From the NCBI RefSeq assembly GCF_002895005.1, contig NZ_POWF01000007.1, positions 62,001-126,000 of the forward strand: a stretch of DNA of 64,000 nt, read 5' to 3'. The notes beneath the pieces were generated by a model, which ran no database searches, was not told the DNA's origin, and saw only the letters and a program-made list of their open reading frames with translations. The DNA is from Hanstruepera neustonica. Its GTDB lineage: Bacteria > Bacteroidota > Bacteroidia > Flavobacteriales > Flavobacteriaceae. Made by a program: the position numbers and the translations under genes. Positions 1 to 64,000 of this stretch are shown here, in pieces (positions within the stretch are counted from its first letter, which is position 1; each line of letters begins with the position of its first letter).

Positions 1-578
1 ATTATTTTATTTGTGCCAACAATGGAATCATGAGTATGATTACCAATGAAATTGCTCCAGAAAAAATAGTTGAAATTAACATACATGATAAAATTCAGAC
101 CAGTTTTCCGGTATTGGATGTTTTTGTAAAAGTGGCCTGCCATATTGCCCGTGGTGGTACCTTGGAGGTGATTGGAAAAGTGATTGAACACATCAAACCT
201 ATTAAGAATATCATTCCGTTTGTAAATGATGACAAGACGCAGATTATTGGCAGTATTATCTACATTGACAACTATGGCAACGTAATTACCAACATCAAAA
301 AAGGTTTTTTTGAAACCATTCAAAAAGGGCGATCCTTTGAGATATCGGCCAGAAACCATAAGTTTAAAAAGATTTACGAAAAGTATAGTGATATTGTTGA
401 TTTCACTATTCCGCAGGACAAGCGAAACGATGAAGGCCGTGGCTTGGTCGTATTTAACGCCTCCAACTATATGGAAATTGCGGTTTACAAAAGTAATTCG
501 GCAACGGTTGGCAGTGCATCAAGTCTTATGGGGCTTGATTTAAGGGATACGGTAACGGTTAACTTTAGCAAAAAATAA
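1..578 (+). CDS. SAM hydrolase / SAM hydroxide adenosyltransferase family, 5' truncated
   Basis: The reading frame is open to the window edge, so the start lies upstream; the ATG at 30 is internal. The visible C-terminal two thirds carry ANNGIMSM near the edge (the family usually has a PDNG-type motif there) and YIDNYGNVITNI, a hallmark of the SAM_adeno_trans (DUF62) family. Members cleave S-adenosylmethionine to adenosine and methionine using an activated water; some relatives are halogenases. The protein is probably cytoplasmic. The next gene starts 5 bases after the stop, so the two are probably co-transcribed. The family call rests on two motifs and general layout; the exact activity is inferred. 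Confidence 0.85.
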   Translation, partial: YFICANNGIMSMITNEIAPEKIVEINIHDKIQTSFPVLDVFVKVACHIARGGTLEVIGKVIEHIKPIKNIIPFVNDDKTQIIGSIIYIDNYGNVITNIKKGFFETIQKGRSFEISARNHKFKKIYEKYSDIVDFTIPQDKRNDEGRGLVVFNASNYMEIAVYKSNSATVGSASSLMGLDLRDTVTVNFSKK

Positions 579-583
579 ATGGT

Positions 584-880
584 ATGTTTGTACGTATTGT
601 GAAAATGAGTTTTGAACCTGAACATATTGATACCTTTCTCAATAACTTTCATCAGAAGAAAGACCTGATTCGCCAATTTGAAGGCTGTCAGTTTTTAGAA
701 TTATACCGTGACAAAGACCTAACAAATGTTTTTTTTACGTATAGCTACTGGAATTCCGAAAGTGATTTGGAAGCTTACAGACATTCCGATTTGTTTCAGG
801 ATGTATGGTCGAAAACCAAACCGTTATTCAATGCCAAGCCAGAGGCCTGGAGTGTTGACAAACTCGTGTCACTACATTAA
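584..880 (+). CDS. Antibiotic-biosynthesis-monooxygenase (ABM) domain protein
   Basis: A 98-residue single-domain protein. It starts with a beta strand (MFVRIVKMSF), followed by a helix, then EGCQFLELYRD and the FFTYSYWNSESDLEAYRHSD segment. This pattern is typical of the ABM ferredoxin-like dimer fold: the 'W.s..al.ahr.s..f' stretch ends in a variable helix. Such proteins are quinol monooxygenases or haem-degrading enzymes, or have no known substrate, and nothing here identifies one. It follows the SAM-hydrolase gene by 5 bases and precedes gldFG by 36 bases, so it may share their transcript. The fold is reasonably supported; the biochemical role is unknown. Confidence 0.75.
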   Translation: MFVRIVKMSFEPEHIDTFLNNFHQKKDLIRQFEGCQFLELYRDKDLTNVFFTYSYWNSESDLEAYRHSDLFQDVWSKTKPLFNAKPEAWSVDKLVSLH

Positions 881-916
881 TTTTAAATATAGAATCAACC
901 GATAAACCCAATATTC

Positions 917-3298
917 ATGCTTGCCATATTACGAAAAGAAATAACCAGTTTTTTTGCTTCACCTATTGGCTATTTGGTCATGGCTATTTTTTTGATTTTA
1001 AACGGTCTGTTTTTATGGTTGTTTAATGGGGAGTTCAATATTCTAAACAACGGGTTTGCAGATCTGTCGAGTTTTTTCACTTTGGCACCTTGGATTTTAC
1101 TGTTTTTAATACCCGCTGTAACCATGCGGAGTTTTTCGGATGAGAAAAAACAGGGAACCCTGGAATTATTGCTGACCAAACCTATTAGCACCTTTCAAAT
1201 TGTATTAGGTAAATATTTAGGTGCCGTACTGCTGATTATTTTGGCTTTAATTCCAACGCTTCTGTATGTGTATTCGGTTTATCAATTAGGCAATCCTATT
1301 GGAAATTTAGATTTTGGAAGCACCTTGGGCTCCTATTTGGGGCTTTTGTTTTTAGTAGCCGCCTATACCGCCATAGGCATATTTGCTTCCAGTATTACCG
1401 ATAATCAAATAGTCGCTTTTATAGTAGCTGTTTTTGGCTGTTTCTTTTTCTATATGGGTTTTGAGGGCCTTGCTGATTTTATAGCCAGTAACTTTTTAGA
1501 GCAGTTGGGTATGGATGCCCATTTTAAAAGTATGAGTCGTGGTGTTTTGGATACACGGGATATTCTGTACTTTTTAAGTGTGACCCTTTTTTTCATGATG
1601 CTCACAACTGCCAATATTGGTGTTAAAAAGTTTGATAAAAAGGGCTTTACAACTATCACCCTACTATTGCTGGGTTTATTGGTTTTAAACATTTTTACAC
1701 ATTCCATTTACAAACGCTTTGACCTGACCAGTGACAAACGCTACACCTTGAGTGAAGCCGCTATAAATACTATTCAAACCGCAGACTCGCCTATAGAAAT
1801 CGATGTGTTTTTGGATGGCACCAACTTACCTTCTGAATTCCGAAGATTGCAAACCGAAACGAAGCAGTTGTTAGATGAATTTGCTGCACAAAATAGCCGT
1901 ATTATCTATAAGTTCATAAATCCGCTAGAGGATGATAATTTACGTGAAAGCAACATTCAACAGTTAAATAATCGTGGCTTGACACCCATGCAAGTTAGTG
2001 TTCAGGAAGCAGGAACCAGTAGTCAGGAAGTTATTTTTCCCTGGGCATTAGCTAGCTATAATGGAGTAACCGTTAAAATTCCTTTGGTAAAGAATAAAAT
2101 AGGCGCCACTGTGCAGGAAATAGCTTCGAGTTCGATCCAGCATCTGGAATATGCCTTTGCTGATGGCTTCAGTAAATTGATAAATCCTAAACGCCGGAAA
2201 ATAGCCATTCTAAAAGGCAACAATCAGCTTAAAGATCAGTACCTATTTGACTTTGTGAAGACCATCAAAGATTACTACTACATTGCACCATTTACCCTAG
2301 ATAGTGTTTCCAGTAACCCGCAAAAAACTTTGACAGAGCTTCAGGATTACGACCTTATCATCTCGGCTAAACCAACAGATGCTTTTAGTGAAAACGAAAA
2401 ATATGCTCTGGATCAATTCACCATGCATGGTGGTAAAAGTTTATGGCTCATTGATGCGGTAGCCATGGAACAGGATAGTTTGTACAATGCTTCTGGAAAG
2501 GCTATTGCTACCAGTCGCGATTTAAATCTAACCGATTTCTTTTTCAAATATGGTGTGCGTATTAATCCCGTATTGGTAAATGATTTGTATTCGGCAAAAA
2601 TTACCTTGGCCAGTGGCGAGGGCAGTCAGTCGCAATTTCAGCAATTACCTTGGTTTTATTCCCCATTGGTAAATCCAACCATCAACCATCCTATTGTCAA
2701 TAATTTAAACCTGGTTAAGTTTGATTTTGCAAACCAGATGGACACCTTAAAAAATCCAACATCTGTTAGTAAAACAATCTTGCTTCAAAGTTCCATATTG
2801 TCAAAAACAGATGGTACACCACGTGAGATTAGTCTGGCCATGACCAGTCAAGAACCCGACCCACAGGCTTACACTAAAGGCTATCAGAATCTGGCTGTTT
2901 TATTGGAGGGCACATTCACTTCCGTTTATAACAATCGGGTAAAACCCTTTGATATTACAAGTGATAAATCGACCAGTCCATTCACTAAAATGTTAATCAT
3001 TGCTGACGGTGATGTGGTAAAAAATGAAGTCGGTAGGAACGGCCCCCTGGAATTAGGGTTTGATCGCTGGACCGGACAATTATATGGAAATAAAGAGTTT
3101 TTATTGAATGCCGTTAATTATTTATTGGATGATGACGGACTTATAAACATTCGCTCTAAAGAAGTCGCTATAGCCTTCTTAGATACCAAAAAAGTGGCAG
3201 CAGAAAAAACAACATGGCAGGTAGTCAATCTTGTATTACCACTGGCCTTATTGGGAATTTTTGGATTGCTTTTTAATTATTTTAGAAAGAAAAAATAG
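917..3298 (+). CDS. gldFG: Fused GldF-GldG gliding-motility ABC transporter protein
   Basis: A 793-residue protein. Residues 1 to about 235 are an ABC-2 permease of the GldF type, with several membrane helices and the motif FSDEKKQGTLELLLTKPIS. A further membrane helix near 245-262 leads into RFDLTSDKRYTLS, the normal N-terminal signature of GldG, followed by the large extracytoplasmic GldG/ABC_transp_aux region and a C-terminal helix (about 770-786) ending FRKKK. In Flavobacterium johnsoniae gldF and gldG are separate adjacent genes that act with the ATPase GldA, and they are needed for gliding. Here the frame runs through without a stop. Related fused 'Gldg family' proteins exist, so the fusion is plausibly functional. 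No gldA is in the window. Confidence 0.88.
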   Translation: MLAILRKEITSFFASPIGYLVMAIFLILNGLFLWLFNGEFNILNNGFADLSSFFTLAPWILLFLIPAVTMRSFSDEKKQGTLELLLTKPISTFQIVLGKYLGAVLLIILALIPTLLYVYSVYQLGNPIGNLDFGSTLGSYLGLLFLVAAYTAIGIFASSITDNQIVAFIVAVFGCFFFYMGFEGLADFIASNFLEQLGMDAHFKSMSRGVLDTRDILYFLSVTLFFMMLTTANIGVKKFDKKGFTTITLLLLGLLVLNIFTHSIYKRFDLTSDKRYTLSEAAINTIQTADSPIEIDVFLDGTNLPSEFRRLQTETKQLLDEFAAQNSRIIYKFINPLEDDNLRESNIQQLNNRGLTPMQVSVQEAGTSSQEVIFPWALASYNGVTVKIPLVKNKIGATVQEIASSSIQHLEYAFADGFSKLINPKRRKIAILKGNNQLKDQYLFDFVKTIKDYYYIAPFTLDSVSSNPQKTLTELQDYDLIISAKPTDAFSENEKYALDQFTMHGGKSLWLIDAVAMEQDSLYNASGKAIATSRDLNLTDFFFKYGVRINPVLVNDLYSAKITLASGEGSQSQFQQLPWFYSPLVNPTINHPIVNNLNLVKFDFANQMDTLKNPTSVSKTILLQSSILSKTDGTPREISLAMTSQEPDPQAYTKGYQNLAVLLEGTFTSVYNNRVKPFDITSDKSTSPFTKMLIIADGDVVKNEVGRNGPLELGFDRWTGQLYGNKEFLLNAVNYLLDDDGLINIRSKEVAIAFLDTKKVAAEKTTWQVVNLVLPLALLGIFGLLFNYFRKKK

Positions 3299-3346
3299 GC
3301 CCACTAAATGTTAATAAGTTTGTTTCCTATATTAGTAGCTTTGGGA

Positions 3347-3354
3347 TATATTTG
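3347..3354 (+). promoter_or_regulatory. Putative Bacteroidota -7 element for dnaN
   Basis: TATATTTG matches the Bacteroidota consensus TAnnTTTG and lies 39 bases before the dnaN ATG. A TTG triplet at 3320-3322 could serve as the -33 element, although the spacing is slightly long. Sequence match only. Confidence 0.45.
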
Positions 3355-3393
3355 TAATATTAAACTATTGATCGTAAAACGTATATTATTTAG

Positions 3394-4512
3394 ATGAAAT
3401 TTATAGTATCAAGTACCTATTTACTCAAACAATTACAAGTTCTAGGTGGTGTTATCAATAATTCAAACACACTGCCGATTTTAGATAATTTCTTATTTGA
3501 ATTAAACAATACCGAACTCATCATATCAGCCAGTGATTTAGAGACAACCATGTCGGCTAAATTAGAGGTTGAAAGCGATAATTCTGGTAGTATTGCCGTT
3601 CCGGCACGACTTCTGTTGGATACGCTTAAAACCTTTCCTGAGCAACCGCTGACTTTTGTTGTTGAAGACAACAACACGATTGAAATAAGCTCTAACCATG
3701 GTAAATATGCTTTAGCTTATGCCGACGGTAATGAATTTCCGAAGGCTGTTGCTTTAGAAGATGCCAGTACAACCACAATTACTGGAGATATATTGGCAAC
3801 CGCTATCAATAAGACCATTTTTGCTGCTGGTAATGATGATTTACGCCCTGTGATGAGTGGAGTTTTCTTTCAGTTTTCAACTGAAGGATTAACCTTTGTG
3901 GCTACTGATGCCCATAAATTGGTAAAATACTCTCGTGAAGATGTTAGCGCCAATGAAGTTGCTGAATTCATTATGCCAAAAAAACCATTGAATTTGTTGA
4001 AAGGTATTTTAGCCGCCAGTGATGATGATGTGACGATTGAGTACAACGATTCCAATGCAAAATTCTCATTTGAAAACGTGGAATTAATCTGCCGTTTGAT
4101 TGATGGAAAATATCCAAATTATGAAGCGGTTATCCCGAAAGAGAATCCCAATAAATTAACCATAGATCGTACGCAATTTTTGAACTCTGTACGTCGTGTC
4201 AGCATCTTTTCAAATAAGACTACCCACCAAATTCGTTTAAAAATTGCTGGAGCAGAATTGAATATTTCTGCTGAAGATATTGACTACAGTAATAAAGCTG
4301 AAGAACGTTTAACCTGTGATTACCAAGGTGATGATATGCAAATTGGTTTTAATTCACGCTTTTTAACTGAAATGTTAAACAACCTGACTTCAGATGATGT
4401 GCAATTGGAAATGAGTTTACCAAATCGTGCTGGTATTTTAACTCCTGTTGATGGATTAGATGAAGGTGAGCAAGTGACCATGTTGGTTATGCCAGTGATG
4501 CTAAACAATTAA
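3394..4512 (+). CDS. dnaN: DNA polymerase III beta subunit (sliding clamp)
   Basis: At 372 residues it has the usual clamp length. The N-terminus (MKFIVSSTYLLKQLQVLGGVI) and the segments LEVPDN-like, GDILATAINKTIFAAGNDDLRPVMSG and the C-terminal VTMLVMPVML are typical of DnaN, which folds as three repeated clamp domains and dimerises into a ring around DNA to tether polymerase III. It has its own -7 element upstream and a strong terminator 24 bases downstream, so it is probably monocistronic. As often in Bacteroidota, it is not next to dnaA in this window. Confidence 0.97.
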   Translation: MKFIVSSTYLLKQLQVLGGVINNSNTLPILDNFLFELNNTELIISASDLETTMSAKLEVESDNSGSIAVPARLLLDTLKTFPEQPLTFVVEDNNTIEISSNHGKYALAYADGNEFPKAVALEDASTTTITGDILATAINKTIFAAGNDDLRPVMSGVFFQFSTEGLTFVATDAHKLVKYSREDVSANEVAEFIMPKKPLNLLKGILAASDDDVTIEYNDSNAKFSFENVELICRLIDGKYPNYEAVIPKENPNKLTIDRTQFLNSVRRVSIFSNKTTHQIRLKIAGAELNISAEDIDYSNKAEERLTCDYQGDDMQIGFNSRFLTEMLNNLTSDDVQLEMSLPNRAGILTPVDGLDEGEQVTMLVMPVMLNN

Positions 4513-4535
4513 AAAAAAACTATCTATAAATAATT

Positions 4536-4564
4536 AAAACGCCCACATTTAGTGGGCGTTTTTG
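4536..4564 (+). terminator. Rho-independent terminator after dnaN
   Basis: Ten-base stem AAACGCCCAC (4537-4546) and GTGGGCGTTT (4552-4561) with a 5-base loop and a following T run. It sits 24 bases past the dnaN stop. The complementary arms give a T run on the minus strand too, so it may also stop the efflux operon. Confidence 0.85.
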
Positions 4565-4619
4565 CATCACGAGTTTTTGACCCAAACGGGTCGAGCTACT
4601 AACTAATGAATCGGGAAAA

Positions 4620-4832
4620 CTACGATGATGCATTGCAATTACTTTCTTCTCTCTTGACTCCTAATTTGACTAAAAAGGTTTCCATGAGACACCATTTTGT
4701 AATGGCCGATTGAAACAAATTGGCCCCTACAAATACCGTGAACCACAGCCAGTTTTCATTGACATACATCCCTAAAAGGACGCTTCCTACTACAAAAACA
4801 CCCGCTATTGCTCGTATATACCTGTTTAACAT
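4620..4832 (-). CDS. DUF2892 small inner-membrane protein
   Basis: A 70-residue protein with two hydrophobic helices (about 7-25 and 27-45) and the Cys at 'KWCLMETFLVKLGVK' seen in DUF2892/YgaP-like membrane domains. It is the last gene of the minus-strand efflux operon, 19 bases after the PII-like gene. DUF2892 domains often accompany rhodanese or sulfur/metal genes; the function here is unknown. The C-terminal Cys (ESNCNASS) adds a second potential thiol. Confidence 0.8.
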   Translation of the reverse strand: MLNRYIRAIAGVFVVGSVLLGMYVNENWLWFTVFVGANLFQSAITKWCLMETFLVKLGVKREESNCNASS

Positions 4833-4851
4833 ATTAATAATTATTTAAAGT

Positions 4852-5157
4852 TTACAATGATCTTTCTATAGGAAGTACAATAGCCCTAATCGGGTTATTG
4901 GTTTCCAAATTTGAATTGAATGTTCTAATTAAATCAAATAGCGCATCAATATGTATCTCTTCTGTAAATGAGAAAAACATATTGGATTCATTACCACCTT
5001 TTTCACTCGCAAACCAACTATTGGTTGCCAACAAGGTTGGTGAATTTTTATAACCATCAATTTCAGACTCGCTGAAACTCTCAATACCTGCTTTTTTAAA
5101 CAGTTTAATCACATCTTTGTGAAATTCTTCAACTGCTGTTACTATTACTAACTTCAT
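4852..5157 (-). CDS. PII-like small regulator linked to RND efflux
   Basis: A 101-residue protein whose start, MKLVIVTAVEEFHKDVIKLFKKAG, and overall length fit the ferredoxin-like fold of PII/DUF3240 proteins (beta strand, helix, then a SESEIDGYK strand like the PII 'V.G.G' turn). PII-like proteins of this kind sit directly downstream of RND metal-efflux genes in other bacteria and are thought to sense metals or small molecules. It ends the transcript right after the RND permease, with 2 bases between them. It lacks an obvious T-loop Tyr uridylylation motif. Family call moderate; regulatory role inferred from context. Confidence 0.55.
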   Translation of the reverse strand: MKLVIVTAVEEFHKDVIKLFKKAGIESFSESEIDGYKNSPTLLATNSWFASEKGGNESNMFFSFTEEIHIDALFDLIRTFNSNLETNNPIRAIVLPIERSL

Positions 5158-5159
5158 AA

Positions 5160-8100
5160 TTATTTATGGTTTTTACGTTCTATCATATAATATACTAATG
5201 GTACTACCAATAGGGTCAATACCGTACTCACAATAGTACCTCCCATTAAAGAGATTGCCAAGCCTTGGAAAATTGGATCAAATAAGATTACAAAAGCACC
5301 AATAACTACGGTTCCAGCTGTTAACAAAATGGGGGTCGTACGAACGGCTCCTGCTTCAATAGCTGCCTGTTTTAGAGGAATACCTTCATCCAATCGGAGA
5401 TTGATAAAATCTATTAATAGTACCGAATTTCGCACCATAATACCCGCTAAAGCGATCATACCAATAAAAGACGTTGCTGTAAAGAAGGCACCCATAAGCC
5501 AGTGCCCTAATATGATACCTATTAATGATAATGGAATGGCCACCATCATAACCACTGGGGCCTTAAAGTTCTGGAACCAACCAACGATTAAGATGTAAAT
5601 CAAGATGATGGCTCCTAAAAAGGCAATTCCTAAATCACGAAACACCTCTAAAGTAATCTGCCACTCACCATCCCATTTTACGGTATAATCATCTTCATAT
5701 TCAGGCTGTCCTAAATACATTTCATTAATCTCATAACCTTGCGGCAATTCAATGGCTTTTAATTTCTCCTCCATTCCTAAAATGGCATAAGCTGGGCTTT
5801 CTAATTCTCCTGCCATATCAGCCATAACATATACCACGCGTTTTTGATTTTTTCTATAAATACTTTTGGCACTTGTTGTTTCCTTGATTTCAACCAAATC
5901 AGCTATCGGCATCATATTGCCCTGCTTGGATTTGATTTTTAATTGGGAAATATCCTGAATGGTTGATTTTTCCTTTTCATCAAGTGTTAATACCACACCT
6001 ATTTGGTTAACGGCATCTTCATCATACAAATTAGTTGTAGGTCTATTGGATAAAGCCATATTCATGGTATAGGCTATTTGCTGTGGTGCTACGCCATATA
6101 GCATAGCTTTTTCTTTATCGATAACAAATGTATATTCCTTTTGATCGTCTTCAACCATCCAATCAATATCCACCACATCTTCCGTATTATTTAAAATAGC
6201 TTGAACACCGCTGGCAATCTCCATTTGTTTCTCGTAGTCAGGTCCATATACTTCAGCTACAATAGTTGACAATACTGGTGGTCCTGGTGGTACTTCAACC
6301 AGTTTCACATTGGCATTGTATTTTGAAGCTATTTTTTGAATATCTGGTCGTAATAATTTGGCTATATCATGACTCTGTTCACTACGTTCTTCCTTATCCA
6401 ACAAATTGACTTGAATATCGGCCATATTACTACCGCCGCGTAAATCGTAATGACGGACTAAACCATTAAAGGTTATAGGTGCCGAAGTTCCTACATAATT
6501 TTGATAATTAACTACTTCTGGACGTGTCGCTAAATATTGAGAAATTTCTTTAGCCACCACACCTGTGCGTTCCAATGTTGTCCCTTCTGGCATATCAATG
6601 ACGACCTGAAATTCATTCTTGTTATCAAACGGCAGCATTTTAACAGCTACTGATTTTGTAAAAAACATAGCCATGGTACCCAATAACAAGACAAACGTCA
6701 ACCCTAAAAACAACCATCGCTTGGTGCGGTTTTCAATAAGCGGTCGCTCGAATTTATCATAGAAGCGATAAATTATTGTTTCCTCTATAGGTTTTTCTGC
6801 TTTCTCAACCTTTTGCTTTTTATCCTTTTCACGAAGGAAAATATACCCCAAATACGGCGTTATGGTTAAAGCCACAAACAAAGACAGAATCATCGCTATA
6901 GATGCACCTATTGGCATAGGAGCCATATACGGACCCATTAATCCAGATACAAAAGCCATAGGCAATACAGACGCAATAACCGTAAAAGTTGCCAGAATGG
7001 TTGGGTTACCGACTTCATTTATAGCGTATAATGCGGCTTGTTTAAAAGGTAAGCGTTTCATTTTAAAATGCCTGTGCATATTTTCGGCTATGATAATGGA
7101 GTCATCAACTACGATACCTGTTACAAATACCAAAGCAAATAAGGTAATTCTGTTCAAGGTGTAATCCAACATATAATAGCTTAATAAGGTTAAAGCAAAG
7201 GTTATTGGTACTGATAAAAATACTACCAATCCACCGCGCCAACCCATTGCCAACATCACCACAAAGGTTACAGCAATAATAGAACCGATAAGGTGCAATA
7301 ACAGCTCTGATACTTTGTGCGAAGCTGTTTCACCATAGTTTCTGGTGATTTCCACATGAACATCATCAGGTATGAGGTTTTTACGTAAGTGCTCAACTTT
7401 GTCAATAATCACGTCCGCAATTTTCATGGCATCAGCACCTTTACGTTTGGCCACTGAAAGCGTTACAGCTGGATATTCTGATTGATATTGATTGGCTTTT
7501 TCACTACCTTTTCCAAATCCTAAACTTACGTAATTTTGAGGTACTTCGGGACCGTCCACAATCGTGGCAACCTGCTTTAAGTAAATAGGTTGATTTTGTT
7601 GGACGCCAACGACCAAATTTTCAACATCGGTTACCGTTTCTAAAAACTTTCCTGTATTCACTAAAAACTCGCTGTCATTTTTATCGAAACTTCCTGAATT
7701 CAATTGGGCATTGTTCGCCTTGATCATTTCAGAAACCGACAAAAAGTCTAATCCACTTGCCGCCAGTTTATCTTTATCCAATACCACTCGTAATTGTCTA
7801 TCACGGCCACCAATTTTATGAGTAATGGCTACATCATTGACTTTTTTGATTTCTGCCTCCAGTTCTTGAGCCATTTGACTCAATTGATAATCATCATAAT
7901 TTTCGCTCCATAAAGTCAACCCTAACATAGGCACATCATCAATAGCTCGTGTTTTAACCAACGGAAAGGTTACACCTTGCGGCATTTGATCCATGTGCTT
8001 ATTGATTTCGTTGTAGAGCTTCACAAAGGAGCGCTCGATATCTTCACCCACATAAAACTGAACAATGACCATACCTTGTTCTTTCATGGATGTAGAATAC

Positions 8101-8354
8101 ACATACTCCACACCCTTGATGTTGGATATTAATTTTTCAAGCGGTTTGATAACCCGCGATTCTACTTCTGTTGGACTTGCTCCTGGATAACCCACAAAAA
8201 TATCGGCCATGGGCACATCAATTTGTGGTTCTTCCTCACGCGGAATCAAGAACGAACTGTACACCCCAATAACCATAAAGACGATCATGAGAAGCACGGT
8301 CAGTTTTGACTGTATAAATATTTTGGCAATTTTGCCAGCGATACCTTCTTTCAT
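5160..8354 (-). CDS. RND efflux transporter permease (AcrB/CzcA superfamily)
   Basis: At 1064 residues it is full length for an RND pump. It has an N-terminal membrane helix (KLTVLLMIVFMVIGVYSSFLIP), the PREEEPQIDVP segment, VGYPGASPTEVE, two large periplasmic porter halves, and the transmembrane-4 acidic pair in GIVVDDSIIIAENMHRH (around residue 418) that relays protons. It would form a trimer in the inner membrane and export substrates by proton antiport through the adaptor and TolC proteins encoded upstream. The substrate cannot be read: the PII-like and DUF2892 neighbours hint at metals, while the sequence layout also fits drug-type pumps. The gene starts 15 bases after the adaptor stop. 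Confidence 0.95.
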   Translation of the reverse strand: MKEGIAGKIAKIFIQSKLTVLLMIVFMVIGVYSSFLIPREEEPQIDVPMADIFVGYPGASPTEVESRVIKPLEKLISNIKGVEYVYSTSMKEQGMVIVQFYVGEDIERSFVKLYNEINKHMDQMPQGVTFPLVKTRAIDDVPMLGLTLWSENYDDYQLSQMAQELEAEIKKVNDVAITHKIGGRDRQLRVVLDKDKLAASGLDFLSVSEMIKANNAQLNSGSFDKNDSEFLVNTGKFLETVTDVENLVVGVQQNQPIYLKQVATIVDGPEVPQNYVSLGFGKGSEKANQYQSEYPAVTLSVAKRKGADAMKIADVIIDKVEHLRKNLIPDDVHVEITRNYGETASHKVSELLLHLIGSIIAVTFVVMLAMGWRGGLVVFLSVPITFALTLLSYYMLDYTLNRITLFALVFVTGIVVDDSIIIAENMHRHFKMKRLPFKQAALYAINEVGNPTILATFTVIASVLPMAFVSGLMGPYMAPMPIGASIAMILSLFVALTITPYLGYIFLREKDKKQKVEKAEKPIEETIIYRFYDKFERPLIENRTKRWLFLGLTFVLLLGTMAMFFTKSVAVKMLPFDNKNEFQVVIDMPEGTTLERTGVVAKEISQYLATRPEVVNYQNYVGTSAPITFNGLVRHYDLRGGSNMADIQVNLLDKEERSEQSHDIAKLLRPDIQKIASKYNANVKLVEVPPGPPVLSTIVAEVYGPDYEKQMEIASGVQAILNNTEDVVDIDWMVEDDQKEYTFVIDKEKAMLYGVAPQQIAYTMNMALSNRPTTNLYDEDAVNQIGVVLTLDEKEKSTIQDISQLKIKSKQGNMMPIADLVEIKETTSAKSIYRKNQKRVVYVMADMAGELESPAYAILGMEEKLKAIELPQGYEINEMYLGQPEYEDDYTVKWDGEWQITLEVFRDLGIAFLGAIILIYILIVGWFQNFKAPVVMMVAIPLSLIGIILGHWLMGAFFTATSFIGMIALAGIMVRNSVLLIDFINLRLDEGIPLKQAAIEAGAVRTTPILLTAGTVVIGAFVILFDPIFQGLAISLMGGTIVSTVLTLLVVPLVYYMIERKNHK

Positions 8355-8369
8355 CTGATTTATATTTTA

Positions 8370-9446
8370 TTATTGGATGGTTACTTTTGCGCCATTGTAC
8401 AGCTTACCTTCGGCTGAAACGATATAGGATTCATCTGCTGATAACCCTGATAGCACCTCAACCTTATTACCATACTCCCTGCCCAAACGCAACCATCTTA
8501 AAATGGCTGTATTAGTTTGGCTAACCGTATAAACACCTGTCAATTGACCGTTATAAACCAATGCCTCCTTTGGTACTAAAACTATGGCATTATCGGTTTG
8601 TTTTTCTACTGGGAATTGCACCGTAACAAACATACCTGACAATAAGTTAGTATCCGTTTTGTTTAAAGCAATCTTGACTAAATACTGACCTCCAGTATGC
8701 TTTGAAGATGTACTGACTTCGGAAACTTTACCTGAAAGCGTCTTATTTATGGATTTTACCAAAACCGTAACTTCAGTATTCACTATAATTTTAGAGATTT
8801 CCGTTTCAGGTACCATAGCCATCACTTCAAAGTTACCTGGAGCCTCAACGGTTATTAAAGGCTTTCCTGGATTGGCCATATCTCCAGTTTCAATCATTTT
8901 ACTGGTTACAACACCATCAAAAGGTGCTGTAATATTGCTATAAGCAAATTGGGCATTGACCTCATTTCTCATTTGCTTGGCTGCTTCTAAACGGGCTTTA
9001 GCCATTTCAAAACGCGCTGTCATATCATCTAATTCCTTTTGTGATGCACTGTTTTCGGAAAACAAATTTTGAAATCGGTTGTAATCTTTTTCCGCATTGG
9101 TAAAGGCTGCTTGAGCCTCTGTAATGCTTGCCTCTACCTGTGCTTTTTTAGCTTGTAAATCGGCGTTATTAATAGCTACCAATAATTGTCCTTTTTTTAC
9201 GGTATCTCCAACATTTACGGGAACTTGGGTTACATACCCCATCATTCGGGTACTTAAATCGGCACTGTTAACCGATTGAACCTTACCACTAACTGCCAAA
9301 AAGGGATTATTGTTATTTGCTGATACATCGCTCACTGTCACATTAATGGCTGGATTATTGTCTGCAACCGCAGTCTTTTTATCACCCGAACAACCTATGA
9401 AGGTTAGAGACAATGCTACTAAAGTAATGGTATATATATATTTCAT
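8370..9446 (-). CDS. RND periplasmic adaptor (membrane-fusion) lipoprotein
   Basis: A 358-residue protein with a lipoprotein signal ending LTFIGC (lipid-carrying Cys at residue 19). A biotinyl-lipoyl-like half follows (VNVGDTVKKGQLLVAI), then a long alpha hairpin (about 95-165, coiled coil rich in Ala, Glu and Gln), the second lipoyl half (YSNITAPFDGVV), and a beta-barrel/MP domain. This is the HlyD/AcrA adaptor layout. It bridges the inner-membrane pump and the TolC channel. It is the second gene of the operon, 20 bases after the TolC gene stop. Confident as to family; substrate unknown. Confidence 0.94.
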   Translation of the reverse strand: MKYIYTITLVALSLTFIGCSGDKKTAVADNNPAINVTVSDVSANNNNPFLAVSGKVQSVNSADLSTRMMGYVTQVPVNVGDTVKKGQLLVAINNADLQAKKAQVEASITEAQAAFTNAEKDYNRFQNLFSENSASQKELDDMTARFEMAKARLEAAKQMRNEVNAQFAYSNITAPFDGVVTSKMIETGDMANPGKPLITVEAPGNFEVMAMVPETEISKIIVNTEVTVLVKSINKTLSGKVSEVSTSSKHTGGQYLVKIALNKTDTNLLSGMFVTVQFPVEKQTDNAIVLVPKEALVYNGQLTGVYTVSQTNTAILRWLRLGREYGNKVEVLSGLSADESYIVSAEGKLYNGAKVTIQ

Positions 9447-9466
9447 GATTTATGTTTATTTGATTC

Positions 9467-10774
9467 TTACTTTGTTAAAAACTGCACATAAGCCAGTGCA
9501 TAATTATATTCATATATGGTTTGATAATATTCTAATTGCTTTTGGGCATATTGCGTATCTGCCATGAGCAAATCAGAGGTTTTTTCCAATCCCTCTTCAA
9601 ATCGGTTTTTTCGAATACGAAGTGATTCTTTGGACTGTTCAAGAGCTAATCTTGTTAATTCCAATTTGTTTTGAGCATCTGTCAACATGCGTTTCGCCTT
9701 ATTAAGCTCCAATTGACTTTGCGACACGTATTGTTGGTATTCCAATTTGGATTGTTCAAACTCCGAGCGACTTTTTTGAGCCTTCCCGAAACGTTTGGTG
9801 CCTTGTAAAATATCCCAACTTAATTGGGCTCCTATAATATAGCCATTGGCATTGCCTTGAAAAACATGATCATCATACAATTCATAACTTCCAAAGGCAT
9901 TGAGTCTTGGTAAAAAAGTCATTTTATCAGCTTTGTACATGGTTTCATAAGCATTGGTTGCCAATGACATCGCTTTAATATCTGACCGTTCTTCAGAAAC
10001 CTGTAACTCCTGATTATTTTTTGGAATAACAACCTGCAAGCTATCTGTTGGTTGATAAATGGCTACCTGTTCTTCATTCATTAAAAAGGATAAATAATTG
10101 GATGCATTTTCCACATTACTTTTAGCCGTTTGCAACTGATTTTTAACTTCATTAACCCGAACAGAGACAGCTAATACATCTGACTTTTGTAGATACCCTT
10201 GATTAAAGCTATTCTTGGCCAATCGCTCATTGGCTTCAGCCGTTAGCAGCGCTTGTTCTAGAACCGCTACGCCTTTATAGGCCAATTGCAATTGCATATA
10301 GGCTTGTTCCACCTCCAATTCCAGATAATCTTTGGTGCGTTCGGTCTGTAAGGCAGTTGCCTCCATTTTGGTTTTGGCAGCTTTACGTTGGTAAAAACCA
10401 TCCATGTTAATCAAGGGTTGTTGAATCTCAAACTTGGTAGCAAAGTTTTGCGTCTGTTCAGGATCGTTTAATAGTGCAGGATTAAAATCAGCTGCTGTTA
10501 GACTTTCCTGATTTAATTTAGACCCAAAAGCCATTAAGGGATTAGTAGTGGTAAAACCAGTGTGTGATGCCGTAATGTTAGGCAAGAACACTGCATTGGT
10601 CTGCTTAAAATCAGCTTTTGAAGCATTAAACTGTGCTTCAGAAATCTGTAAGCTGTAATTGGATTCTAGCACCTTATCCAAAGCTTCCGTTTTTCCTAAC
10701 GGAATGCGTTCTTGAGCATGGAGTAAACTCATAAATCCCAGCATTCCCAAAATGATATATGTTTGTCGTTTCAT
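9467..10774 (-). CDS. TolC-family outer-membrane efflux channel
   Basis: The ATG at 10774 is preferred over the longer frame to 10807, because it gives a clean signal peptide (MKRQTYIILGMLGFMSLLHAQ) and the -7 element lies just upstream, inside the longer frame. The mature part has two long helical repeats typical of TolC (for example LEVEQAYMQLQLAYKGVAVL and KSRSEFEQSKLEYQQYVSQ) with strand segments between. It would form the trimeric outer-membrane exit duct of the pump encoded by the next genes. It is the first gene of the operon. Confidence 0.92.
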   Translation of the reverse strand: MKRQTYIILGMLGFMSLLHAQERIPLGKTEALDKVLESNYSLQISEAQFNASKADFKQTNAVFLPNITASHTGFTTTNPLMAFGSKLNQESLTAADFNPALLNDPEQTQNFATKFEIQQPLINMDGFYQRKAAKTKMEATALQTERTKDYLELEVEQAYMQLQLAYKGVAVLEQALLTAEANERLAKNSFNQGYLQKSDVLAVSVRVNEVKNQLQTAKSNVENASNYLSFLMNEEQVAIYQPTDSLQVVIPKNNQELQVSEERSDIKAMSLATNAYETMYKADKMTFLPRLNAFGSYELYDDHVFQGNANGYIIGAQLSWDILQGTKRFGKAQKSRSEFEQSKLEYQQYVSQSQLELNKAKRMLTDAQNKLELTRLALEQSKESLRIRKNRFEEGLEKTSDLLMADTQYAQKQLEYYQTIYEYNYALAYVQFLTK

Positions 10775-10796
10775 AATGTATCTTAAATTTACTTGG

Positions 10797-10804
10797 CAAA
10801 AATA
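10797..10804 (-). promoter_or_regulatory. Putative -7 element of the efflux operon
   Basis: On the minus strand the sequence reads TATTTTTG, matching TAnnTTTG, 22 bases before the chosen TolC start. A TTG lies at 10831-10833 on the same strand, somewhat far for a -33 element. It is a pattern match only. Confidence 0.4.
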
Positions 10805-10900
10805 CATTGGGAAACAAGGGTAGTCAGTAACAAAAGTTACTATGTATATTGTGTTAGATTATGAGACTTCTTTCGTATGATAAAATAAAAAACGCCCAAA

Positions 10901-10926
10901 AAAACGCCCACATGTGTGGGCGTTTT
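10901..10926. terminator. Bidirectional-looking terminator between efflux operon and DUF4870 gene
   Basis: A perfect 12-base inverted repeat, AAAACGCCCACA and TGTGGGCGTTTT, separated by 2 bases. It follows the minus-strand DUF4870 stop by about 20 bases, so it should terminate that gene. The GCCCAC core is the same as in the dnaN terminator. Confidence 0.8.
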
Positions 10927-10946
10927 ACTTACCTCGATTAATCTAA

Positions 10947-11285
10947 CTAACTAATAAAATTAAGAGATAAAGGATATCGTGGTGTTTCGCCATGACTGGC
11001 TTTAATGGCGTTTATAATGGGAAAGGCTATAGATATCAAACCAATAACAATCAAGCCAATAATACCTAATCCAAGAAGCAATATCGCTGGAATACAAAGA
11101 ATGGCATAAACAATTAAACTCAATTGAAAGTTTACAATACGCTTACCTTGTTCATCCATAGCATACACATTGTTCTTTTGAGTAGCCCAGATAATGAGTG
11201 GTACAATAAGCCCTCCAAATCCAGTAACATACGTCAGCAATTGGCTTAAATGTGTTAATACTAATAATTGATTGTCTTGTCTCAT
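10947..11285 (-). CDS. DUF4870 membrane protein
   Basis: A 112-residue protein beginning MRQDNQLLVLTHLSQLLTYV and continuing GGLIVPLIIWATQK, the typical start of the DUF4870 (Tic20-like) family, with four predicted membrane helices and the ending PRYPLSLNFI. The frame is open upstream to 11480, which would add a 65-residue extension with one hydrophobic helix. I chose 11285 because family members start at this Met. The function is unknown. A terminator lies just downstream and another 211 bases upstream. Confidence 0.8.
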   Translation of the reverse strand: MRQDNQLLVLTHLSQLLTYVTGFGGLIVPLIIWATQKNNVYAMDEQGKRIVNFQLSLIVYAILCIPAILLLGLGIIGLIVIGLISIAFPIINAIKASHGETPRYPLSLNFIS

Positions 11286-11495
11286 AATGGTAATTTTAAA
11301 ATGATTGATGTGTTTATGTGACGCTAGTATTTGGATTTCGTTACAAATGGAATGGGATTTATTTCCCGATGCAATATTTAACTTTTCTTTAAAATAAAGG
11401 GTTCCTCGTGTTTGGGCAACAAATAGGATACAAAAAATGCATAAAAAGAGTAAACCAAGAGCAATCATTAATAAATTCACTTACGAATATAACAT

Positions 11496-11524
11496 AAAAA
11501 AACCGCTCGATTTGAGCGGTTTTC
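11496..11524. terminator. Terminator downstream of DUF6266 gene
   Basis: Stem AAACCGCTC (11500-11508) and GAGCGGTTT (11514-11522) with a 5-base loop and A/T runs on both sides. On the minus strand it follows the DUF6266 stop by about 20 bases and gives a T run. Confidence 0.8.
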
Positions 11525-11543
11525 AAATAAAAGCACCAAGCTA

Positions 11544-12185
11544 TTAATTGGCTATCCCAGAGCCTAAATAAGTACTGTTTGATACTTGGCTACCATCGGC
11601 AGTTATAAATGCCATAAATAGCTCTACAGTATCTCCTGCGTAGGTTGTTGGTATTGCAACAATTTGAGTTCCTACTGTTCTGTCTGCTCCATCTGTTAAA
11701 GAAATAGATTCTTTCTTTGATGGATTGTAAACCAATAACATTGCTTTATCGGTAGCGTTGGCGTTACCTTCAGCAGAGTTATCATCCCAGTTAAAAGTTA
11801 CCTCACCAGCTGTTGCAAGATCTGTAGAAGGGTTCAAAGCAGCTGATAAACCTCCCCTACTTACTAATGCGGTTGCATAATCCACCTCAAAGTCTGGTTC
11901 GACCCCTGTGATGGCATTATTCAACACATAAGACATCGCAGCATTAAATGCTGTTTTTTTCACTGCTAAAAACTTATACCCTTTTTGGATAAATGGTTTA
12001 ACAGCTTGAATAAATTCTAAAGTCACAGTAAACTTGTTTCTTTGGTTTACCTGACCTACAGTTCTTGGATTGGCTACACTTGAAGGTTTAATTCTGATGT
12101 AGTCAATTCCTTTCCAGCTTCCACCGATAATGTTTCCAACCTTACCGGAAAGCCCTCCTAAAATTCCTTGAGCAATTTTACCCAT
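11544..12185 (-). CDS. DUF6266 family protein
   Basis: A 213-residue protein opening MGKIAQGILGGLSGKVGNIIGG and then WKGIDYIRIKPSSVANPRT, the diagnostic N-terminus of the Bacteroidota-specific DUF6266 family. There is no signal peptide or membrane helix. The C-terminal half (about 95-213) looks all-beta, with VTFNWDDNSAEGNA and ending ADGSQVSNSTYLGSG. The family is common and often found in variable regions, with no established function. It has its own terminator and a 379-base upstream gap, so it is probably transcribed alone. Confidence 0.8.
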   Translation of the reverse strand: MGKIAQGILGGLSGKVGNIIGGSWKGIDYIRIKPSSVANPRTVGQVNQRNKFTVTLEFIQAVKPFIQKGYKFLAVKKTAFNAAMSYVLNNAITGVEPDFEVDYATALVSRGGLSAALNPSTDLATAGEVTFNWDDNSAEGNANATDKAMLLVYNPSKKESISLTDGADRTVGTQIVAIPTTYAGDTVELFMAFITADGSQVSNSTYLGSGIAN

Positions 12186-12564
12186 AACATAAATAATTTA
12201 AATGAAACTTACTTTTCTTCGGACTTGGTACGGACTTGACACGAAGTTGTACCTTCCGTTGAAATATATGGCAACTTTTATGCTATTCGTTGAATATGGA
12301 TTTTGTTGCTTTAGATTGCTTCCTTTTGCATCAGAAATAAAAAAATGAATATTTTTTTTACAAAGAAAAAGAGAAAAAAGAAAGCCGTTTCTTTGATGGC
12401 GTTGACATACTGTCAAGTTTTTTGGAAAAAATATTGCTGATGGAAAGGGTCTTGAAATTTGCGCCTAAACATAGGTGCAATATTTTTTTCAAAACCCGTA
12501 GGGCTTGAACTTTATAGTATGATAAGCGTGGGATGAGGAAAGCCAGCTATCTTTGCAATCTTTT
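12186..12564. other. Non-coding gap with inverted repeats
   Basis: There is no convincing gene; a 72-codon minus-strand frame (12198-12416) lacks any recognisable features. The gap contains a small palindrome TTGACA-TAC-TGTCAA (12402-12416) and a 12-base inverted repeat, AAAAAATATTGC (12426-12437) and GCAATATTTTTT (12477-12488), enclosing a near-perfect inner stem GCGCCT/AGGTGC (12461-12478). The inner structure could terminate the minus-strand gene ending at 12565 or form part of a leader for the DUF6266 gene. Confidence 0.4.
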
Positions 12565-13623
12565 TTATTCGACATTTAAACCATGTAAGAATGTTAGATC
12601 TTCTTGATTGAACCTTAAAAAGGATTGGTAAATTAATTTGAGTAATACACCTCCGTCTTGATTATTATTTTGTTGACGCCAATTAAGAATAACTGGATTA
12701 GAATTAACCCTTCCCCTAGCAGCTGGACTAAAAGGGGTGACAACATAAATCTCTTTTGTGATTTCTTGTTCATTATTAAAGAAATTATTTTTTGCAGGTA
12801 TAATTATTTTAGCTTTAAATATAATTTTAGATGAGAATGTATTTGATAATTCAGCTCTATTATTGACATTAACCTGTACCCAATTATCATTTTCGATACT
12901 AAATTTAATTATGCAATTTCTATCCTGTAAGGCTCTAAAAAATAGATCAAATGAGTTGGCTGTATTATTTACATTTATTCTTCCTATAATACCATTTAAA
13001 ACATTATTAGCATGAACCTTTAAACCATTGACACTAAATACGCTTGCTGTATTAAATAAAAGCCTATTAACATTATTATTTACAAAAATGTGCTTCAACA
13101 AATCATCGTTTATAACAATATCTCTTAAACATGAATCGCTTGGTGAATATTCTATTCGTTTGGTTGAATCAATAATGTCTGAATAGTTTATACGGCTATC
13201 CTGTAGATAGTTTATCAGAAAATCCTTTGCTGTTAATCTATCAAGTTCTTCAAAGACATGATTAAACAAGTTTTGATCCAGGATATATTGCCAAAGACTT
13301 ATCTTTTTTGTATTGCCATGATAAAATGGAATACCTGGTGCTGACAATAGTCTTTCATTGGGATCGTGTAATGTGTTTAGGTCTTCATTATTTAATAAGA
13401 TATTATCATTTAAGTAACTAATTGGCGGAAATGTTCCTATGATATAATTATCATAATTTTCTAAAGGAAGATCATTTTTATAGGGATGTATTTCAACTGG
13501 TGTTTCATTAGGTAAAACAAAATTATTTTCAATCAGAGCATGGATAAAATTGGTATTCGAATCTTGAATATTATTTAAATATTCATTTTCGTTCATGGCA
13601 GGATTAGTTTTTCTTAAAATCAT
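12565..13623 (-). CDS. Divergent uracil-DNA-glycosylase-superfamily-like protein
   Basis: A 352-residue Asn-rich protein. Motifs in order resemble those of the UDG superfamily (family 6, hypoxanthine-type): IIGTFPPISY (61-70, like the GSxPG loop), FYHGNTKKISLWQY (100-113, like the YYaHPrNxFW motif), INYSDIIDSTKR (145-156, like the WDVL motif) followed by SPSDSCLRDIV, LLFNTASVF (188-196, like the iFFNG strand), and TPFSPAARG (296-304, like the SPaxA motif). Residues 200-290 are an insertion without a match. If real, it would bind damaged or modified bases. It starts 6 bases after the stop of the upstream unknown gene, so they form a pair. An alternative start is Met-10. I infer the family from motif order only. 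Confidence 0.5.
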   Translation of the reverse strand: MILRKTNPAMNENEYLNNIQDSNTNFIHALIENNFVLPNETPVEIHPYKNDLPLENYDNYIIGTFPPISYLNDNILLNNEDLNTLHDPNERLLSAPGIPFYHGNTKKISLWQYILDQNLFNHVFEELDRLTAKDFLINYLQDSRINYSDIIDSTKRIEYSPSDSCLRDIVINDDLLKHIFVNNNVNRLLFNTASVFSVNGLKVHANNVLNGIIGRINVNNTANSFDLFFRALQDRNCIIKFSIENDNWVQVNVNNRAELSNTFSSKIIFKAKIIIPAKNNFFNNEQEITKEIYVVTPFSPAARGRVNSNPVILNWRQQNNNQDGGVLLKLIYQSFLRFNQEDLTFLHGLNVE

Positions 13624-13629
13624 AAAATA

Positions 13630-14058
13630 TCATTTAAATAGATTAGTAATTTCTTCTTTGTTATCTAATATGATGTTGAAACTAAAGGTTTCATTTCTAC
13701 CATCATTCTCGTTAATTTCATTGTATAAGAGTAATTTTCCTGAAACCATAAATACGTTTCTGTTGGTAAACGTTGTATATTCCATCAAACAAGACAAATC
13801 ATCAATAGCGTAATTATTTGCTTGTTCATCAAATTTATAGACTGACATATTCTCAAATTCTACAATATATTTAGCTCCTAACACCTCTACTTTAAAACAC
13901 TTATTGATATGCCCTCCTCTTCTATCAGTCAGGTAATCAAAAATGTTTACATTTTGAAAAAACTTGTCATTATTAGAGTTTAAAAGCACAATATTATTTC
14001 CTGTATACTCAACAAAAATATGGCCTAAAAAAGCCTTTGAAGGATTATTTACTTTCAT
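13630..14058 (-). CDS. Unknown 142-residue protein paired with the UDG-like gene
   Basis: I do not recognise this protein. It has no signal peptide or membrane helix and looks mostly beta-stranded (HIFVEYTGNNIVLLNSNN, FKVEVLGAKYIVEFEN, NVFMVSGKLLLYNEI). Charge is mixed and Asn content is high, as in its partner. It is the first gene of a two-gene unit, with 6 bases to the next start. The high AT content of both genes compared with neighbouring core genes suggests recent acquisition. It may be a partner or immunity-like protein of the UDG-like protein, but nothing proves this. Confidence 0.6.
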   Translation of the reverse strand: MKVNNPSKAFLGHIFVEYTGNNIVLLNSNNDKFFQNVNIFDYLTDRRGGHINKCFKVEVLGAKYIVEFENMSVYKFDEQANNYAIDDLSCLMEYTTFTNRNVFMVSGKLLLYNEINENDGRNETFSFNIILDNKEEITNLFK

Positions 14059-14276
14059 TATTAGTGAATTGATTTTTAACGGATTGAATTAAATGTATAA
14101 CAAACTTTTTTAAGAAAAAACTTGATTTATATCAAAACGTTTTTTTTAAATAATGTAAAGGATTTTAAAAATAAATTCCTTATGAGGTTTTTGATTTACA
14201 GGTTTTTATAAGCAGGTAATCGCGTAGCGTATGGCGATAGCCATAATAGCGAGCCGCCAGCGAGTTGAGCAAGGGT

Positions 14277-14311
14277 GGTGTGGGAAAATAGCCCGATAGG
14301 GCTACCACACC
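14277..14311. repeat. Strong two-part hairpin
   Basis: Outer stem GGTGTGG (14277-14283) with CCACACC (14305-14311); inner stem TAGCCC (14289-14294) with GGGCTA (14299-14304) and a GATA loop; a 5-base bulge GAAAA sits on one side only. All 13 pairs are Watson-Crick. There is no T run, so it is not a simple terminator. Confidence 0.7.
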
Positions 14312-14976
14312 TACGTTGAAAACGCAAGGGTGTCGCAGGTTTTTGATGCCGTTGGCTTTAGCTTGGGTGTAGCGTGGGAAAGCAAGTGTAACAATTGAAT
14401 GAAGCTATTGAAGGATGGTTACCGTTTTTAAATTTTAGCAATTGTGAGTGCTTAACGCTATTTAATTATAAGGATTTAAGTAGATTAAGGAAATTGAGGA
14501 TTATAAAATTTACTAACGAGCAATTGCCAATTTAAAAATGGGTTGTGTCGTGGCTGAAATAGCTGACTGAATGCGTTACTCTTGCTGTGCGTTTGCAATA
14601 TAGAATAATCCGCTTTTGGATTTAAAAGACTATTTAATCAGTTATTAAAGCGGTTTTAAAAGTATTTGGAAATTTGAAATTTCTTGAAGCGGTTATTGTA
14701 TATGCAAAATGGATGCCATCAAAAACTGTGACACCCGTGAACCCACAGGTGGCATAAGCCCATCTATTCCGAAATGAAACCACTTCAAAATAAAACGCTA
14801 CGCTTCATTTTGAAGTCATCACATACGGTCTTTTTATGCTCTAACTTCAATATGATTTATTTTTTTGTGTTTTACATTTCTCATCACGACGCTCTCATAC
14901 CACCTGTGGGTTTTGCCCGCAGCGAACAGCAGGCGAGCCAAATTATGAAGCAGCGGTTGTACCCTTTTTATATTAC

Positions 14977-15021
14977 GCCTGCTTTAGCAGGCTCCATATT
15001 GGGTACCTGCTTTCGCAGGTA
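14977..15021. repeat. Tandem GCAGG palindromes
   Basis: Two related hairpins 12 bases apart: GCCTGC-TTTA-GCAGGC (14977-14992) and TACCTGC-TTTC-GCAGGTA (15004-15021). Outer arms GTACCC (14959-14964) and GGGTAC (15001-15006) add another possible pairing. They resemble the short dispersed CCTGC-loop-GCAGG palindromes seen between genes in many Flavobacteriaceae. Confidence 0.65.
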
Positions 15022-15224
15022 AGGGTGCAAGAGTAGCTGCGGGTGAGGAAGTTGTGTAGTGTGTGAAGTAAAGCAAATACATAGTGCTAACGAGGATGTG
15101 CCACCGCAGTAGTGCTATGTATGTTAAGCACCAATGCTTCGCATTTGTGATTATGCTTTATGGAACAAAATGGAACAACTGACGAACACCTTATTACCTG
15201 CCTACCTCAATTTTTATTAGTAAC

Positions 15225-15320
15225 TTAATTAAAAATTGGTGCTGGAACATACCAACATAATACAGCTATAACTGCTATAGCTATTATTATCATTATAACG
15301 TTAAATTTCCTGTTACTCAT
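15225..15320 (-). CDS. Possible 31-residue single-pass membrane peptide
   Basis: A short frame, MSNRKFNVIMIIIAIAVIA then VLCWYVPAPIFN. A basic N-terminus followed by a 15-17 residue hydrophobic helix and an aromatic, polar end is the layout of a small membrane protein. It lies 60 bases downstream of the universal-stress-protein gene on the same strand, so it could be the last gene of that unit. There is no homologue I recognise. The frame is too short to be certain. Confidence 0.4.
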   Translation of the reverse strand: MSNRKFNVIMIIIAIAVIAVLCWYVPAPIFN

Positions 15321-15380
15321 AAATGCTATACCTTTAACTTAAAGATGAATTCAAAATTTTGTAAAATTGTACATAGCTAC

Positions 15381-16211
15381 TCATTGATGCATAGCTAGAA
15401 CCGTATTTTTTCTTAAGGTTCCCATTGTGGCAATTGCACTTGTTTTATACAACCCCATTTTTCTTAATACATCTGGTTTTTTGTCTAAAATGCACATAAT
15501 ATTCTCTACATGTGACTGTGCATACTCTTCTAGACGATATGATGACTCGATGTATTCAATACCGATTTGTTTATTTAACAATTGTTCTAAATACACTGCT
15601 AGTGAGTTGATATTTTTCGCTGTATTTACCGTGACTTTCTTCTTTTTCTCTAAAACAAAAATGCTTATCTCAAAATTCGTTTTTTCCAATATTTTTATGA
15701 ATTTGCTGATGTCGGATGTATTTATACTTTGCTTGAAATCTGATGCAATTGTCAAGGAAACTTTTTGACCAATAGATGCATTTGGTGGTACAATTAAAAT
15801 AGGGCATGATTTTATTTTCTTTACTATTGCCCTTGTATTTTTTGAAACCTTTGTATCTACACTTCCGGTTATGATCACCAAATCAATGCTAATTTTTTCA
15901 ATGTTTGTTTTGATACCGTTTATTAGCTCCCTATTTTCTGAAATGGCATAAAAGCTATGTTTGTCATTATCGGAATCTAATGTGCAATGTTCAACCAAAG
16001 CACCCAATTGTCTCAATGATTCCTCTTTGGGCTCATCAAAAATGGCATCATCAGCTTGAAGCAATTCAATAGCATTTAAGCCGGAAACGTCATAAGAATA
16101 CGTATTTAAAAAATAAAATTCGCAGTATTCCTCTTTAAGAAGTTCTGTAACGTAATTAATGGCTACAGTACTATTACGAGAAAAATTAGTTGGGATTAAT
16201 ATCTTTTTCAT
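15381..16211 (-). CDS. Universal stress protein, tandem UspA domains
   Basis: A 276-residue cytoplasmic protein starting MKKILIPTNFSRNSTVAINYV, the classic UspA opening. The first Usp domain covers about 1-143, with the end motif CPILIVPPNAS; a diverged second half (148-276) ends with TMGTLRKNTVLAMH. UspA proteins bind nucleotides and support survival in stress; this one lacks a clear G-2x-G-9x-G(S/T) ATP loop in the second half. It is the distal gene of a minus-strand stress cluster. A palindrome lies 57-82 bases before its start. Confidence 0.85.
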   Translation of the reverse strand: MKKILIPTNFSRNSTVAINYVTELLKEEYCEFYFLNTYSYDVSGLNAIELLQADDAIFDEPKEESLRQLGALVEHCTLDSDNDKHSFYAISENRELINGIKTNIEKISIDLVIITGSVDTKVSKNTRAIVKKIKSCPILIVPPNASIGQKVSLTIASDFKQSINTSDISKFIKILEKTNFEISIFVLEKKKKVTVNTAKNINSLAVYLEQLLNKQIGIEYIESSYRLEEYAQSHVENIMCILDKKPDVLRKMGLYKTSAIATMGTLRKNTVLAMHQ

Positions 16212-16266
16212 TTTGTTCTTATTAAAAGTGAATATCCAGTTTACTGCTGTTGAAATTCTTAAGGGT

Positions 16267-16294
16267 AACTGTGAAAGTAGTTACTTTCACGGTT
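16267..16294. promoter_or_regulatory. Palindrome upstream of usp gene
   Basis: GTGAAAGTA-GT-TACTTTCAC (16271-16290) is a perfect 9-base inverted repeat, extended on both sides with one G-T pair. It lies between the helical-protein gene and the usp start. With no T run on the minus strand, it looks more like an operator than a terminator. Confidence 0.4.
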
Positions 16295-16396
16295 GCTTAT
16301 ACACAAAAAAAAAATGAGGCGTTTTGCTATTAATCAAATTTTAAACTATGTTCCCTTTTTAAATTTTTCAGTACTTATTTTATTATTTCATATCCA

Positions 16397-16786
16397 TTAT
16401 TTGCGCTGATATCTGCTTATTATGGTATAGAATTGATTTCTAAAACTGTTACAATCCGTTACAAGTTTCAAATAGTTGGCTCTTCTTTGCTCATGTATTT
16501 TTAGCCGATTTAAATCATATTTAACTTTTCCGTACTCATATTCAGTTTTAAGCTCTTGTTCATATTTACATAAATTTGCCATAATTAGGACGTTGTTCCT
16601 TCTAATTGCTAAAATTGTATTTGAAACAGACATATTTTTAATGAGTTTTTTTTCGATTAATGACATCTGTTCTAATTCACTATTGAAGGCTTCTATAGCC
16701 GCCATCCACATGTGTAATTCATTTAAATCTTTTTTTATACAAAGACGTCTATGTTCATCCATCTTGTGTGATATAATACTGCTCAC
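16397..16786 (-). CDS. Unknown helical protein A of the stress cluster
   Basis: A 129-residue soluble, almost entirely alpha-helical protein rich in Leu, Glu, Lys and Asn, with coiled-coil-like heptads (LHMWMAAIEAFNSELEQMS and HEQRRANYLKLVTDCNSF). It is not a family I can name. Its layout parallels the next upstream gene: an 'L..W...I......EL' first helix and a last helix with RR..YL......FR..F...I. The two are probably paralogues. The gap to that gene is 14 bases, so they are co-transcribed. Confidence 0.7.
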   Translation of the reverse strand: MSSIISHKMDEHRRLCIKKDLNELHMWMAAIEAFNSELEQMSLIEKKLIKNMSVSNTILAIRRNNVLIMANLCKYEQELKTEYEYGKVKYDLNRLKIHEQRRANYLKLVTDCNSFRNQFYTIISRYQRK

Positions 16787-16800
16787 ATGCTTATGTTTAT

Positions 16801-17220
16801 TTAGTCAACACCAACGAGTTTAATTTTCCCATGAATTTTATTGAAAAAATCATCCTTGAGACGTCTGTATTTATCCAAATGGTATAGATAACTTCTTCGG
16901 TAGCTTTCATGTTCTGTGATATAAACCATATCGCAAGCTGTATCTTCGCATTCTACAATATTGGTTCTTGAATTGGAGTATTTAATTAGCGCATTTAACA
17001 AGGTTTGATTTTCATTTTGTTTCTTTTCAAAACGTTTTACAACCGTACTATCATCCAATCTTGTATTGAGGTTATGATTACAGATTGTAATAAGATTGAT
17101 AAGCTCTTTTTCTATATACTTAAGATGGCTAATCCAATTTTCTAATTCCATTGTGTTGATTTTATGTGTTAGATCGACATCGGAATCATGATCAAATAAT
17201 CTATTCTTAAAACCTGCCAT
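16801..17220 (-). CDS. Unknown helical protein B of the stress cluster
   Basis: A 139-residue soluble, mainly helical protein. MELENWISHLKYIEKELINL and HESYRRSYLYHLDKYRRL align by position with helices of its downstream neighbour. A short central segment holds two Cys (VECEDTACDMV). There is no signal peptide. It is 12 bases downstream of the GreA/Rnk-like gene. Function unknown; its position within a stress regulon is the only clue. Confidence 0.7.
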   Translation of the reverse strand: MAGFKNRLFDHDSDVDLTHKINTMELENWISHLKYIEKELINLITICNHNLNTRLDDSTVVKRFEKKQNENQTLLNALIKYSNSRTNIVECEDTACDMVYITEHESYRRSYLYHLDKYRRLKDDFFNKIHGKIKLVGVD

Positions 17221-17232
17221 ACTCTTGTTTTT

Positions 17233-17652
17233 TTAAATTGTTATGTTGATATTATTAAATGACTTTTCTTGTTGGACTTCAATAATTTTTATTTCATGTT
17301 GACCCATAGGAAACTCCCAGGTTACTATATCTCCCTTTGAGTAGCCAATAAGTGCTGTTCCCATAGGGGTGAGGATAGATATTTTATTGTTCTTAACATC
17401 CTTATCCATTGGTGCAACTATTTGAATTGTCTTCTCTATGCCATTATTAAAAATTATTGTCACTTTACTGTTGAATCTAATTACATCTAGTGGCATTTCG
17501 CCATTATCAACAATGTGGGCTGTTTTCAATTCATCCAATAATTTCTGATGAGATTTTAGAGTTTGAAAATCTTCAGCATAACCTGAAATGTTAAGTAGTC
17601 TTTTTAAATAGACGTACTCTTTTTTTTCCATTATTAAACTTCCATATTTCAT
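17233..17652 (-). CDS. GreA/GreB C-terminal-domain protein (Rnk-like)
   Basis: A 139-residue protein. The first about 45 residues are helical (EYVYLKRLLNISGYAEDFQ), shorter than a GreA coiled coil; the C-terminal part has the FKBP-like Gre domain with ILTPMGTALIGYSKGDIV, the diagnostic 'sp.g.ALlGk..GD.v' motif. Proteins of this build (Rnk type) bind RNA polymerase near the secondary channel without cleavage activity, because the acidic coiled-coil tip is missing. It sits directly after glutamate dehydrogenase (23 bases) in the same direction. Either Met-1 or Met-8 could be the start. Confidence 0.85.
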   Translation of the reverse strand: MKYGSLIMEKKEYVYLKRLLNISGYAEDFQTLKSHQKLLDELKTAHIVDNGEMPLDVIRFNSKVTIIFNNGIEKTIQIVAPMDKDVKNNKISILTPMGTALIGYSKGDIVTWEFPMGQHEIKIIEVQQEKSFNNINITI

Positions 17653-17675
17653 GTCTTCATGTTTTAAATTTTTAT

Positions 17676-18980
17676 TTATGGGAATATCCCTCTTTGTACA
17701 TAAGCTTTTTCAATACGTTCAATAGCAATACAATATGCAGCAGTTCTCATGTCTATGCTTTCACATTTTGCATACTCATAAACTTTCTCAAAAGACTCTT
17801 TAAGTTTTTTGTGTAGTTTTGCCATGACCTCATCTAATTGCCATAATTCGCCATTACGATTTTGAAGCCATTCAAAATAGCTACCTACAACACCACCTGA
17901 ATTGCACAAAATATCTGGTATAATAGTAATCCCTTTTTCTAATAGGATTTTTTCTCCTTCAACATTAGTAGGGCCATTTGCCCCTTCTGCAATGAGAGTA
18001 GCCTTTATTACAGGCGCGTTATCTTTTGTGATTTGATTACCAAGTGCCGCAGGAATGCATATGTCGCATTCTGTAGCAAAAAACTTTTCATTGTCAAGGT
18101 CGAATGCTTCTGGGTAACCAACGACACTATCTTTATTTGTTTTTGAATAGCTTAATAGATTTTCGACATTAATACCTTCTGCTTTTCGTATACTACCAAA
18201 AGCATCTTGAACTGCTACCATTTTTGCACCATCTTTTTCTAAAAAATGTGCAGCCCAATAGCCTACATTACCAAACCCTTGAACAATAAATCTTTTATCT
18301 ATTAAACTTTCGTTGTTTTTTTCTGCCCAAAATTTAATTGATAAATAAACTCCATATCCAGTTGCTCTATCGCGACCTTCCAACCCGCCGCTTCCTGCTG
18401 GTTTTCCAGTAACTACATGTTGGTTTGCTGTACGTTCAGCTGGTGGCCTTGTACTCATGTAGGTATCTGCCATCCACGCCATGGTTTGGCTGTTTGTATT
18501 GACATCTGGTGCAGGAATATCATGTTCTGGGCCAATATTGTCTGCCAAAGCAAAGGTGAAGCGTCTGGTAATACGCTCTAATTCTCCTTGAGAATATTTT
18601 GAAGGATCTAATTTTATACCTCCTTTTCCACCACCATAAGGCAATCCTGCCAATGAGGTTTTCCAGGTCATCCACATAGCCAATGCTCTTGCAGCATCTA
18701 TATCAACAGTTGGATGGTAACGTAAACCTCCTTTGTAAGGTCCTAATGCATTATTGTGCTGTACTCTATAGCCTGTAAAAATTTCCACTTCGCCATTATC
18801 CATCTTTACTGGGAAGTTTACAATAATCTCATTATTGGTAATGCTTAAGATTTTTTTAATGTTTGGATGTAGTTTGATATGGTTTGCAGCGCTTTCAAAC
18901 TGCTCCATAACATTATCCATCATACCCCTTACCGGTATTTTTTTAGATTTCTTATTTCTTTCTTTTGTTAATGTTTCCAT
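17676..18980 (-). CDS. Glutamate dehydrogenase (Glu/Leu/Phe/Val dehydrogenase family)
   Basis: A 434-residue protein with GPYKGGLRYHP, the substrate-lysine region MTWKTSLAGLPYGGGKGG (about 100-118), the catalytic Asp region DIPAPDVNT, and the Rossmann motif GFGNVG (about 233). It converts glutamate to 2-oxoglutarate and ammonia with NAD(P). The length and GGGKGG form are those of the hexameric catabolic-type enzyme. In this cluster it leads a minus-strand unit with the Gre-like, helical and stress proteins. A short basic N-terminal tail (about 20 residues) precedes the domain. Cofactor preference cannot be read. Confidence 0.95.
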   Translation of the reverse strand: METLTKERNKKSKKIPVRGMMDNVMEQFESAANHIKLHPNIKKILSITNNEIIVNFPVKMDNGEVEIFTGYRVQHNNALGPYKGGLRYHPTVDIDAARALAMWMTWKTSLAGLPYGGGKGGIKLDPSKYSQGELERITRRFTFALADNIGPEHDIPAPDVNTNSQTMAWMADTYMSTRPPAERTANQHVVTGKPAGSGGLEGRDRATGYGVYLSIKFWAEKNNESLIDKRFIVQGFGNVGYWAAHFLEKDGAKMVAVQDAFGSIRKAEGINVENLLSYSKTNKDSVVGYPEAFDLDNEKFFATECDICIPAALGNQITKDNAPVIKATLIAEGANGPTNVEGEKILLEKGITIIPDILCNSGGVVGSYFEWLQNRNGELWQLDEVMAKLHKKLKESFEKVYEYAKCESIDMRTAAYCIAIERIEKAYVQRGIFP

Positions 18981-19342
18981 TTCTAATATTTAATTAGCGA
19001 TTAAGCTATTTTTGTGAATCTTTTTTTATTTGAAAATTTAAAAGGACTGGTTCTTATCGTATCAAATCGTAACTTATTATCGGTTGTCCTTTTTAATAAT
19101 ATTGTACTTAAAAGACTTTTGAAATTCATGATATTTATATATTAATGTTGTTTTTATTAATTGTTGATTTTATTGACTTTTAAAATTTATTTAAAATACC
19201 TCTCGGAAATAGACCGCTCATGATATTTATCCATTATGTATTTATGCCTTGCATAATTACGATTGGGCTTTTTGTGAATTGCTTTCTGAACATTAATTGT
19301 TGTTATTATGGCATTAAAAATCATAACTTTTTGTATTATTAG
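18981..19342. other. Gap with two tiny frames upstream of glutamate dehydrogenase
   Basis: There is no recognised gene. Two minus-strand frames of 42 codons (19001-19129) and 45 codons (19187-19324) are possible small proteins; the second has a basic C-terminal half (KPNRNYARHKYIMDKYHERS). Neither has a strong start signal. An inverted repeat, TAAAAGGAC (19039-19047) and GTCCTTTTTA (19086-19095), could form a leader hairpin for the dehydrogenase gene. I did not see a sigma-54 motif here. Confidence 0.35.
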
Positions 19343-19507
19343 TTAAACAAACAATGGCTTGCGCTCTTGGAATGTCTCTACTTCTGTGATAACTTCATCG
19401 GGCAGCGACTGATCATATTCACTACAAGACCAAACCTTGTCTTTTTGCGCTGTTAAAACACAAGTGTTTACATGTGAACAACTTGGACAAATACTAAAGT
19501 GATTCAT
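19343..19507 (-). CDS. Small Cys-rich protein behind a sigma-54 promoter
   Basis: A 54-residue frame starting MNHFSICPSCSHVNTCVLTA and continuing KVWSCSEYDQS. Four Cys in a CPSC...C...C arrangement suggest a zinc-ribbon or metal-binding knuckle. It is acidic towards the C-terminus. A near-consensus sigma-54 promoter ends 38 bases before the ATG, which strongly supports expression. It lies between the glutamate dehydrogenase unit and the two-component system, in the same orientation. The exact family is unknown to me. Confidence 0.7.
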   Translation of the reverse strand: MNHFSICPSCSHVNTCVLTAQKDKVWSCSEYDQSLPDEVITEVETFQERKPLFV

Positions 19508-19544
19508 ATTGAAAAAAATTATTATTAATTACATATACCCATTG

Positions 19545-19559
19545 GCAATGCGTGTGCCA
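19545..19559 (-). promoter_or_regulatory. Sigma-54 (RpoN) promoter
   Basis: The minus strand reads TGGCAC-ACGCA-TTGC, matching the -24/-12 consensus TGGCAC-N5-TTGC exactly in the conserved positions and spacing. The predicted start site is near 19534, leaving a leader of about 27 bases before the Cys-rich small gene. A sigma-54 activator gene lies 150 bases upstream. Confidence 0.8.
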
Positions 19560-19588
19560 AAACAAGAACCTTAAATAAACAAACCCTG

Positions 19589-19614
19589 AAAAACCCTTTA
19601 TTTAAAAGGGTTTT
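19589..19614 (-). terminator. Terminator of the two-component operon
   Basis: Stem AAAACCCTT with AAGGGTTTT around an AT-rich loop, giving a T run on the minus strand about 80 bases after the response-regulator stop. A second small stem, TTACCC-AGTT-GGGTAA (19661-19676), lies between them. It separates the two-component operon from the sigma-54 promoter. Confidence 0.7.
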
Positions 19615-19695
19615 GAGCATATTTGGTTGTAATTTTAAAATTGGAGAAACTGGGGTATAATTACCCAGTTGGGTAAAAAAGTATCAAACCTAATC

Positions 19696-21036
19696 TTATT
19701 GGTCTGCAAGTTTTTGCCGAATGGTCTTTCGGTCTATTTGAAGAATTTCTGCTGCTTTTGATTTATTGTTATCAGTAGCTTTCAGTACTTTTTGAATGTA
19801 TTTTTTTTCCATTACTCGTAGTGGAACGAGTTCATCGGAAGGTAAGTTTAAGTTATACTTTAAGTGTTCGGGTAAATGCTGGACTTCAATAACTTTATCG
19901 CACATAATAACTGCACGCTGAATAATATTTTCAAGTTCTCTAACATTACCAGGCCAATCGTAACGTTCTAAAATTTCCAGAGCTTCCGGAGTGATTTTTA
20001 CAAATCTATCTTTATACTCTACTCCATATTTAAATAGGAATTTGTCCACTAATAATTGGATGTCCTCTTTGCGTTCACGTAGTGGAGCAATTTCGATTTC
20101 AACGACAGTTAAACGGTAAAACAAATCTTCCCTGAAGTTTTGTTTTTTTATCATCTCCTTTAAATCGCTGTTTGTAGCTGCAATGATACGCACGTCTATT
20201 TTTTCTGCTTTTGTGGAACCAACTCGCACTACTTCTTTTTCCTGCAGGACACGAAGCAATCTTGATTGAACAGGCAATGATGCATTACCTATCTCATCCA
20301 AAAAAATAGTGCCACCATCAGCTGCTTGGAAAAACCCTTCTCTATTGGTTTCGGCTCCTGTAAAAGCACCCTTTAAATAGCCGAACAGTTCCGCTTCCAA
20401 CAAATTTTCTGGAATAGCACCACAATTAACTGCGACAAATGGGGCTCTTGAGAATTTGCCCTGATAGTGAATAGCTCGGGCTACCAATTCTTTACCTGTA
20501 CCACTTTCGCCTTTGATAAAAATAGTTGCCTTATTATCTTTTATACGCTCAATAACTTGGATTACGTCATTTATTTTTTCTGAATTCCCGATGATATCTC
20601 CGTAGGCTTTGGTATTTGCTTCCTTGGGTCTATCTTCTTTCGTTGGTGTTTTTTGTGAAGTGACCATAGATTTATCAATTGCAGCCTTTAACTCATCCTT
20701 TGTAAATGGTTTGGTTAAATACTCTACCACTCCGGATTTAATAGCTGCCAAGGAATCTTGAATGGACGGATAGCCTGTGACGACGAGTTTTGGTAATTTT
20801 GGATAATGTTCAGACACAAATTTTATGAGTTCGAAACCATCCACTTCGGGCATTTTTAAATCTGTAATCAATAAATCGATTTGTGTATCCCTTAAAATGG
20901 AGACTGCTTCTTTAACCGATATGGCTTTAAAAACGTGATAATGCCAAGATTGCAAGTGACGGTGCAAGAGTTCTAGAATGTTAACATCGTCATCAACAAT
21001 TAAGATATTTTCTTTGCGTAGTTGCATAGCTAGCAT
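19696..21036 (-). CDS. NtrC-type sigma-54-dependent response regulator
   Basis: A 446-residue protein in three parts: a receiver (about 5-125) with DDD near the start and the phospho-acceptor in LLITDLKMPEVDG (about 57); an AAA+ sigma-54 activator domain with Walker A GESGTGKE (about 179), the sigma-54 contact loop GAFTGA (about 223) and Walker B-like GGTIFLDEIG; and a FIS-type HTH (420-446, KSKAAEILQIDRKTIRQKL). It activates sigma-54 promoters when phosphorylated. Its ATG overlaps the kinase stop (TAATG), so the pair is translationally coupled. A likely target is the sigma-54 promoter just downstream. Confidence 0.95.
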   Translation of the reverse strand: MLAMQLRKENILIVDDDVNILELLHRHLQSWHYHVFKAISVKEAVSILRDTQIDLLITDLKMPEVDGFELIKFVSEHYPKLPKLVVTGYPSIQDSLAAIKSGVVEYLTKPFTKDELKAAIDKSMVTSQKTPTKEDRPKEANTKAYGDIIGNSEKINDVIQVIERIKDNKATIFIKGESGTGKELVARAIHYQGKFSRAPFVAVNCGAIPENLLEAELFGYLKGAFTGAETNREGFFQAADGGTIFLDEIGNASLPVQSRLLRVLQEKEVVRVGSTKAEKIDVRIIAATNSDLKEMIKKQNFREDLFYRLTVVEIEIAPLRERKEDIQLLVDKFLFKYGVEYKDRFVKITPEALEILERYDWPGNVRELENIIQRAVIMCDKVIEVQHLPEHLKYNLNLPSDELVPLRVMEKKYIQKVLKATDNNKSKAAEILQIDRKTIRQKLADQ

Positions 21037-22139
21037 TAGTTTTTTGGAAGTGTCACTGTAAAGATAGCACCTTTTTTTATGTTATTTTCTGCCGTTATAT
21101 GTCCTTTGTGTGAAGCCACAATACCATGTACGACACTTAACCCCAGCCCTGATCCTTCTCCCATTGGTTTAGTGGTGTAAAATGGTTGAAACACTTTGTC
21201 TACATCCATTTCCCCAAACCCTATGCCTTGATCCGAGATTTTAAGAATAATGTGTTTCTCATTCTGTTTGGCCTCTATGGTAACCAAGCCATTTTTTGGA
21301 GAAAAATAAATAGCATTCATCAGTAGATTGAACATAATTTGTGTTATTTGCACAGTATCTGCACGCAGCATCAAATTTTCATCTTCAATTTTAACAATAT
21401 ATTTTACTTTACTTTTGCGAAATGTTGGTTCCAGTAATTTTATTGATTCCTTAATAATACTTACTAGATTAATATGCTTCATTTCCTGTGGCATTGTGCA
21501 AGTAAAGAACATCAGTTTTTTAACAACCTCTCTTGAAAATATGGCATTTGTAATGATTTTATCGAGGTCATTTAGAGCTTGTTCATCTTTTTCCAATCTT
21601 GATTGTAAAAGCTCTGCAAAACCTAGAATATTGGCCAGAGGCGTGTTGAGTTCGTGAGCAATTCCAGCCGTGAGTTCACCCAAAATGGCAAGACGGTCGG
21701 TACGTTCCATTTGACGCTTCATTGACAACTCACTATTTTTGATGTCGATACGCTCCAAAAGATTGCCAATTTTTAAGGCGACATTGTCTAGCAATAATGT
21801 TTCTTCTTCTAGAAATTTGTCTGCTTTTAAAGCTGAAGCGTTAAAGGATGCGATGATACGCCCTTTGGTATCATTAAAAATTAAAATGGAACTGACGATT
21901 GTTGGATTGGTTTTATTTAATGGTTCGGTGTTTATATTTATAGATGGTGTTTCTATGGAAATCTCTGTCTTTTCGGGATATTGAAATGCTTTTTTTAAAC
22001 TGTAAGCAATTGCCTTTAAGGTTTGTTCCAGCTGGTCAAAATCGGCATTTACAATAATAGATGTCACTTCATAGAGGCAGGTTAATTCTTTGATACGCTC
22101 TTTTAATTGTTGTTCTGAAGTACTCATGTGACGAAACAT
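21036..22139 (-). CDS. Soluble sensor histidine kinase, partner of the sigma-54 regulator
   Basis: A 367-residue protein without membrane helices. Residues 10-140 look like a GAF-type sensor (LYEVTSIIV...LEEETLLLDNVALKIGNLLERI). The HisKA H-box is AGIAHELNTPLANILGFAEL (about 155-175, His phospho-acceptor), followed by a HATPase domain with N-box NLLMNAIYFSP, DQGIGFGEMD and GSGLGLSVVHGI. It is cytoplasmic and so probably senses an internal signal. It overlaps the regulator gene by one base. Met-5 is an alternative start. Confidence 0.93.
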   Translation of the reverse strand: MFRHMSTSEQQLKERIKELTCLYEVTSIIVNADFDQLEQTLKAIAYSLKKAFQYPEKTEISIETPSININTEPLNKTNPTIVSSILIFNDTKGRIIASFNASALKADKFLEEETLLLDNVALKIGNLLERIDIKNSELSMKRQMERTDRLAILGELTAGIAHELNTPLANILGFAELLQSRLEKDEQALNDLDKIITNAIFSREVVKKLMFFTCTMPQEMKHINLVSIIKESIKLLEPTFRKSKVKYIVKIEDENLMLRADTVQITQIMFNLLMNAIYFSPKNGLVTIEAKQNEKHIILKISDQGIGFGEMDVDKVFQPFYTTKPMGEGSGLGLSVVHGIVASHKGHITAENNIKKGAIFTVTLPKN

Positions 22140-22187
22140 TTTTATTTCACTTTAAAATAAACTTAATTTTAACATCTACCCAATATT

Positions 22188-22370
22188 TTACAAAAACCAC
22201 AATTTATTTTTTGCTTCCTCTTTAATATCATTTTTGAAACGAGGTACTAATTGTGCTACCATTTCTGGGTATCTAATGGTTATTGGTACGTTTTGAGGTT
22301 TTAAAGATTTCCAATACAGTCTGCTAAACTGGAATACTTGGGTAAGCAATTCTGTTATAATATTATCATC
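22188..22370 (-). pseudogene. Possible PIWI/Argonaute C-terminal remnant
   Basis: Sixty sense codons and a TAA run in the same frame as, and directly after, the TAG stop of the integrase stub. The peptide includes VFQFSRLYWKSLK, VPITIRYPEMVAQLVPRF and ends KNKLWFL. A 'P.tI.Yp...A' strand-helix followed by a hydrophobic C-terminal residue is the layout of the end of prokaryotic Argonaute PIWI domains. There is no ATG to open it. I infer a gene remnant left by a deletion that joined it to the integrase. The assignment is from memory of the family and needs a search. Confidence 0.45.
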
Positions 22371-22640
22371 CTAAAAAGCATCTTCATTTGGGCTACTCAT
22401 ACTTACTTTTATTGGAAATGGAAAGCCATAAATACCATTTTGTATTTCTATTTGGCGTTGTGCGCAAATGGTTTCTGCTAATTGCTTGGTTTTCTTGTTA
22501 ACCTCTCTTTCTGTTTTTGTTTTAGGATTAGGCGTAAGATATAACCGTAAATACTCGGTTTTGCGTTTTCCTTTATGATAGTAATCTAAATACAGACTTA
22601 TTTTATCATTTTTTTTGCGTTGTCTTAATGTTACTTTCAT
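22371..22640 (-). pseudogene. Truncated tyrosine integrase (N-terminal arm-binding domain only)
   Basis: An 89-residue frame starting MKVTLRQRKKNDKISLYLDYY and continuing KRKTEYLRLYLTPNPKTKTEREVNKKTKQLAE, the arm-type DNA-binding domain of Bacteroidota site-specific integrases. Intact relatives are about 400 residues, with a catalytic R...HxxR...Y domain that is entirely missing here. The frame stops at TAG and is followed in frame by the PIWI-like fragment. It lies 6 bases after the HTH/zinc-finger gene, the usual order in Bacteroidota integrative elements. It is a relic, unlikely to recombine DNA. Confidence 0.85.
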
Positions 22641-22646
22641 AGGATG

Positions 22647-23012
22647 CTAATTAAAAAGGTTTTCTATTTGCCATCTGGCCACAATACGCTTTCTTCCAAA
22701 AGGGACCGCTTTTAAACGTCCTTGTTGAATCATTCTTTGAATGGTCCATCTACTTACACCAATCAATTGTGAAGCTTCAGTAACACTTAAAAAATCCTTA
22801 TTGTTTACTGCGTTGGTATTGGAAACTTGAACAGCTACTCTTTGCTGCTGAATATCTTCAGAAAGGGTAGCTTGAATCTTTTCTTTACGCTTACGTGCCT
22901 TATAAGCTTTTTTAGCGCAAGTATCACCACAGTATTTAGTTACTGTTGTACGTGCTGTAAAAGCATTACCGCAATGTTTACAGGTTTTTGGGATGTATAA
23001 ATTACTGCTCAT
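22647..23012 (-). CDS. Zinc-finger plus HTH (excisionase-like) protein of an integrative element
   Basis: A 121-residue protein from the ATG at 23012; the longer frame to 23066 adds an unlikely 18 residues. The N-terminus has CKHCGNAFTARTTVTKYCGDTC, a four-Cys zinc finger, then a basic linker (AYKARKRKEK), then a MerR/excisionase-type HTH (SVTEASQLIGVSRWTIQRMIQQGRLKAVPFGRKR). Such genes sit immediately upstream of the integrase in many Bacteroidota elements and probably regulate or direct excision. Intact, although its integrase is broken. It sits 217 bases from the mnmE stop. Confidence 0.85.
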   Translation of the reverse strand: MSSNLYIPKTCKHCGNAFTARTTVTKYCGDTCAKKAYKARKRKEKIQATLSEDIQQQRVAVQVSNTNAVNNKDFLSVTEASQLIGVSRWTIQRMIQQGRLKAVPFGRKRIVARWQIENLFN

Positions 23013-23229
23013 AAATGGTGCTTTATGTAGCGTTATGGTGCAACGTGGGGCAATATGGTGCATCATTTCGCCAATCTTTTAGCCAACAGATTTTGGCAAC
23101 AAATCCGTATTTAAGGCAACAGATATACAACAAATTTAGTTAAAAAAGAGCAAAAAAGCAACAAAAAAGAGAAGATAAAAATACGTAAAGTCAATAAAAT
23201 CAACACATTAACAATAAAAAGAAAGTAAG

Positions 23230-24621
23230 TTACTTCCCGATACAAAAATTGGCAAAAATATTACCCAATAGGTCATCATTAGTAATCTCACCGGTAATTT
23301 CACCAAAATGGTATAAAGCCTGGCGAATATCAATGGCCATCAAATCACCAGACAATCCCGACTCCAGACCATGCTTCACTTTTTGTATTTCTTCAAAGGC
23401 TTTAAGAAGTGCATCATAATGCCGTGTGTTGGTTACAATGGTTTCATTATTTCGAAGCGCTCCTGTGTTAATTAAATTTAGAAGGGAGTTAGTTAATTGC
23501 TCCACACCAAACCCTGTTTTTGCTGATAGTAATTGCACACCATCAATCTGGTTTTGCAGTTCTGCCAACTGAACATCATCCAGTTTATCTATCTTATTAG
23601 CAATGATGAGTAGCGGTTTTTGAGGATACTTATTTTTTATTTTTTCAATCTCCAATTTGATAGCCTTTAAATTGGAAATACCCTTAAAACTATCAAACAA
23701 ATAAATGGTGACTTGCGATTGCTCTATTTTTTCAAAGGTTTTTTTGATACCAATACTTTCCACAACATCTTGTGTTTCTCGAATACCCGCCGTGTCTATA
23801 AATCGAAATCCGATACCACCTATGGAAATCTCATCCTCTATAGTATCTCTTGTCGTTCCAGCAATTTCCGAAACAATAGCCCGTTCTTCGTTTAACAAGG
23901 CATTCAAAAGAGTTGATTTACCAACATTGGGTTCTCCGACAATAGCAACTGGAATGCCATTTTTTATCACATTACCAACTGCAAAGGAATCTATCAACCG
24001 TTTAAGTACAAAAGTAATTCGGTCAATTAAGACTTTGAATTGGGTTCTGTCTGCAAACTCCACATCTTCTTCTGCAAAATCCAATTCCAATTCAATCAAG
24101 GAGGCAAAATTCAAGAGTTCCTCACGAAGTTTGGCAATTTCAGAAGAAAAACCACCGCGCATTTGTTGCATAGCTATTTGATGAGAGGCTTCATTATCGC
24201 TGGCAATAAGATCGGCTACCGCTTCAGCCTGGCTTAAATCCAGCTTTCCATTTAAGAAAGCCCGTAAGGTAAACTCACCGGCATCAGCCATACGACAACC
24301 TTTTCGCAAGAACAATTGAATAATTTCCTGCTGGATGTACGGCGAACCATGACAACTGATTTCAACCACATCTTCACCTGTATATGAGTGTGGGTTTTTA
24401 AAAATGGATACCAAAACCTCATCTATGGTTTTCTGCCGATCCACAATATGTCCCAGATGAATGGTATGTGTTTTTTGTTGCGACAATTGCTTCTTACTGG
24501 TAACCGATTGAAAACAATCTGAAACCATACTGATGGCCTTATTTCCAGACAATCTAATAATAGCTATAGCTCCTGCCCCAGAAGGAGTCGCCAAAGCAAC
24601 TATGGTATCATTTTGTATCAT
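23230..24621 (-). CDS. mnmE: tRNA modification GTPase MnmE (TrmE)
   Basis: The start at 24621 (MIQNDTIVALATPSGAGAIAI) is the family N-terminus; the longer frame to 24648 adds nine residues of leader. Domains: an N-terminal formyl-THF-binding domain (1-120), a helical domain, a G domain inserted at about 220-375 with GEPNVGKSTL, DTAGI and NKID, and the invariant C-terminal CIGK whose Cys takes part in the reaction. With MnmG it modifies U34 of tRNAs. Its 3' end is a known integration target for some genomic islands, and here it faces an integrase relic. A TAnnTTTG match lies 5 bases before the start. Confidence 0.97.
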   Translation of the reverse strand: MIQNDTIVALATPSGAGAIAIIRLSGNKAISMVSDCFQSVTSKKQLSQQKTHTIHLGHIVDRQKTIDEVLVSIFKNPHSYTGEDVVEISCHGSPYIQQEIIQLFLRKGCRMADAGEFTLRAFLNGKLDLSQAEAVADLIASDNEASHQIAMQQMRGGFSSEIAKLREELLNFASLIELELDFAEEDVEFADRTQFKVLIDRITFVLKRLIDSFAVGNVIKNGIPVAIVGEPNVGKSTLLNALLNEERAIVSEIAGTTRDTIEDEISIGGIGFRFIDTAGIRETQDVVESIGIKKTFEKIEQSQVTIYLFDSFKGISNLKAIKLEIEKIKNKYPQKPLLIIANKIDKLDDVQLAELQNQIDGVQLLSAKTGFGVEQLTNSLLNLINTGALRNNETIVTNTRHYDALLKAFEEIQKVKHGLESGLSGDLMAIDIRQALYHFGEITGEITNDDLLGNIFANFCIGK

Positions 24622-24625
24622 GGCA

Positions 24626-24633
24626 CAAAAATA
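24626..24633 (-). promoter_or_regulatory. Possible -7 element of mnmE
   Basis: The minus strand reads TATTTTTG, 4 bases from the mnmE ATG, which would give a leaderless or near-leaderless transcript. Pattern match only. Confidence 0.3.
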
Positions 24634-24704
24634 GTAAATAGTAGGCACATAAATTCATGCCAGATATTAGGTTAATCTTAACATCGCATTTTGGCTTTAA
24701 CTCT

Positions 24705-24712
24705 TATATTTG
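24705..24712 (+). promoter_or_regulatory. Putative -7 element for the TlpA-like gene
   Basis: TATATTTG matches TAnnTTTG 20 bases before the ATG at 24733, inside the longer frame that starts at 24691. This supports the shorter start. Confidence 0.5.
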
Positions 24713-24732
24713 CACAACTAAAAAAGCATATC

Positions 24733-25860
24733 ATGTTCAAAAAACTTTTAATTCTAGCATTGGCAATTGGTTTTATATCTTGTGAAAAAGAAAGTAAACC
24801 CGATGGTTTTGTGATTAATGGCAAAATTGATTCGTATTACAGTGGCCGTAAAATCAAATTATCTAGAATTGCGCGTTCTGGTTCCTATACCGTTGATTCT
24901 ACCATTATCAACAATGGGAAGCTACAATTAAAAGGTAAAGTTGAATCGCCTGATATGTATTACATTTTTATTGATACTTACCCAGGTGCATTGCCATTAA
25001 TTGTAGAAAATGATGTCATAAATATTGATTTCAATAAAGACACTTTAGACGCTTCTATTGTAACTGGAGGCAAGGAAAATGCCATATTCAATATTTATCA
25101 GGATTTTGCTAAACCGCTTAAAAAGGAAAATGCAAAATTGACAGAAAAATTTAAAGTTGCTAGAAGTAAAGGTGACATGGAAACTATGCAGGCTATCCGA
25201 AAAACTTATGACAGTTTAGTTAAGTTAAATAATAATCAATGCATGAAGTACATTAGAGAGTACAATGATGCTGTTACCAGTGCCATTTTTCTAGAAGATT
25301 TTCTTAATGCAAAAGCTGTCACTGTCAGTCTAGCCAATGAGTTATATAATAATTTCACAGATAATGTTAAGGCTAGTCGTTCAGCAAAAGAAGTAAAACG
25401 TGTTGTTGATGCCACGCTGGCAACCGAAGTTGGTAGTGTTGCACCCAAATTTAGTGCACCAGACCCTGAAGGCAATATGATTGCATTAGAAGATATCATG
25501 GGAAAAGTAACCATTGTGGACTTTTGGGCATCATGGTGCGGTCCTTGTAGAAAGGAAAATCCTAATGTGGTCAAAGTTTATAATAAATATCACGATAAAG
25601 GGTTAGAAATAATTGGTGTCTCTTTAGATGGAAGCAATAGACAAAATAATCCAAAAAATGCTTGGCTGGATGCCATTGCAAAGGATAGTTTGAACTGGCA
25701 TCATGTCTCTAATTTAGAATATTTTAATGACCCTGTGGCCAAGCAATACAATATCAATTCTATTCCTGCAACTTTTATCTTGGACAGTGGAGGCAAAATA
25801 ATAGCAAAAAATCTTCGTGGTGACGCGCTAGAACAAAAGATTTCAGAATTATTGGATTAA
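24733..25860 (+). CDS. TlpA-like thioredoxin lipoprotein with DUF4369-type N-terminal domain
   Basis: A 375-residue protein from ATG 24733. The lipoprotein signal MFKKLLILALAIGFISC puts the lipid on Cys-17. The N-terminal part (FVINGKIDSYYSGRKIKLSRI...VDSTIINNGKLQLKGKVES) is the DUF4369 beta domain. The C-terminal part is a TlpA/ResA thioredoxin fold with active site WCGPC (about 266-270) and the cis-Pro region SIPATFILD. It is probably tethered to a membrane facing the periplasm, reducing or oxidising disulfides. It converges with the rhomboid gene (11 bases between). Confidence 0.92.
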   Translation: MFKKLLILALAIGFISCEKESKPDGFVINGKIDSYYSGRKIKLSRIARSGSYTVDSTIINNGKLQLKGKVESPDMYYIFIDTYPGALPLIVENDVINIDFNKDTLDASIVTGGKENAIFNIYQDFAKPLKKENAKLTEKFKVARSKGDMETMQAIRKTYDSLVKLNNNQCMKYIREYNDAVTSAIFLEDFLNAKAVTVSLANELYNNFTDNVKASRSAKEVKRVVDATLATEVGSVAPKFSAPDPEGNMIALEDIMGKVTIVDFWASWCGPCRKENPNVVKVYNKYHDKGLEIIGVSLDGSNRQNNPKNAWLDAIAKDSLNWHHVSNLEYFNDPVAKQYNINSIPATFILDSGGKIIAKNLRGDALEQKISELLD

Positions 25861-25871
25861 GTTGAAATAGT

Positions 25872-26522
25872 TTATATTTTCCCCATCTTCTTTAATAGAA
25901 ATAGCAGAACGATGGGCAATGCCAATAGACCTATCATTAACAAATGGGTTTCAAATAACCAAGAAGCCAATATCAACGTTATAATATAACCACCTAGAGC
26001 CCCTCCAAAATGAGCATCATGTCCTATGTTACCAATTCGGTTTTTCATGCCATAAATTGAATACAATAAATAGCCAACACCAAATATGTAGGCTGGAATT
26101 GGTATGGGAATAAAGAACATATATAAACTCATATCTGGCTGCAACAAAATAGCCGAATATATGATGCCTGTAACTGCACCACTGGCTCCAACGGCACTGT
26201 AATGGTATTCATCCTTGTGAAAATAGAGCGACAATAAATTTCCCAATAGCAAACTGCCTATATAAATAATTAAAAATTTAAAACTACCCAGGTAATCGAT
26301 AACCACATCGGCAAAAAAATACAAGGTGAACATGTTGAAAAATAAGTGCGCATTGTCCACATGCAGAAACCCTGAACTAAACATACGTATCTGCTCTCCT
26401 CGCCTGACAGCACCAACATTAAACTTATACTTTTCAAAGAAACCATAATCACCAAAAGCCTTGAATGAAATAATGACATTAGCTGCTATGATAATGATGG
26501 TAATCAAACTTAAATTGCCCAT
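25872..26522 (-). CDS. Rhomboid intramembrane serine protease
   Basis: A 216-residue protein from ATG 26522; the longer frame to 26564 overlaps the divergent promoter. Six membrane helices. Catalytic Ser in GASGAVTG (about 110) and catalytic His in GHDAHFGGALGGY (about 170), with the HLFFNMFTLYFF oxyanion region (His-Asn). Rhomboids cut membrane proteins within the bilayer. It is divergent from the acyltransferase gene, with 62 bases between starts. Substrate unknown. Confidence 0.93.
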   Translation of the reverse strand: MGNLSLITIIIIAANVIISFKAFGDYGFFEKYKFNVGAVRRGEQIRMFSSGFLHVDNAHLFFNMFTLYFFADVVIDYLGSFKFLIIYIGSLLLGNLLSLYFHKDEYHYSAVGASGAVTGIIYSAILLQPDMSLYMFFIPIPIPAYIFGVGYLLYSIYGMKNRIGNIGHDAHFGGALGGYIITLILASWLFETHLLMIGLLALPIVLLFLLKKMGKI

Positions 26523-26552
26523 AAATAGTAAATGTTTAAATAGAATATAGTC

Positions 26553-26560
26553 TATATTTG
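26553..26560 (+). promoter_or_regulatory. Putative -7 element for the acyltransferase gene
   Basis: TATATTTG, 24 bases before the ATG at 26585. It overlaps the alternative start at 26558, which argues for the downstream start. Confidence 0.5.
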
Positions 26561-26584
26561 TCACTGCAAATCTATAACTTATTC

Positions 26585-27466
26585 ATGCAATTTCTTGCTT
26601 ACATTCTAATTTATCCTTTTTTGTGGCTAATATCCTTATTGCCGTTTAGGTTATTATACTTGTTTTCCGATTTTGTTTACGTCCTGCTTTTTTACATCAT
26701 TGGGTATCGCCGAAAAACGGTAAAGGAAAACCTAAAGCTGGTATTTCCAAAAAAGTCCGACCATGAACTTAAAACCATTTCCAAAAAGTTTTATCACCAC
26801 ATGTGTGATATGTTTTTAGAAATGATCAAGACATTGACCATATCACGAAAACAGTTAAACAAGCGTTTCATAATCAAGAATCCCGAACGCCTTCAACAAC
26901 TTGAGGCTCTAAACAAAAGTATTGTAGTTATGTACGGTCATTATGCCAGCTATGAATGGTCTTTTGTGGTTGAGAATCATATTTCAATGAAAGGAATTGG
27001 GATTTATAAAACCATTGCCAATAAATATTTTGACAAATTGGCTCGTAAGCTTCGCTCGCGCTATAATACAGAACTCATTGATACTAAAAAAGCCATTGCT
27101 AAAATAACAGATTATGAAAGTCAAAACGTAAAATCTGTAATAGCTTTTTTAAGTGATCAATCTCCTAAAAACTTTAAAAAATATTACTGGACCAAATTTA
27201 TGGGGATTAAAGTACCTTGTTTTACAGGTGCTGAAAAAATTGCCAAAGAATTAGACTTATCAGTAACATATTTAAAAATCGAAAAAGTAAAACGCGGTTA
27301 TTACGAAGCTGAATTCATCACACTTGCAGAAAACGCTAGAGAATATCCAGATTACGAAATAACGGATAAGTTTACACGGGAACTAGAAAAACAAATTCGC
27401 AAGGCTCCTGAATATTATCTCTGGACACATAAACGTTGGAAACATCGAGGCAAAAAGCCGAATTAA
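26585..27466 (+). CDS. LpxL/HtrB-type lysophospholipid or lipid A acyltransferase
   Basis: A 293-residue protein starting MQFLAYILIYPFLWLISLLP, with an N-terminal membrane anchor. It has the family feature 'YGHYASYEWSF' (position and form of the H-x4-E/D acyltransferase motif in LpxL-type enzymes), GIYKTIANKYFDKLARKLRS, LSDQSPK and FMGIKVPCFTGAEKIA. It would add a secondary acyl chain to lipid A or related lipids at the inner membrane. The stop overlaps that of the convergent aminotransferase gene by 4 bases. Acceptor lipid not readable. Confidence 0.9.
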   Translation: MQFLAYILIYPFLWLISLLPFRLLYLFSDFVYVLLFYIIGYRRKTVKENLKLVFPKKSDHELKTISKKFYHHMCDMFLEMIKTLTISRKQLNKRFIIKNPERLQQLEALNKSIVVMYGHYASYEWSFVVENHISMKGIGIYKTIANKYFDKLARKLRSRYNTELIDTKKAIAKITDYESQNVKSVIAFLSDQSPKNFKKYYWTKFMGIKVPCFTGAEKIAKELDLSVTYLKIEKVKRGYYEAEFITLAENAREYPDYEITDKFTRELEKQIRKAPEYYLWTHKRWKHRGKKPN

Positions 27467-28968
27467 AGTTTAAACCAGTTTTTTAAGGTCAGGTCTTCTT
27501 CGGTCGTATCTACTAAAGATCGATGATTGAATTCATTGGTACATTTGTCATAATCATATTCCTTTGCCCATTCCTGATGGTTTTGAGCCAATTCAATGAT
27601 ACTTTCGCATACCTTTCTAACTTCTGCATCGGTGGTTGTAGGATGTATGGATAGCCTTATCCATCCTGGCTTTCGGGTCAACTCACCCAATGAAATTTCC
27701 TGTGTCAACTCATGTGAGGTTTCATAGTCCACATGCAATAAATAATGCCCATAAGTTCCGGCACAACTACAACCTCCTCTGGTTTGAATGCCGAATCGGT
27801 CGTTCAAAAGTTTGACACCCAAATTATAATGCAAATCATCAATATAAAAAGAAATAACGCCCAAACGGTCTTGGTGTTGACCAGCCAAAATATTAATGTT
27901 TTCAATAGGTTTTAGTTTATTGAAAATATAGTCTATGATTTGGTGTTCACGATCCAACATGTTTTTGACACCCATTTGCTCTTTGAGTTTGATGGCCAGA
28001 GCTGTTCTGATAGTTTGTAAAAAACCTGGTGTGCCGCCATCCTCACGATCCTCAATATTATCAATATACTTATGCTCACCCCAAGGATTGGTCCAACTTA
28101 CAGTACCACCTCCAGGACAATCAGGAATCATGTTTTTGTACAATTTCTTGTTGAAAATAAGTACACCAGATGACCCTGGACCACCTAAAAACTTATGAGG
28201 TGAAAAGAAAATGGCATCCAAAGCTTGTTTTTCATTTTTTGGGTGCATATTGATATTGACATAGGGAGCCGAACAAGCATAATCGACGAAACATACGCCA
28301 CCATGATTGTGCATTAATTCAGCAACCTGATGTACGGGATTTTGAATTCCAGTTACATTGGAACCATGAACAATAGAAGCTATTTTTATAGTACGGTCCT
28401 GATATTCAATCAGCAATTTCTCCAAATTATCAAGACTGAATAAACCATCTTCACCCGGTGGAATGACCTCTACCTTTGCAATAGTTTCTAACCATGTCGT
28501 TTGGTTGGAGTGATGCTCCATATGAGATACAAAAACCACTGGGCACAATTCTGCCGGTATTTCGGTAAATTTTTTAAGGTTTTCAGGGACTTTTAAACCT
28601 AAAATTCTTTGGAATTTGTTGACGACACCAGTCATTCCGTTGCCAGAAACAATTAATACATCATCTTCATTGCAGTTGACATGGGATTTTATGATGTGTT
28701 TAGCTTCGTGATACGCTTTTGTCATCGCCGTTCCAGAAACCGTTGTTTCTGTATGTGTGTTGGCCACGAAAGGTCCAAATTCATTACACAGTTTTTCTTC
28801 AATAGGCCTATATAATCTCCCTGAAGCTGTCCAGTCTGTATAAACGATTTTTTTCTTTCCAAAAGGCGATTCAAACTCTTGGTCTATTCCAATAATATTA
28901 TTTCTAAAGTCATTGAAATAGGCCTCTAAATCTATGGACTTCTTGGTATTTGGTATTGTTAAGGACAT
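27463..28968 (-). CDS. Class V aminotransferase-fold PLP enzyme (cysteine-desulfurase-like)
   Basis: A 501-residue protein with the PLP-lysine motif SPHKFLGGPGSSG (about 255), the YACSAPYVNINM region and RGGCSCAG, where the Cys pair corresponds in position to the catalytic Cys loop of SufS/NifS enzymes. It is longer than SufS (about 405) because of inserts and a C-terminal tail. It may be a desulfurase or a related lyase; the reaction cannot be assigned. It has a free upstream region of 28 bases before glmM on the same strand, so it may be the second gene of a glmM unit. Confidence 0.85.
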   Translation of the reverse strand: MSLTIPNTKKSIDLEAYFNDFRNNIIGIDQEFESPFGKKKIVYTDWTASGRLYRPIEEKLCNEFGPFVANTHTETTVSGTAMTKAYHEAKHIIKSHVNCNEDDVLIVSGNGMTGVVNKFQRILGLKVPENLKKFTEIPAELCPVVFVSHMEHHSNQTTWLETIAKVEVIPPGEDGLFSLDNLEKLLIEYQDRTIKIASIVHGSNVTGIQNPVHQVAELMHNHGGVCFVDYACSAPYVNINMHPKNEKQALDAIFFSPHKFLGGPGSSGVLIFNKKLYKNMIPDCPGGGTVSWTNPWGEHKYIDNIEDREDGGTPGFLQTIRTALAIKLKEQMGVKNMLDREHQIIDYIFNKLKPIENINILAGQHQDRLGVISFYIDDLHYNLGVKLLNDRFGIQTRGGCSCAGTYGHYLLHVDYETSHELTQEISLGELTRKPGWIRLSIHPTTTDAEVRKVCESIIELAQNHQEWAKEYDYDKCTNEFNHRSLVDTTEEDLTLKNWFKL

Positions 28969-28996
28969 ACTGACGAATTTGAACGCTACAAAAATA

Positions 28997-30385
28997 CTAA
29001 ATATTAGCCACTGCTTTAATTTCAGATATGATTTTATCTGCTAAACTATCTGCTTCAAGCTGCGAAGGTGCCTCCGTATAGACTCTGATAATCGGTTCCG
29101 TATTACTTTTTCTTAAATGCACCCAGCTATCAGAAAAATCAATTTTAACACCATCTATGGTGGTTAGGTTCTCATGAGCGTATTTGGCCTCCATGATTTT
29201 AAGCAGCGCATCTACATCCAAACTCGGTGTTAACTCAATCTTCTTTTTACTCATAAAGTAATTAGGGTATGTTGCGCGAAGTTCACTGGTAGTCATTTTC
29301 TTTTCAGCCAATAAACTTAAAAATAAAGCTACTCCAACTAAAGCATCTCGACCATAATGTAGTTCTGGATAAATAATACCACCGTTTCCTTCTCCACCAA
29401 TAATGGCCTGATTCTGCTTCATTAAGGCCACTACATTCACTTCTCCAACAGCACTGGCTTGATATGAGCCTCCGTGCTTTTCGGTTACATCGCGTAAAGC
29501 TCTTGTGGAGCTCATGTTACTCACTGTATTCCCTGGTGTTTTACTCAATACATAGTCAGCACAGGCCACCAAGGTATATTCTTCACCAAACATTTCACCC
29601 TTTTCATCCATGAATGCCAGTCTATCAACATCAGGGTCTACCACAATCCCTAAATCGGCTCGCTCCTTGACAACCATTTGTGATAAATCTGACAAATGCT
29701 CCTTCAGGGGCTCTGGGTTATGAGGAAAATGACCATTAGGTTCACAATACAATTTAACGGTGTGCACTCCCAAACGGTCTAATAATAGCGGAATAGCAAT
29801 TCCGCCCGTAGAATTGACGCCATCAACAACCACTTTAAAATTAGCATGCTCTATGGCTTTTTTATTAACCAAAGGCATTTTTAAAACCTCGTCAATGTGC
29901 ATGTCAATATAAGCCTGATTTTTGGTAATCTTTCCTAAACTATCCACATCGGAAAAAGTCATACTTTCCTGTTCGGCAATTTCCAAAATTTTAGAACCTT
30001 CAACACCATCCAAAAATTCACCTTTACTATTCAATAGCTTTAAAGCATTCCATTGTTTAGGGTTATGACTGGCAGTCAAAATGATACCGCCATCAGCATG
30101 CTCCATGGGCACGGCCACTTCAACCGTAGGAGTGGTTGACAATCCTAAATCAATCACATGAATTCCAAGGCCAACCAAGGTGTTCATTACCAAATTTTGA
30201 ATCATTTCGCCAGATATGCGAGCATCTCTGCCAACAACCACACGGTAGTTCTCCTTATTGCGTTGCTGTTTGAGCCACACCCCATAAGCAGAAGCAAACT
30301 TTACAGCATCAATAGGTGTTAAATTATCTCCTACCTGACCTCCAATGGTTCCTCTAATTCCTGAAATTGATTTTATAAGCGTCAT
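28997..30385 (-). CDS. glmM: Phosphoglucosamine mutase
   Basis: The start at 30385 (MTLIKSISGIRGTIGG) is the family N-terminus; the frame to 30574 adds an improbable 63 residues and crosses the acpH-like start. The 462-residue protein has the catalytic phospho-Ser loop TASHNPKQWNALK (about 102), the metal-binding DPDVDRLAF, the sugar-binding GEGNGG and the phosphate-binding RKSNTEPIIRVY. It interconverts glucosamine-6-P and glucosamine-1-P for cell-wall UDP-GlcNAc synthesis, although some Bacteroidota relatives also act on other hexose phosphates. Confidence 0.93.
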   Translation of the reverse strand: MTLIKSISGIRGTIGGQVGDNLTPIDAVKFASAYGVWLKQQRNKENYRVVVGRDARISGEMIQNLVMNTLVGLGIHVIDLGLSTTPTVEVAVPMEHADGGIILTASHNPKQWNALKLLNSKGEFLDGVEGSKILEIAEQESMTFSDVDSLGKITKNQAYIDMHIDEVLKMPLVNKKAIEHANFKVVVDGVNSTGGIAIPLLLDRLGVHTVKLYCEPNGHFPHNPEPLKEHLSDLSQMVVKERADLGIVVDPDVDRLAFMDEKGEMFGEEYTLVACADYVLSKTPGNTVSNMSSTRALRDVTEKHGGSYQASAVGEVNVVALMKQNQAIIGGEGNGGIIYPELHYGRDALVGVALFLSLLAEKKMTTSELRATYPNYFMSKKKIELTPSLDVDALLKIMEAKYAHENLTTIDGVKIDFSDSWVHLRKSNTEPIIRVYTEAPSQLEADSLADKIISEIKAVANI

Positions 30386-30404
30386 ACGATTTTTTAAATT
30401 TGAA

Positions 30405-30412
30405 CAAATATA
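30405..30412 (-). promoter_or_regulatory. Putative -7 element of glmM
   Basis: The minus strand reads TATATTTG, 19 bases before the glmM ATG. It supports the start at 30385. Confidence 0.5.
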
Positions 30413-30435
30413 AGTTTTCTGTATGTTTTCTATGA

Positions 30436-30447
30436 TACGAATTCGTA
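30436..30447. promoter_or_regulatory. 12-base palindrome in the glmM/acpH-like intergenic region
   Basis: TACGAATTCGTA is a perfect palindrome only 11 bases before the acpH-like ATG and 24 bases upstream of the glmM -7 element. AATTCGAAT follows immediately. It could be an operator shared by the divergent pair. Confidence 0.3.
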
Positions 30448-30457
30448 AATTCGAATA

Positions 30458-31066
30458 ATGAATTTTCTTGCGCATATTTATCTTTCTGGCGATAATGAAC
30501 TGGTTACCATTGGAAATTTCATGGCGGATGGTATTCGCGGGAAAAAGTATAAAAACTACCCTGTTGATCTGCAAATCGGTATCTTATTGCATCGGGAAAT
30601 TGACACCTTTACGGATTCACATCCCATTGTGAGACAAAGCACCAAACGGTTGCACAAAAACTATAGTCATTATAGCGGTGTCATTGTCGATATCCTTTAC
30701 GATCATTTTCTGGCCAAAAACTGGAAAGCGTATTCTGAAACTGCATTAGACAGCTATGTTGAGAATTTTTATTGCTCTTTGGAAAAGCACTTTGATATAC
30801 TTCCTGCAAGAATACAAAAAATGATGCCTTTTATGATTTCGGAAAATTGGCTTTTGAACTATGCCAACATTGATGGTATTCAGCAAGTATTGAATGGTAT
30901 GAATAGACGCACAAAAAACAAATCGAAAATGAATATGGCTACAACTGAACTCATTGCCTACTATTCAGAATTTGAAGAAGAATTCTCAACTTTCTTTGAG
31001 GAATTGATAACCTTTTCAAAAGATAAATTAGCCGAGATAACCCAAAAATTAAAGACCAATCCATGA
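30458..31066 (+). CDS. Acyl-carrier-protein phosphodiesterase family (AcpH-like, DUF479)
   Basis: A 202-residue protein starting MNFLAHIYLSGDN, then IGNFMADGIRGKKY, HREIDTFTDSHPIVRQS and YSGVIVDILYDHFLAKNW. These are the signature His/Asp motifs of the AcpH/HD-like family that removes the phosphopantetheine arm from acyl carrier protein. It is soluble. Its stop overlaps the gamma-glutamyltransferase ATG (ATGA), so the two genes are translationally coupled. It is divergent from glmM. Confidence 0.92.
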   Translation: MNFLAHIYLSGDNELVTIGNFMADGIRGKKYKNYPVDLQIGILLHREIDTFTDSHPIVRQSTKRLHKNYSHYSGVIVDILYDHFLAKNWKAYSETALDSYVENFYCSLEKHFDILPARIQKMMPFMISENWLLNYANIDGIQQVLNGMNRRTKNKSKMNMATTELIAYYSEFEEEFSTFFEELITFSKDKLAEITQKLKTNP

Positions 31067-32760
31067 AAAAACATTTAATTTTTTTCTTTCTTTTGGCAAC
31101 GTTAATAGCCTGCAAAGATCATACACCTTCAACCCATACCAAAACTCATGGATTGATTACTCAACAAGCTATGGTTGTTTCCGCTCGCGAAGAAGCATCC
31201 CAAATTGGATCAGACATCTTAAAAAAAGGCGGTAATGCTTTTGATGCTTTGGCAGCAACAGAATTGGCTTTAGCCGTTGCATTTCCCTATGCTGGTAATA
31301 TTGGTGGTGGTGGTTTCATGGTATATCGTCTAAATTCAGGTGAAATTGGAGCATTAGACTATCGAGAAAAAGCACCATTAGCCGCATCAAAAAATATGTA
31401 TTTAGATGAAAATGGCAACGTTGTTCCAAATAAAAGCACTTTAGGTGCATTGGCTGTAGGTGTCCCTGGAAGTATTGCTGGAATTTTTGAAACTCATCAG
31501 CGCTTTGGAACATTACCTCTAGAAGATATTGTTCAGCCAGCTATAGATTTAGCCAAGAGAGGTGTTGTGGTTACCGAAAAACAAGAACAACGCATAAAAA
31601 AATATCAGCCTCTCTTTCGTGAAGTGAATAAGGATTCCATAATATTTGATGAAATTTGGAAGACTGGAGATACCATTTACTATTCTGCATTAGCCTCCAC
31701 TCTTGAACGTATAAAAATAAATGGCCCTTCTGAATTTTATGAAGGAGAAACAGCTAAAAAACTAGTTGATTTCATTAATGAGAATGGTGGATCTTTTACT
31801 ATGGAAGATCTTAAAAAATATAAACCTGTCTGGCGAAAACCAATTGTTTTTAAATACGATAGCTTAAAAATTATTTCTATGTCTCCGCCATCAAGTGGTG
31901 GGGTTTGTCTAGCTCAAATTATGAAAATGATTGAACCCTATGACATTCATGAATATGGGCACAATTCAAAAAAAACCATACAAGTTATTGTTGAAGCCGA
32001 GCGTAGAGCATTTGCAGACCGCAGTTATTATTTAGGTGATCCTGATTTTGTTGATATCCCATTAGATAAAATCACTGATAGTTTATATTTACAAAATCGC
32101 ATGGATACATTTACCTTTACTAAACCAACACCTTCAACAGATATATCTCATGGTAGCATAGAATTTTCAGAAAGCAATGAAACTACTCATTTTTCAATTA
32201 TAGATTCTTTTGGAAATGCTGTTTCTGTTACTACAACTATAAATGGTGCTTATGGTAGTAAGTTGTATTGCAGCGAGTTAGGTTTTTTTCTAAATAATGA
32301 AATGGACGATTTTAGTTCTAAACCTGGAGAGCCCAATATGTTTGGTCTTGTTGGAGCTGAAGCCAACAACATAGCTCCAGAAAAACGTATGTTAAGTAGC
32401 ATGACACCTACGATTGTAGAAAAAAATGGCATGCTTTACATGGTACTTGGAACGAGAGGTGGTTCAACCATAATTACTTCTGTTCTGCAAACAATTTTGA
32501 ATGTACATGAATTTGGCATGAGCATGCAGGACGCTGTAGATGCGCCACGATTTCACCACCAATGGTTACCAGATGTTGTTCAATTTGAAGAAAAAAAATT
32601 TTCAAATACTTTTAAACGTGAAATCGAAGATTTGGGATACCAAGTTACAGATTATGATAATCCAAGTCTCGGGAATATGGTTGGTATTTTAGTTTTAAAA
32701 AATGGCCATTTAGAAGGTGGAGCCGATAAAAGAGGGGACGACACAGCAGTCGGTTTTTAA
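31063..32760 (+). CDS. ggt: Gamma-glutamyltransferase lipoprotein
   Basis: A 565-residue protein with a lipoprotein signal (FFFLLATLIAC, Cys-17), so it is lipid-anchored in the periplasm. GNAFDALAATELALAV and NIGGGGFMVYR belong to the large subunit. The autoprocessing Thr is in ETTHFSIIDSFGNAVS (about 373), which starts the small subunit, and the glycine loop is LSSMTPTIVE. It hydrolyses or transfers the gamma-glutamyl group of glutathione. It is coupled to the AcpH-like gene and 2 bases before the AlkD-like gene. Confidence 0.95.
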   Translation: MKKHLIFFFLLATLIACKDHTPSTHTKTHGLITQQAMVVSAREEASQIGSDILKKGGNAFDALAATELALAVAFPYAGNIGGGGFMVYRLNSGEIGALDYREKAPLAASKNMYLDENGNVVPNKSTLGALAVGVPGSIAGIFETHQRFGTLPLEDIVQPAIDLAKRGVVVTEKQEQRIKKYQPLFREVNKDSIIFDEIWKTGDTIYYSALASTLERIKINGPSEFYEGETAKKLVDFINENGGSFTMEDLKKYKPVWRKPIVFKYDSLKIISMSPPSSGGVCLAQIMKMIEPYDIHEYGHNSKKTIQVIVEAERRAFADRSYYLGDPDFVDIPLDKITDSLYLQNRMDTFTFTKPTPSTDISHGSIEFSESNETTHFSIIDSFGNAVSVTTTINGAYGSKLYCSELGFFLNNEMDDFSSKPGEPNMFGLVGAEANNIAPEKRMLSSMTPTIVEKNGMLYMVLGTRGGSTIITSVLQTILNVHEFGMSMQDAVDAPRFHHQWLPDVVQFEEKKFSNTFKREIEDLGYQVTDYDNPSLGNMVGILVLKNGHLEGGADKRGDDTAVGF

Positions 32761-32762
32761 TT

Positions 32763-33431
32763 ATGGGATTCATTAAAGATATTCAAGAATCGTTTCAAAT
32801 GCATGCCAACAGAACATTTTCTGTACAAATGTCTGCTTACATGTTGAATCAGTTCAAATTCTACGGAATTAAAGCGCCGTTTAGACGAGAACTCACAAAA
32901 CCTTTGTTTGACAAATACAACCTTGAAATCAGAGATACGTTTAGAAGTCTTGTATTTGACTTATACGATTTACCATATCGTGAACTTCACATGGTAGCTA
33001 TAGAAATTTTTGAAAAACAATTTAAGAAGTCCTATGAAAAGAAGGATATTCATCTTATTGAAAATCTGATTACTATAAATTCATGGTGGGATTCAGTTGA
33101 TTTCATAGCGAAGAACATACTTGGAAAATACCTGCAAATCTATTTGGAGGAAATACCAGAAATTATTTCACGGTTTTCTGAAGCAGAGAATCTGTGGCTA
33201 AATCGCAGTACAATTATCTTTCAACTAGGATATAAAGAAAAAACGGATGAGCAATTACTGTTTAAGCAATGTTTAATTCACAAAAACTCCAAGGAGTTTT
33301 TTATTCAAAAAGCTATTGGTTGGGCCTTACGTGAGTACGGTAAAACAAATCCCGATGCTGTATTAAATTTTGTTGAAACTAACACCTTAAAGCCATTGAG
33401 TAAACGTGAAGCAATTAGAAACCTAATATGA
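32763..33431 (+). CDS. DNA alkylation repair protein (AlkD-like HEAT-repeat glycosylase)
   Basis: A 222-residue all-helical protein with AlkD-family features: NQFKFYGIKAPFRRELTK, ELHMVAIEIFEKQF, the DNA-contact motif INSWWDSVDFIAK (about 104-116), LWLNRSTIIFQLGYK and FIQKAIGWALREYGKT. AlkD removes 3- and 7-alkyl purines without flipping the base. It is followed by the ATP-grasp gene with a 4-base overlap. It is probably co-transcribed from the AcpH-like gene on. Confidence 0.93.
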   Translation: MGFIKDIQESFQMHANRTFSVQMSAYMLNQFKFYGIKAPFRRELTKPLFDKYNLEIRDTFRSLVFDLYDLPYRELHMVAIEIFEKQFKKSYEKKDIHLIENLITINSWWDSVDFIAKNILGKYLQIYLEEIPEIISRFSEAENLWLNRSTIIFQLGYKEKTDEQLLFKQCLIHKNSKEFFIQKAIGWALREYGKTNPDAVLNFVETNTLKPLSKREAIRNLI

Positions 33432-34330
33432 CTTATGATATTGTAATTTTAACAGACAAGCGTTATCTGAATGATTCAAAAAGCGATAACTATAAACATA
33501 ACGTGTACTTTGAAGATTTTCTGGTACAAGAAGCTTTAAATAAACTCGGATTGAATACCCTTCGATTAGCTTGGGATGATGCCACATTTGATTGGAGCAG
33601 CACGACAGCCGTACTTTTTAGAACTACTTGGGACTATTTTGATAGGTTTGCAGAATTTTCAAAATGGTTAGAAAAAATTTCAAGGGTTACGACGCTTTTT
33701 AATTCAGAAAAACTTATTAGGTGGAATATTGATAAACACTATCTATTGGATCTTAAAAAACATGGTGTTCATATCGCTGAAACTCATTTTATTGAGAAAG
33801 GAAGTCATATGTCTCTTATTGATATTCACAAAAGCCTGGGATGGCAAGAAACCGTATTAAAGCCTTGTATATCTGGAGCGGCCAGACATACTTATAAATT
33901 AAATATGGATAATTTGAATAACTATGAAAACATTTATTCGGAATTAATTTCTGAAGAGTCTATGATGCTACAACCGTTTCAGCATCACATCGTAGCACAA
34001 GGAGAGGTATCCATGATGGTTTTTAATGGTCAGTTTACCCATGCTGTCCTAAAAAAAGCAAAAGCAGGAGATTTTCGGGTTCAGGATGATTTTGGTGGAT
34101 CCGTACACTGCTATGAACCAACAAATGATGAAATATTATTTGCCGAAAACACTATAAAAGCATGTCCACAATTGCCCATTTACGCCAGAGTTGATATATT
34201 TACCGATAACGATGGAAACACAGCGCTTTCAGAGTTGGAACTGATAGAACCAGAACTATGGTTTAGGCGCTATCCTGACTCAGCTAATAAACTAGCTTCA
34301 GGTATTCAACAGCAACTGAAAAACCTTTAA
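33428..34330 (+). CDS. ATP-grasp family ligase-like protein
   Basis: A 300-residue protein with MTYDIVILTDKRY at the start and FRTTWDYFDRFAEFSKWL, typical of small stand-alone ATP-grasp proteins in Bacteroidota. Likely ATP-grasp elements are VLKPCISGAARHTYKL (nucleotide-binding Lys), LQPFQHHIVAQGEVSMMVF (second strand), and YARVDIF...LSELELIEPELWF, the last supplying the metal-binding Glu residues. The substrate is unknown. It overlaps the AlkD-like gene by 4 bases and precedes the next gene by 1 base, so it sits in the middle of an operon. Confidence 0.85.
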   Translation: MTYDIVILTDKRYLNDSKSDNYKHNVYFEDFLVQEALNKLGLNTLRLAWDDATFDWSSTTAVLFRTTWDYFDRFAEFSKWLEKISRVTTLFNSEKLIRWNIDKHYLLDLKKHGVHIAETHFIEKGSHMSLIDIHKSLGWQETVLKPCISGAARHTYKLNMDNLNNYENIYSELISEESMMLQPFQHHIVAQGEVSMMVFNGQFTHAVLKKAKAGDFRVQDDFGGSVHCYEPTNDEILFAENTIKACPQLPIYARVDIFTDNDGNTALSELELIEPELWFRRYPDSANKLASGIQQQLKNL

Positions 34331-34331
34331 T

Positions 34332-35048
34332 ATGGCCTTAAAAAAAACATTTAAAATCATTATTGGTTTGTTGATTTTTCTAACATTGCCAAGTCTATTA
34401 TTTTTCGGTTTTGTTTATTTCAATTATCATGAAGACTTACCTCAAGGTGAAACTGGCGAACAAGCAAATACTTTAGCCCTATCGATGCTAAATTCATTAG
34501 ATTATGAAGCCTATAAAAACACCGCCTACATTGAATGGACTTTTAAAAGTAAACGGCATTATAAATGGAAAAAAGATCAAGGTACATGTTCGGTTTTTTG
34601 GAAAAATATTCAAGTGAACCTAAAATTAGATAATCCGACTGGCTCCAAGGTATATATTGACAACCAAGAAATTGATAACGAGGAATCAAAAAACCTGATA
34701 AAAAAAGCCATGGCCTATTTTAATAATGATTCCTTCTGGTTAGTAGCTCCGTACGAGGTCATGGATTTTGATGTCTCCAGAAAAGTTGTTACTCTTGAAA
34801 ATAATCAAAATGCACTGCTAGTAACTTACGCACCGAATAGTAACAATCCTGATGAATCGTTTTTGTGGATATTAGATGAGAATTATAAACCCACCAAATT
34901 CAAAATGTGGGTTGATGATTTACCAATTGGTGGACTGGAAGCCTCTTGGACCGATTGGACTACCACGGAAAGTGGTGCCCAGTTACCCACATTTCATGAG
35001 TTTTTATTTTTCGGTATTCAGCTACAGGATGTCAAAGGAACTCCCTAG
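34332..35048 (+). CDS. Unknown membrane-anchored exported protein
   Basis: A 238-residue protein with one N-terminal membrane helix (IIIGLLIFLTLPSLLFFGFVYF) and an extracytoplasmic domain of about 205 residues. Regular strands (HYKWKKDQGTCSVFWKNIQV, KVVTLENNQNALLVTYAPN, FLWILDENYKPTKFKMWVDD) suggest a lipoprotein-localisation (LolA/LolB)-like half barrel, but I could not confirm a family. There is no lipobox. It is the last gene of the operon from the AcpH-like gene. It converges with the following minus-strand gene, with one base between the stop codons. Confidence 0.75.
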   Translation: MALKKTFKIIIGLLIFLTLPSLLFFGFVYFNYHEDLPQGETGEQANTLALSMLNSLDYEAYKNTAYIEWTFKSKRHYKWKKDQGTCSVFWKNIQVNLKLDNPTGSKVYIDNQEIDNEESKNLIKKAMAYFNNDSFWLVAPYEVMDFDVSRKVVTLENNQNALLVTYAPNSNNPDESFLWILDENYKPTKFKMWVDDLPIGGLEASWTDWTTTESGAQLPTFHEFLFFGIQLQDVKGTP

Positions 35049-35049
35049 G

Positions 35050-35577
35050 TTAGGATGACTTCTGCCCTACAAATTGCTGATCCTTCAATTTAAACAACAC
35101 ATTAAAGGTGGTCAAACTACCGTAGCTACGGGTGATATATTGTTGTAAATCAATCTTTTCCTGCTCATCTAAACTATTACTTGAATTTATTTTCTGCTCC
35201 ATGACACGTAAGCGATCACGCACCATAGTTATCTTATGAAAAAAACTATCGATAGGAACTTCTTTACTTTGCAATGCGGTATCTCCAGGTTCCAAAATCA
35301 ACTTCCCGCCTTTCCATTTGTCCGCAATATGAACCACTTCACTAATATCACTGTATTTTTTTAAAATCTCTACCAAACTACTTTCTACATCAAAGAAACT
35401 AACGGTGTCCACATCGTCTTGAGCAGCTTCTATCACCTCAAACTCCGAGTCAATATCAATGGTCTCCAAGCCACCTTCAATAAAAGTCACCCAATACTGA
35501 TTAGAACTTACATTGGTAACGACACCTTTACCATATTCTGGATGATTTATTCGAGAACTGATTCCTAATAATTTCAT
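35050..35577 (-). CDS. Unknown protein with N-terminal SH3-like segment
   Basis: A 175-residue soluble protein from ATG 35577 (MKLLGISSRINHPEYGKGVV); the frame to 35646 is not supported. The first 50 residues (NHPEYGKGVVTNVSSNQYWVTFIEGGLETI) resemble the small beta barrel often found at the end of UvrD/PcrA helicases. A helical middle and C-terminal part carries KITMVRDRLRVMEQKI, common to a conserved Bacteroidota hypothetical family. It is divergent from uvrA, 102 bases apart, so a DNA-related role is possible but not shown. Confidence 0.75.
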   Translation of the reverse strand: MKLLGISSRINHPEYGKGVVTNVSSNQYWVTFIEGGLETIDIDSEFEVIEAAQDDVDTVSFFDVESSLVEILKKYSDISEVVHIADKWKGGKLILEPGDTALQSKEVPIDSFFHKITMVRDRLRVMEQKINSSNSLDEQEKIDLQQYITRSYGSLTTFNVLFKLKDQQFVGQKSS

Positions 35578-35655
35578 GATTTTATTTTTTGATTTAGAAT
35601 ACAATAATAACAAAATCTGCTTTAACGCTTCACAAAAAATTAACATCTAAAATTG

Positions 35656-35663
35656 TACCTTTG
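35656..35663 (+). promoter_or_regulatory. Putative -7 element of uvrA
   Basis: TACCTTTG matches TAnnTTTG, 15 bases before the uvrA ATG at 35679. Confidence 0.5.
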
Positions 35664-35678
35664 CAACTTTGCAATGCT

Positions 35679-38513
35679 ATGAGTCAATTTGAAGAAAATA
35701 TCGAAGTAAAAGGTGCTCGGGTACACAACCTGAAAAACATCGATGTCTCCATTCCAAGGGAAAAACTAGTTGTTATTACAGGTTTATCAGGAAGTGGTAA
35801 GTCATCGTTGGCATTCGATACGATTTATGCTGAAGGTCAAAGACGCTACATTGAGACATTTTCGGCTTACGCAAGACAATTTTTAGGTGGATTGGAACGT
35901 CCTGATGTTGACAAAATTGACGGACTCTCCCCTGTTATCGCCATCGAACAAAAGACTACTAGTAAATCACCACGTTCAACTGTTGGAACCATTACTGAAA
36001 TTTATGATTTTCTGCGTTTGCTATTTGCACGTGCCAGTGATGCTTACAGTTTTAATACGGGTGAGAAAATGGTGAGCTATAATGATGAACAGATTAAGGA
36101 TCTCATCAAAGAATCATTTTCTGGTAAACGAATCAATATTCTTTCCCCTGTAATACGATCCAGAAAAGGACACTATCGGGAATTGTTTGAGCAAATTGCT
36201 AAACAAGGATTTATAAAGGTTAGAACTGATGGTGAGATACGTGATCTGGTAAAAGGTATGAAATTGGATCGCTACAAAACTCATGATATAGAAATTGTTA
36301 TTGACCGATTAAAAATTGACAACAATACCGATAATGATAAGCGCCTGATGGAAACCATCAATACCGCTATGTATCATGGTGAAGATGTCCTTATGGTTAT
36401 CGATCAAGACACGCAAGAAGTGCGATATTTTAGCCGGAACTTGATGTGTCCCTCAACTGGTATTTCGTATCCGAATCCAGAACCCAATAATTTTTCATTT
36501 AATTCGCCCAAAGGAGCTTGTCCAAAATGCAACGGTATTGGAACCCTTTATGAAATAAATGAAGACAAAATAATACCTAATCCTAATTTATCCATAAATG
36601 CTGGTGCATTAGCGCCACATGGTCCTGAAAAGAAAAGCTGGATTTTCAAACAGTTTGAAACCATTGCACAACGTTATGGCTTTTCATTGAATGATCCTTT
36701 CAAATCCATTCCTGAAGAAGCCAAACAAACCATTTTGTACGGTGGCAATGAGAAATTTTCAGTTGAAAGTAAAACCCTTGGCGTAACTCGTGACTATAAA
36801 ATCGACTTTGAAGGGGTTGCTAACTTCATTGAAAATCAATACAAATCAGCTGAATCAACCTCACTAAAGCGTTGGGCTAAAGACTATATGGATAAGGTAA
36901 ATTGTTCCGAATGTCATGGTTCGCGCTTGAGAAAAGAATCGCTATATTTTAAAGTAAACGGATTGAATATAGCCGAATTAGCCCAAAAAGACATTATTGA
37001 TTTATATCAATGGTTCCAAGAATTGGACAGCCATTTATCTGACATGCAATTAAAGATTTCGGAAGAAATCACTAAAGAAATCAAAGCACGCTTGCAGTTT
37101 TTATTGGATGTTGGGCTGGATTATTTATCCTTAAACAGAAGTTCCAAATCGCTTTCTGGTGGTGAGGCACAACGCATAAGACTAGCTACACAAATAGGTT
37201 CTCAATTGGTAGGTGTGTTGTATATTTTAGATGAGCCTAGTATTGGGCTACATCAAAGAGACAATGAAAAGCTAATCAAATCGTTGGTTTCCTTGCGAGA
37301 TATCGGGAATTCCGTTATTGTGGTAGAACACGACAAGGACATGATCGAACATGCTGATTATGTTATTGATATTGGTCCTAAAGCTGGTAAGCATGGAGGC
37401 GAAATCATAAGCGAGGGTTCTCCTAGCGAACTTAAAACCCATCATACACTCACTGCCGACTATTTAAATGGTTCAAAAGAAATTGAAGTTCCTGAAAAAC
37501 GACGTGAAGGTAATGGTAAAGTGCTATCCTTAAAAGGATGTACTGGCAACAATTTAAAAAATGTTTCCCTAGATATTCCATTAGGTAAAATGATTGGCAT
37601 TACGGGTGTTTCTGGCAGTGGTAAATCCACATTGATTAATGAAACATTATATCCCATTATGAATGCACATTACTTCAATGGCGTTAAAAAACCTATGCCT
37701 TACAAAAGCATAAAGGGCTTGGAACACATTGATAAGGTGATTGATATCAACCAATCACCAATTGGGAGAACGCCTAGAAGTAATCCCGCTACCTATACAG
37801 GAACATTTAGTGAAATCCGTAGCCTTTTTGCTAAAATTCCTGAAGCTATGATTCGCGGCTATAAACCAGGACGCTTCAGTTTTAATGTTAAAGGTGGGCG
37901 TTGTGAAACCTGTCAAGGAGGTGGTTTACGCGTTATCGAAATGAATTTTTTGCCTGATGTTTATGTAGAATGTGAAACTTGTCAAGGAAAGCGTTTTAAC
38001 AGAGAAACATTAGAGATTCGCTATAAAGGAAAATCGATAAGTGATATTTTAGAAATGACTATTAATGAGGCTGTTGAATTTTTTGAGCATATTCCGAAAA
38101 TTCACAAGAAACTCAAAACTATTAAAGATGTTGGACTAGGATACATTACTTTAGGACAACAAAGTACGACCCTTTCAGGTGGTGAAGCGCAACGTATTAA
38201 ATTGGCAACTGAATTAAGTAAACGAGATACCGGAAACACCTTTTACATTTTAGATGAACCTACTACAGGCCTACACTTTGAAGATATTAGAGTTCTCATG
38301 ATTGTTCTTAATAAACTAGTCAATAAAGGTAATACTGTACTCATTATTGAACATAATTTGGACGTCATCAAAACGGTTGACTATATATTTGATATTGGTT
38401 ATGAAGGCGGAAAAAATGGTGGTGAGATTGTCGCCAAAGGAACACCTGAAGACATACTTAAAAACAAGAAAAGCTACACAGCCCAATTTCTTAAAAAAGA
38501 ACTAATCGCATAA
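35679..38513 (+). CDS. uvrA: Excinuclease ABC subunit A
   Basis: A 944-residue protein from ATG 35679 (MSQFEENIEVKGARVHNLKN); the frame to 35661 adds six residues. It has two ABC modules, with Walker A GLSGSGKSSL and GVSGSGKSTL, two LSGGEAQRI signatures, and Cys pairs (CPKCNGIG, CSECHGSR, and CETCQGGG with CETCQGKRF) for zinc fingers. UvrA scans DNA for bulky damage and loads UvrB in nucleotide excision repair. It has its own promoter and is likely followed by a read-through or attenuating hairpin before the small membrane gene. Confidence 0.97.
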   Translation: MSQFEENIEVKGARVHNLKNIDVSIPREKLVVITGLSGSGKSSLAFDTIYAEGQRRYIETFSAYARQFLGGLERPDVDKIDGLSPVIAIEQKTTSKSPRSTVGTITEIYDFLRLLFARASDAYSFNTGEKMVSYNDEQIKDLIKESFSGKRINILSPVIRSRKGHYRELFEQIAKQGFIKVRTDGEIRDLVKGMKLDRYKTHDIEIVIDRLKIDNNTDNDKRLMETINTAMYHGEDVLMVIDQDTQEVRYFSRNLMCPSTGISYPNPEPNNFSFNSPKGACPKCNGIGTLYEINEDKIIPNPNLSINAGALAPHGPEKKSWIFKQFETIAQRYGFSLNDPFKSIPEEAKQTILYGGNEKFSVESKTLGVTRDYKIDFEGVANFIENQYKSAESTSLKRWAKDYMDKVNCSECHGSRLRKESLYFKVNGLNIAELAQKDIIDLYQWFQELDSHLSDMQLKISEEITKEIKARLQFLLDVGLDYLSLNRSSKSLSGGEAQRIRLATQIGSQLVGVLYILDEPSIGLHQRDNEKLIKSLVSLRDIGNSVIVVEHDKDMIEHADYVIDIGPKAGKHGGEIISEGSPSELKTHHTLTADYLNGSKEIEVPEKRREGNGKVLSLKGCTGNNLKNVSLDIPLGKMIGITGVSGSGKSTLINETLYPIMNAHYFNGVKKPMPYKSIKGLEHIDKVIDINQSPIGRTPRSNPATYTGTFSEIRSLFAKIPEAMIRGYKPGRFSFNVKGGRCETCQGGGLRVIEMNFLPDVYVECETCQGKRFNRETLEIRYKGKSISDILEMTINEAVEFFEHIPKIHKKLKTIKDVGLGYITLGQQSTTLSGGEAQRIKLATELSKRDTGNTFYILDEPTTGLHFEDIRVLMIVLNKLVNKGNTVLIIEHNLDVIKTVDYIFDIGYEGGKNGGEIVAKGTPEDILKNKKSYTAQFLKKELIA

Positions 38514-38527
38514 TTGTTCGGTTTAAA

Positions 38528-38737
<210 letters not shown>

Positions 38738-38839
38738 TTTAAATTTAAGAATGAAGAATATTTAAGGTAAACAATATGTTTACCTTTTTCTTTGGCCAAT
38801 AATTAAGAATTAAGATTGCAGAAAGGCAATAATTCTTCA

Positions 38840-38847
38840 TAAATTTG
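38840..38847 (+). promoter_or_regulatory. Putative promoter of the LOG-family gene
   Basis: TAAATTTG (38840-38847) matches TAnnTTTG, with TTG at 38815-38817 and 22 bases between, close to Bacteroidota spacing. The leader to the ATG is about 58 bases. Confidence 0.5.
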
Positions 38848-38904
38848 CGAACTTCGGGCTAAAAATCTGAAATAGCTCCTTTCTAATTTTTAAACAGAAA
38901 ATTA

Positions 38905-39594
38905 ATGAGAAAAGAACAGCACCACAAAAGGTGGAATGAAATAAAAACGAATGATTCTTGGGCCATATTTAAAATTATGGGCGAGTTTGTAAACGGTTAT
39001 GAAAAGTTGAGTCGTATTGGACCTTGTGTATCTATTTTTGGATCGGCTCGAACCAAACCTGATCATAAATATTATCAATTAGCCGAAGATGTTGCTTGTA
39101 AAATTGTTGAACATGGCTATGGCGTCATTACTGGAGGTGGACCTGGGATTATGGAAGCTGGTAACAAGGGAGCCCATATTGCAGGTGGTACTTCTGTGGG
39201 ACTCAATATTGAATTGCCTTTTGAGCAACATGATAATCCCTATATAGATTCAGACAAGAGTTTGGATTTTGATTATTTCTTTGTTAGAAAAGTTATGTTC
39301 GTAAAATACTCCCAAGGTTTTGTAGTTATGCCTGGTGGATTTGGGACATTAGATGAATTGTTTGAGGCCATCACGCTCATCCAAACCAATAAAATTGAAA
39401 AGTTTCCCATAATTTTGGTTGGAACCGATTTTTGGACAGGTTTGATGGATTGGATAAAAGAAACGCTCCTAGATAGATTTAGTAATATCAGTGCCAAAGA
39501 TTTGGATCTTATTCATTTGGTTGACACTGCCGATGAAGTTATTACTATTTTAGATAGTTTCTACAAAGAATCTGGATTAAGTCCGAATTTTTAA
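38905..39594 (+). CDS. LOG-family (TIGR00730) nucleotide phosphoribohydrolase-like protein
   Basis: A 229-residue protein. GPCVSIFGSARTKPDHKYY and VITGGGPGIMEAGNKGAH form the Rossmann-like start; the active-site motif PGGFGTLDELFEA is at about 142. LOG proteins release the base from cytokinin-type or purine nucleoside monophosphates. The family has often been called 'lysine decarboxylase', wrongly. Cytoplasmic. It is followed 21 bases later by the exported nuclease gene, so they may share a transcript. Confidence 0.93.
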   Translation: MRKEQHHKRWNEIKTNDSWAIFKIMGEFVNGYEKLSRIGPCVSIFGSARTKPDHKYYQLAEDVACKIVEHGYGVITGGGPGIMEAGNKGAHIAGGTSVGLNIELPFEQHDNPYIDSDKSLDFDYFFVRKVMFVKYSQGFVVMPGGFGTLDELFEAITLIQTNKIEKFPIILVGTDFWTGLMDWIKETLLDRFSNISAKDLDLIHLVDTADEVITILDSFYKESGLSPNF

Positions 39595-39615
39595 TTCGGA
39601 AACTAAAATAATAGC

Positions 39616-40887
39616 ATGAAAAGAAAAATTCTTCTTTTATGGTTTTTTACCATAATAAACAGTTCATTGTTGCTTTCTCAAGAAAGCTTCAATGTCATGT
39701 TTTACAATTTGTTGAATTTTCCATTAGAAGATGCTGTACCTAACCGTATTCAATACCTCAATACAATCCTCAACGATTACCTTCCAGACGTATTTATGGT
39801 ATGTGAATTAAACAATGACAATGGTGCCAATGATATTTTAAATAGTTTAAGAACTAGCGTCAGTAGTGATTTTGAAATGGCCACATTTGTTCAGAATACA
39901 TCTGATGATAATATTGGAGACCAAAACGATTTACAAAACTTAATATACTACAATAGCTCAAAATTCATTTTAGAAAGTCAGAGTATTGTAACGACTATAT
40001 TCAGGGATTTTAACCACTATGAATTAAAGATTAATACCGTTAATCAAGATACAAATCCAATTGTTATTGATTTTATAGTCTGCCACTTGAAAGCATCAGA
40101 CGGATCAGAAAATGAAGCATCTCGATTGGAAATGGTTGAAGACTTAACCGCCTATCTAAATACATTTCCCTCTGACAGTAATGTGGTTCTAGGTGGTGAT
40201 TTAAACTTATACACGTACTCCGAGGATGCATTTCAAGAATTAACAGATACTACCAACAACATCGTATTTGTTGACCCAGCCAATCAAATAGGAAGTTGGC
40301 ATAACAACACCCTTTTTATTGATGTTTTTACGCAGTCAACGCGAACGCAATCTGGTATGGGTGGCACAACCGGAGGTTTTGATGATCGGTTTGATTTCAT
40401 ATTGTGTTCTGATAACCTGATTGATAATTCAAATATTTATTATGCTCCAAACTCCTATCAAGTATTTGGCAACAATGGCAATATAGATTGCTTTAATAAT
40501 GCCATAATTGATCCAGAATGTAGTGGTACTGAATTTTCTTTTGAAATCCGTGATGCTTTACACAATTTTAGTGATCATCTTCCCGTTACATTACAGATTG
40601 AAACTACCGAAACCCTGTTGAATGTAGAAGAAAATACCATTCAATCAAATTTTGAAATTGTTGGCACAAACATTGTTCAAAATAGTATTACCATTAGTCT
40701 GGTAGACCAATCTAACTTCATTAAAAAACTTAAAATTTACAATGCGTTAGGGCAATGTGTGAAAACTATTGCTAGAGGCACATCGGACTATGATACGGTT
40801 GATGTATCTGGTCTTGCTGATGGCCTTTATTACATTAAGCCAGTATACGCCCAAGTTGAACCGTTAAAGTTTGTAAAGACACATTGA
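39616..40887 (+). CDS. Exported endonuclease/exonuclease/phosphatase-family protein with T9SS tail
   Basis: A 423-residue protein with a signal peptide (ILLLWFFTIINSSLLLSQ). The EEP domain covers about 22-330, with FNVMFYNLLNFP, CELNN, GGDLNLY (about 191) and the catalytic SDHLPVTLQ (about 319). The C-terminal about 78 residues (KLKIYNALGQCVKTI and DVSGLADGLYYIKPV) form a T9SS type A sorting domain, so it is secreted or attached to the surface. It may be a DNase or a phosphodiesterase. The stop overlaps the next gene's TTG start. Confidence 0.92.
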   Translation: MKRKILLLWFFTIINSSLLLSQESFNVMFYNLLNFPLEDAVPNRIQYLNTILNDYLPDVFMVCELNNDNGANDILNSLRTSVSSDFEMATFVQNTSDDNIGDQNDLQNLIYYNSSKFILESQSIVTTIFRDFNHYELKINTVNQDTNPIVIDFIVCHLKASDGSENEASRLEMVEDLTAYLNTFPSDSNVVLGGDLNLYTYSEDAFQELTDTTNNIVFVDPANQIGSWHNNTLFIDVFTQSTRTQSGMGGTTGGFDDRFDFILCSDNLIDNSNIYYAPNSYQVFGNNGNIDCFNNAIIDPECSGTEFSFEIRDALHNFSDHLPVTLQIETTETLLNVEENTIQSNFEIVGTNIVQNSITISLVDQSNFIKKLKIYNALGQCVKTIARGTSDYDTVDVSGLADGLYYIKPVYAQVEPLKFVKTH

Positions 40888-43721
40888 AAGCCCGCTACTA
40901 TTTAAGTTTATTTTTCACTTGCATTGGCATACTAGCTCTAGGACAAAACCAAATTGATCTTAAAGCTCAATTAAATACGGAAAAAAACCAAATTAAAATA
41001 GCTCAAACCATAACCTATTTTAATTCAACTTCCGATACTTTACAATCTATTTACCTAAACGATTGGAGCAATAGCTATTCTACTAAAAACACACCTTTAG
41101 CCAAACGTTTTTCTGAAGAATTCAAAACAGAGTTTCATTTTGCTAAAAACGAAGACCGAGGTTACACAGTAATTACTTCTTTAAAGCAAAATGACGAAGA
41201 AATAAATTTTGAACGGTTAAAAAATCAAATTGATATAATCAGAGTCGACTTAAACAAACCGCTTTACCCGAACGATTCATATACTATCAATTTGAACTAC
41301 ATCATACAGATTCCTAATGATAAATTTACTAGATATGGTGTTACTTCAGATGGCGATTATAATTTGCGCTATTGGTACATCAGTCCAGCAGTTTATGATG
41401 GAAAATGGCAGTTTAGCAGTAATAAGGATTTAGACGATATGTATGTTCCAAAATCTGATATCCGACTGGAACTAACCTGCCCAATGAACTACTATGTAGT
41501 TTCCGAACTGAATCAGTTTGATTATGACCAAATTAATGGCAATCAACTATTTGTATTTACAGGAAGCGATCGAATTAATTCAAAACTATTTATTAATAAG
41601 GGCTTCAATTATAGGCAAATAGAAACAGATTTTTTTACAGTTTCTTCGAATATTGATGATGAGGAATTAAATTCATTCAATAAGGCCATTATTACTGATA
41701 ATATTGCATCTTTTTTATCTAAAACACTTGGACCCTATCCGCATCAAAAATTGTTGGTAACCGATATTGATTATAAAAAGAGCCCTATTTATGGGTTAAA
41801 TCTGCTGCCAGATTTCATTAGGCCTTTTCCAGATAATTTTCAATATGAACTTAAAGTCCTAAAAACAGCCTTGCACAATTATTTAGAAAATGTGCTTTTG
41901 TTAAACCCACGTGAAGACCAATGGATTCTTGATGGTATTCAAACCTATTATCTCATGAAATATGTTGAGGAGTACTATCCTGATATGAAATTAGCAGGTG
42001 CTTTCTCGCGAATTTGGGGCTTGAAATCATTTCATGCAGCACAATTGGATTTTAATGCACAATATAGTTTCCTTTATATGAATATGGCACGAGAAAATTT
42101 AGACCAGCCACTATCCATGCATAAAGACTCTTTGTTAAAATTTAATGAGAACATTGCTAACAAATATAAAGCTGGTGTAGGTCTCAAATATTTAGAAGAT
42201 TATTTAAATAATAGCATTATTGATTCGGCACTTAAGGAATATATTTCCTCAAGGTCTTTAAAAGTCACAGGATCCAAAGATTTTGAAGCATTTTTAAAGT
42301 CAAAAACTTCAAAGAATTTAGAATGGTTTTTTACGGATTATCTGACAACAACCAAGGCTATTGATTATACTATTTCAAATGTTATTGTAAAAGAAGATTC
42401 ACTTCGGGTTACAATAAAAAACAGAAGTGAAGCCGTTGTACCCATTTCATTATTTTCAATGCAGGATGATATTGTAAGATCTAAAATATGGATTGACCCT
42501 ATTAAAGATTCCTCAACAGTTACCATTTCAAATGAAGGCTACACAAAACTGGTTTTAAACCAAGACCAAATTGTACCAGAGTTTAACATGAGGAACAATA
42601 CCAAATCACTCAAAAACTCTTTGTTTAACAGACCATTGCAACTACGTCTGATTAAAGATATTGAGGATCCAAGCTACAACCAAGTTTTTTTAATGCCAAT
42701 TGTTGAGTTTAATAACATTTATGATGGCATCGTTTTAGGCGTAAAGGCCTATAATAAAACCATTTTAAGAAAAGCATTCAATTATAAAATTGCTCCACAG
42801 TATGGCTTAAAGTCTAAATCTTTAACAGGTAACGTTTCGTTAGATTATAGCCAGTTTATAGACAATTCGGATAAGTTGTTTTTAATTAGGTATGGTGTTG
42901 GAGCAAGCTATGAAAGTTATGCCGATAATTTATTTGTTAGAAAATTCACACCTGGAATGAAGTTTTATTTTAGGGACAACACCAACTTACGATCTAATAA
43001 ACGCAATTCATTATCCTTGCGTTATATAGACATTAATCGAGACAAAGACCCAAATGCCATATTAACATCCGAAACAGTAGAACCAAATTACAGTGTCTTT
43101 AATGCCAGATTTAATCATGTTGACAGAGATTTGGTTGATTTCTCTTCTTGGTTTGCCGATTTACAAATAGCCAAAAACTTTGGAAAAGTAGCTCTTAACT
43201 ACGAATACCGAAAATTAACAAAAAGTAACAGGCGCTATTTGTTAAGATTATATGCAGGTGCATTCCTTTACAATAAGACCTATCAAGATTCCGACTATTT
43301 TAGTTTTGCACTTGATAGACCAACAGATTATTTGTTTGATTATAATTATTACGGGCGTTCTGAAAGTTCTGGTCTATTCAGTCAACAGTTAATTGTTGCT
43401 GAAGGAGGTTTTAAATCCCAATTAAATCCTGGTTTTGCTAATCAATGGATTACAACACTGAATGGCAGTACCACCATTTGGAAATATATTATGGCATACG
43501 GTGATTTAGGGCTTGTAAAAAACCATGGTTCTGATGCCGAAGTTGTCTATGATTCTGGTCTTCGATTTATTTTAGTAGAAGATTACTTTGAAATATTCTT
43601 TCCTGTTTACTCCAATTTAGGATGGGAAATATCCCAACCAAATTATGATCAAAAAATACGTTTTATTGTTACTCTAGATTTCAAAACCCTACTTGGGTTA
43701 TTCTCTAGACGATGGTATTAA
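40884..43721 (+). CDS. Degenerate M1-peptidase-like domain fused to an outer-membrane beta barrel
   Basis: A 945-residue protein started by TTG (MKARYYLSLFFTCIGILALG gives a signal peptide; there is no suitable ATG). Residues about 20-240 are M1-type N-terminal beta sheet. The central helical part has, where HExxH is expected, HNYLEN (about 330), then WILDGIQTYYLMKY (about 345), where the zinc Glu would be. The metal ligands are thus lost. From about 590 to 945 comes a run of amphipathic strands ending SRRWY, typical of an outer-membrane barrel. The start codon overlaps the nuclease stop (TTGA). I infer a non-catalytic binding domain on the periplasmic side of a barrel. Confidence 0.8.
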   Translation: MKARYYLSLFFTCIGILALGQNQIDLKAQLNTEKNQIKIAQTITYFNSTSDTLQSIYLNDWSNSYSTKNTPLAKRFSEEFKTEFHFAKNEDRGYTVITSLKQNDEEINFERLKNQIDIIRVDLNKPLYPNDSYTINLNYIIQIPNDKFTRYGVTSDGDYNLRYWYISPAVYDGKWQFSSNKDLDDMYVPKSDIRLELTCPMNYYVVSELNQFDYDQINGNQLFVFTGSDRINSKLFINKGFNYRQIETDFFTVSSNIDDEELNSFNKAIITDNIASFLSKTLGPYPHQKLLVTDIDYKKSPIYGLNLLPDFIRPFPDNFQYELKVLKTALHNYLENVLLLNPREDQWILDGIQTYYLMKYVEEYYPDMKLAGAFSRIWGLKSFHAAQLDFNAQYSFLYMNMARENLDQPLSMHKDSLLKFNENIANKYKAGVGLKYLEDYLNNSIIDSALKEYISSRSLKVTGSKDFEAFLKSKTSKNLEWFFTDYLTTTKAIDYTISNVIVKEDSLRVTIKNRSEAVVPISLFSMQDDIVRSKIWIDPIKDSSTVTISNEGYTKLVLNQDQIVPEFNMRNNTKSLKNSLFNRPLQLRLIKDIEDPSYNQVFLMPIVEFNNIYDGIVLGVKAYNKTILRKAFNYKIAPQYGLKSKSLTGNVSLDYSQFIDNSDKLFLIRYGVGASYESYADNLFVRKFTPGMKFYFRDNTNLRSNKRNSLSLRYIDINRDKDPNAILTSETVEPNYSVFNARFNHVDRDLVDFSSWFADLQIAKNFGKVALNYEYRKLTKSNRRYLLRLYAGAFLYNKTYQDSDYFSFALDRPTDYLFDYNYYGRSESSGLFSQQLIVAEGGFKSQLNPGFANQWITTLNGSTTIWKYIMAYGDLGLVKNHGSDAEVVYDSGLRFILVEDYFEIFFPVYSNLGWEISQPNYDQKIRFIVTLDFKTLLGLFSRRWY

Positions 43722-43841
43722 GGGGTATTTCATCAATACATTATTCTTAATGGAATTGCTGTAATTTAAATATTGTTGAAATATTCTTAAATAATCATAT
43801 TATTTTTTAGATTATCTTCAATTTTATAACACTTTTCAGCG

Positions 43842-43872
43842 TTGGAAATCTTACCATTATTAGCTACCTTTG
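43842..43872 (+). promoter_or_regulatory. Putative promoter of the E1 dehydrogenase gene
   Basis: TTG at 43842-43844 and TACCTTTG at 43865-43872 with 20 bases between match the Bacteroidota -33/-7 pattern. The ATG follows 20 bases later. Confidence 0.55.
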
Positions 43873-43891
43873 CAAAAATACCCAGCGATAT

Positions 43892-46303
43892 ATGCAAACA
43901 AATTCAACTGTAAAAAAAGACCTGTCCTTTGAAGATTTTAAAGCAGAAGTTTTAAATGACTATAAATTAGCTGTAACTTCTCGTGAGTGTAGTCTTCTTG
44001 GTCGACGTGAAGTCCTTACCGGCAAGGCCAAGTTTGGTATTTTTGGTGATGGTAAGGAAGTCCCGCAATTAGCATTGGCCAAAGCCTTTGAAAATGGTGA
44101 TTTCCGTTCAGGTTATTACAGAGACCAAACCTTTATGATGGCTATAGGTGAATTATCTATCGAGCAGTTTTTTGCTGGTTTATATGCCAATACCGATTTA
44201 AAGGAAGAACCCATGTCTGCCGGAAGACAAATGGGAGGTCATTTTGCAACACATAGTTTGGATGAGAATGGTAACTGGAAAAATTTGACACAACAGAAGA
44301 ACTCCAGTGCTGACATCTCACCTACTGCTGGACAAATGCCGCGTTTATTGGGTTTAGCACAGGCTTCTAAAATTTACAGACATGTTGATGGCATAAACAC
44401 CACTAATTTTTCAGTAAATGGTAATGAAGTCGCTTGGGGAACCATTGGTAATGCAAGTACAAGTGAAGGTTTATTCTTTGAAACGATCAATGCAGCAGGT
44501 GTATTACAAGTTCCTATGGTTATGAGTATTTGGGATGACGAATATGGTATTTCAGTACATGCTAGACACCAAACGACCAAAGAAAACATTTCAGAAATTC
44601 TAAAAGGATTCCAAAGGGACGAGAATCATAATGGCTATGAAATACTTCGTGTTAAAGGTTGGGATTATGCGGCATTGATTGAAACCTATCAAACGGCGTC
44701 AAAGATAGCTAGAGAAGAGCATGTTCCTGTGTTAATTCATGTACAAGAACTCACACAACCTCAAGGGCACTCAACGTCTGGTTCTCATGAACGATATAAA
44801 GATGAAAACCGATTAGCTTGGGAGGCTGAATACGATTGTAATGCCAAATTACGAGAATGGATTATTGCCAATGGTATTGCCACGGACGAAGAATTATCAG
44901 TCATTGAAAAGGATATTGCTAAATCTGTTCGCGAAGGTAAGAAAGCTGCTTGGACTGCGTTTACCAAACCTTTGAAAGATGAACAAAACGAGCTGGTTGC
45001 AATTTTAAAAGAAGTAGCAAACACGAGCTCTAACAAGGTTTTTATTGAGAAACTGACCAATGATTTAGCTGAAATAAAAGAACCTATCAGAAAGGAAATA
45101 CTGTCTACCGCCAGAAAGGCACTGCGCTATGTTGTTAATGAAACATCTGCTTCTAAAACTAGTCTGGTATCCTGGATTAATAATTACATGGAAACCATTC
45201 AACCTAAATACAGCTCACATTTATATTCAGAGTCTGAAAATTCGGCTTTAAATATTGCTGAAGTTAAACCAACTTACAATGACAATGCTGAAGAGGTAGA
45301 TGCGCGATTGGTTATTCGTGATAATTTTGATGCCATTTTTAGCAAATATCCTGAAACATTGGTTTTCGGTGAAGATGCTGGTCACATTGGTGATGTCAAC
45401 CAAGGGTTGGAAGGCATGCAGGAAAAATATGGTGAGTTGCGTGTATCGGATGTTGGCATACGTGAAGCAACCATTCTAGGTCAAGGTATTGGAATGGCCA
45501 TGAGAGGACTGCGTCCCATTGCTGAAATTCAGTATTTAGATTATATTCTATATGCTCTGCAAATCATGAGTGATGACCTGGCTACTTTGCAATATAGAAC
45601 CAAAGGTCGCCAAAAAGCACCGCTCATTATTAGAACGCGTGGACACAGACTCGAGGGTATTTGGCATTCTGGCTCGCAAATGGGAGGTATTATTAATTTA
45701 GTTAGAGGTATCCACGTATTGGTCCCTAGAAATATGACCAAAGCTGCAGGATTTTATAATACGCTGTTGGAAGGCGATGAACCTGGTTTAATTGTGGAAT
45801 GCTTGAACGGTTACCGTTTAAAGGAAAAAATGCCAACGAATTTAGGTGAATTCAAAACACCACTAGGCGTTGTAGAAACCATTCGCGAAGGTGAAGACAT
45901 CACCTTGGTATCTTATGGTTCAACGCTTCGTATCATTGAGCAAGCAGCCAAAGAATTAATGGAAGTGGGCATCGATGCTGAAATTATAGATGTACAATCC
46001 TTATTGCCTTTTGACTTGAACCACGACATTGTTAAAAGTGTTGCCAAAACTAATCGTTTAATGGTCATTGATGAAGACGTTCCAGGTGGTGCTTCTGCAT
46101 TTATTTTAAATGAAATTTTAAATACTCAAAATGCCTACGAGCACTTGGATAGCAAACCAGTTACGTTAACAGCACAACAGCATAGACCGGCTTACGGAAC
46201 GGATGGTGATTACTTTTCAAAACCATCTGTCGAGGACGTTTTTGAGGCTGTTTATAAGGTGTTTCATGAAGTGAATCCCGAGGATTTCCCAAAATTATTA
46301 TAG
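43892..46303 (+). CDS. Thiamine-diphosphate 2-oxoacid dehydrogenase E1, alpha and beta fused
   Basis: An 803-residue protein. The alpha-type half (about 1-380) has SREVLTGK-like entry, AGRQMGGHF and the TPP region AWGTIGNASTSEG (about 185) followed by WDDEYGIS (about 213). The beta-type half begins near 460, with LVIRDNFDAIF, VFGEDAGHIGDVNQG, DVGIREATILGQGIGMAMRGLRPIAEIQYLDY and the C-terminal VIDEDVPGG. It would supply the E1 activity of a branched-chain or pyruvate-type complex. The usual TPP motif GD(G/A)...NN is here GNA...DDE. It is probably monocistronic, with a terminator downstream. Confidence 0.92.
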   Translation: MQTNSTVKKDLSFEDFKAEVLNDYKLAVTSRECSLLGRREVLTGKAKFGIFGDGKEVPQLALAKAFENGDFRSGYYRDQTFMMAIGELSIEQFFAGLYANTDLKEEPMSAGRQMGGHFATHSLDENGNWKNLTQQKNSSADISPTAGQMPRLLGLAQASKIYRHVDGINTTNFSVNGNEVAWGTIGNASTSEGLFFETINAAGVLQVPMVMSIWDDEYGISVHARHQTTKENISEILKGFQRDENHNGYEILRVKGWDYAALIETYQTASKIAREEHVPVLIHVQELTQPQGHSTSGSHERYKDENRLAWEAEYDCNAKLREWIIANGIATDEELSVIEKDIAKSVREGKKAAWTAFTKPLKDEQNELVAILKEVANTSSNKVFIEKLTNDLAEIKEPIRKEILSTARKALRYVVNETSASKTSLVSWINNYMETIQPKYSSHLYSESENSALNIAEVKPTYNDNAEEVDARLVIRDNFDAIFSKYPETLVFGEDAGHIGDVNQGLEGMQEKYGELRVSDVGIREATILGQGIGMAMRGLRPIAEIQYLDYILYALQIMSDDLATLQYRTKGRQKAPLIIRTRGHRLEGIWHSGSQMGGIINLVRGIHVLVPRNMTKAAGFYNTLLEGDEPGLIVECLNGYRLKEKMPTNLGEFKTPLGVVETIREGEDITLVSYGSTLRIIEQAAKELMEVGIDAEIIDVQSLLPFDLNHDIVKSVAKTNRLMVIDEDVPGGASAFILNEILNTQNAYEHLDSKPVTLTAQQHRPAYGTDGDYFSKPSVEDVFEAVYKVFHEVNPEDFPKLL

Positions 46304-46329
46304 TACACATTAAACCTTTAATGTTAAAT

Positions 46330-46360
46330 TAAGTCCTACATAGCATGTGGGACTTTTTTA
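46330..46360 (+). terminator. Terminator after the E1 gene
   Basis: Arms AGTCCTACAT and ATGTGGGACT around a short loop, with one G-T pair, followed by a T run (46354-46360). It overlaps the GTG at 46347, showing that codon is not the start of the peroxidase gene. Confidence 0.8.
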
Positions 46361-46406
46361 TTTGATTCAAATAGTCCCTGCTCATAACAACCAAATAGTT
46401 ACTATT

Positions 46407-47585
46407 TTGAAAAAATTAATCTTTTTACTCGGTGTATTCGTAGTATCCTGTTCCAGTGATAATGACAACAATACCATCAACAACCCAAATACAATTGTTG
46501 ATTTTGATTTCTCTGAAATTTTAGATATTAATTTCAATGATTTACCTAATTACTCCAACCAACCAATCCCTAACTATATAACAAAAGACAATTCCAATGG
46601 AAATAACATAACTGATGAAATCGCAGTTCTTGGTCGTGTTTTATTTTATGATAAAAATCTTTCAACCAATGGGACCATATCATGTTCAAGTTGCCACAAG
46701 CAAGAATTTGCCTTTAGTGATAATATCAATGTGAGTAATGGTGTAAACGGAACAACAGGCAGACATTCTATGCGGTTGGTTAATTCACGTTTTGCCAATG
46801 AACAAAAATTCTTTTGGGATGAACGCGCTAATACTTTAGAGCAACAAACAACCATGCCTATTAAAGATCATATAGAAATGGGGTTTAGCGGTGAAAATGG
46901 CGATTTGAGTTTTGACAATTTAATTCAGAATCTAGAAAATACGGAATACTATCCTCCATTATTTGAATTTGCCTTTGGGAATTCAGAAATTTCCGAAGCT
47001 AAAATTCAAATTGCATTGGCTCAATTTGTTAGAAGCATTCAATCCTTTGATAGCAAATATGATTTAGGAAGATCACAAGCTCCAAATGATGGAGCACCAT
47101 TTCTAAACTTTACACCACAGGAAAATAATGGTAAACAACTATTTTTACTACCGCCTGTTTTTAATAATCAAGGTATCAGAATTGATGGTGGATTAGGCTG
47201 TGCTGGTTGTCATCAAGCTCCAGAATTTGATATCGACCCAAATTCCCTTAACAATGGTGTTATCGGAAATGCCAATGGAACGGGAACTGATTTAATAGTT
47301 ACCAGATCACCAAGTCTAAGGGACGTAATAAAATCTGATGGCACAAGTAATGGTCCATTTATGCATATTGGTGTATCGAATAATTTTATGACGGTTCTAA
47401 CACACTACAATGAAATTAACGTTGCTGGTAATAACAATTTAGACCCTAGGCTCATGCCAGGTGGAAATCCGCAACAACTAAATTTAACACAACAAGAGCG
47501 GAATGATGTTTTTGAATTCATGAAAACTTTGGCTGGCAATAATATTTATACGGATCCTAAATGGAGTAATCCCTTTTTAGATTAA
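46407..47585 (+). CDS. Di-haem cytochrome-c peroxidase (MauG/CcpA family) lipoprotein
   Basis: A 392-residue protein if translation starts at TTG 46407, giving the lipoprotein signal KKLIFLLGVFVVSC. The GTG at 46347 lies in the upstream terminator and is rejected. The haem motifs are CSSCHKQ (about 91) and CAGCHQAP (about 264), with distal features such as RHSMRLVNSRF and the axial Met region. Periplasmic; it reduces peroxide or oxidises protein substrates. It is flanked by terminators on both sides, so it is a single-gene unit. Confidence 0.92.
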   Translation: MKKLIFLLGVFVVSCSSDNDNNTINNPNTIVDFDFSEILDINFNDLPNYSNQPIPNYITKDNSNGNNITDEIAVLGRVLFYDKNLSTNGTISCSSCHKQEFAFSDNINVSNGVNGTTGRHSMRLVNSRFANEQKFFWDERANTLEQQTTMPIKDHIEMGFSGENGDLSFDNLIQNLENTEYYPPLFEFAFGNSEISEAKIQIALAQFVRSIQSFDSKYDLGRSQAPNDGAPFLNFTPQENNGKQLFLLPPVFNNQGIRIDGGLGCAGCHQAPEFDIDPNSLNNGVIGNANGTGTDLIVTRSPSLRDVIKSDGTSNGPFMHIGVSNNFMTVLTHYNEINVAGNNNLDPRLMPGGNPQQLNLTQQERNDVFEFMKTLAGNNIYTDPKWSNPFLD

Positions 47586-47604
47586 AAGTTAATTACTAAT
47601 CAGT

Positions 47605-47634
47605 AAAGCCCTTATTAATAAGGGCTTTTTTTAT
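47605..47634 (+). terminator. Terminator after the peroxidase gene
   Basis: Ten-base stem AAAGCCCTTA (47605-47614) and TAAGGGCTTT (47619-47628) with a TTAA loop and a T run. Confidence 0.85.
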
Positions 47635-47659
47635 ATATTTAAGGTTCAACGCAAACTTC

Positions 47660-49261
47660 ATGCTTACCAAAACAGATAAAGAACAACTTCGCGGCACTAT
47701 TTTCAAACATTTAGATGGTATTGCAACCGCTACAACAGCCTATAGTTTATATAAAAAAGGTATTTTAAAATCCTTACTGGAACAGGAATCCGTTTCCTTA
47801 AATGAGTTGGCAAAAACTTTTAAGGCCAACGAGGGTTACTTGAATGTTGCGCTTCGTATTCTCTGTTCTCAAGGATGGCTAGTACAGGAATTAGACAACA
47901 AAAAAGACAGTGTTTCTTACAGCTTAAACGATGTTAGCAAGAAAGCTTTTGAATTAGCACCATTATATGAAGAAGCCGTTAAACTATTAAATTACTCCGT
48001 TAACTTCCCTGACGAACGAATCGGAACTGATGCATTTATAGCTTTAGAACGCATTTTTAATAACTATGTTAATCAATTTGGTCTAGAAGTACCCGATAAT
48101 AACTCACTTGAAAGTCAAGTTCTCAAACATATAGAAGGTTGCATTGTTGGGCCTGTTATAGTTCTGTTAGGTGTAAATGGTCTGTTTCACAAGTATTTTA
48201 TGGAGGCTTCCTTCACAGCTGAAGAATACCATAAAAACCCAGAAAGTTTCAAGAAAATACTGGATTTCTTTGCTCATTTAGGTTGGTTTAAAAAAAAGAA
48301 AAATACGTATCAGTTTACAGATGAAGGGCTGTTTTTTGCTAAGCGAGCTTCAGCCTATGGTGTTACGGTTTCTTACCTGCCCACATTTGTAAAATTAGAT
48401 GAACTGATCTTTGGTAATCCACTAATTCTAAAAAATGACAATCCCGAAGACACTGAAAAGCATGTCCATCGGGAGATGAATGTCTGGGGAAGCGGTGGTG
48501 CCCATTCCACCTATTTTAAAGTCATAGATCAGGTCATTATCGAATTATTCAATAAACCTATAGATGAACAACCTAAGGGTATATTGGATATGGGTTGCGG
48601 AAATGGCGCCTTTATCCAACATATTTTTGATGTTATTGAACATCAGACGTTACGCGGAAAACATTTAGAAGAACATCCCCTATTGTTAGTTGGTGCCGAT
48701 TTTAACAAGGCTGCATTAAAAGTCACAAGAGCCAATTTAATTAAAGCCGATATTTGGGCCAAGGTTATTTGGGGAGATATCGGCAGACCCGATTTATTGG
48801 CTAAAGACCTAAAGGAAGATTATAACATAGAGCTTCGCGATCTTTTAAACGTGAGGACATTTTTGGATCACAACCGTATTTGGGAAGAACCCCAAAACAA
48901 AACCAATAGAATTAGTACTTCAAGTGGTGCCTATGCTTATCGAGGAAAACGCATCAGCAATAATCTTGTTGAAGATTCTCTTTTGGAACATTTAATAAAA
49001 TGGAAACCATATGTAGAGCGGTTTGGTTTATTAGTCATTGAATTACACACCTTAAATCCTAATTTAACAGCCAAAAATATTGGTGCCACCGCAGCTACGG
49101 CCTATGATGCCACACATGGTTACAGCGACCAATATATTCTTGAAGTTGATGTTTTTATTAAAATAGCCAAAGAAGCTGGTTTATTTCCTGATGAAACCTA
49201 TTTTTCTAGATTTCCTGATAGCGAATTGGCCACAGTGAGTATTAACTTATTAAAAGGCTAA
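47660..49261 (+). CDS. AprA-like class I SAM methyltransferase with two helix-rich modules
   Basis: A 533-residue protein. Residues 1-110 and 160-235 each look like the winged-helix dimerisation module of small-molecule methyltransferases (LNELAKTFKANEGYLNVALRIL and FTAEEYHKNPESFKKILDFFAHLGW). The SAM-binding site is GILDMGCGNGAF (about 308-319) and the C-terminal half is a Rossmann methyltransferase. Such two-module enzymes resemble AprA-type methyltransferases of natural-product pathways, but no other biosynthetic genes lie nearby. The substrate is unknown. The DUF202 gene follows one base after the stop. Confidence 0.82.
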   Translation: MLTKTDKEQLRGTIFKHLDGIATATTAYSLYKKGILKSLLEQESVSLNELAKTFKANEGYLNVALRILCSQGWLVQELDNKKDSVSYSLNDVSKKAFELAPLYEEAVKLLNYSVNFPDERIGTDAFIALERIFNNYVNQFGLEVPDNNSLESQVLKHIEGCIVGPVIVLLGVNGLFHKYFMEASFTAEEYHKNPESFKKILDFFAHLGWFKKKKNTYQFTDEGLFFAKRASAYGVTVSYLPTFVKLDELIFGNPLILKNDNPEDTEKHVHREMNVWGSGGAHSTYFKVIDQVIIELFNKPIDEQPKGILDMGCGNGAFIQHIFDVIEHQTLRGKHLEEHPLLLVGADFNKAALKVTRANLIKADIWAKVIWGDIGRPDLLAKDLKEDYNIELRDLLNVRTFLDHNRIWEEPQNKTNRISTSSGAYAYRGKRISNNLVEDSLLEHLIKWKPYVERFGLLVIELHTLNPNLTAKNIGATAATAYDATHGYSDQYILEVDVFIKIAKEAGLFPDETYFSRFPDSELATVSINLLKG

Positions 49262-49262
49262 T

Positions 49263-49526
49263 ATGGAAGATAAAAATGATTTAATAACACGTGACTGGCT
49301 AGCTATTGAACGAACCAAACTGGCGAATGAACGTACTTTTTTAGCTTATTTCAGAACATTCATTGTGATTTTAGGAACGGGTATTACCATACTAAAAATT
49401 GAATTTTTTAGTGAGTTAAAATCGTTTGGATGGATTCTTTTACTAACCTCACCAATCATCCTACTTATTGGAGTCTTTAGATTGTTTAGGGTTAAAAGAA
49501 CCATTCGGAAACACTATAAATATTAA
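49263..49526 (+). CDS. DUF202 membrane protein
   Basis: An 87-residue protein with the typical DUF202 opening, RDWLAIERTKLANERTFLAYFRT, then two membrane helices. The family is a small integral membrane protein of unknown function (YidH-like). It is tightly packed in an operon between the methyltransferase (1 base before) and the 159-residue protein (0 bases after). Confidence 0.9.
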   Translation: MEDKNDLITRDWLAIERTKLANERTFLAYFRTFIVILGTGITILKIEFFSELKSFGWILLLTSPIILLIGVFRLFRVKRTIRKHYKY

Positions 49527-50006
49527 ATGAAAGCAGAATCGGTAGTCACCATAAAAAAAGAATTGCAACATCGTTCACATGATGAACTGATGCAGTTATG
49601 CCTGCGGTTGGCAAGATTTAAAAAAGAAAACAAAGAACTACTCACCTATTTGTTGTTTGAAGGCCACAATGAAGAAGATTACATAAACAGTATAAAAGCT
49701 GAAATAGATGAGCAGTTTGACAATATCAATACAGCCAGTTATTTTTATATCAAAAAAAGTGTGAGAAAGATTTTAAGAATAATTAAGAAATATGCTAGAT
49801 ATTCCCTTAAAAAAGAAACCGAAGCTGAATTACTAATCTATTTTTGCGAAAAATTACAAGCATTTTCTCCCTCAATAAAACACAATGTTACCCTTACCAA
49901 TATTTACAATCGACAAATTACAACTATTAAAAAATTGGTATCCTCATTTCATGAAGACTTGCAGTATGATTTTAATATGAAACTAAACACTCTAGACAAA
50001 CCATAA
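49527..50006 (+). CDS. Unknown helical protein
   Basis: A 159-residue soluble, all-helical, basic protein. It begins MKAESVVTIKKELQHRSHDEL and includes CLRLARFKKENKELLTYLLFE and KKSVRKILRIIKKYARYSLK. I recognise no family, though the pattern seems conserved among flavobacterial hypotheticals. It starts immediately after the DUF202 stop, so it shares its transcript. The repeated Arg/Lys helices suggest nucleic-acid or membrane contact, unproven. Confidence 0.7.
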   Translation: MKAESVVTIKKELQHRSHDELMQLCLRLARFKKENKELLTYLLFEGHNEEDYINSIKAEIDEQFDNINTASYFYIKKSVRKILRIIKKYARYSLKKETEAELLIYFCEKLQAFSPSIKHNVTLTNIYNRQITTIKKLVSSFHEDLQYDFNMKLNTLDKP

Positions 50007-50019
50007 ATACTCATATACT

Positions 50020-50598
50020 ATGAAAAAAATATTTCCCTTCATCATTTTAGTTTTATTATTAATAAGTAACTGTAAAAATGATAAAGTCAAAGAAACTACG
50101 ATAAGTCCTAAAATAGAGGATGAATCTGTTGAAATAGAGCACGTGGTAAAAGATGATACAGCAGAAAAAATAAAAACATTTTTGACCGATACTTACTTAA
50201 AAAATGATTTAGAAATTCTACAGGAAATCAATCGAAAATTCCAATACCATGAAGTTGATTTAAATCACGATGATCAAAATGAAATATTTGTGCGCTTTAT
50301 GTCTCCATATTTTTGCGGAACAGGAGGCTGCACCTTTCTTTTATTGGATTCAAACATGAATATGATAACGCAATTCTCGGTTACAAGAGCACCAATATTT
50401 GTTGAACAAACTGATAAGAATGGATGGTCCATATTATTAGTTAAAGATTCAGGTGTTTTTAAGGAACTTGTTTACGAAAATGGATCCTATCCAAACAATC
50501 CTTCGGTACTTCCCAAAGCTCCTTACGATGCTCCCAGTGGCCATGCATTGATTTTGTTTGATGAGAATTACAGTAATGAAAAAACCATAACCTATTAA
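50020..50598 (+). CDS. Unknown lipoprotein
   Basis: A 192-residue protein with a lipoprotein signal (FPFIILVLLLISNC). An acidic linker (PKIEDESVEIEHVVKDD) leads into a domain of about 140 residues with HHDDQNEIFVRF-like and YFCGTGGCTFLLLDS segments; the GTGGCT-type Cys pair (FCGTGGC) recurs in exported proteins of similar size. Possibly an envelope protein. It is the last gene of the four-gene unit from the methyltransferase. It converges with holA. Confidence 0.75.
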   Translation: MKKIFPFIILVLLLISNCKNDKVKETTISPKIEDESVEIEHVVKDDTAEKIKTFLTDTYLKNDLEILQEINRKFQYHEVDLNHDDQNEIFVRFMSPYFCGTGGCTFLLLDSNMNMITQFSVTRAPIFVEQTDKNGWSILLVKDSGVFKELVYENGSYPNNPSVLPKAPYDAPSGHALILFDENYSNEKTITY

Positions 50599-50630
50599 AA
50601 AGATTTGTTGGAAACTAGATATATTCTAAT

Positions 50631-51635
50631 CTAGCTCATAACCTTAACTATCATTTCTTTTAACAAGTCTTTCTGCGGAATTGCGTTAGCGCCAACACCT
50701 TTACTTTTAACATCAAATTCTCGTAAGAGCCCTATAATACTGCTCACTTTTTTCATAGGATAATTTCTGGCTGCAACAATATACTCTTCTGTAAAATAAG
50801 GCGATATTTTTAACGCCGAAGCAACACTTCGAGGTGATTTATCATTTAAACCATGAAGATGAAGCAGTTTAGCAAAGTAGGTATGTAAGAACCCAACTGT
50901 TACAACCATTGGATTGTCCTTTGGGTTTTCACCAAAATACTTGACTATTTTATGCGCTTTTAAAACATCGCGAGCTCCTATGGCCTTATGCAATTCAAAA
51001 TTATTGTAATCCTTACTGATACCGATGTTTTCCTCAATTAATTCAGGTGTAATCTGGGTCCCTTCTGGCAATACAATTTTGAGTTTATTCAGTTCATTAC
51101 TGATTTTGCTTAAATCAGTACCAAGAAATTCCGTAAGCATTTGGGAGGCTTTGGGTGTAATACTATAATTCTGCCCTGCTAGAACGCGGCTAATCCAACT
51201 TGGCACTTTATCTTCATAAAGCTTTTTACTTTCAAAGACAACACATGTTTTTTTAAGCGCCTTATAAAGCGATTTACGTTTATCTAGTGTTTTATATTTA
51301 TAATTAAAAACCAAAATAGTGGTTGGTTGAGGTTGCGAAACATATGTAACCAGATTTTCAATAGTCCTGGACAATTCTTGGGCTTCCTTAACAATAACCA
51401 CTTGATATTCTGCCATCATAGGAAATCGCTTGGCATTAGCAATAATGTCGTCTATGGAAACATCACGACCATATAACACCATTTGATTAAATCCTTTCTC
51501 CTCTTCAGACAAAATAGTTTCTTGAATATAATCGGATATCCTATCTATGTAATAAGGTTCTTCGCCCATTAAAAAATAAATAGGCTTCAGGTTTCGGTTT
51601 TTAATGTCACTAACTAATGCTTTAACTTCATCCAT
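50631..51635 (-). CDS. holA: DNA polymerase III delta subunit
   Basis: A 334-residue protein with PIYFLMGEEPYYIDRISDYI at the start and VIVKEAQELS, LVFNYKYKTLDKRK, LTEFLGTDLSKISNELNKL, and FLHTYFAKLLHLHGLNDK: all are typical HolA features of the clamp-loader delta subunit (AAA+-like fold without a working ATPase). It opens the DnaN clamp. It is divergent from the HsdR-N-like gene, with only 26 bases between starts. Confidence 0.93.
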   Translation of the reverse strand: MDEVKALVSDIKNRNLKPIYFLMGEEPYYIDRISDYIQETILSEEEKGFNQMVLYGRDVSIDDIIANAKRFPMMAEYQVVIVKEAQELSRTIENLVTYVSQPQPTTILVFNYKYKTLDKRKSLYKALKKTCVVFESKKLYEDKVPSWISRVLAGQNYSITPKASQMLTEFLGTDLSKISNELNKLKIVLPEGTQITPELIEENIGISKDYNNFELHKAIGARDVLKAHKIVKYFGENPKDNPMVVTVGFLHTYFAKLLHLHGLNDKSPRSVASALKISPYFTEEYIVAARNYPMKKVSSIIGLLREFDVKSKGVGANAIPQKDLLKEMIVKVMS

Positions 51636-51661
51636 TCAAAAAAAATCACCAAATTTGTGTT

Positions 51662-52102
51662 GTGCAAGAATTACAATTTCCTACATATGCGTTTCGTTTC
51701 AAAAGTAGCGAAAATAAAGTATCTATTTTTGATCCTATACGTAAAAAATTCGTGATTTTGCAGCCTGAAGAATGGGTCCGGCAACATTGTATTCAATATC
51801 TAACCCAAGATAAAGGCTATCCTATTTCACTGGTAAATGTAGAAAAGGAATTGCGAGTCAACGATTTAAAAAAACGTTATGATATTGTGGTTTATAATTC
51901 AGACGGCTCCATACATTTGATTGTTGAATGTAAAGCTCCCCATATCCTTATAAATCAAGAAACATTTGATCAAATTGCCCGATACAACTTATCTTTGAAT
52001 GCATCATATCTTATGGTCACCAACGGATTAAATCATTATTACTGTCAGATGGATATGGAATCAGAACGGTATAATTTTTTAAAGGATATTCCTCATTATT
52101 GA
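51662..52102 (+). CDS. Stand-alone HsdR-N-type PD-(D/E)xK nuclease-like protein
   Basis: A 146-residue protein using GTG at 51662. It has the type I restriction HsdR N-terminal domain: NVEKELRVNDLKKRYDIVVYN (acidic residue at about 73) and LIVECKAPH (active-site E-x-K at about 89-91). No helicase or other restriction genes are near, so it is not a functional type I system. Small proteins of this type are common next to holA in Bacteroidota and may act in DNA repair. The TTG/TGA arrangement at its end overlaps the glycosyltransferase region. Confidence 0.85.
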   Translation: MQELQFPTYAFRFKSSENKVSIFDPIRKKFVILQPEEWVRQHCIQYLTQDKGYPISLVNVEKELRVNDLKKRYDIVVYNSDGSIHLIVECKAPHILINQETFDQIARYNLSLNASYLMVTNGLNHYYCQMDMESERYNFLKDIPHY

Positions 52103-52104
52103 AA

Positions 52105-53094
52105 ATGAAAGTAGCTATAGTTATATTGAATTGGAATGGTAAAGCATTACTTGAGCAGTTTTTGCCTAGTGTCCTCTCCTATTCTAAAAATGCGGATATT
52201 TATGTTGCCGACAATGCCTCCAACGATACTTCAGTTGAATTTGTAAAATCCACATTCCCAAGTGTAAAGATTATTCAAAATTCAGATAATGGTGGTTACG
52301 CAAAAGGGTATAACGATGCATTGAAATTTGTCGATGCGGATGTTTTTTGCTTACTCAATAGCGATGTTGAAGTTACGCCCAATTGGTTAGACCCGGTAAT
52401 TAAAGAATTTAATACTAATCCTTCGACAAGTATCATTCAGCCAAAAATTCTGGATTACAAAAATAAATCCTACTTTGAATATGCAGGTGCCGCCGGAGGA
52501 TTTATTGATAAATTTGGATACCCATATTGTCGTGGTCGCATATTCAACACTATTGAAAAAGATGAAGGTCAATATGATGACAATTCTGAAATCTTTTGGG
52601 CTTCTGGTGCATGCATGTTCATAAAAAAAGAGGTATTTGATAGTTTAAATGGATTTGACGAATCGTTTTTTGCCCATATGGAAGAAATCGATTTATGCTG
52701 GAGAGCATTTAATTTAGGATACTCTTCAAAATATGTCCATGACTCTGTTGTATATCATGTTGGAGGTGCCACACTTCAAGAGAGTAATCCGCAAAAAACC
52801 TATTTAAATTTTAGAAACAGCCTTTTCATGCTAGTCAAAAATGCACCAGGACACGTTTTAATTCTGGTAATTGCTCGGCTACTGTTAGATGGCTTGGGAG
52901 GCATTAAATTTTTATTTGAATTAAAGCCCAAACACAACGCTTCAATTTTAAAGGCACATTTATATTTTTATGGTTATTTGCCAAAATTGATCAAACAAAG
53001 AAAGCAACTAAAAAAGCGTGCAAACTACTTTAAAACGACCTCTATTGTTTGGCAATATTACTTCAAAGGGAATAAGCATTTTAATTGTTTATAA
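52105..53094 (+). CDS. Family 2 glycosyltransferase
   Basis: A 329-residue protein from ATG 52105; an upstream TTG at 52099 overlaps the previous stop and would add two residues. It has VAIVILNWNGKALLEQFLPSVL (nucleotide-sugar-binding start), VADNASNDTSVEFVK, GGYAKGYNDAL, LNSDVEV (DxD-like metal motif), and FFAHMEEIDLCWRA (catalytic ED region). The C-terminal part has a short hydrophobic patch. It is a rhamnosyltransferase-like inverting enzyme, probably adding a sugar to a cell-surface polymer or lipid. Confidence 0.9.
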   Translation: MKVAIVILNWNGKALLEQFLPSVLSYSKNADIYVADNASNDTSVEFVKSTFPSVKIIQNSDNGGYAKGYNDALKFVDADVFCLLNSDVEVTPNWLDPVIKEFNTNPSTSIIQPKILDYKNKSYFEYAGAAGGFIDKFGYPYCRGRIFNTIEKDEGQYDDNSEIFWASGACMFIKKEVFDSLNGFDESFFAHMEEIDLCWRAFNLGYSSKYVHDSVVYHVGGATLQESNPQKTYLNFRNSLFMLVKNAPGHVLILVIARLLLDGLGGIKFLFELKPKHNASILKAHLYFYGYLPKLIKQRKQLKKRANYFKTTSIVWQYYFKGNKHFNCL

Positions 53095-53190
53095 ATTTGT
53101 TAAAGTTTTTGTTAACACACTTCAAAGGGATAATTCTTTTATATAATTTTGGTATGTTAATTAATAACAACTAAATCACATTATTTCATT

Positions 53191-54051
53191 ATGAAAAAAT
53201 TAATTTTATTGGGTATTTCATCAATGTTTCTTTTAGGCTCGTGTGTTTCCAAGAAAGAATATGCAGCTTTGGAAGCCAAACAAAAAGAAACTCAAGATTT
53301 ATTGAATTCTGCTACAGTTAAACTGAACTCATGTTTAGAAGAAAAAGCGTCTGCCTCTGCAAGAGCTACTGCACTTGAAGATCGAATAGCTGATTTAAGA
53401 AGATCAAACGAAAACTTAATTCAAAGTAACAAAGACCTGACTATTTTAACTTCAAAAGGTGCTTCAAATGTTGAAAAGACATTGGAAAGCATGAAGGAAA
53501 AAGACTTGAAAATATCGCGCTTACAAGACGCTATGAATAAAAAAGATAGTGTCATGTTAGCTTTAGTAACCAGTTTAAAGAAAGAAGTTGGTATCAACGA
53601 CCCAGACATTGAAGTTAATGTTGAGAAAGGTGTTGTATTTATATCTATTGCAGACAAATTATTATTTAAGAGCGGTAGCTATGTTGTAAATGATCGTGCT
53701 AAAGAAGTATTGGGCAAAGTGGCTAAAGTTGTTAAGAGCAAGCCTGATTTTGAATGTATGGTTGAAGCGCATACCGATCCTGTACCTTATAACAAGCCAC
53801 CTTTAATTGACAACTGGGATTTAAGTGTTAAACGTGCCACATCAGTGGTTCGTGTTTTGGAAGAATTAGGTGTTAATTCGGGCAAACTAATCGCTGCAGG
53901 TCGCTCACAATACGTGCCAATCGAGTCTAATGATACAGCTGAAGGTAGAGCCGCCAATAGACGAACACGAATCGTCATACTTCCAAAGATTGATGAATTC
54001 TATGATATGATCGAAAAGGAAATGAAAAACCTTGAAGCTGCTGGAAATTAA
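53191..54051 (+). CDS. OmpA-domain peptidoglycan-binding lipoprotein
   Basis: A 286-residue protein with a lipoprotein signal (LLGISSMFLLGSC), a coiled coil (about 22-115, repeated KE/QD), and a C-terminal OmpA domain with VEKGVVFISIADKLLFKSGSY and VEAHTDPVPYN (about 192), plus GRSQYVPIESNDTAEGRAANRR. It would be fixed to the outer membrane and bind peptidoglycan through the OmpA domain. A clear terminator follows. Confidence 0.93.
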   Translation: MKKLILLGISSMFLLGSCVSKKEYAALEAKQKETQDLLNSATVKLNSCLEEKASASARATALEDRIADLRRSNENLIQSNKDLTILTSKGASNVEKTLESMKEKDLKISRLQDAMNKKDSVMLALVTSLKKEVGINDPDIEVNVEKGVVFISIADKLLFKSGSYVVNDRAKEVLGKVAKVVKSKPDFECMVEAHTDPVPYNKPPLIDNWDLSVKRATSVVRVLEELGVNSGKLIAAGRSQYVPIESNDTAEGRAANRRTRIVILPKIDEFYDMIEKEMKNLEAAGN

Positions 54052-54072
54052 TTCAGAAATTATAAAACATTT

Positions 54073-54102
54073 AAAGCTCAACCTATCGGTTGGGCTTTTT
54101 TT
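54073..54102 (+). terminator. Terminator after the OmpA-lipoprotein gene
   Basis: Arms AAGCTCAACC and GGTTGGGCTT with one G-T pair around a TATC loop, then a run of T. It ends at the Sua5 stop codon on the other strand. Confidence 0.85.
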
Positions 54103-54729
54103 TTAGAAAATTTCCAAACTACCTTTCCCTTCTCTGATAATGGTCGGTACATCTTCGGATAAATCAATAATGGTTGATGCCACATTATCACCGTAACCAG
54201 CATCTATAACCAAATCCACAAGATTATCCCATTTTTCATAAATCAGTTCAGGGTCTGTTGTATACTCTAAAACATCATCTTCATCATGAATGGATGTTGA
54301 AATGATGGGGTTTCCCAATTGCTTTACTATTTCCAGTGCAATAGCATTCCCCGGAACACGAATTCCAACAGTCTTTTTCTTTTTAAAAACCGATGGTAAC
54401 GTTTTAGCACCTGGTAAAATAAAGGTGTAAGGACCTGGCAACGCTCTTTTCAGAATTTTAAATGTAGAATTATCTATTTGCTTAACATAATCACTCAAGT
54501 TACTTAAGTCATGGCACACAAAAGAAAAATTTGCTTTTTCTAGCTTGACACCTTTTATTTGAGCTATCCGCTCTAAAGCTTTGACATTGGTAATATCACA
54601 TCCCAATCCATAGACCGTATCCGTTGGATAAATAATCAATCCGCCACGTTTTAAAACCTCAACGACTTTTTTTATTTCCCTCGGATTTGGGTTTTCTTCA
54701 TAAATCTTAATAAACTCTGCCATTGACAA
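54103..54729 (-). CDS. L-threonylcarbamoyladenylate synthase (Sua5/YciO/YrdC family)
   Basis: A 208-residue protein with GGLIIYPTDTVYGLGCD, the YrdC entry motif, KRALPGPYTFILPG, VGIRVPGNAIA and NPIISTSIHDE. It matches the shorter YciO/YrdC length rather than Sua5, which carries an extra C-terminal domain. It would make threonylcarbamoyl-AMP for t6A modification of tRNA. The start is separated by a 117-base gap from the TTG of the divergent retropepsin-like gene. Confidence 0.9.
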   Translation of the reverse strand: MSMAEFIKIYEENPNPREIKKVVEVLKRGGLIIYPTDTVYGLGCDITNVKALERIAQIKGVKLEKANFSFVCHDLSNLSDYVKQIDNSTFKILKRALPGPYTFILPGAKTLPSVFKKKKTVGIRVPGNAIALEIVKQLGNPIISTSIHDEDDVLEYTTDPELIYEKWDNLVDLVIDAGYGDNVASTIIDLSEDVPTIIREGKGSLEIF

Positions 54730-54861
54730 TTCTTTTAAGTGATTCGATACAAATTAAATATTTTTGGTTCAATTGATCGGTTATTTAGAAATAAAAATAA
54801 ATACTGACTAAAAAAACCTGAATTTTATGTAACATTTACCGTCATTTTGAGTCTTTATAAT

Positions 54862-55827
54862 ATGCCAAGACTCTTGTTTTTCTTATTACTTGTTTTCTTT
54901 TCTTGTTTTTTAAGGGCCAATAATGTCATTAAGAAAAAGGCTATTATTTTTACAAAGTCCGAAAAAATTAATGAGCATACTACCCGAATACCATTCAAAC
55001 TGGTTGACCACCTGATTGTTGTGGAAGCCGAAATTCATGGGCAGAAAGGAAACTTTATTATAGATACTGGATCCGAAGCCATGATTTTGAATAAAGTTCA
55101 CTTTAATAATTTAAACAAACATCAAAAAAAAGATAACCAGTCCTATGGTATTTTAGAAGCAGTTGACAATCCTTACGAAAAACAAATCAAGGATTTTGTT
55201 CTTGAGAATTTCAAATTGGAATCTATAAATTCTGATGTCATTGATTTGTCTCATATCGAGCACAGTAAAAAAGTAAAGCTTTTAGGTATTATTGGTTTTT
55301 CAGTTCTCAAAGAATATGAAGTTTTTATAGATCTCTATCTAAATCAAATAACATTATCAAAAGTAGATCGAGATGGAAATAAGCTAGATAAAGATGTTTA
55401 TTTAGAAGAAATAGTCGACAGTCTCAATTTTACCCTCAAAAACCATACAATCATCCTCTATGGCGATGTTAATAACCAAAAAGTAAAATTCGGATTGGAT
55501 ACGGCAGCGGAATTCAATCAAATAAGCAAAAATCTCAATAAAGAGATTTTAAAAAACTTTATACCTAAAAAACGATTAACTTTAGTTGGTGCTGGTAATC
55601 GAAAAATTGAAGTCATGGCTGGAAAAATGCATAGAGTTCGCTTAAGTGAAACACTATTCTTTGGACCTATGAATACAGTTTTGACAAATTTTAGTCAAAT
55701 GAATAAAGCATTTGGTACAGATTTAGATGGTATATTGGGGTATGAATTTTTCAAAACAAAACGAACAATTATTAACTATCATAAAGAAATGCTTTATTTT
55801 ATAGAGTATCCAATTACACAACATTGA
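54862..55827 (+). CDS. Two-lobed retropepsin-like aspartyl protease family protein
   Basis: A 321-residue protein from ATG 54862 (a TTG at 54847 is possible) with a signal peptide. It has two Asp-protease-like motifs: FIIDTGSEAMI (about 64-74, DTG) and FGLDTAAEFNQ (about 210-220, DTA), spaced like the two lobes of a single-chain retropepsin. The first has the full D-T-G-S; the second has an A in place of G. The C-terminal part (GILGYEFFKTKRTIINY) contains the hydrophobic-hydrophobic-Gly feature of the fold. Exported to the periplasm. Its stop overlaps the TTG start of the next gene. Confidence 0.85.
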   Translation: MPRLLFFLLLVFFSCFLRANNVIKKKAIIFTKSEKINEHTTRIPFKLVDHLIVVEAEIHGQKGNFIIDTGSEAMILNKVHFNNLNKHQKKDNQSYGILEAVDNPYEKQIKDFVLENFKLESINSDVIDLSHIEHSKKVKLLGIIGFSVLKEYEVFIDLYLNQITLSKVDRDGNKLDKDVYLEEIVDSLNFTLKNHTIILYGDVNNQKVKFGLDTAAEFNQISKNLNKEILKNFIPKKRLTLVGAGNRKIEVMAGKMHRVRLSETLFFGPMNTVLTNFSQMNKAFGTDLDGILGYEFFKTKRTIINYHKEMLYFIEYPITQH

Positions 55828-56792
55828 GAAAAGGTTTAATACATATTGTACTTGGTTTCTTTTTTTGTTTTTCCTTTCTAGGTTTCTCCCAAGAACAAAC
55901 AATTAAAGGATATCGCATTGATGGTGATGATGTGGTATTTACTTTTGATAAGCGGGATTATGAAAAAATAACGTCCGACAAACATCAATTTACTGATGAT
56001 TTTGAAGACTTTAAAATACATGATGTCATTGTTTCCGGTCAGTTTAATAACTGGACTCGCGACGATTGGAAAATGGAGCGTATCAATGAAAATATTTTCG
56101 AATTACGGAAGAAAATAACGGATTTCACCGATGAATTTTCATGGGAATTTAAGTTTTTGATTAACGGTAAATTTTGGGCTGAACCTAATAACGAAATTGC
56201 AAATATTGTACCTGCCAAAACTGAAGAGGGGATTGAACTTCCTGTCTTTAATCTCAAACTTTATACAGCATACCAAGATCAAAATGGAAATGCCTGTTTT
56301 AGGCTGAAAGGTTTTAAAGATGCTGAAAAAGTTATTATTGCCGGTTCCTTTAATAAATGGGATGAAGATTATTTTAAAATGAATAAAACAGAAAATGGCT
56401 GGGAATTATCGCTACAAATTAATCCGGGAATCTATGAGTATCGCTACATTGTCGATGGAGAATGGATAGAAGACCCTGGTAATCCGAATAAAGTAGAAAA
56501 TGAATATGGAGAATTTAATTCAGTCATCGATATTACCAAACTCGTCACTATTAATCTGAAAGGATTTACAGAAGCCCGAAAAGTCATTCTTTCGGGCAGT
56601 TTTAATGACTGGTCTGAAAACTCTTATAAAATGAAAAAGACAGACTCTGGTTGGACTTATAACTTATGGCTTTCAGGCGGGAAGCATCATTATAAGTTTA
56701 TAATTGACAATGAATGGTTTGTTGATCCCTATAATCCAATAAAAGAATATGATGGCCGAGGCAACATCAATTCGGTTATTATGGTGAAATAA
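55824..56792 (+). CDS. Exported protein with three glycogen-binding (AMPK/CBM48-like) modules
   Basis: A 322-residue protein started by TTG (there is no suitable ATG) with a signal peptide ending SFLGFSQ. Three repeats of about 85-90 residues, each with VIVSGQFNNWTRDDWKM, VIIAGSFNKWDEDYFKM or VILSGSFNDWSENSYKM, followed by a G/Y-rich strand and FxxNG/VDGEW/IDNEW. This is the 'v.l.GsFN.W....y.m' pattern of the AMPK-beta/CBM48 fold, which binds alpha-glucans or, in other cases, other partners. It is translationally coupled to the retropepsin-like gene and 3 bases from the convergent pcrA stop. Confidence 0.88.
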   Translation: MRKGLIHIVLGFFFCFSFLGFSQEQTIKGYRIDGDDVVFTFDKRDYEKITSDKHQFTDDFEDFKIHDVIVSGQFNNWTRDDWKMERINENIFELRKKITDFTDEFSWEFKFLINGKFWAEPNNEIANIVPAKTEEGIELPVFNLKLYTAYQDQNGNACFRLKGFKDAEKVIIAGSFNKWDEDYFKMNKTENGWELSLQINPGIYEYRYIVDGEWIEDPGNPNKVENEYGEFNSVIDITKLVTINLKGFTEARKVILSGSFNDWSENSYKMKKTDSGWTYNLWLSGGKHHYKFIIDNEWFVDPYNPIKEYDGRGNINSVIMVK

Positions 56793-56795
56793 GTA

Positions 56796-59129
56796 TTAAC
56801 TGATCACTTTTAATTTGGCAAAGCGTAATAATAGTTTTTTTACACCCCCATTATCAAACTTAATTTCAGCTTTAGTATCGCCTCCAGCACCCTCAATTTT
56901 TATGACCTCTCCCTTTCCAAATCGCATATGTTCGACAATATTTCCAACGGCCAGCTTATTGTCAAACAAATTGGTATTGCTATTTGTTTGAGTCACCGGC
57001 TTTAGATTTTTAGGTGTTGTAACTGTTTTATTCTCTAATTTTTCAACAGGTTTACCCTTCTTTTTGAATGATGGTTGAACCGGTTTTTTAAATCTAATTT
57101 TATTGGGTTCAATATCTCCGAAAATATCAGCATCAAGCATGGGGTTAAACCGACGTTCCTCAATAGGGGTAATAACATCAAGATATTGGTCGTCAATTTC
57201 TTCAATAAAGCGACTAGGTTCAGAGTCAATTAATTTACCCCAGCGATATCGTGATAAGGCATAGGTCAAATACGCTTGTTTTTCTGCTCTTGTAAGTGCT
57301 ACATAGAATAGCCTTCGCTCCTCCTCCAGTTCACTTCTCGTATTCATGCTCATAGCACTTGGAAACAGGTCTTCTTCCAACCCTACGATATATACATATG
57401 GAAACTCTAGCCCTTTTGCCAAATGAATCGTCATAAGTGCCACATTATTACTGTCTCCTTTATCGGCATCTAAATCGGTTGCCAAAGCCACATCTTCTAA
57501 AAATTCGGCTAGTGACGCTGTTGCATCCGCTAATTCTTTCTGACCTTCCACAAAATCCTTAATACCATTGAGTAACTCCTCAATATTTTCCATTCGTGCA
57601 ACACCTTCAGGTGTGGCATCTTTATTAAATTCTCGGATAAGACCACTAGCTTTGACCACATGGTCGGCTAATTCAAAAGCATTAGCCGTTTGATTCAAGA
57701 CCTGAAAACTCTTGATTAAAGTCACAAAATCTTGGAGTTTATTACGCGTGCCGGAATTGATATTGATTTCAAGTTTGTCAATATGTTCCATGACCTCAAA
57801 AATCGAGCGATTATAACCATTTGCAGCCACAATTAATTTGTCAATGGTAGTTTGACCGATACCTCGAGCTGGGAAATTGATAACACGCTTCAAAGCTTCT
57901 TCATCCGCTGGATTGATTATTAATCGTAAGTAAGACAAAACATCCTTGATTTCCTTGCGTTGATAAAACGACAGTCCACCATAAATTCGATATGGGATAT
58001 CACGTTTTCGCAAAGCATCCTCAATAGCACGCGATTGTGCATTGGTGCGATATAAAACGGCAAAATCACTATTTTGTAATTGATTCTGCATTTTGTTTTC
58101 AAAAATTGAACTTGCTACATATCTTCCTTCATCACCATCCGTCAACGACCTGTTAACAATAATTTTGTTTCCTTCATCATTAGCAGTCCATACAACTTTA
58201 TCTAATTTAGTTTGATTCTTGTCAATAATTGAATTGGCCGCATTCACAATGTTTTTGGTAGATCGGTAGTTTTGTTCAAGCCTAAATACTTTGACATCAT
58301 CATAATCCCGTTGAAAATTCAAAATATTATTGATATTAGCACCACGGAAGGCATAGATACTTTGCGCATCATCTCCTACGACGCAAATATTCTGAAACCT
58401 ATCAGACAAAGCTCTGACTATCAAATATTGTGAATGATTGGTATCCTGGTACTCATCCACCAAAATATATCGGAACTTATCCTGGTATTTCGCTAAAACA
58501 TCAGGAAAACGGGTCAATAACTCATTGGTTTTTAGCAACAAGTCATCAAAATCCATAACTCCTGCCTTAAAACAGCGGTCTACATAGTTTTTGTAGATTT
58601 CACCCATTTTAGGTCGACGTGCCATGGCATCAGCCTCTATTAGTTCTGGATTTTGAAAATAAGCCTTAACGGTAATTAGGCTATTCTTATAGGAAGAAAT
58701 GCGAGAACGAATTTGCTTGTATTTGTAAACATCTTTATCAAGATTCATTTCCTTGATAATGGACGCTATCAATTTATCAGAATCTTGAGTATCATAAATA
58801 GTGAAGTTGCTGGGATAACCCAGTCGATCTGCTTCAAATCGCAAAATTTTAGCAAACACCGAGTGAAAGGTGCCCATCCATAGATTTTTAGCCTCACTCT
58901 CTCCTACAATGGTTGCAATACGGGCTTTCATTTCACGCGCCGCTTTATTGGTAAATGTTAATGCCAAAATATTGAAGGCATCTACGCCCTGACTCATCAA
59001 ATAGGCAATTCTATAGGTCAATACCCGAGTTTTGCCTGAACCTGCACCTGCAATTACAATCATGGGACCTTCCTTCTGTAAAGTAGGTGCCAATTGCGCA
59101 TCATTTAGCTGGCTTAAATACTTCTCCAA
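56796..59129 (-). CDS. UvrD/PcrA-type DNA helicase
   Basis: A 777-residue superfamily 1A helicase. Walker A is in VIAGAGSGKTRVL (about 27), Walker B in ILVDEYQDTN, motif III in VVGDDAQSIYAFRGA, motif IV in EQNYRSTKNIV, and motif VI in VALTRAEKQAYL. The C-terminal part (IVEHMRFGKGEVIKIEG) is the small Tudor-like domain of PcrA that contacts RNA polymerase. It unwinds DNA in repair. It lies 134 bases from the divergent glutamate-synthase-like gene. Confidence 0.96.
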   Translation of the reverse strand: MEKYLSQLNDAQLAPTLQKEGPMIVIAGAGSGKTRVLTYRIAYLMSQGVDAFNILALTFTNKAAREMKARIATIVGESEAKNLWMGTFHSVFAKILRFEADRLGYPSNFTIYDTQDSDKLIASIIKEMNLDKDVYKYKQIRSRISSYKNSLITVKAYFQNPELIEADAMARRPKMGEIYKNYVDRCFKAGVMDFDDLLLKTNELLTRFPDVLAKYQDKFRYILVDEYQDTNHSQYLIVRALSDRFQNICVVGDDAQSIYAFRGANINNILNFQRDYDDVKVFRLEQNYRSTKNIVNAANSIIDKNQTKLDKVVWTANDEGNKIIVNRSLTDGDEGRYVASSIFENKMQNQLQNSDFAVLYRTNAQSRAIEDALRKRDIPYRIYGGLSFYQRKEIKDVLSYLRLIINPADEEALKRVINFPARGIGQTTIDKLIVAANGYNRSIFEVMEHIDKLEININSGTRNKLQDFVTLIKSFQVLNQTANAFELADHVVKASGLIREFNKDATPEGVARMENIEELLNGIKDFVEGQKELADATASLAEFLEDVALATDLDADKGDSNNVALMTIHLAKGLEFPYVYIVGLEEDLFPSAMSMNTRSELEEERRLFYVALTRAEKQAYLTYALSRYRWGKLIDSEPSRFIEEIDDQYLDVITPIEERRFNPMLDADIFGDIEPNKIRFKKPVQPSFKKKGKPVEKLENKTVTTPKNLKPVTQTNSNTNLFDNKLAVGNIVEHMRFGKGEVIKIEGAGGDTKAEIKFDNGGVKKLLLRFAKLKVIS

Positions 59130-59263
59130 ACTTCAAATCTTTTAAAGTGTGAAAATAACCATTGCAAAACTTTTAACTCTATTGAATTATGAATAATTAT
59201 AAACAATTTACGGGTTTAAACTCTAATGAAATTTAAATATCTTTACTTCAAAAATTTTTATAA

Positions 59264-60820
59264 ATGAGTACTTTTTTCGAATTTCTGTGGCGTATTAATT
59301 GGTGGATGTGGATTTTAATTGTCCTCATCTTGGTAGCATTAAGAGATATTTTTATTCAGAAAAAGCACACGATAAGCCATAATTTTCCAATAGTCGGACA
59401 CATTCGCTATTTATTTGAAAGCATTGGCCCAGAAATTAGGCAATATTTTGTTGCTAATAATCGCGAGGAACTTCCCTTTAACAGAATTGAAAGAGGCTGG
59501 ATTTATGCTTCTGCCAAAAAAGAAAACAATTATGAAGGTTTCGGAACGGATAGGGACATTTATGCACACCAGCATATTTTTATCAATAATGCCATGATGC
59601 CTTACAAAATTGATAAAAATCATCCCAATGCTATAGACAAAAACTTTTTACCATGTGCCAAAGTTATGGGGCTTTACAATAAACGTAAAAAACCATTTCG
59701 CCCAGCTTCCGTTATTAATGTATCTGCTATGAGTTTTGGCTCGCTCTCTGCCAAAGCTGTTGAATCGCTTAATAAAGGCGTTAAAATTGCTCATGCTTAC
59801 CATAATACAGGCGAAGGCGGTTTATCTCCTTACCATAGCCATGGCGGCGATGTGATTTTCCATTTCGGTACAGGCTACTTTGGTGTACGTGATGAAGAAG
59901 GGAACTTTTCAATGGACAAACTGGTGAAATTGGTTGAAAAAAATCCATTTATTAAAGCCATAGAAATTAAACTATCGCAGGGTGCTAAACCTGGAAAAGG
60001 CGGTGTTTTACCAGCAGCAAAAATCACAAAGGAAATTGCCGATATCAGACATGTCCCGCTCGGGAAAGATGTTTTGTCACCTCCCAACCATTCAGCATTT
60101 TCAAACGTTCCCGAAATGATGGAATTCATTGAATCTATTGCAGAACACACTGGTTTACCAGTTGGTATCAAAGCTGCAATTGGCAAACTGGATCAATGGG
60201 AAGAATTGGCAGATTTAATGATTAAAACTGGTAAAGGACCTGATTTTATAACGGTTGATGGTGGCGAAGGTGGTACAGGTGCAGCACCTCCGAGTTTTGC
60301 GGATCATGTTTCCCTACCTTGGGTTTATGGCTTTAGTGATCTTTATAAGGTATTTCAACGGAAGCAACTTACCGAGCGTATCGTCTTTATTGGAAGTGGA
60401 AAACTGGGTTTTCCAGCTAAAGCGGCTATGGCTTTTGCTATGGGCGCAGATTGTATTAATGTTGCTCGAGAAGCCATGATGAGCATTGGCTGTATTCAGG
60501 CACAAGTCTGCCATACCAATCGTTGTCCAAGCGGCGTTGCTACTCAAAATAAATGGTTACAAAGCGGTATCAATATCCCTTTAAAATCTGAACGGTTAGC
60601 CCAGTATTTTAAAACCTTCCGGAAAGAATTTATTGAGATAACCCATGCTGCTGGTTATGAACACCCATGTCAGTTTAAAATGAAGGACATCGATGTGAAT
60701 GTAGATGACCACAACTTATCGGAAAATTTAAATAGAACCTACATGTACGAAAAAACAGAAGTTCCTTTTTCAAATATGAACTCTCTAAAAACATGCCCAT
60801 ATTTAGGTGGTAACTATTAA
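59264..60820 (+). CDS. FMN-binding glutamate-synthase-like protein (GltB2 type) with N-terminal membrane helix
   Basis: A 518-residue protein with one N-terminal helix (INWWMWILIVLILVALRDIF), then the Glu_synthase/FMN barrel: INVSAMSFGSLSAKAVESLNKG, YHNTGEGGLSPYH, EIKLSQGAKPGKGG, VDGGEGGTGAAPPSFADH (about 331) and the Cys cluster CHTNRCPSGVATQ (about 416). This is the stand-alone synthase-like domain without an amidotransferase domain. It probably carries a glutamate or related oxidoreductase reaction, but its partner is unknown. A terminator-like hairpin follows. Confidence 0.93.
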   Translation: MSTFFEFLWRINWWMWILIVLILVALRDIFIQKKHTISHNFPIVGHIRYLFESIGPEIRQYFVANNREELPFNRIERGWIYASAKKENNYEGFGTDRDIYAHQHIFINNAMMPYKIDKNHPNAIDKNFLPCAKVMGLYNKRKKPFRPASVINVSAMSFGSLSAKAVESLNKGVKIAHAYHNTGEGGLSPYHSHGGDVIFHFGTGYFGVRDEEGNFSMDKLVKLVEKNPFIKAIEIKLSQGAKPGKGGVLPAAKITKEIADIRHVPLGKDVLSPPNHSAFSNVPEMMEFIESIAEHTGLPVGIKAAIGKLDQWEELADLMIKTGKGPDFITVDGGEGGTGAAPPSFADHVSLPWVYGFSDLYKVFQRKQLTERIVFIGSGKLGFPAKAAMAFAMGADCINVAREAMMSIGCIQAQVCHTNRCPSGVATQNKWLQSGINIPLKSERLAQYFKTFRKEFIEITHAAGYEHPCQFKMKDIDVNVDDHNLSENLNRTYMYEKTEVPFSNMNSLKTCPYLGGNY

Positions 60821-60822
60821 AA

Positions 60823-60859
60823 ATGCTTCAAATTATCCTACAATAATAATTTGAAGCAT
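60823..60859. terminator. Long perfect hairpin between convergent genes
   Basis: A 14-base perfect stem, ATGCTTCAAATTAT (60823-60836) and ATAATTTGAAGCAT (60846-60859), with a 9-base loop. It lies between the gltB2-like stop and the LRR-gene stop and probably acts on both strands. There is no T run on the plus strand. Confidence 0.65.
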
Positions 60860-60887
60860 CATTAACTAACACTCAAATAAAATATCT

Positions 60888-62450
60888 TTACTCCTTAATA
60901 ATTTTTTTAATAGTACTTCCTGATTCAGAAATCAGTTTCAAGAAATAAACACCATCTGAAAGTTGTGAAAGATCAATGGATTTATTGCTTTGAATTAATT
61001 CTCCATTTAATATAATTTGTCCGTTGACACTTACTAAATTAAATTTCAAATCCTGATCCGTTAAAATTGTCACGATATCAGTTACTGGATTCGGAAACAA
61101 TGAAATATCGCTAAAATCAACATTTTCTACTGATAAACTAGCACAATCTATACTGTATTCAGTCTGCTCGTCAATTAAAGTCCAACGTTGGGTACTATAT
61201 TCTGGATCATCTACCTTTACACAAGTTAAAACAGCATTGTTATAAGCACTAAAATCCCTAATCGCTGTATTATTTCCGTTGGCAACATCTAAAAATTCGA
61301 GGTCATTATTCTCACATAGCAACCGTCTCAATTGGCTATTATTTGACAAGTCTAAACTTGTAATCTGATTATTGATACAGTTAAAGTAATTCAAAATACT
61401 ATTTTGAGTCACATCCAAAGTTGTTAAAAAATTATTACCAACCGATAAATGTGTAATGGATACATTGTTAGTAATATCAAGTTCCTGAAGTAAATTGTTA
61501 TATCCGTATAACTGCCTTAAGTAAATGTTTTCAGAAAGGTCTATATCACTTATTTGATTATCATAGAAGGATAAGTTGTTCAAATTCGTATTTCCCGTAA
61601 CGTTTAATTCAGTTAATTGATTTTGTCCACATGACAGACTTAAAAGCTCTCGGTTTTCTTCTACAATTAAAGTAGTCAAACGGTTCATATTACAATTTAA
61701 AATTTCTAAAGCTGTATTACTTTGTAGATCCAAACTAGACAATTGATTATTGTTACAGCTGAATTCTTTCAACGAGGTATTTTGACTCAAATCAATACTC
61801 TGCAAAAGGTTGTACGACAAATCCAATATTTCAAGCGAACCATTAGAGCCAACATTTATTTCCGAAATCAAATTGTTTTTACAAATAACCTCCTCTAAAA
61901 AAGGGTTGTTGCTTACATCAATTTGATATATTTCATTGGCACTACAATTGAATTTCGTTAAAAGTATATTATTACTTAAGTCTATTTGCTGAAGGGCGTT
62001 ATTGTAGCAATCTAATTCATCTAATAAACCAAGATTGGACAAATCTAACTCGGCTATATTATTGGAATGACATATCAAACTCGTTAAATTAGAATTAACT
62101 GGAAAGTCAATGGTTTCAAGTTGATTACTATAACATTTAACTTGAATTAAATTGTTATTTGAAGTTAAATCCAATTCGGTTAAATTGTTGCTGCTGCAAT
62201 TTAAATAAATCAATGAACTAAAATCTGCAATGCCAGTAAGATCATTTATTCCACGACCACTAATATTGAGATAATTAACACTGGTAATGTTTTGCGACAG
62301 TACTTGTCCATCCAATGGATAAGAATCATATCCCAATTGAATTAAAGCCGTTTCAAACTGACTATCTGGAATGGCCGTAAACTGTGAAAAACCATTCATG
62401 CATGAAAGCATCATTACAACCAGACAAAAATAGTATAGTCGTAATTTCAT
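60888..62450 (-). CDS. Surface leucine-rich-repeat protein with T9SS type A sorting domain
   Basis: A 520-residue protein from ATG 62450 with a signal peptide (YYFCLVVMMLSCMNGFSQ). Its repeats are about 17-21 residues of the form 'L.eLdls.N..L..L.c..N.i', running from about residue 35 to 415 (for example IDLSNNILLTKFNCSANEIY). The C-terminal 70 residues (LFPNPVTDIVTILTDQDLKF then DGVYFLKLISESG) are a T9SS type A domain. It is exported by type IX secretion and probably sits on the cell surface, where it may bind a partner. The upstream frame to 62492 is not supported. Its start is free-standing, with a 275-base gap to the next gene. Confidence 0.93.
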   Translation of the reverse strand: MKLRLYYFCLVVMMLSCMNGFSQFTAIPDSQFETALIQLGYDSYPLDGQVLSQNITSVNYLNISGRGINDLTGIADFSSLIYLNCSSNNLTELDLTSNNNLIQVKCYSNQLETIDFPVNSNLTSLICHSNNIAELDLSNLGLLDELDCYNNALQQIDLSNNILLTKFNCSANEIYQIDVSNNPFLEEVICKNNLISEINVGSNGSLEILDLSYNLLQSIDLSQNTSLKEFSCNNNQLSSLDLQSNTALEILNCNMNRLTTLIVEENRELLSLSCGQNQLTELNVTGNTNLNNLSFYDNQISDIDLSENIYLRQLYGYNNLLQELDITNNVSITHLSVGNNFLTTLDVTQNSILNYFNCINNQITSLDLSNNSQLRRLLCENNDLEFLDVANGNNTAIRDFSAYNNAVLTCVKVDDPEYSTQRWTLIDEQTEYSIDCASLSVENVDFSDISLFPNPVTDIVTILTDQDLKFNLVSVNGQIILNGELIQSNKSIDLSQLSDGVYFLKLISESGSTIKKIIKE

Positions 62451-62699
62451 ATAAGTAGCTACGCTACGATTTAGGTTGGTCTTATTTTTCATTAGATTTG
62501 GGGTTACTAATTTTAAAATATTCAGACTTTAGAGTGCTAATATAAAAAAAACAATTCTATGAAATGCATATTTTTCCGATAAAATGCATTTTTATTTTTT
62601 ATTTATCTGTTTTTCAATACTTTACAAAAGCATGTTTTTTCCGAAATTTTCTTCTTTTACAAAGTTTATAGATGATTTTGTTTAGTTTGCAAAACACAT

Positions 62700-62707
62700 T
62701 ATGTTTG
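62700..62707 (+). promoter_or_regulatory. Putative -7 element of the DUF7935-like gene
   Basis: TATGTTTG matches TAnnTTTG, 18 bases before the ATG at 62726. It supports that start over the one at 62672. Confidence 0.5.
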
Positions 62708-62725
62708 CTATTGAAATATCAAACA

Positions 62726-63247
62726 ATGGAAACAGAACAAATAATTGGTTTATTTTTATATGCTATTCCTGCACTTATAACAGGTCTGATTGCATATTAT
62801 TTTTTTAAGGAACACACCAAAAATGAAGATGGCAGACGCCGTTTTCTATTGCAAAAAGAGATGCAAGTCAATGCTATGCCATTACGATTGCAAGCTTATG
62901 AACGTATGGCACTTTTTTTAGAACGAATTACACCTTCAAAATTACTTATTAGAGTTCATCCAAATTCTTCTGATAAAGATAGTTATGAGTCTTTACTTAT
63001 ACAAACAATTGAACAGGAGTTTGAACACAATCTATCACAACAAATCTACTTAAGTGACGAATGTTGGAACATTATTACAGCCGCTAAAAATGCTACCATT
63101 CAGCTCATTCGAAAAGCAGGACTTTTAGAAAAAACCGACTCTGCCAATAAACTACGAGAGGTTGTGTTAACAGAAATGATGGAGAAGCGCGCACCTAGCG
63201 ATGCCGCTTTATCGTTTATAAAACAAGAAGTCAGCGAGATGTGGTAG
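62726..63247 (+). CDS. Small membrane-anchored protein (DUF7935-like)
   Basis: A 173-residue protein from ATG 62726 (METEQIIGLFLYAIPALITG), with one N-terminal membrane helix and a cytoplasmic helical domain. Typical segments: LRLQAYERMALFLERITPSKLLIRV, ESLLIQTIEQEFEHNLSQQIY and APSDAALSFIKQEVSEMW. It fits a conserved Bacteroidota family of unknown function. It overlaps the patatin gene's tail by 17 bases (opposite strand). Family name is a moderate guess. Confidence 0.75.
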   Translation: METEQIIGLFLYAIPALITGLIAYYFFKEHTKNEDGRRRFLLQKEMQVNAMPLRLQAYERMALFLERITPSKLLIRVHPNSSDKDSYESLLIQTIEQEFEHNLSQQIYLSDECWNIITAAKNATIQLIRKAGLLEKTDSANKLREVVLTEMMEKRAPSDAALSFIKQEVSEMW

Positions 63248-64000
63248 CTCCACCATGCTTGCGTTTAGCATAGTCATAGCCTTGCTCCCACCATTTGACC
63301 ATTAAGCGCCTGCTAAAAATCAATGAGTTTTCGGTTAGAGCAGTCGGTGTATAGTATAAATTAAGTTTAACACCTCTATTTTTTGCAGCCAATTGACCTA
63401 TAATAATATCATTACGCTCTACCTGATCCAAAAGATGGCCGAATAAATTCAGCATGAGCGAAAATGGATTTTTACCCAATACCTTATTACGCTCCATATT
63501 TTCAGCTTCCAATACAACAGCATCCACTTCGGTAGCACCACGCTTGATAGCCTCCCTGATAGGCACTACACAACCCAATCCTCCATCAGCATATTCATAG
63601 CCGTTGACTTTGGCTATGGACATAAACGGAATATAATTACAAGAAATCCATATCCAATTGCAAAATTCCTCATAAGTGCAATCCTGAATCGATTTATACT
63701 CCACACTATTTTTAGACAGGTTCGATACAGTTACCACCAAATCGTGTTTGGTAGATTTTATCTGCTCATATTCTTCCCTAGTAAAATTCTTTTTAATGTT
63801 GCGCCTCAACGCTTTGCTTTCACCGAAGGTTCTTTTTAAACGAACAAACTGCCAAAGTGAATTAACAAAATCAATGGAAACATATTCGCGATCTCCTTTC
63901 TTTCGTTGCACAAATGGACTCACACTAAAAATATCATGTTGTTGTACATTGGTAAAAATATCGTAGAGTTTAGGGATATTGTTCACTGCCAAATGCGGTA
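63231..64000 (-). CDS. Patatin-like phospholipase, 5' cut by window end
   Basis: The frame is open beyond the window; the apparent start at 63992 is an internal TTG. Only about 256 C-terminal residues are visible. The conserved YADGGLGCVVPIREAI segment holds the second catalytic-dyad Asp in D-G-G. The GxSxG nucleophile motif is expected in the missing part. It would hydrolyse phospholipids or similar lipids. The tail overlaps the DUF7935-like gene by 17 bases. Confidence 0.85.
   Translation of the reverse strand, partial: PHLAVNNIPKLYDIFTNVQQHDIFSVSPFVQRKKGDREYVSIDFVNSLWQFVRLKRTFGESKALRRNIKKNFTREEYEQIKSTKHDLVVTVSNLSKNSVEYKSIQDCTYEEFCNWIWISCNYIPFMSIAKVNGYEYADGGLGCVVPIREAIKRGATEVDAVVLEAENMERNKVLGKNPFSLMLNLFGHLLDQVERNDIIIGQLAAKNRGVKLNLYYTPTALTENSLIFSRRLMVKWWEQGYDYAKRKHGGATTSR

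Follow-up and report, generated by a model that had tools for sequence, protein, structure and literature searches.

A short minus-strand reading frame in Hanstruepera neustonica begins as an integrase and, when read through a stop codon, ends as an Argonaute. How two such genes came to share one frame, and whether the product is a protein or a relic, is the question raised by this locus. The frame lies in a window of 64,000 nucleotides, the whole stretch of DNA analysed here, from genome G000. It is very probably the scar of a deletion within a mobile island that is integrated at the 3' end of the host gene mnmE. The features of the island are listed in Table 1.

Table 1. Features of the mnmE island in the window, from the mnmE side to the far end.
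Feature	Position	Strand	Basis
mnmE, intact host gene, integration target	23230..24648	-	Pfam TrmE_N, MMR_HSR1, MnmE_helical
attL, last 18 nt of mnmE, coding for F-C-I-G-K-stop; left island border	23230..23247	-	Related islands have copies of this 18-mer at their far ends
Island gene resembling xis, HTH type, with an intact reading frame	22647..23066	-	HTH_17 E 5e-9; NCBIfam excisionase-family E 8e-10
N-terminal stub of the integrase with the Arm DNA-binding domain (codons 1 to ~73 of 364)	22421..22640	-	Arm-DNA-bind_5 E 2e-14
Deletion junction, 9 nt common to integrase and pAgo	22421..22429	-	Integrase homology through 22421, pAgo homology from 22429
Remnant of the pAgo C terminus (last ~79 of ~695 codons), with internal TAG at 22371-22373	22188..22429	-	PDLC02385 E 3e-29
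Genes that occupy the island today: histidine kinase, sigma54 response regulator, glutamate dehydrogenase, GreA/B-like, weak Usp match, small ORFs	15381..22139	-	Pfam
DUF6266 gene, right-end gene of the island	11544..12185	-	PF19781 E 4e-91
attR, degenerate, 3/18 mismatches to attL	11359..11376	-	Same place as attR of G001, G002 and G033

The preliminary description reported an 89-codon integrase stub, a TAG and 60 open codons up to a TAA, and these coordinates are confirmed. The minus-strand ORF at 22371-22640 closes with TAG at 22371-22373, and the frame beyond it is open for 60 sense codons, up to TAA at 22188-22190. The assignment of the stub to the N terminus of an integrase also holds, with an Arm-DNA-bind_5 match (E 2e-14). 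The first 72 residues of the stub are the same as in three intact integrases, and 71 of 72 are the same as in a fourth. According to Pfam, the stub contains the Arm domain only and lacks the catalytic Phage_integrase domain, whereas the intact integrase of G001 is composed of Arm, SAM-like and catalytic domains.

The peptide encoded by 22188-22370 of the minus strand corresponds to the final 60 residues of a prokaryotic Argonaute (pAgo), as had been proposed. It matches positions 614-674 of the 674 positions of the PADLOC pAgo model PDLC02385 (E 3.1e-29), the NCBIfam protein argonaute (E 1e-5), and the PDB chains of AfAgo (E 4e-5) and RsAgo (E 2.4e-3). The match to Pfam Piwi is weak (E 0.009) and lies below the Pfam cut-off. 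The peptide shares 98% and 95% identity with the C termini of intact pAgos of ~700 residues from two Flavobacteriaceae genomes, and has no match at E 1e-5 in the plasmid and phage collections.

The TAG had been taken as the boundary between the two genes. The true junction is located ~16 codons upstream, at 22421-22429, where integrase codons 1 to ~73 are fused in frame with the last ~79 codons of pAgo. It was placed by aligning the window with the intact genes of relatives; the integrase reference, the gene of G033, matches exactly through 22421. The 9-nt stretch has one mismatch to the extant pAgo in the alignment. The TAG thus lies ~16 codons past the junction inside the pAgo part, and intact relatives have a sense codon at this place. 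Residues 617-695 of an intact full-length pAgo align to the window remnant with 96% identity. With ~79 of ~695 codons remaining, the complete MID-PIWI module is absent from the window. The window pAgo is a fragment and no working Argonaute.

Both halves bear signs of recent decay. Compared with the nearest intact relative, in Gelidibacter sediminis (G247, Flavobacteriaceae), the pAgo tail has 2, 0 and 21 differences at codon positions 1, 2 and 3. The corresponding differences of the integrase stub are 0, 0 and 9 against G247, G001 and G002, and 2, 0 and 9 against G004. Because the differences fall mostly at third positions, both genes must have been under protein-level selection until recently. 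Among the pAgo matches of the genus and 397-genome searches (match lists only), the window alone has an integrase-pAgo junction, so that a single deletion, rather than several steps, can only be inferred.

The whole G000 assembly (3.05 Mb, 99.99% complete) contains two pAgo pieces in all, the window tail and a tail at C1:767743-767964. The second tail (L003 9779-10177) is 72% identical to the window tail and is adjoined by efflux genes. It is fused in frame to the N terminus of HsdM in an ORF of 132 residues, which matches HsdM_N with E 4e-15 and, weakly, Piwi with E 0.003 (Pfam). The HsdM-fused tail is a second decayed copy from the same kind of island. Integrase residues 1-75 are matched at the window only; four other matches in G000 cover part of the query at 33-40% identity. 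Neither this pAgo nor this integrase is present as an intact copy anywhere in the assembly, so the island is disarmed and probably stranded: it has lost its Argonaute and, without outside help, probably can no longer excise.

Intact counterparts exist in related genomes. Among five genomes of the genus that were searched, an intact pAgo of ~703 residues is present in G001, G002 and G004, remnants are present in G000, and none is found in G003. In all three intact cases an integrase with the N terminus of the window stub lies beside mnmE and xis, and the pAgo lies farther along on the same strand. Comparison of the regions downstream of mnmE, which had been suggested as a check, thus yields intact integrase-pAgo islands in G001, G002 and G004, and in other genera as well. 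A family sample of 397 genomes, which does not include G002 and G004, gives 40 matches to the pAgo tail in 37 genomes and 58 matches to the full-length integrase in 56 genomes at E <= 1e-100. The integrase is on the same contig for 33 of the 40 pAgo-tail matches, and on the same strand in all 33. The distance from the integrase end to the pAgo tail in these linked loci is 6.7-23.9 kb. The earlier suggestion of neighbouring genes is therefore correct as to a shared element and strand, but the two are not direct neighbours.

Linkage follows integrase identity. Of the integrase matches, 33 of the 42 with 60% identity or more are linked to a pAgo, and 0 of the 16 with 53% or less. Nine of the 42 have no pAgo on the contig. 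For G246, G352 and G190, the stretch toward the pAgo side runs into the contig end, and in G190 an N-terminal piece of pAgo is found on another contig. G322 possesses xre and slot genes, but no pAgo was found in the 19.9 kb read or in genome-wide searches with the tail and the full model. The remaining five (G087, G077, G227, G075 and G251) have diverged backbones, with no xre relative in the stretch read. A separate search with the full pAgo model gives matches in 39 of the 397 genomes and in 0 of 14 control genomes; those in G263, G375 and G300 are weak and unlinked to the integrase. The pAgo of G032 has stops inside the matched stretch.

The seven unlinked tail matches comprise the two G000 remnants, those in G118, G341 and G391, and weak ones in G131 and G129. 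G118, G341 and G391 contain no such integrase anywhere at E 1e-100. The pAgos of G118 and G391 are near a contig end; that of G391 is near the contig start, with primase and xre genes present. The pAgo of G341 is 5'-short (L146 12585-13949, ~450 codons) and lacks the N-terminal third; a c10 gene (described below) and further cargo genes adjoin it. This short pAgo is another possible remnant in which the C-terminal side is kept.

The same order is found outside the family. In Sediminibacterium sp. C3 (Chitinophagaceae) and in a Sphingobacteriia MAG, mnmE, xis and integrase are followed by primase, xre and pAgo. The integrase is 67% identical, and the pAgo, 36% identical to the G247 protein, is located 12-13 kb on, on the same strand. 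In a set of eight genomes checked, the integrase is on the pAgo contig in five and absent there in three.

The proposed deletion of the catalytic part of the integrase and most of the pAgo gene is supported by the 9-nt junction, by the intact parents, and by the lack of a remainder in the genome. One deletion between 9-nt short matches, through slippage or end joining, would have joined the integrase front to the pAgo tail. Along with the catalytic domain of the integrase, the primase module, xre and the defence slot would have been lost, as well as ~88% of the pAgo gene. The nonsense change in the pAgo part may have come with the deletion or after it. Alternatively, a stray pAgo fragment could have been inserted or recombined into the integrase gene. 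Stray tails do exist: besides the second tail on C1 of G000, a 24-codon tail of the allele type of the window is found in G002 (C4:1398403; L038 8416-8490), ~1.1 kb beyond the attR of an intact pAgo island, where it may derive from an earlier island stacked at this site. The window allele is also unlike those of its congeners, with 77% DNA identity to G001 versus 90% to G247. Against this origin, the pAgo allele type of the window is found in G247 together with the integrase type (99%) and the right end that the window has, all on a single contig and strand, and the G000 genome contains no remainder of the integrase beyond codon 75. An inserted fragment is accordingly unlikely. An assembly artefact that joined two island copies is more improbable still, as a mis-join is expected to leave the remainder of either gene elsewhere, and no such remainder is present in the assembly.

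A functional stub can be imagined in two forms. The Arm domain could bind the att sites together with xis and lock the island, or a chimera could be made by readthrough. The frames of stub and xis are open, and the stub differs from three of four relatives at third positions only; the same pattern is equally expected from a recent break, and the pAgo part of a chimera would have the TAG inside and lack MID and most of PIWI. A function of this kind is very unlikely. The chimera as a functional protein was rejected on account of the internal stop, the missing MID domain and a fusion partner that is not conserved, HsdM being the partner of the second G000 tail and the G002 tail having none. As for the identity of the peptide, a resemblance to PIWI by chance or from another family might be argued from the Pfam match, which by itself is sub-threshold. 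The PADLOC match at the exact C-terminal profile positions and the identity to intact full-length pAgos refute this reading, which has practically no probability left.

The deletion scar is situated in an island whose borders can still be read. The xis-like gene shares 93-96% DNA identity with three congeneric islands. At the other end, the 1.2 kb around the DUF6266 gene are 97-98% identical to the right ends of G001 and G002, compared with 75-87% for the mnmE-side DNA across congeners. The sequence upstream of the window attR is as in G001, G002 and G033, whereas the downstream sequence is different. Relatives of the histidine kinase that now lies in the island occur in 91 of 397 genomes. The kinase was considered as part of the pAgo system and rejected, as same-contig kinases are tens of kb or more from the pAgo, except in G000. 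The block from the kinase to the Usp gene is untypical as cargo, so the island was rearranged more than once.

The 18 nt at the mnmE end are the same, with 0-2 mismatches, in all 29 further loci checked; by itself this conservation proves little, as it concerns coding sequence of mnmE that is conserved anyway. A second copy within 4 substitutions is present in eight of ten stretches scanned at or near right ends, with one mismatch in G002, G058 and G033, two in G001 and L104, and three in L042, G003 and the window. It was not found in the stretches of L040 (G247) and L134. In seven of the eight, none of 40 order-1 shuffles does as well as the real copy; in G003, one of 40 does. For the window attR the test covered a 1-kb stretch, and 0 of 40 shuffles reach 3 mismatches. 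Throughout the window, a 14-nt core with at most two mismatches has four matches versus 0.9 expected; attL and attR are among them, and two lie elsewhere.

According to parts of PMC6531882 and PMC3285670, Salmonella SGI1 uses the terminal 18 nt of trmE (mnmE) and is flanked by 18-bp imperfect repeats. The island resembles such integrative mobilizable elements of Gammaproteobacteria in its tyrosine integrase and xis, its use of the last 18 nt of mnmE, and its far-end repeat. It differs in its hosts, which are Bacteroidota, and in its backbone, which by Pfam content consists of DUF6617, HTH_17, BT4734-like and DUF3987/PriCT_2 genes. Its cargo of defence and efflux genes is also unlike the integron of SGI1. 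These 18 nt of mnmE are thus a target shared by elements of Bacteroidota and by SGI1 in Gammaproteobacteria. The mnmE end of E. coli K-12 differs from that of the window at 3 of 18 nt.

The intact islands are sequentially composed of mnmE, xis, integrase, DUF6617, two HTH genes, primase genes, xre, a variable defence slot, pAgo, cargo and att. The Pfam names are those of the G001 genes. The far ends that were read contain the DUF6266 gene and the att copy in most cases. Of 37 pAgo loci that were clustered, 33 contain the primase gene (DUF3987/PriCT_2) and 31 the BT4734-like gene next to it, while the two small HTH genes are present in 31 and 32 loci and xre in 30; L114, L135, L136, L139-L146 and L148-L150 were compared with the clusters afterwards. 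For 25 elements the sequence read includes pAgo, integrase and mnmE; mnmE lies directly upstream of xis and integrase, with no xis match in L130.

The slot between xre and pAgo holds AbiD/Abi_2, Thoeris ThsB, Eco57I-type (cluster c13, an Eco57I-type methylase), type I or III restriction-modification or ApeA-like genes, and is empty in some loci, such as L118 and L133. This variable slot resembles the defence islands and hotspots of other mobile elements. It differs in that pAgo, a gene of defence type in its own right, forms one of its borders in most members.

Downstream of pAgo, the 37 loci have c10 in 12, c11 in 8, other genes over smaller clusters in 16, and none in view in one. The c10 gene corresponds to DUF6660, and in G001 it precedes RND and P-type ATPase genes that resemble metal efflux genes. 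The c11 gene adjoins pAgo in 12 of the 37 loci, downstream in eight and upstream in four (for example L044 9809-10543 and L036 12072-12779), and encodes a protein of 235-259 residues. Two members have no match in Pfam, and one has none in PADLOC. An R-N-x3-H stretch in c11, which we take to be HEPN-like, suggests that it is a HEPN RNase and a candidate effector.

The intact pAgos comprise 675-704 residues in 36 of 37 relatives and 618 in one. All 37 have GVGAF or GIGAF at the first catalytic aspartate motif and INKT at the third. These positions, which we take to be the first and third of the DEDX tetrad, were read off the alignment with AfAgo. The tail, QN-P-TI-Y-EM-A...LWFL, is near invariant in the 37. 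Four intact pAgos that were scanned match PDLC02385 from end to end, with E values of 1e-243 to 1e-282. The PADLOC model names the protein only, and the island context lies outside it. An AlphaFold model of one intact pAgo is poor (pLDDT 52). The nearest solved chains in the PDB to the G247 pAgo are AfAgo, RsAgo and EcAgo, which are counted as inactive or long-B in passages of PMC10620215 and PMC10954474. The predicted features of the intact pAgos fit the long-B type, with a PIWI domain that appears to lack the usual catalytic aspartates at the mapped positions. They resemble the long-B systems BPAN, BPAS and BPAM, as presented in parts of PMC10620215, in being apparently full-length pAgos with PIWI domains that seem devoid of catalytic aspartates. 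The island pAgo differs from these systems, which have a fixed effector, in having no constant downstream effector gene. It also differs in its upstream xre and primase module and its linked integrase.

The pAgo usually travels with the island. In 25 elements, pAgo distances correlate with integrase distances with a rho of 0.65 (0/500 permutations), and in 23 elements they correlate with primase distances with a rho of 0.77 (0/500). Correlations with the host mnmE are 0.29 for pAgo (18/500) and 0.35 for integrase (9/500), again over 25 elements. Three pairs share integrase identity of at least 99.7% in hosts of 80-83% MnmE identity. In one case, L041 and L128 (G058 and G277), the integrases are 99.7% identical and the pAgos 48%, a mismatch which indicates that pAgo alleles are swapped within one backbone.

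In the intact island, xis and integrase would insert the element into the last 18 nt of mnmE and excise it from there. By homology, the intact pAgo would use guides to detect foreign nucleic acid, and would then either trigger a partner or simply bind the target. Such action may protect the host and thereby the island. Guide use and defence by this pAgo are proposed from its sequence relationships.

The preliminary description regarded the Argonaute as defence cargo of the ancestral element. Its place on an integrase element is borne out; it belongs to the regular gene set of the element and is more than cargo picked up now and then. Judged from gene content and order, a mobile element family in Flavobacteriaceae and Chitinophagaceae regularly includes this long pAgo, which looks catalytically inactive, among its genes. 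In the open-access literature searched, titles and abstract openings revealed neither a pAgo with an integrase nor mnmE islands in Bacteroidota. The scar in the window represents ordinary decay and a dead end; the interest lies in the element family from which it derives. A pAgo subfamily thereby gains a defined vehicle, with integrase, target site, gene order and borders, which makes movement testable at the level of excision, circle and transfer. A further question is why a mobile element should retain an Argonaute that looks inactive and yet exchange the defence genes next to it. One tentative answer, which we consider possible but rather doubtful, is that the long inactive pAgo of Bacteroidota is a backbone gene of mnmE-specific elements that has no fixed effector, works for the benefit of the element, for instance by keeping out rival elements or plasmids, and is kept through the exchange of neighbouring defence genes.

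A subgroup of loci (L114 and L133-L136) stands somewhat apart. Its integrase is ~60% identical, xre directly precedes pAgo, and no mnmE is present in the stretch read. This subgroup perhaps uses another target site.
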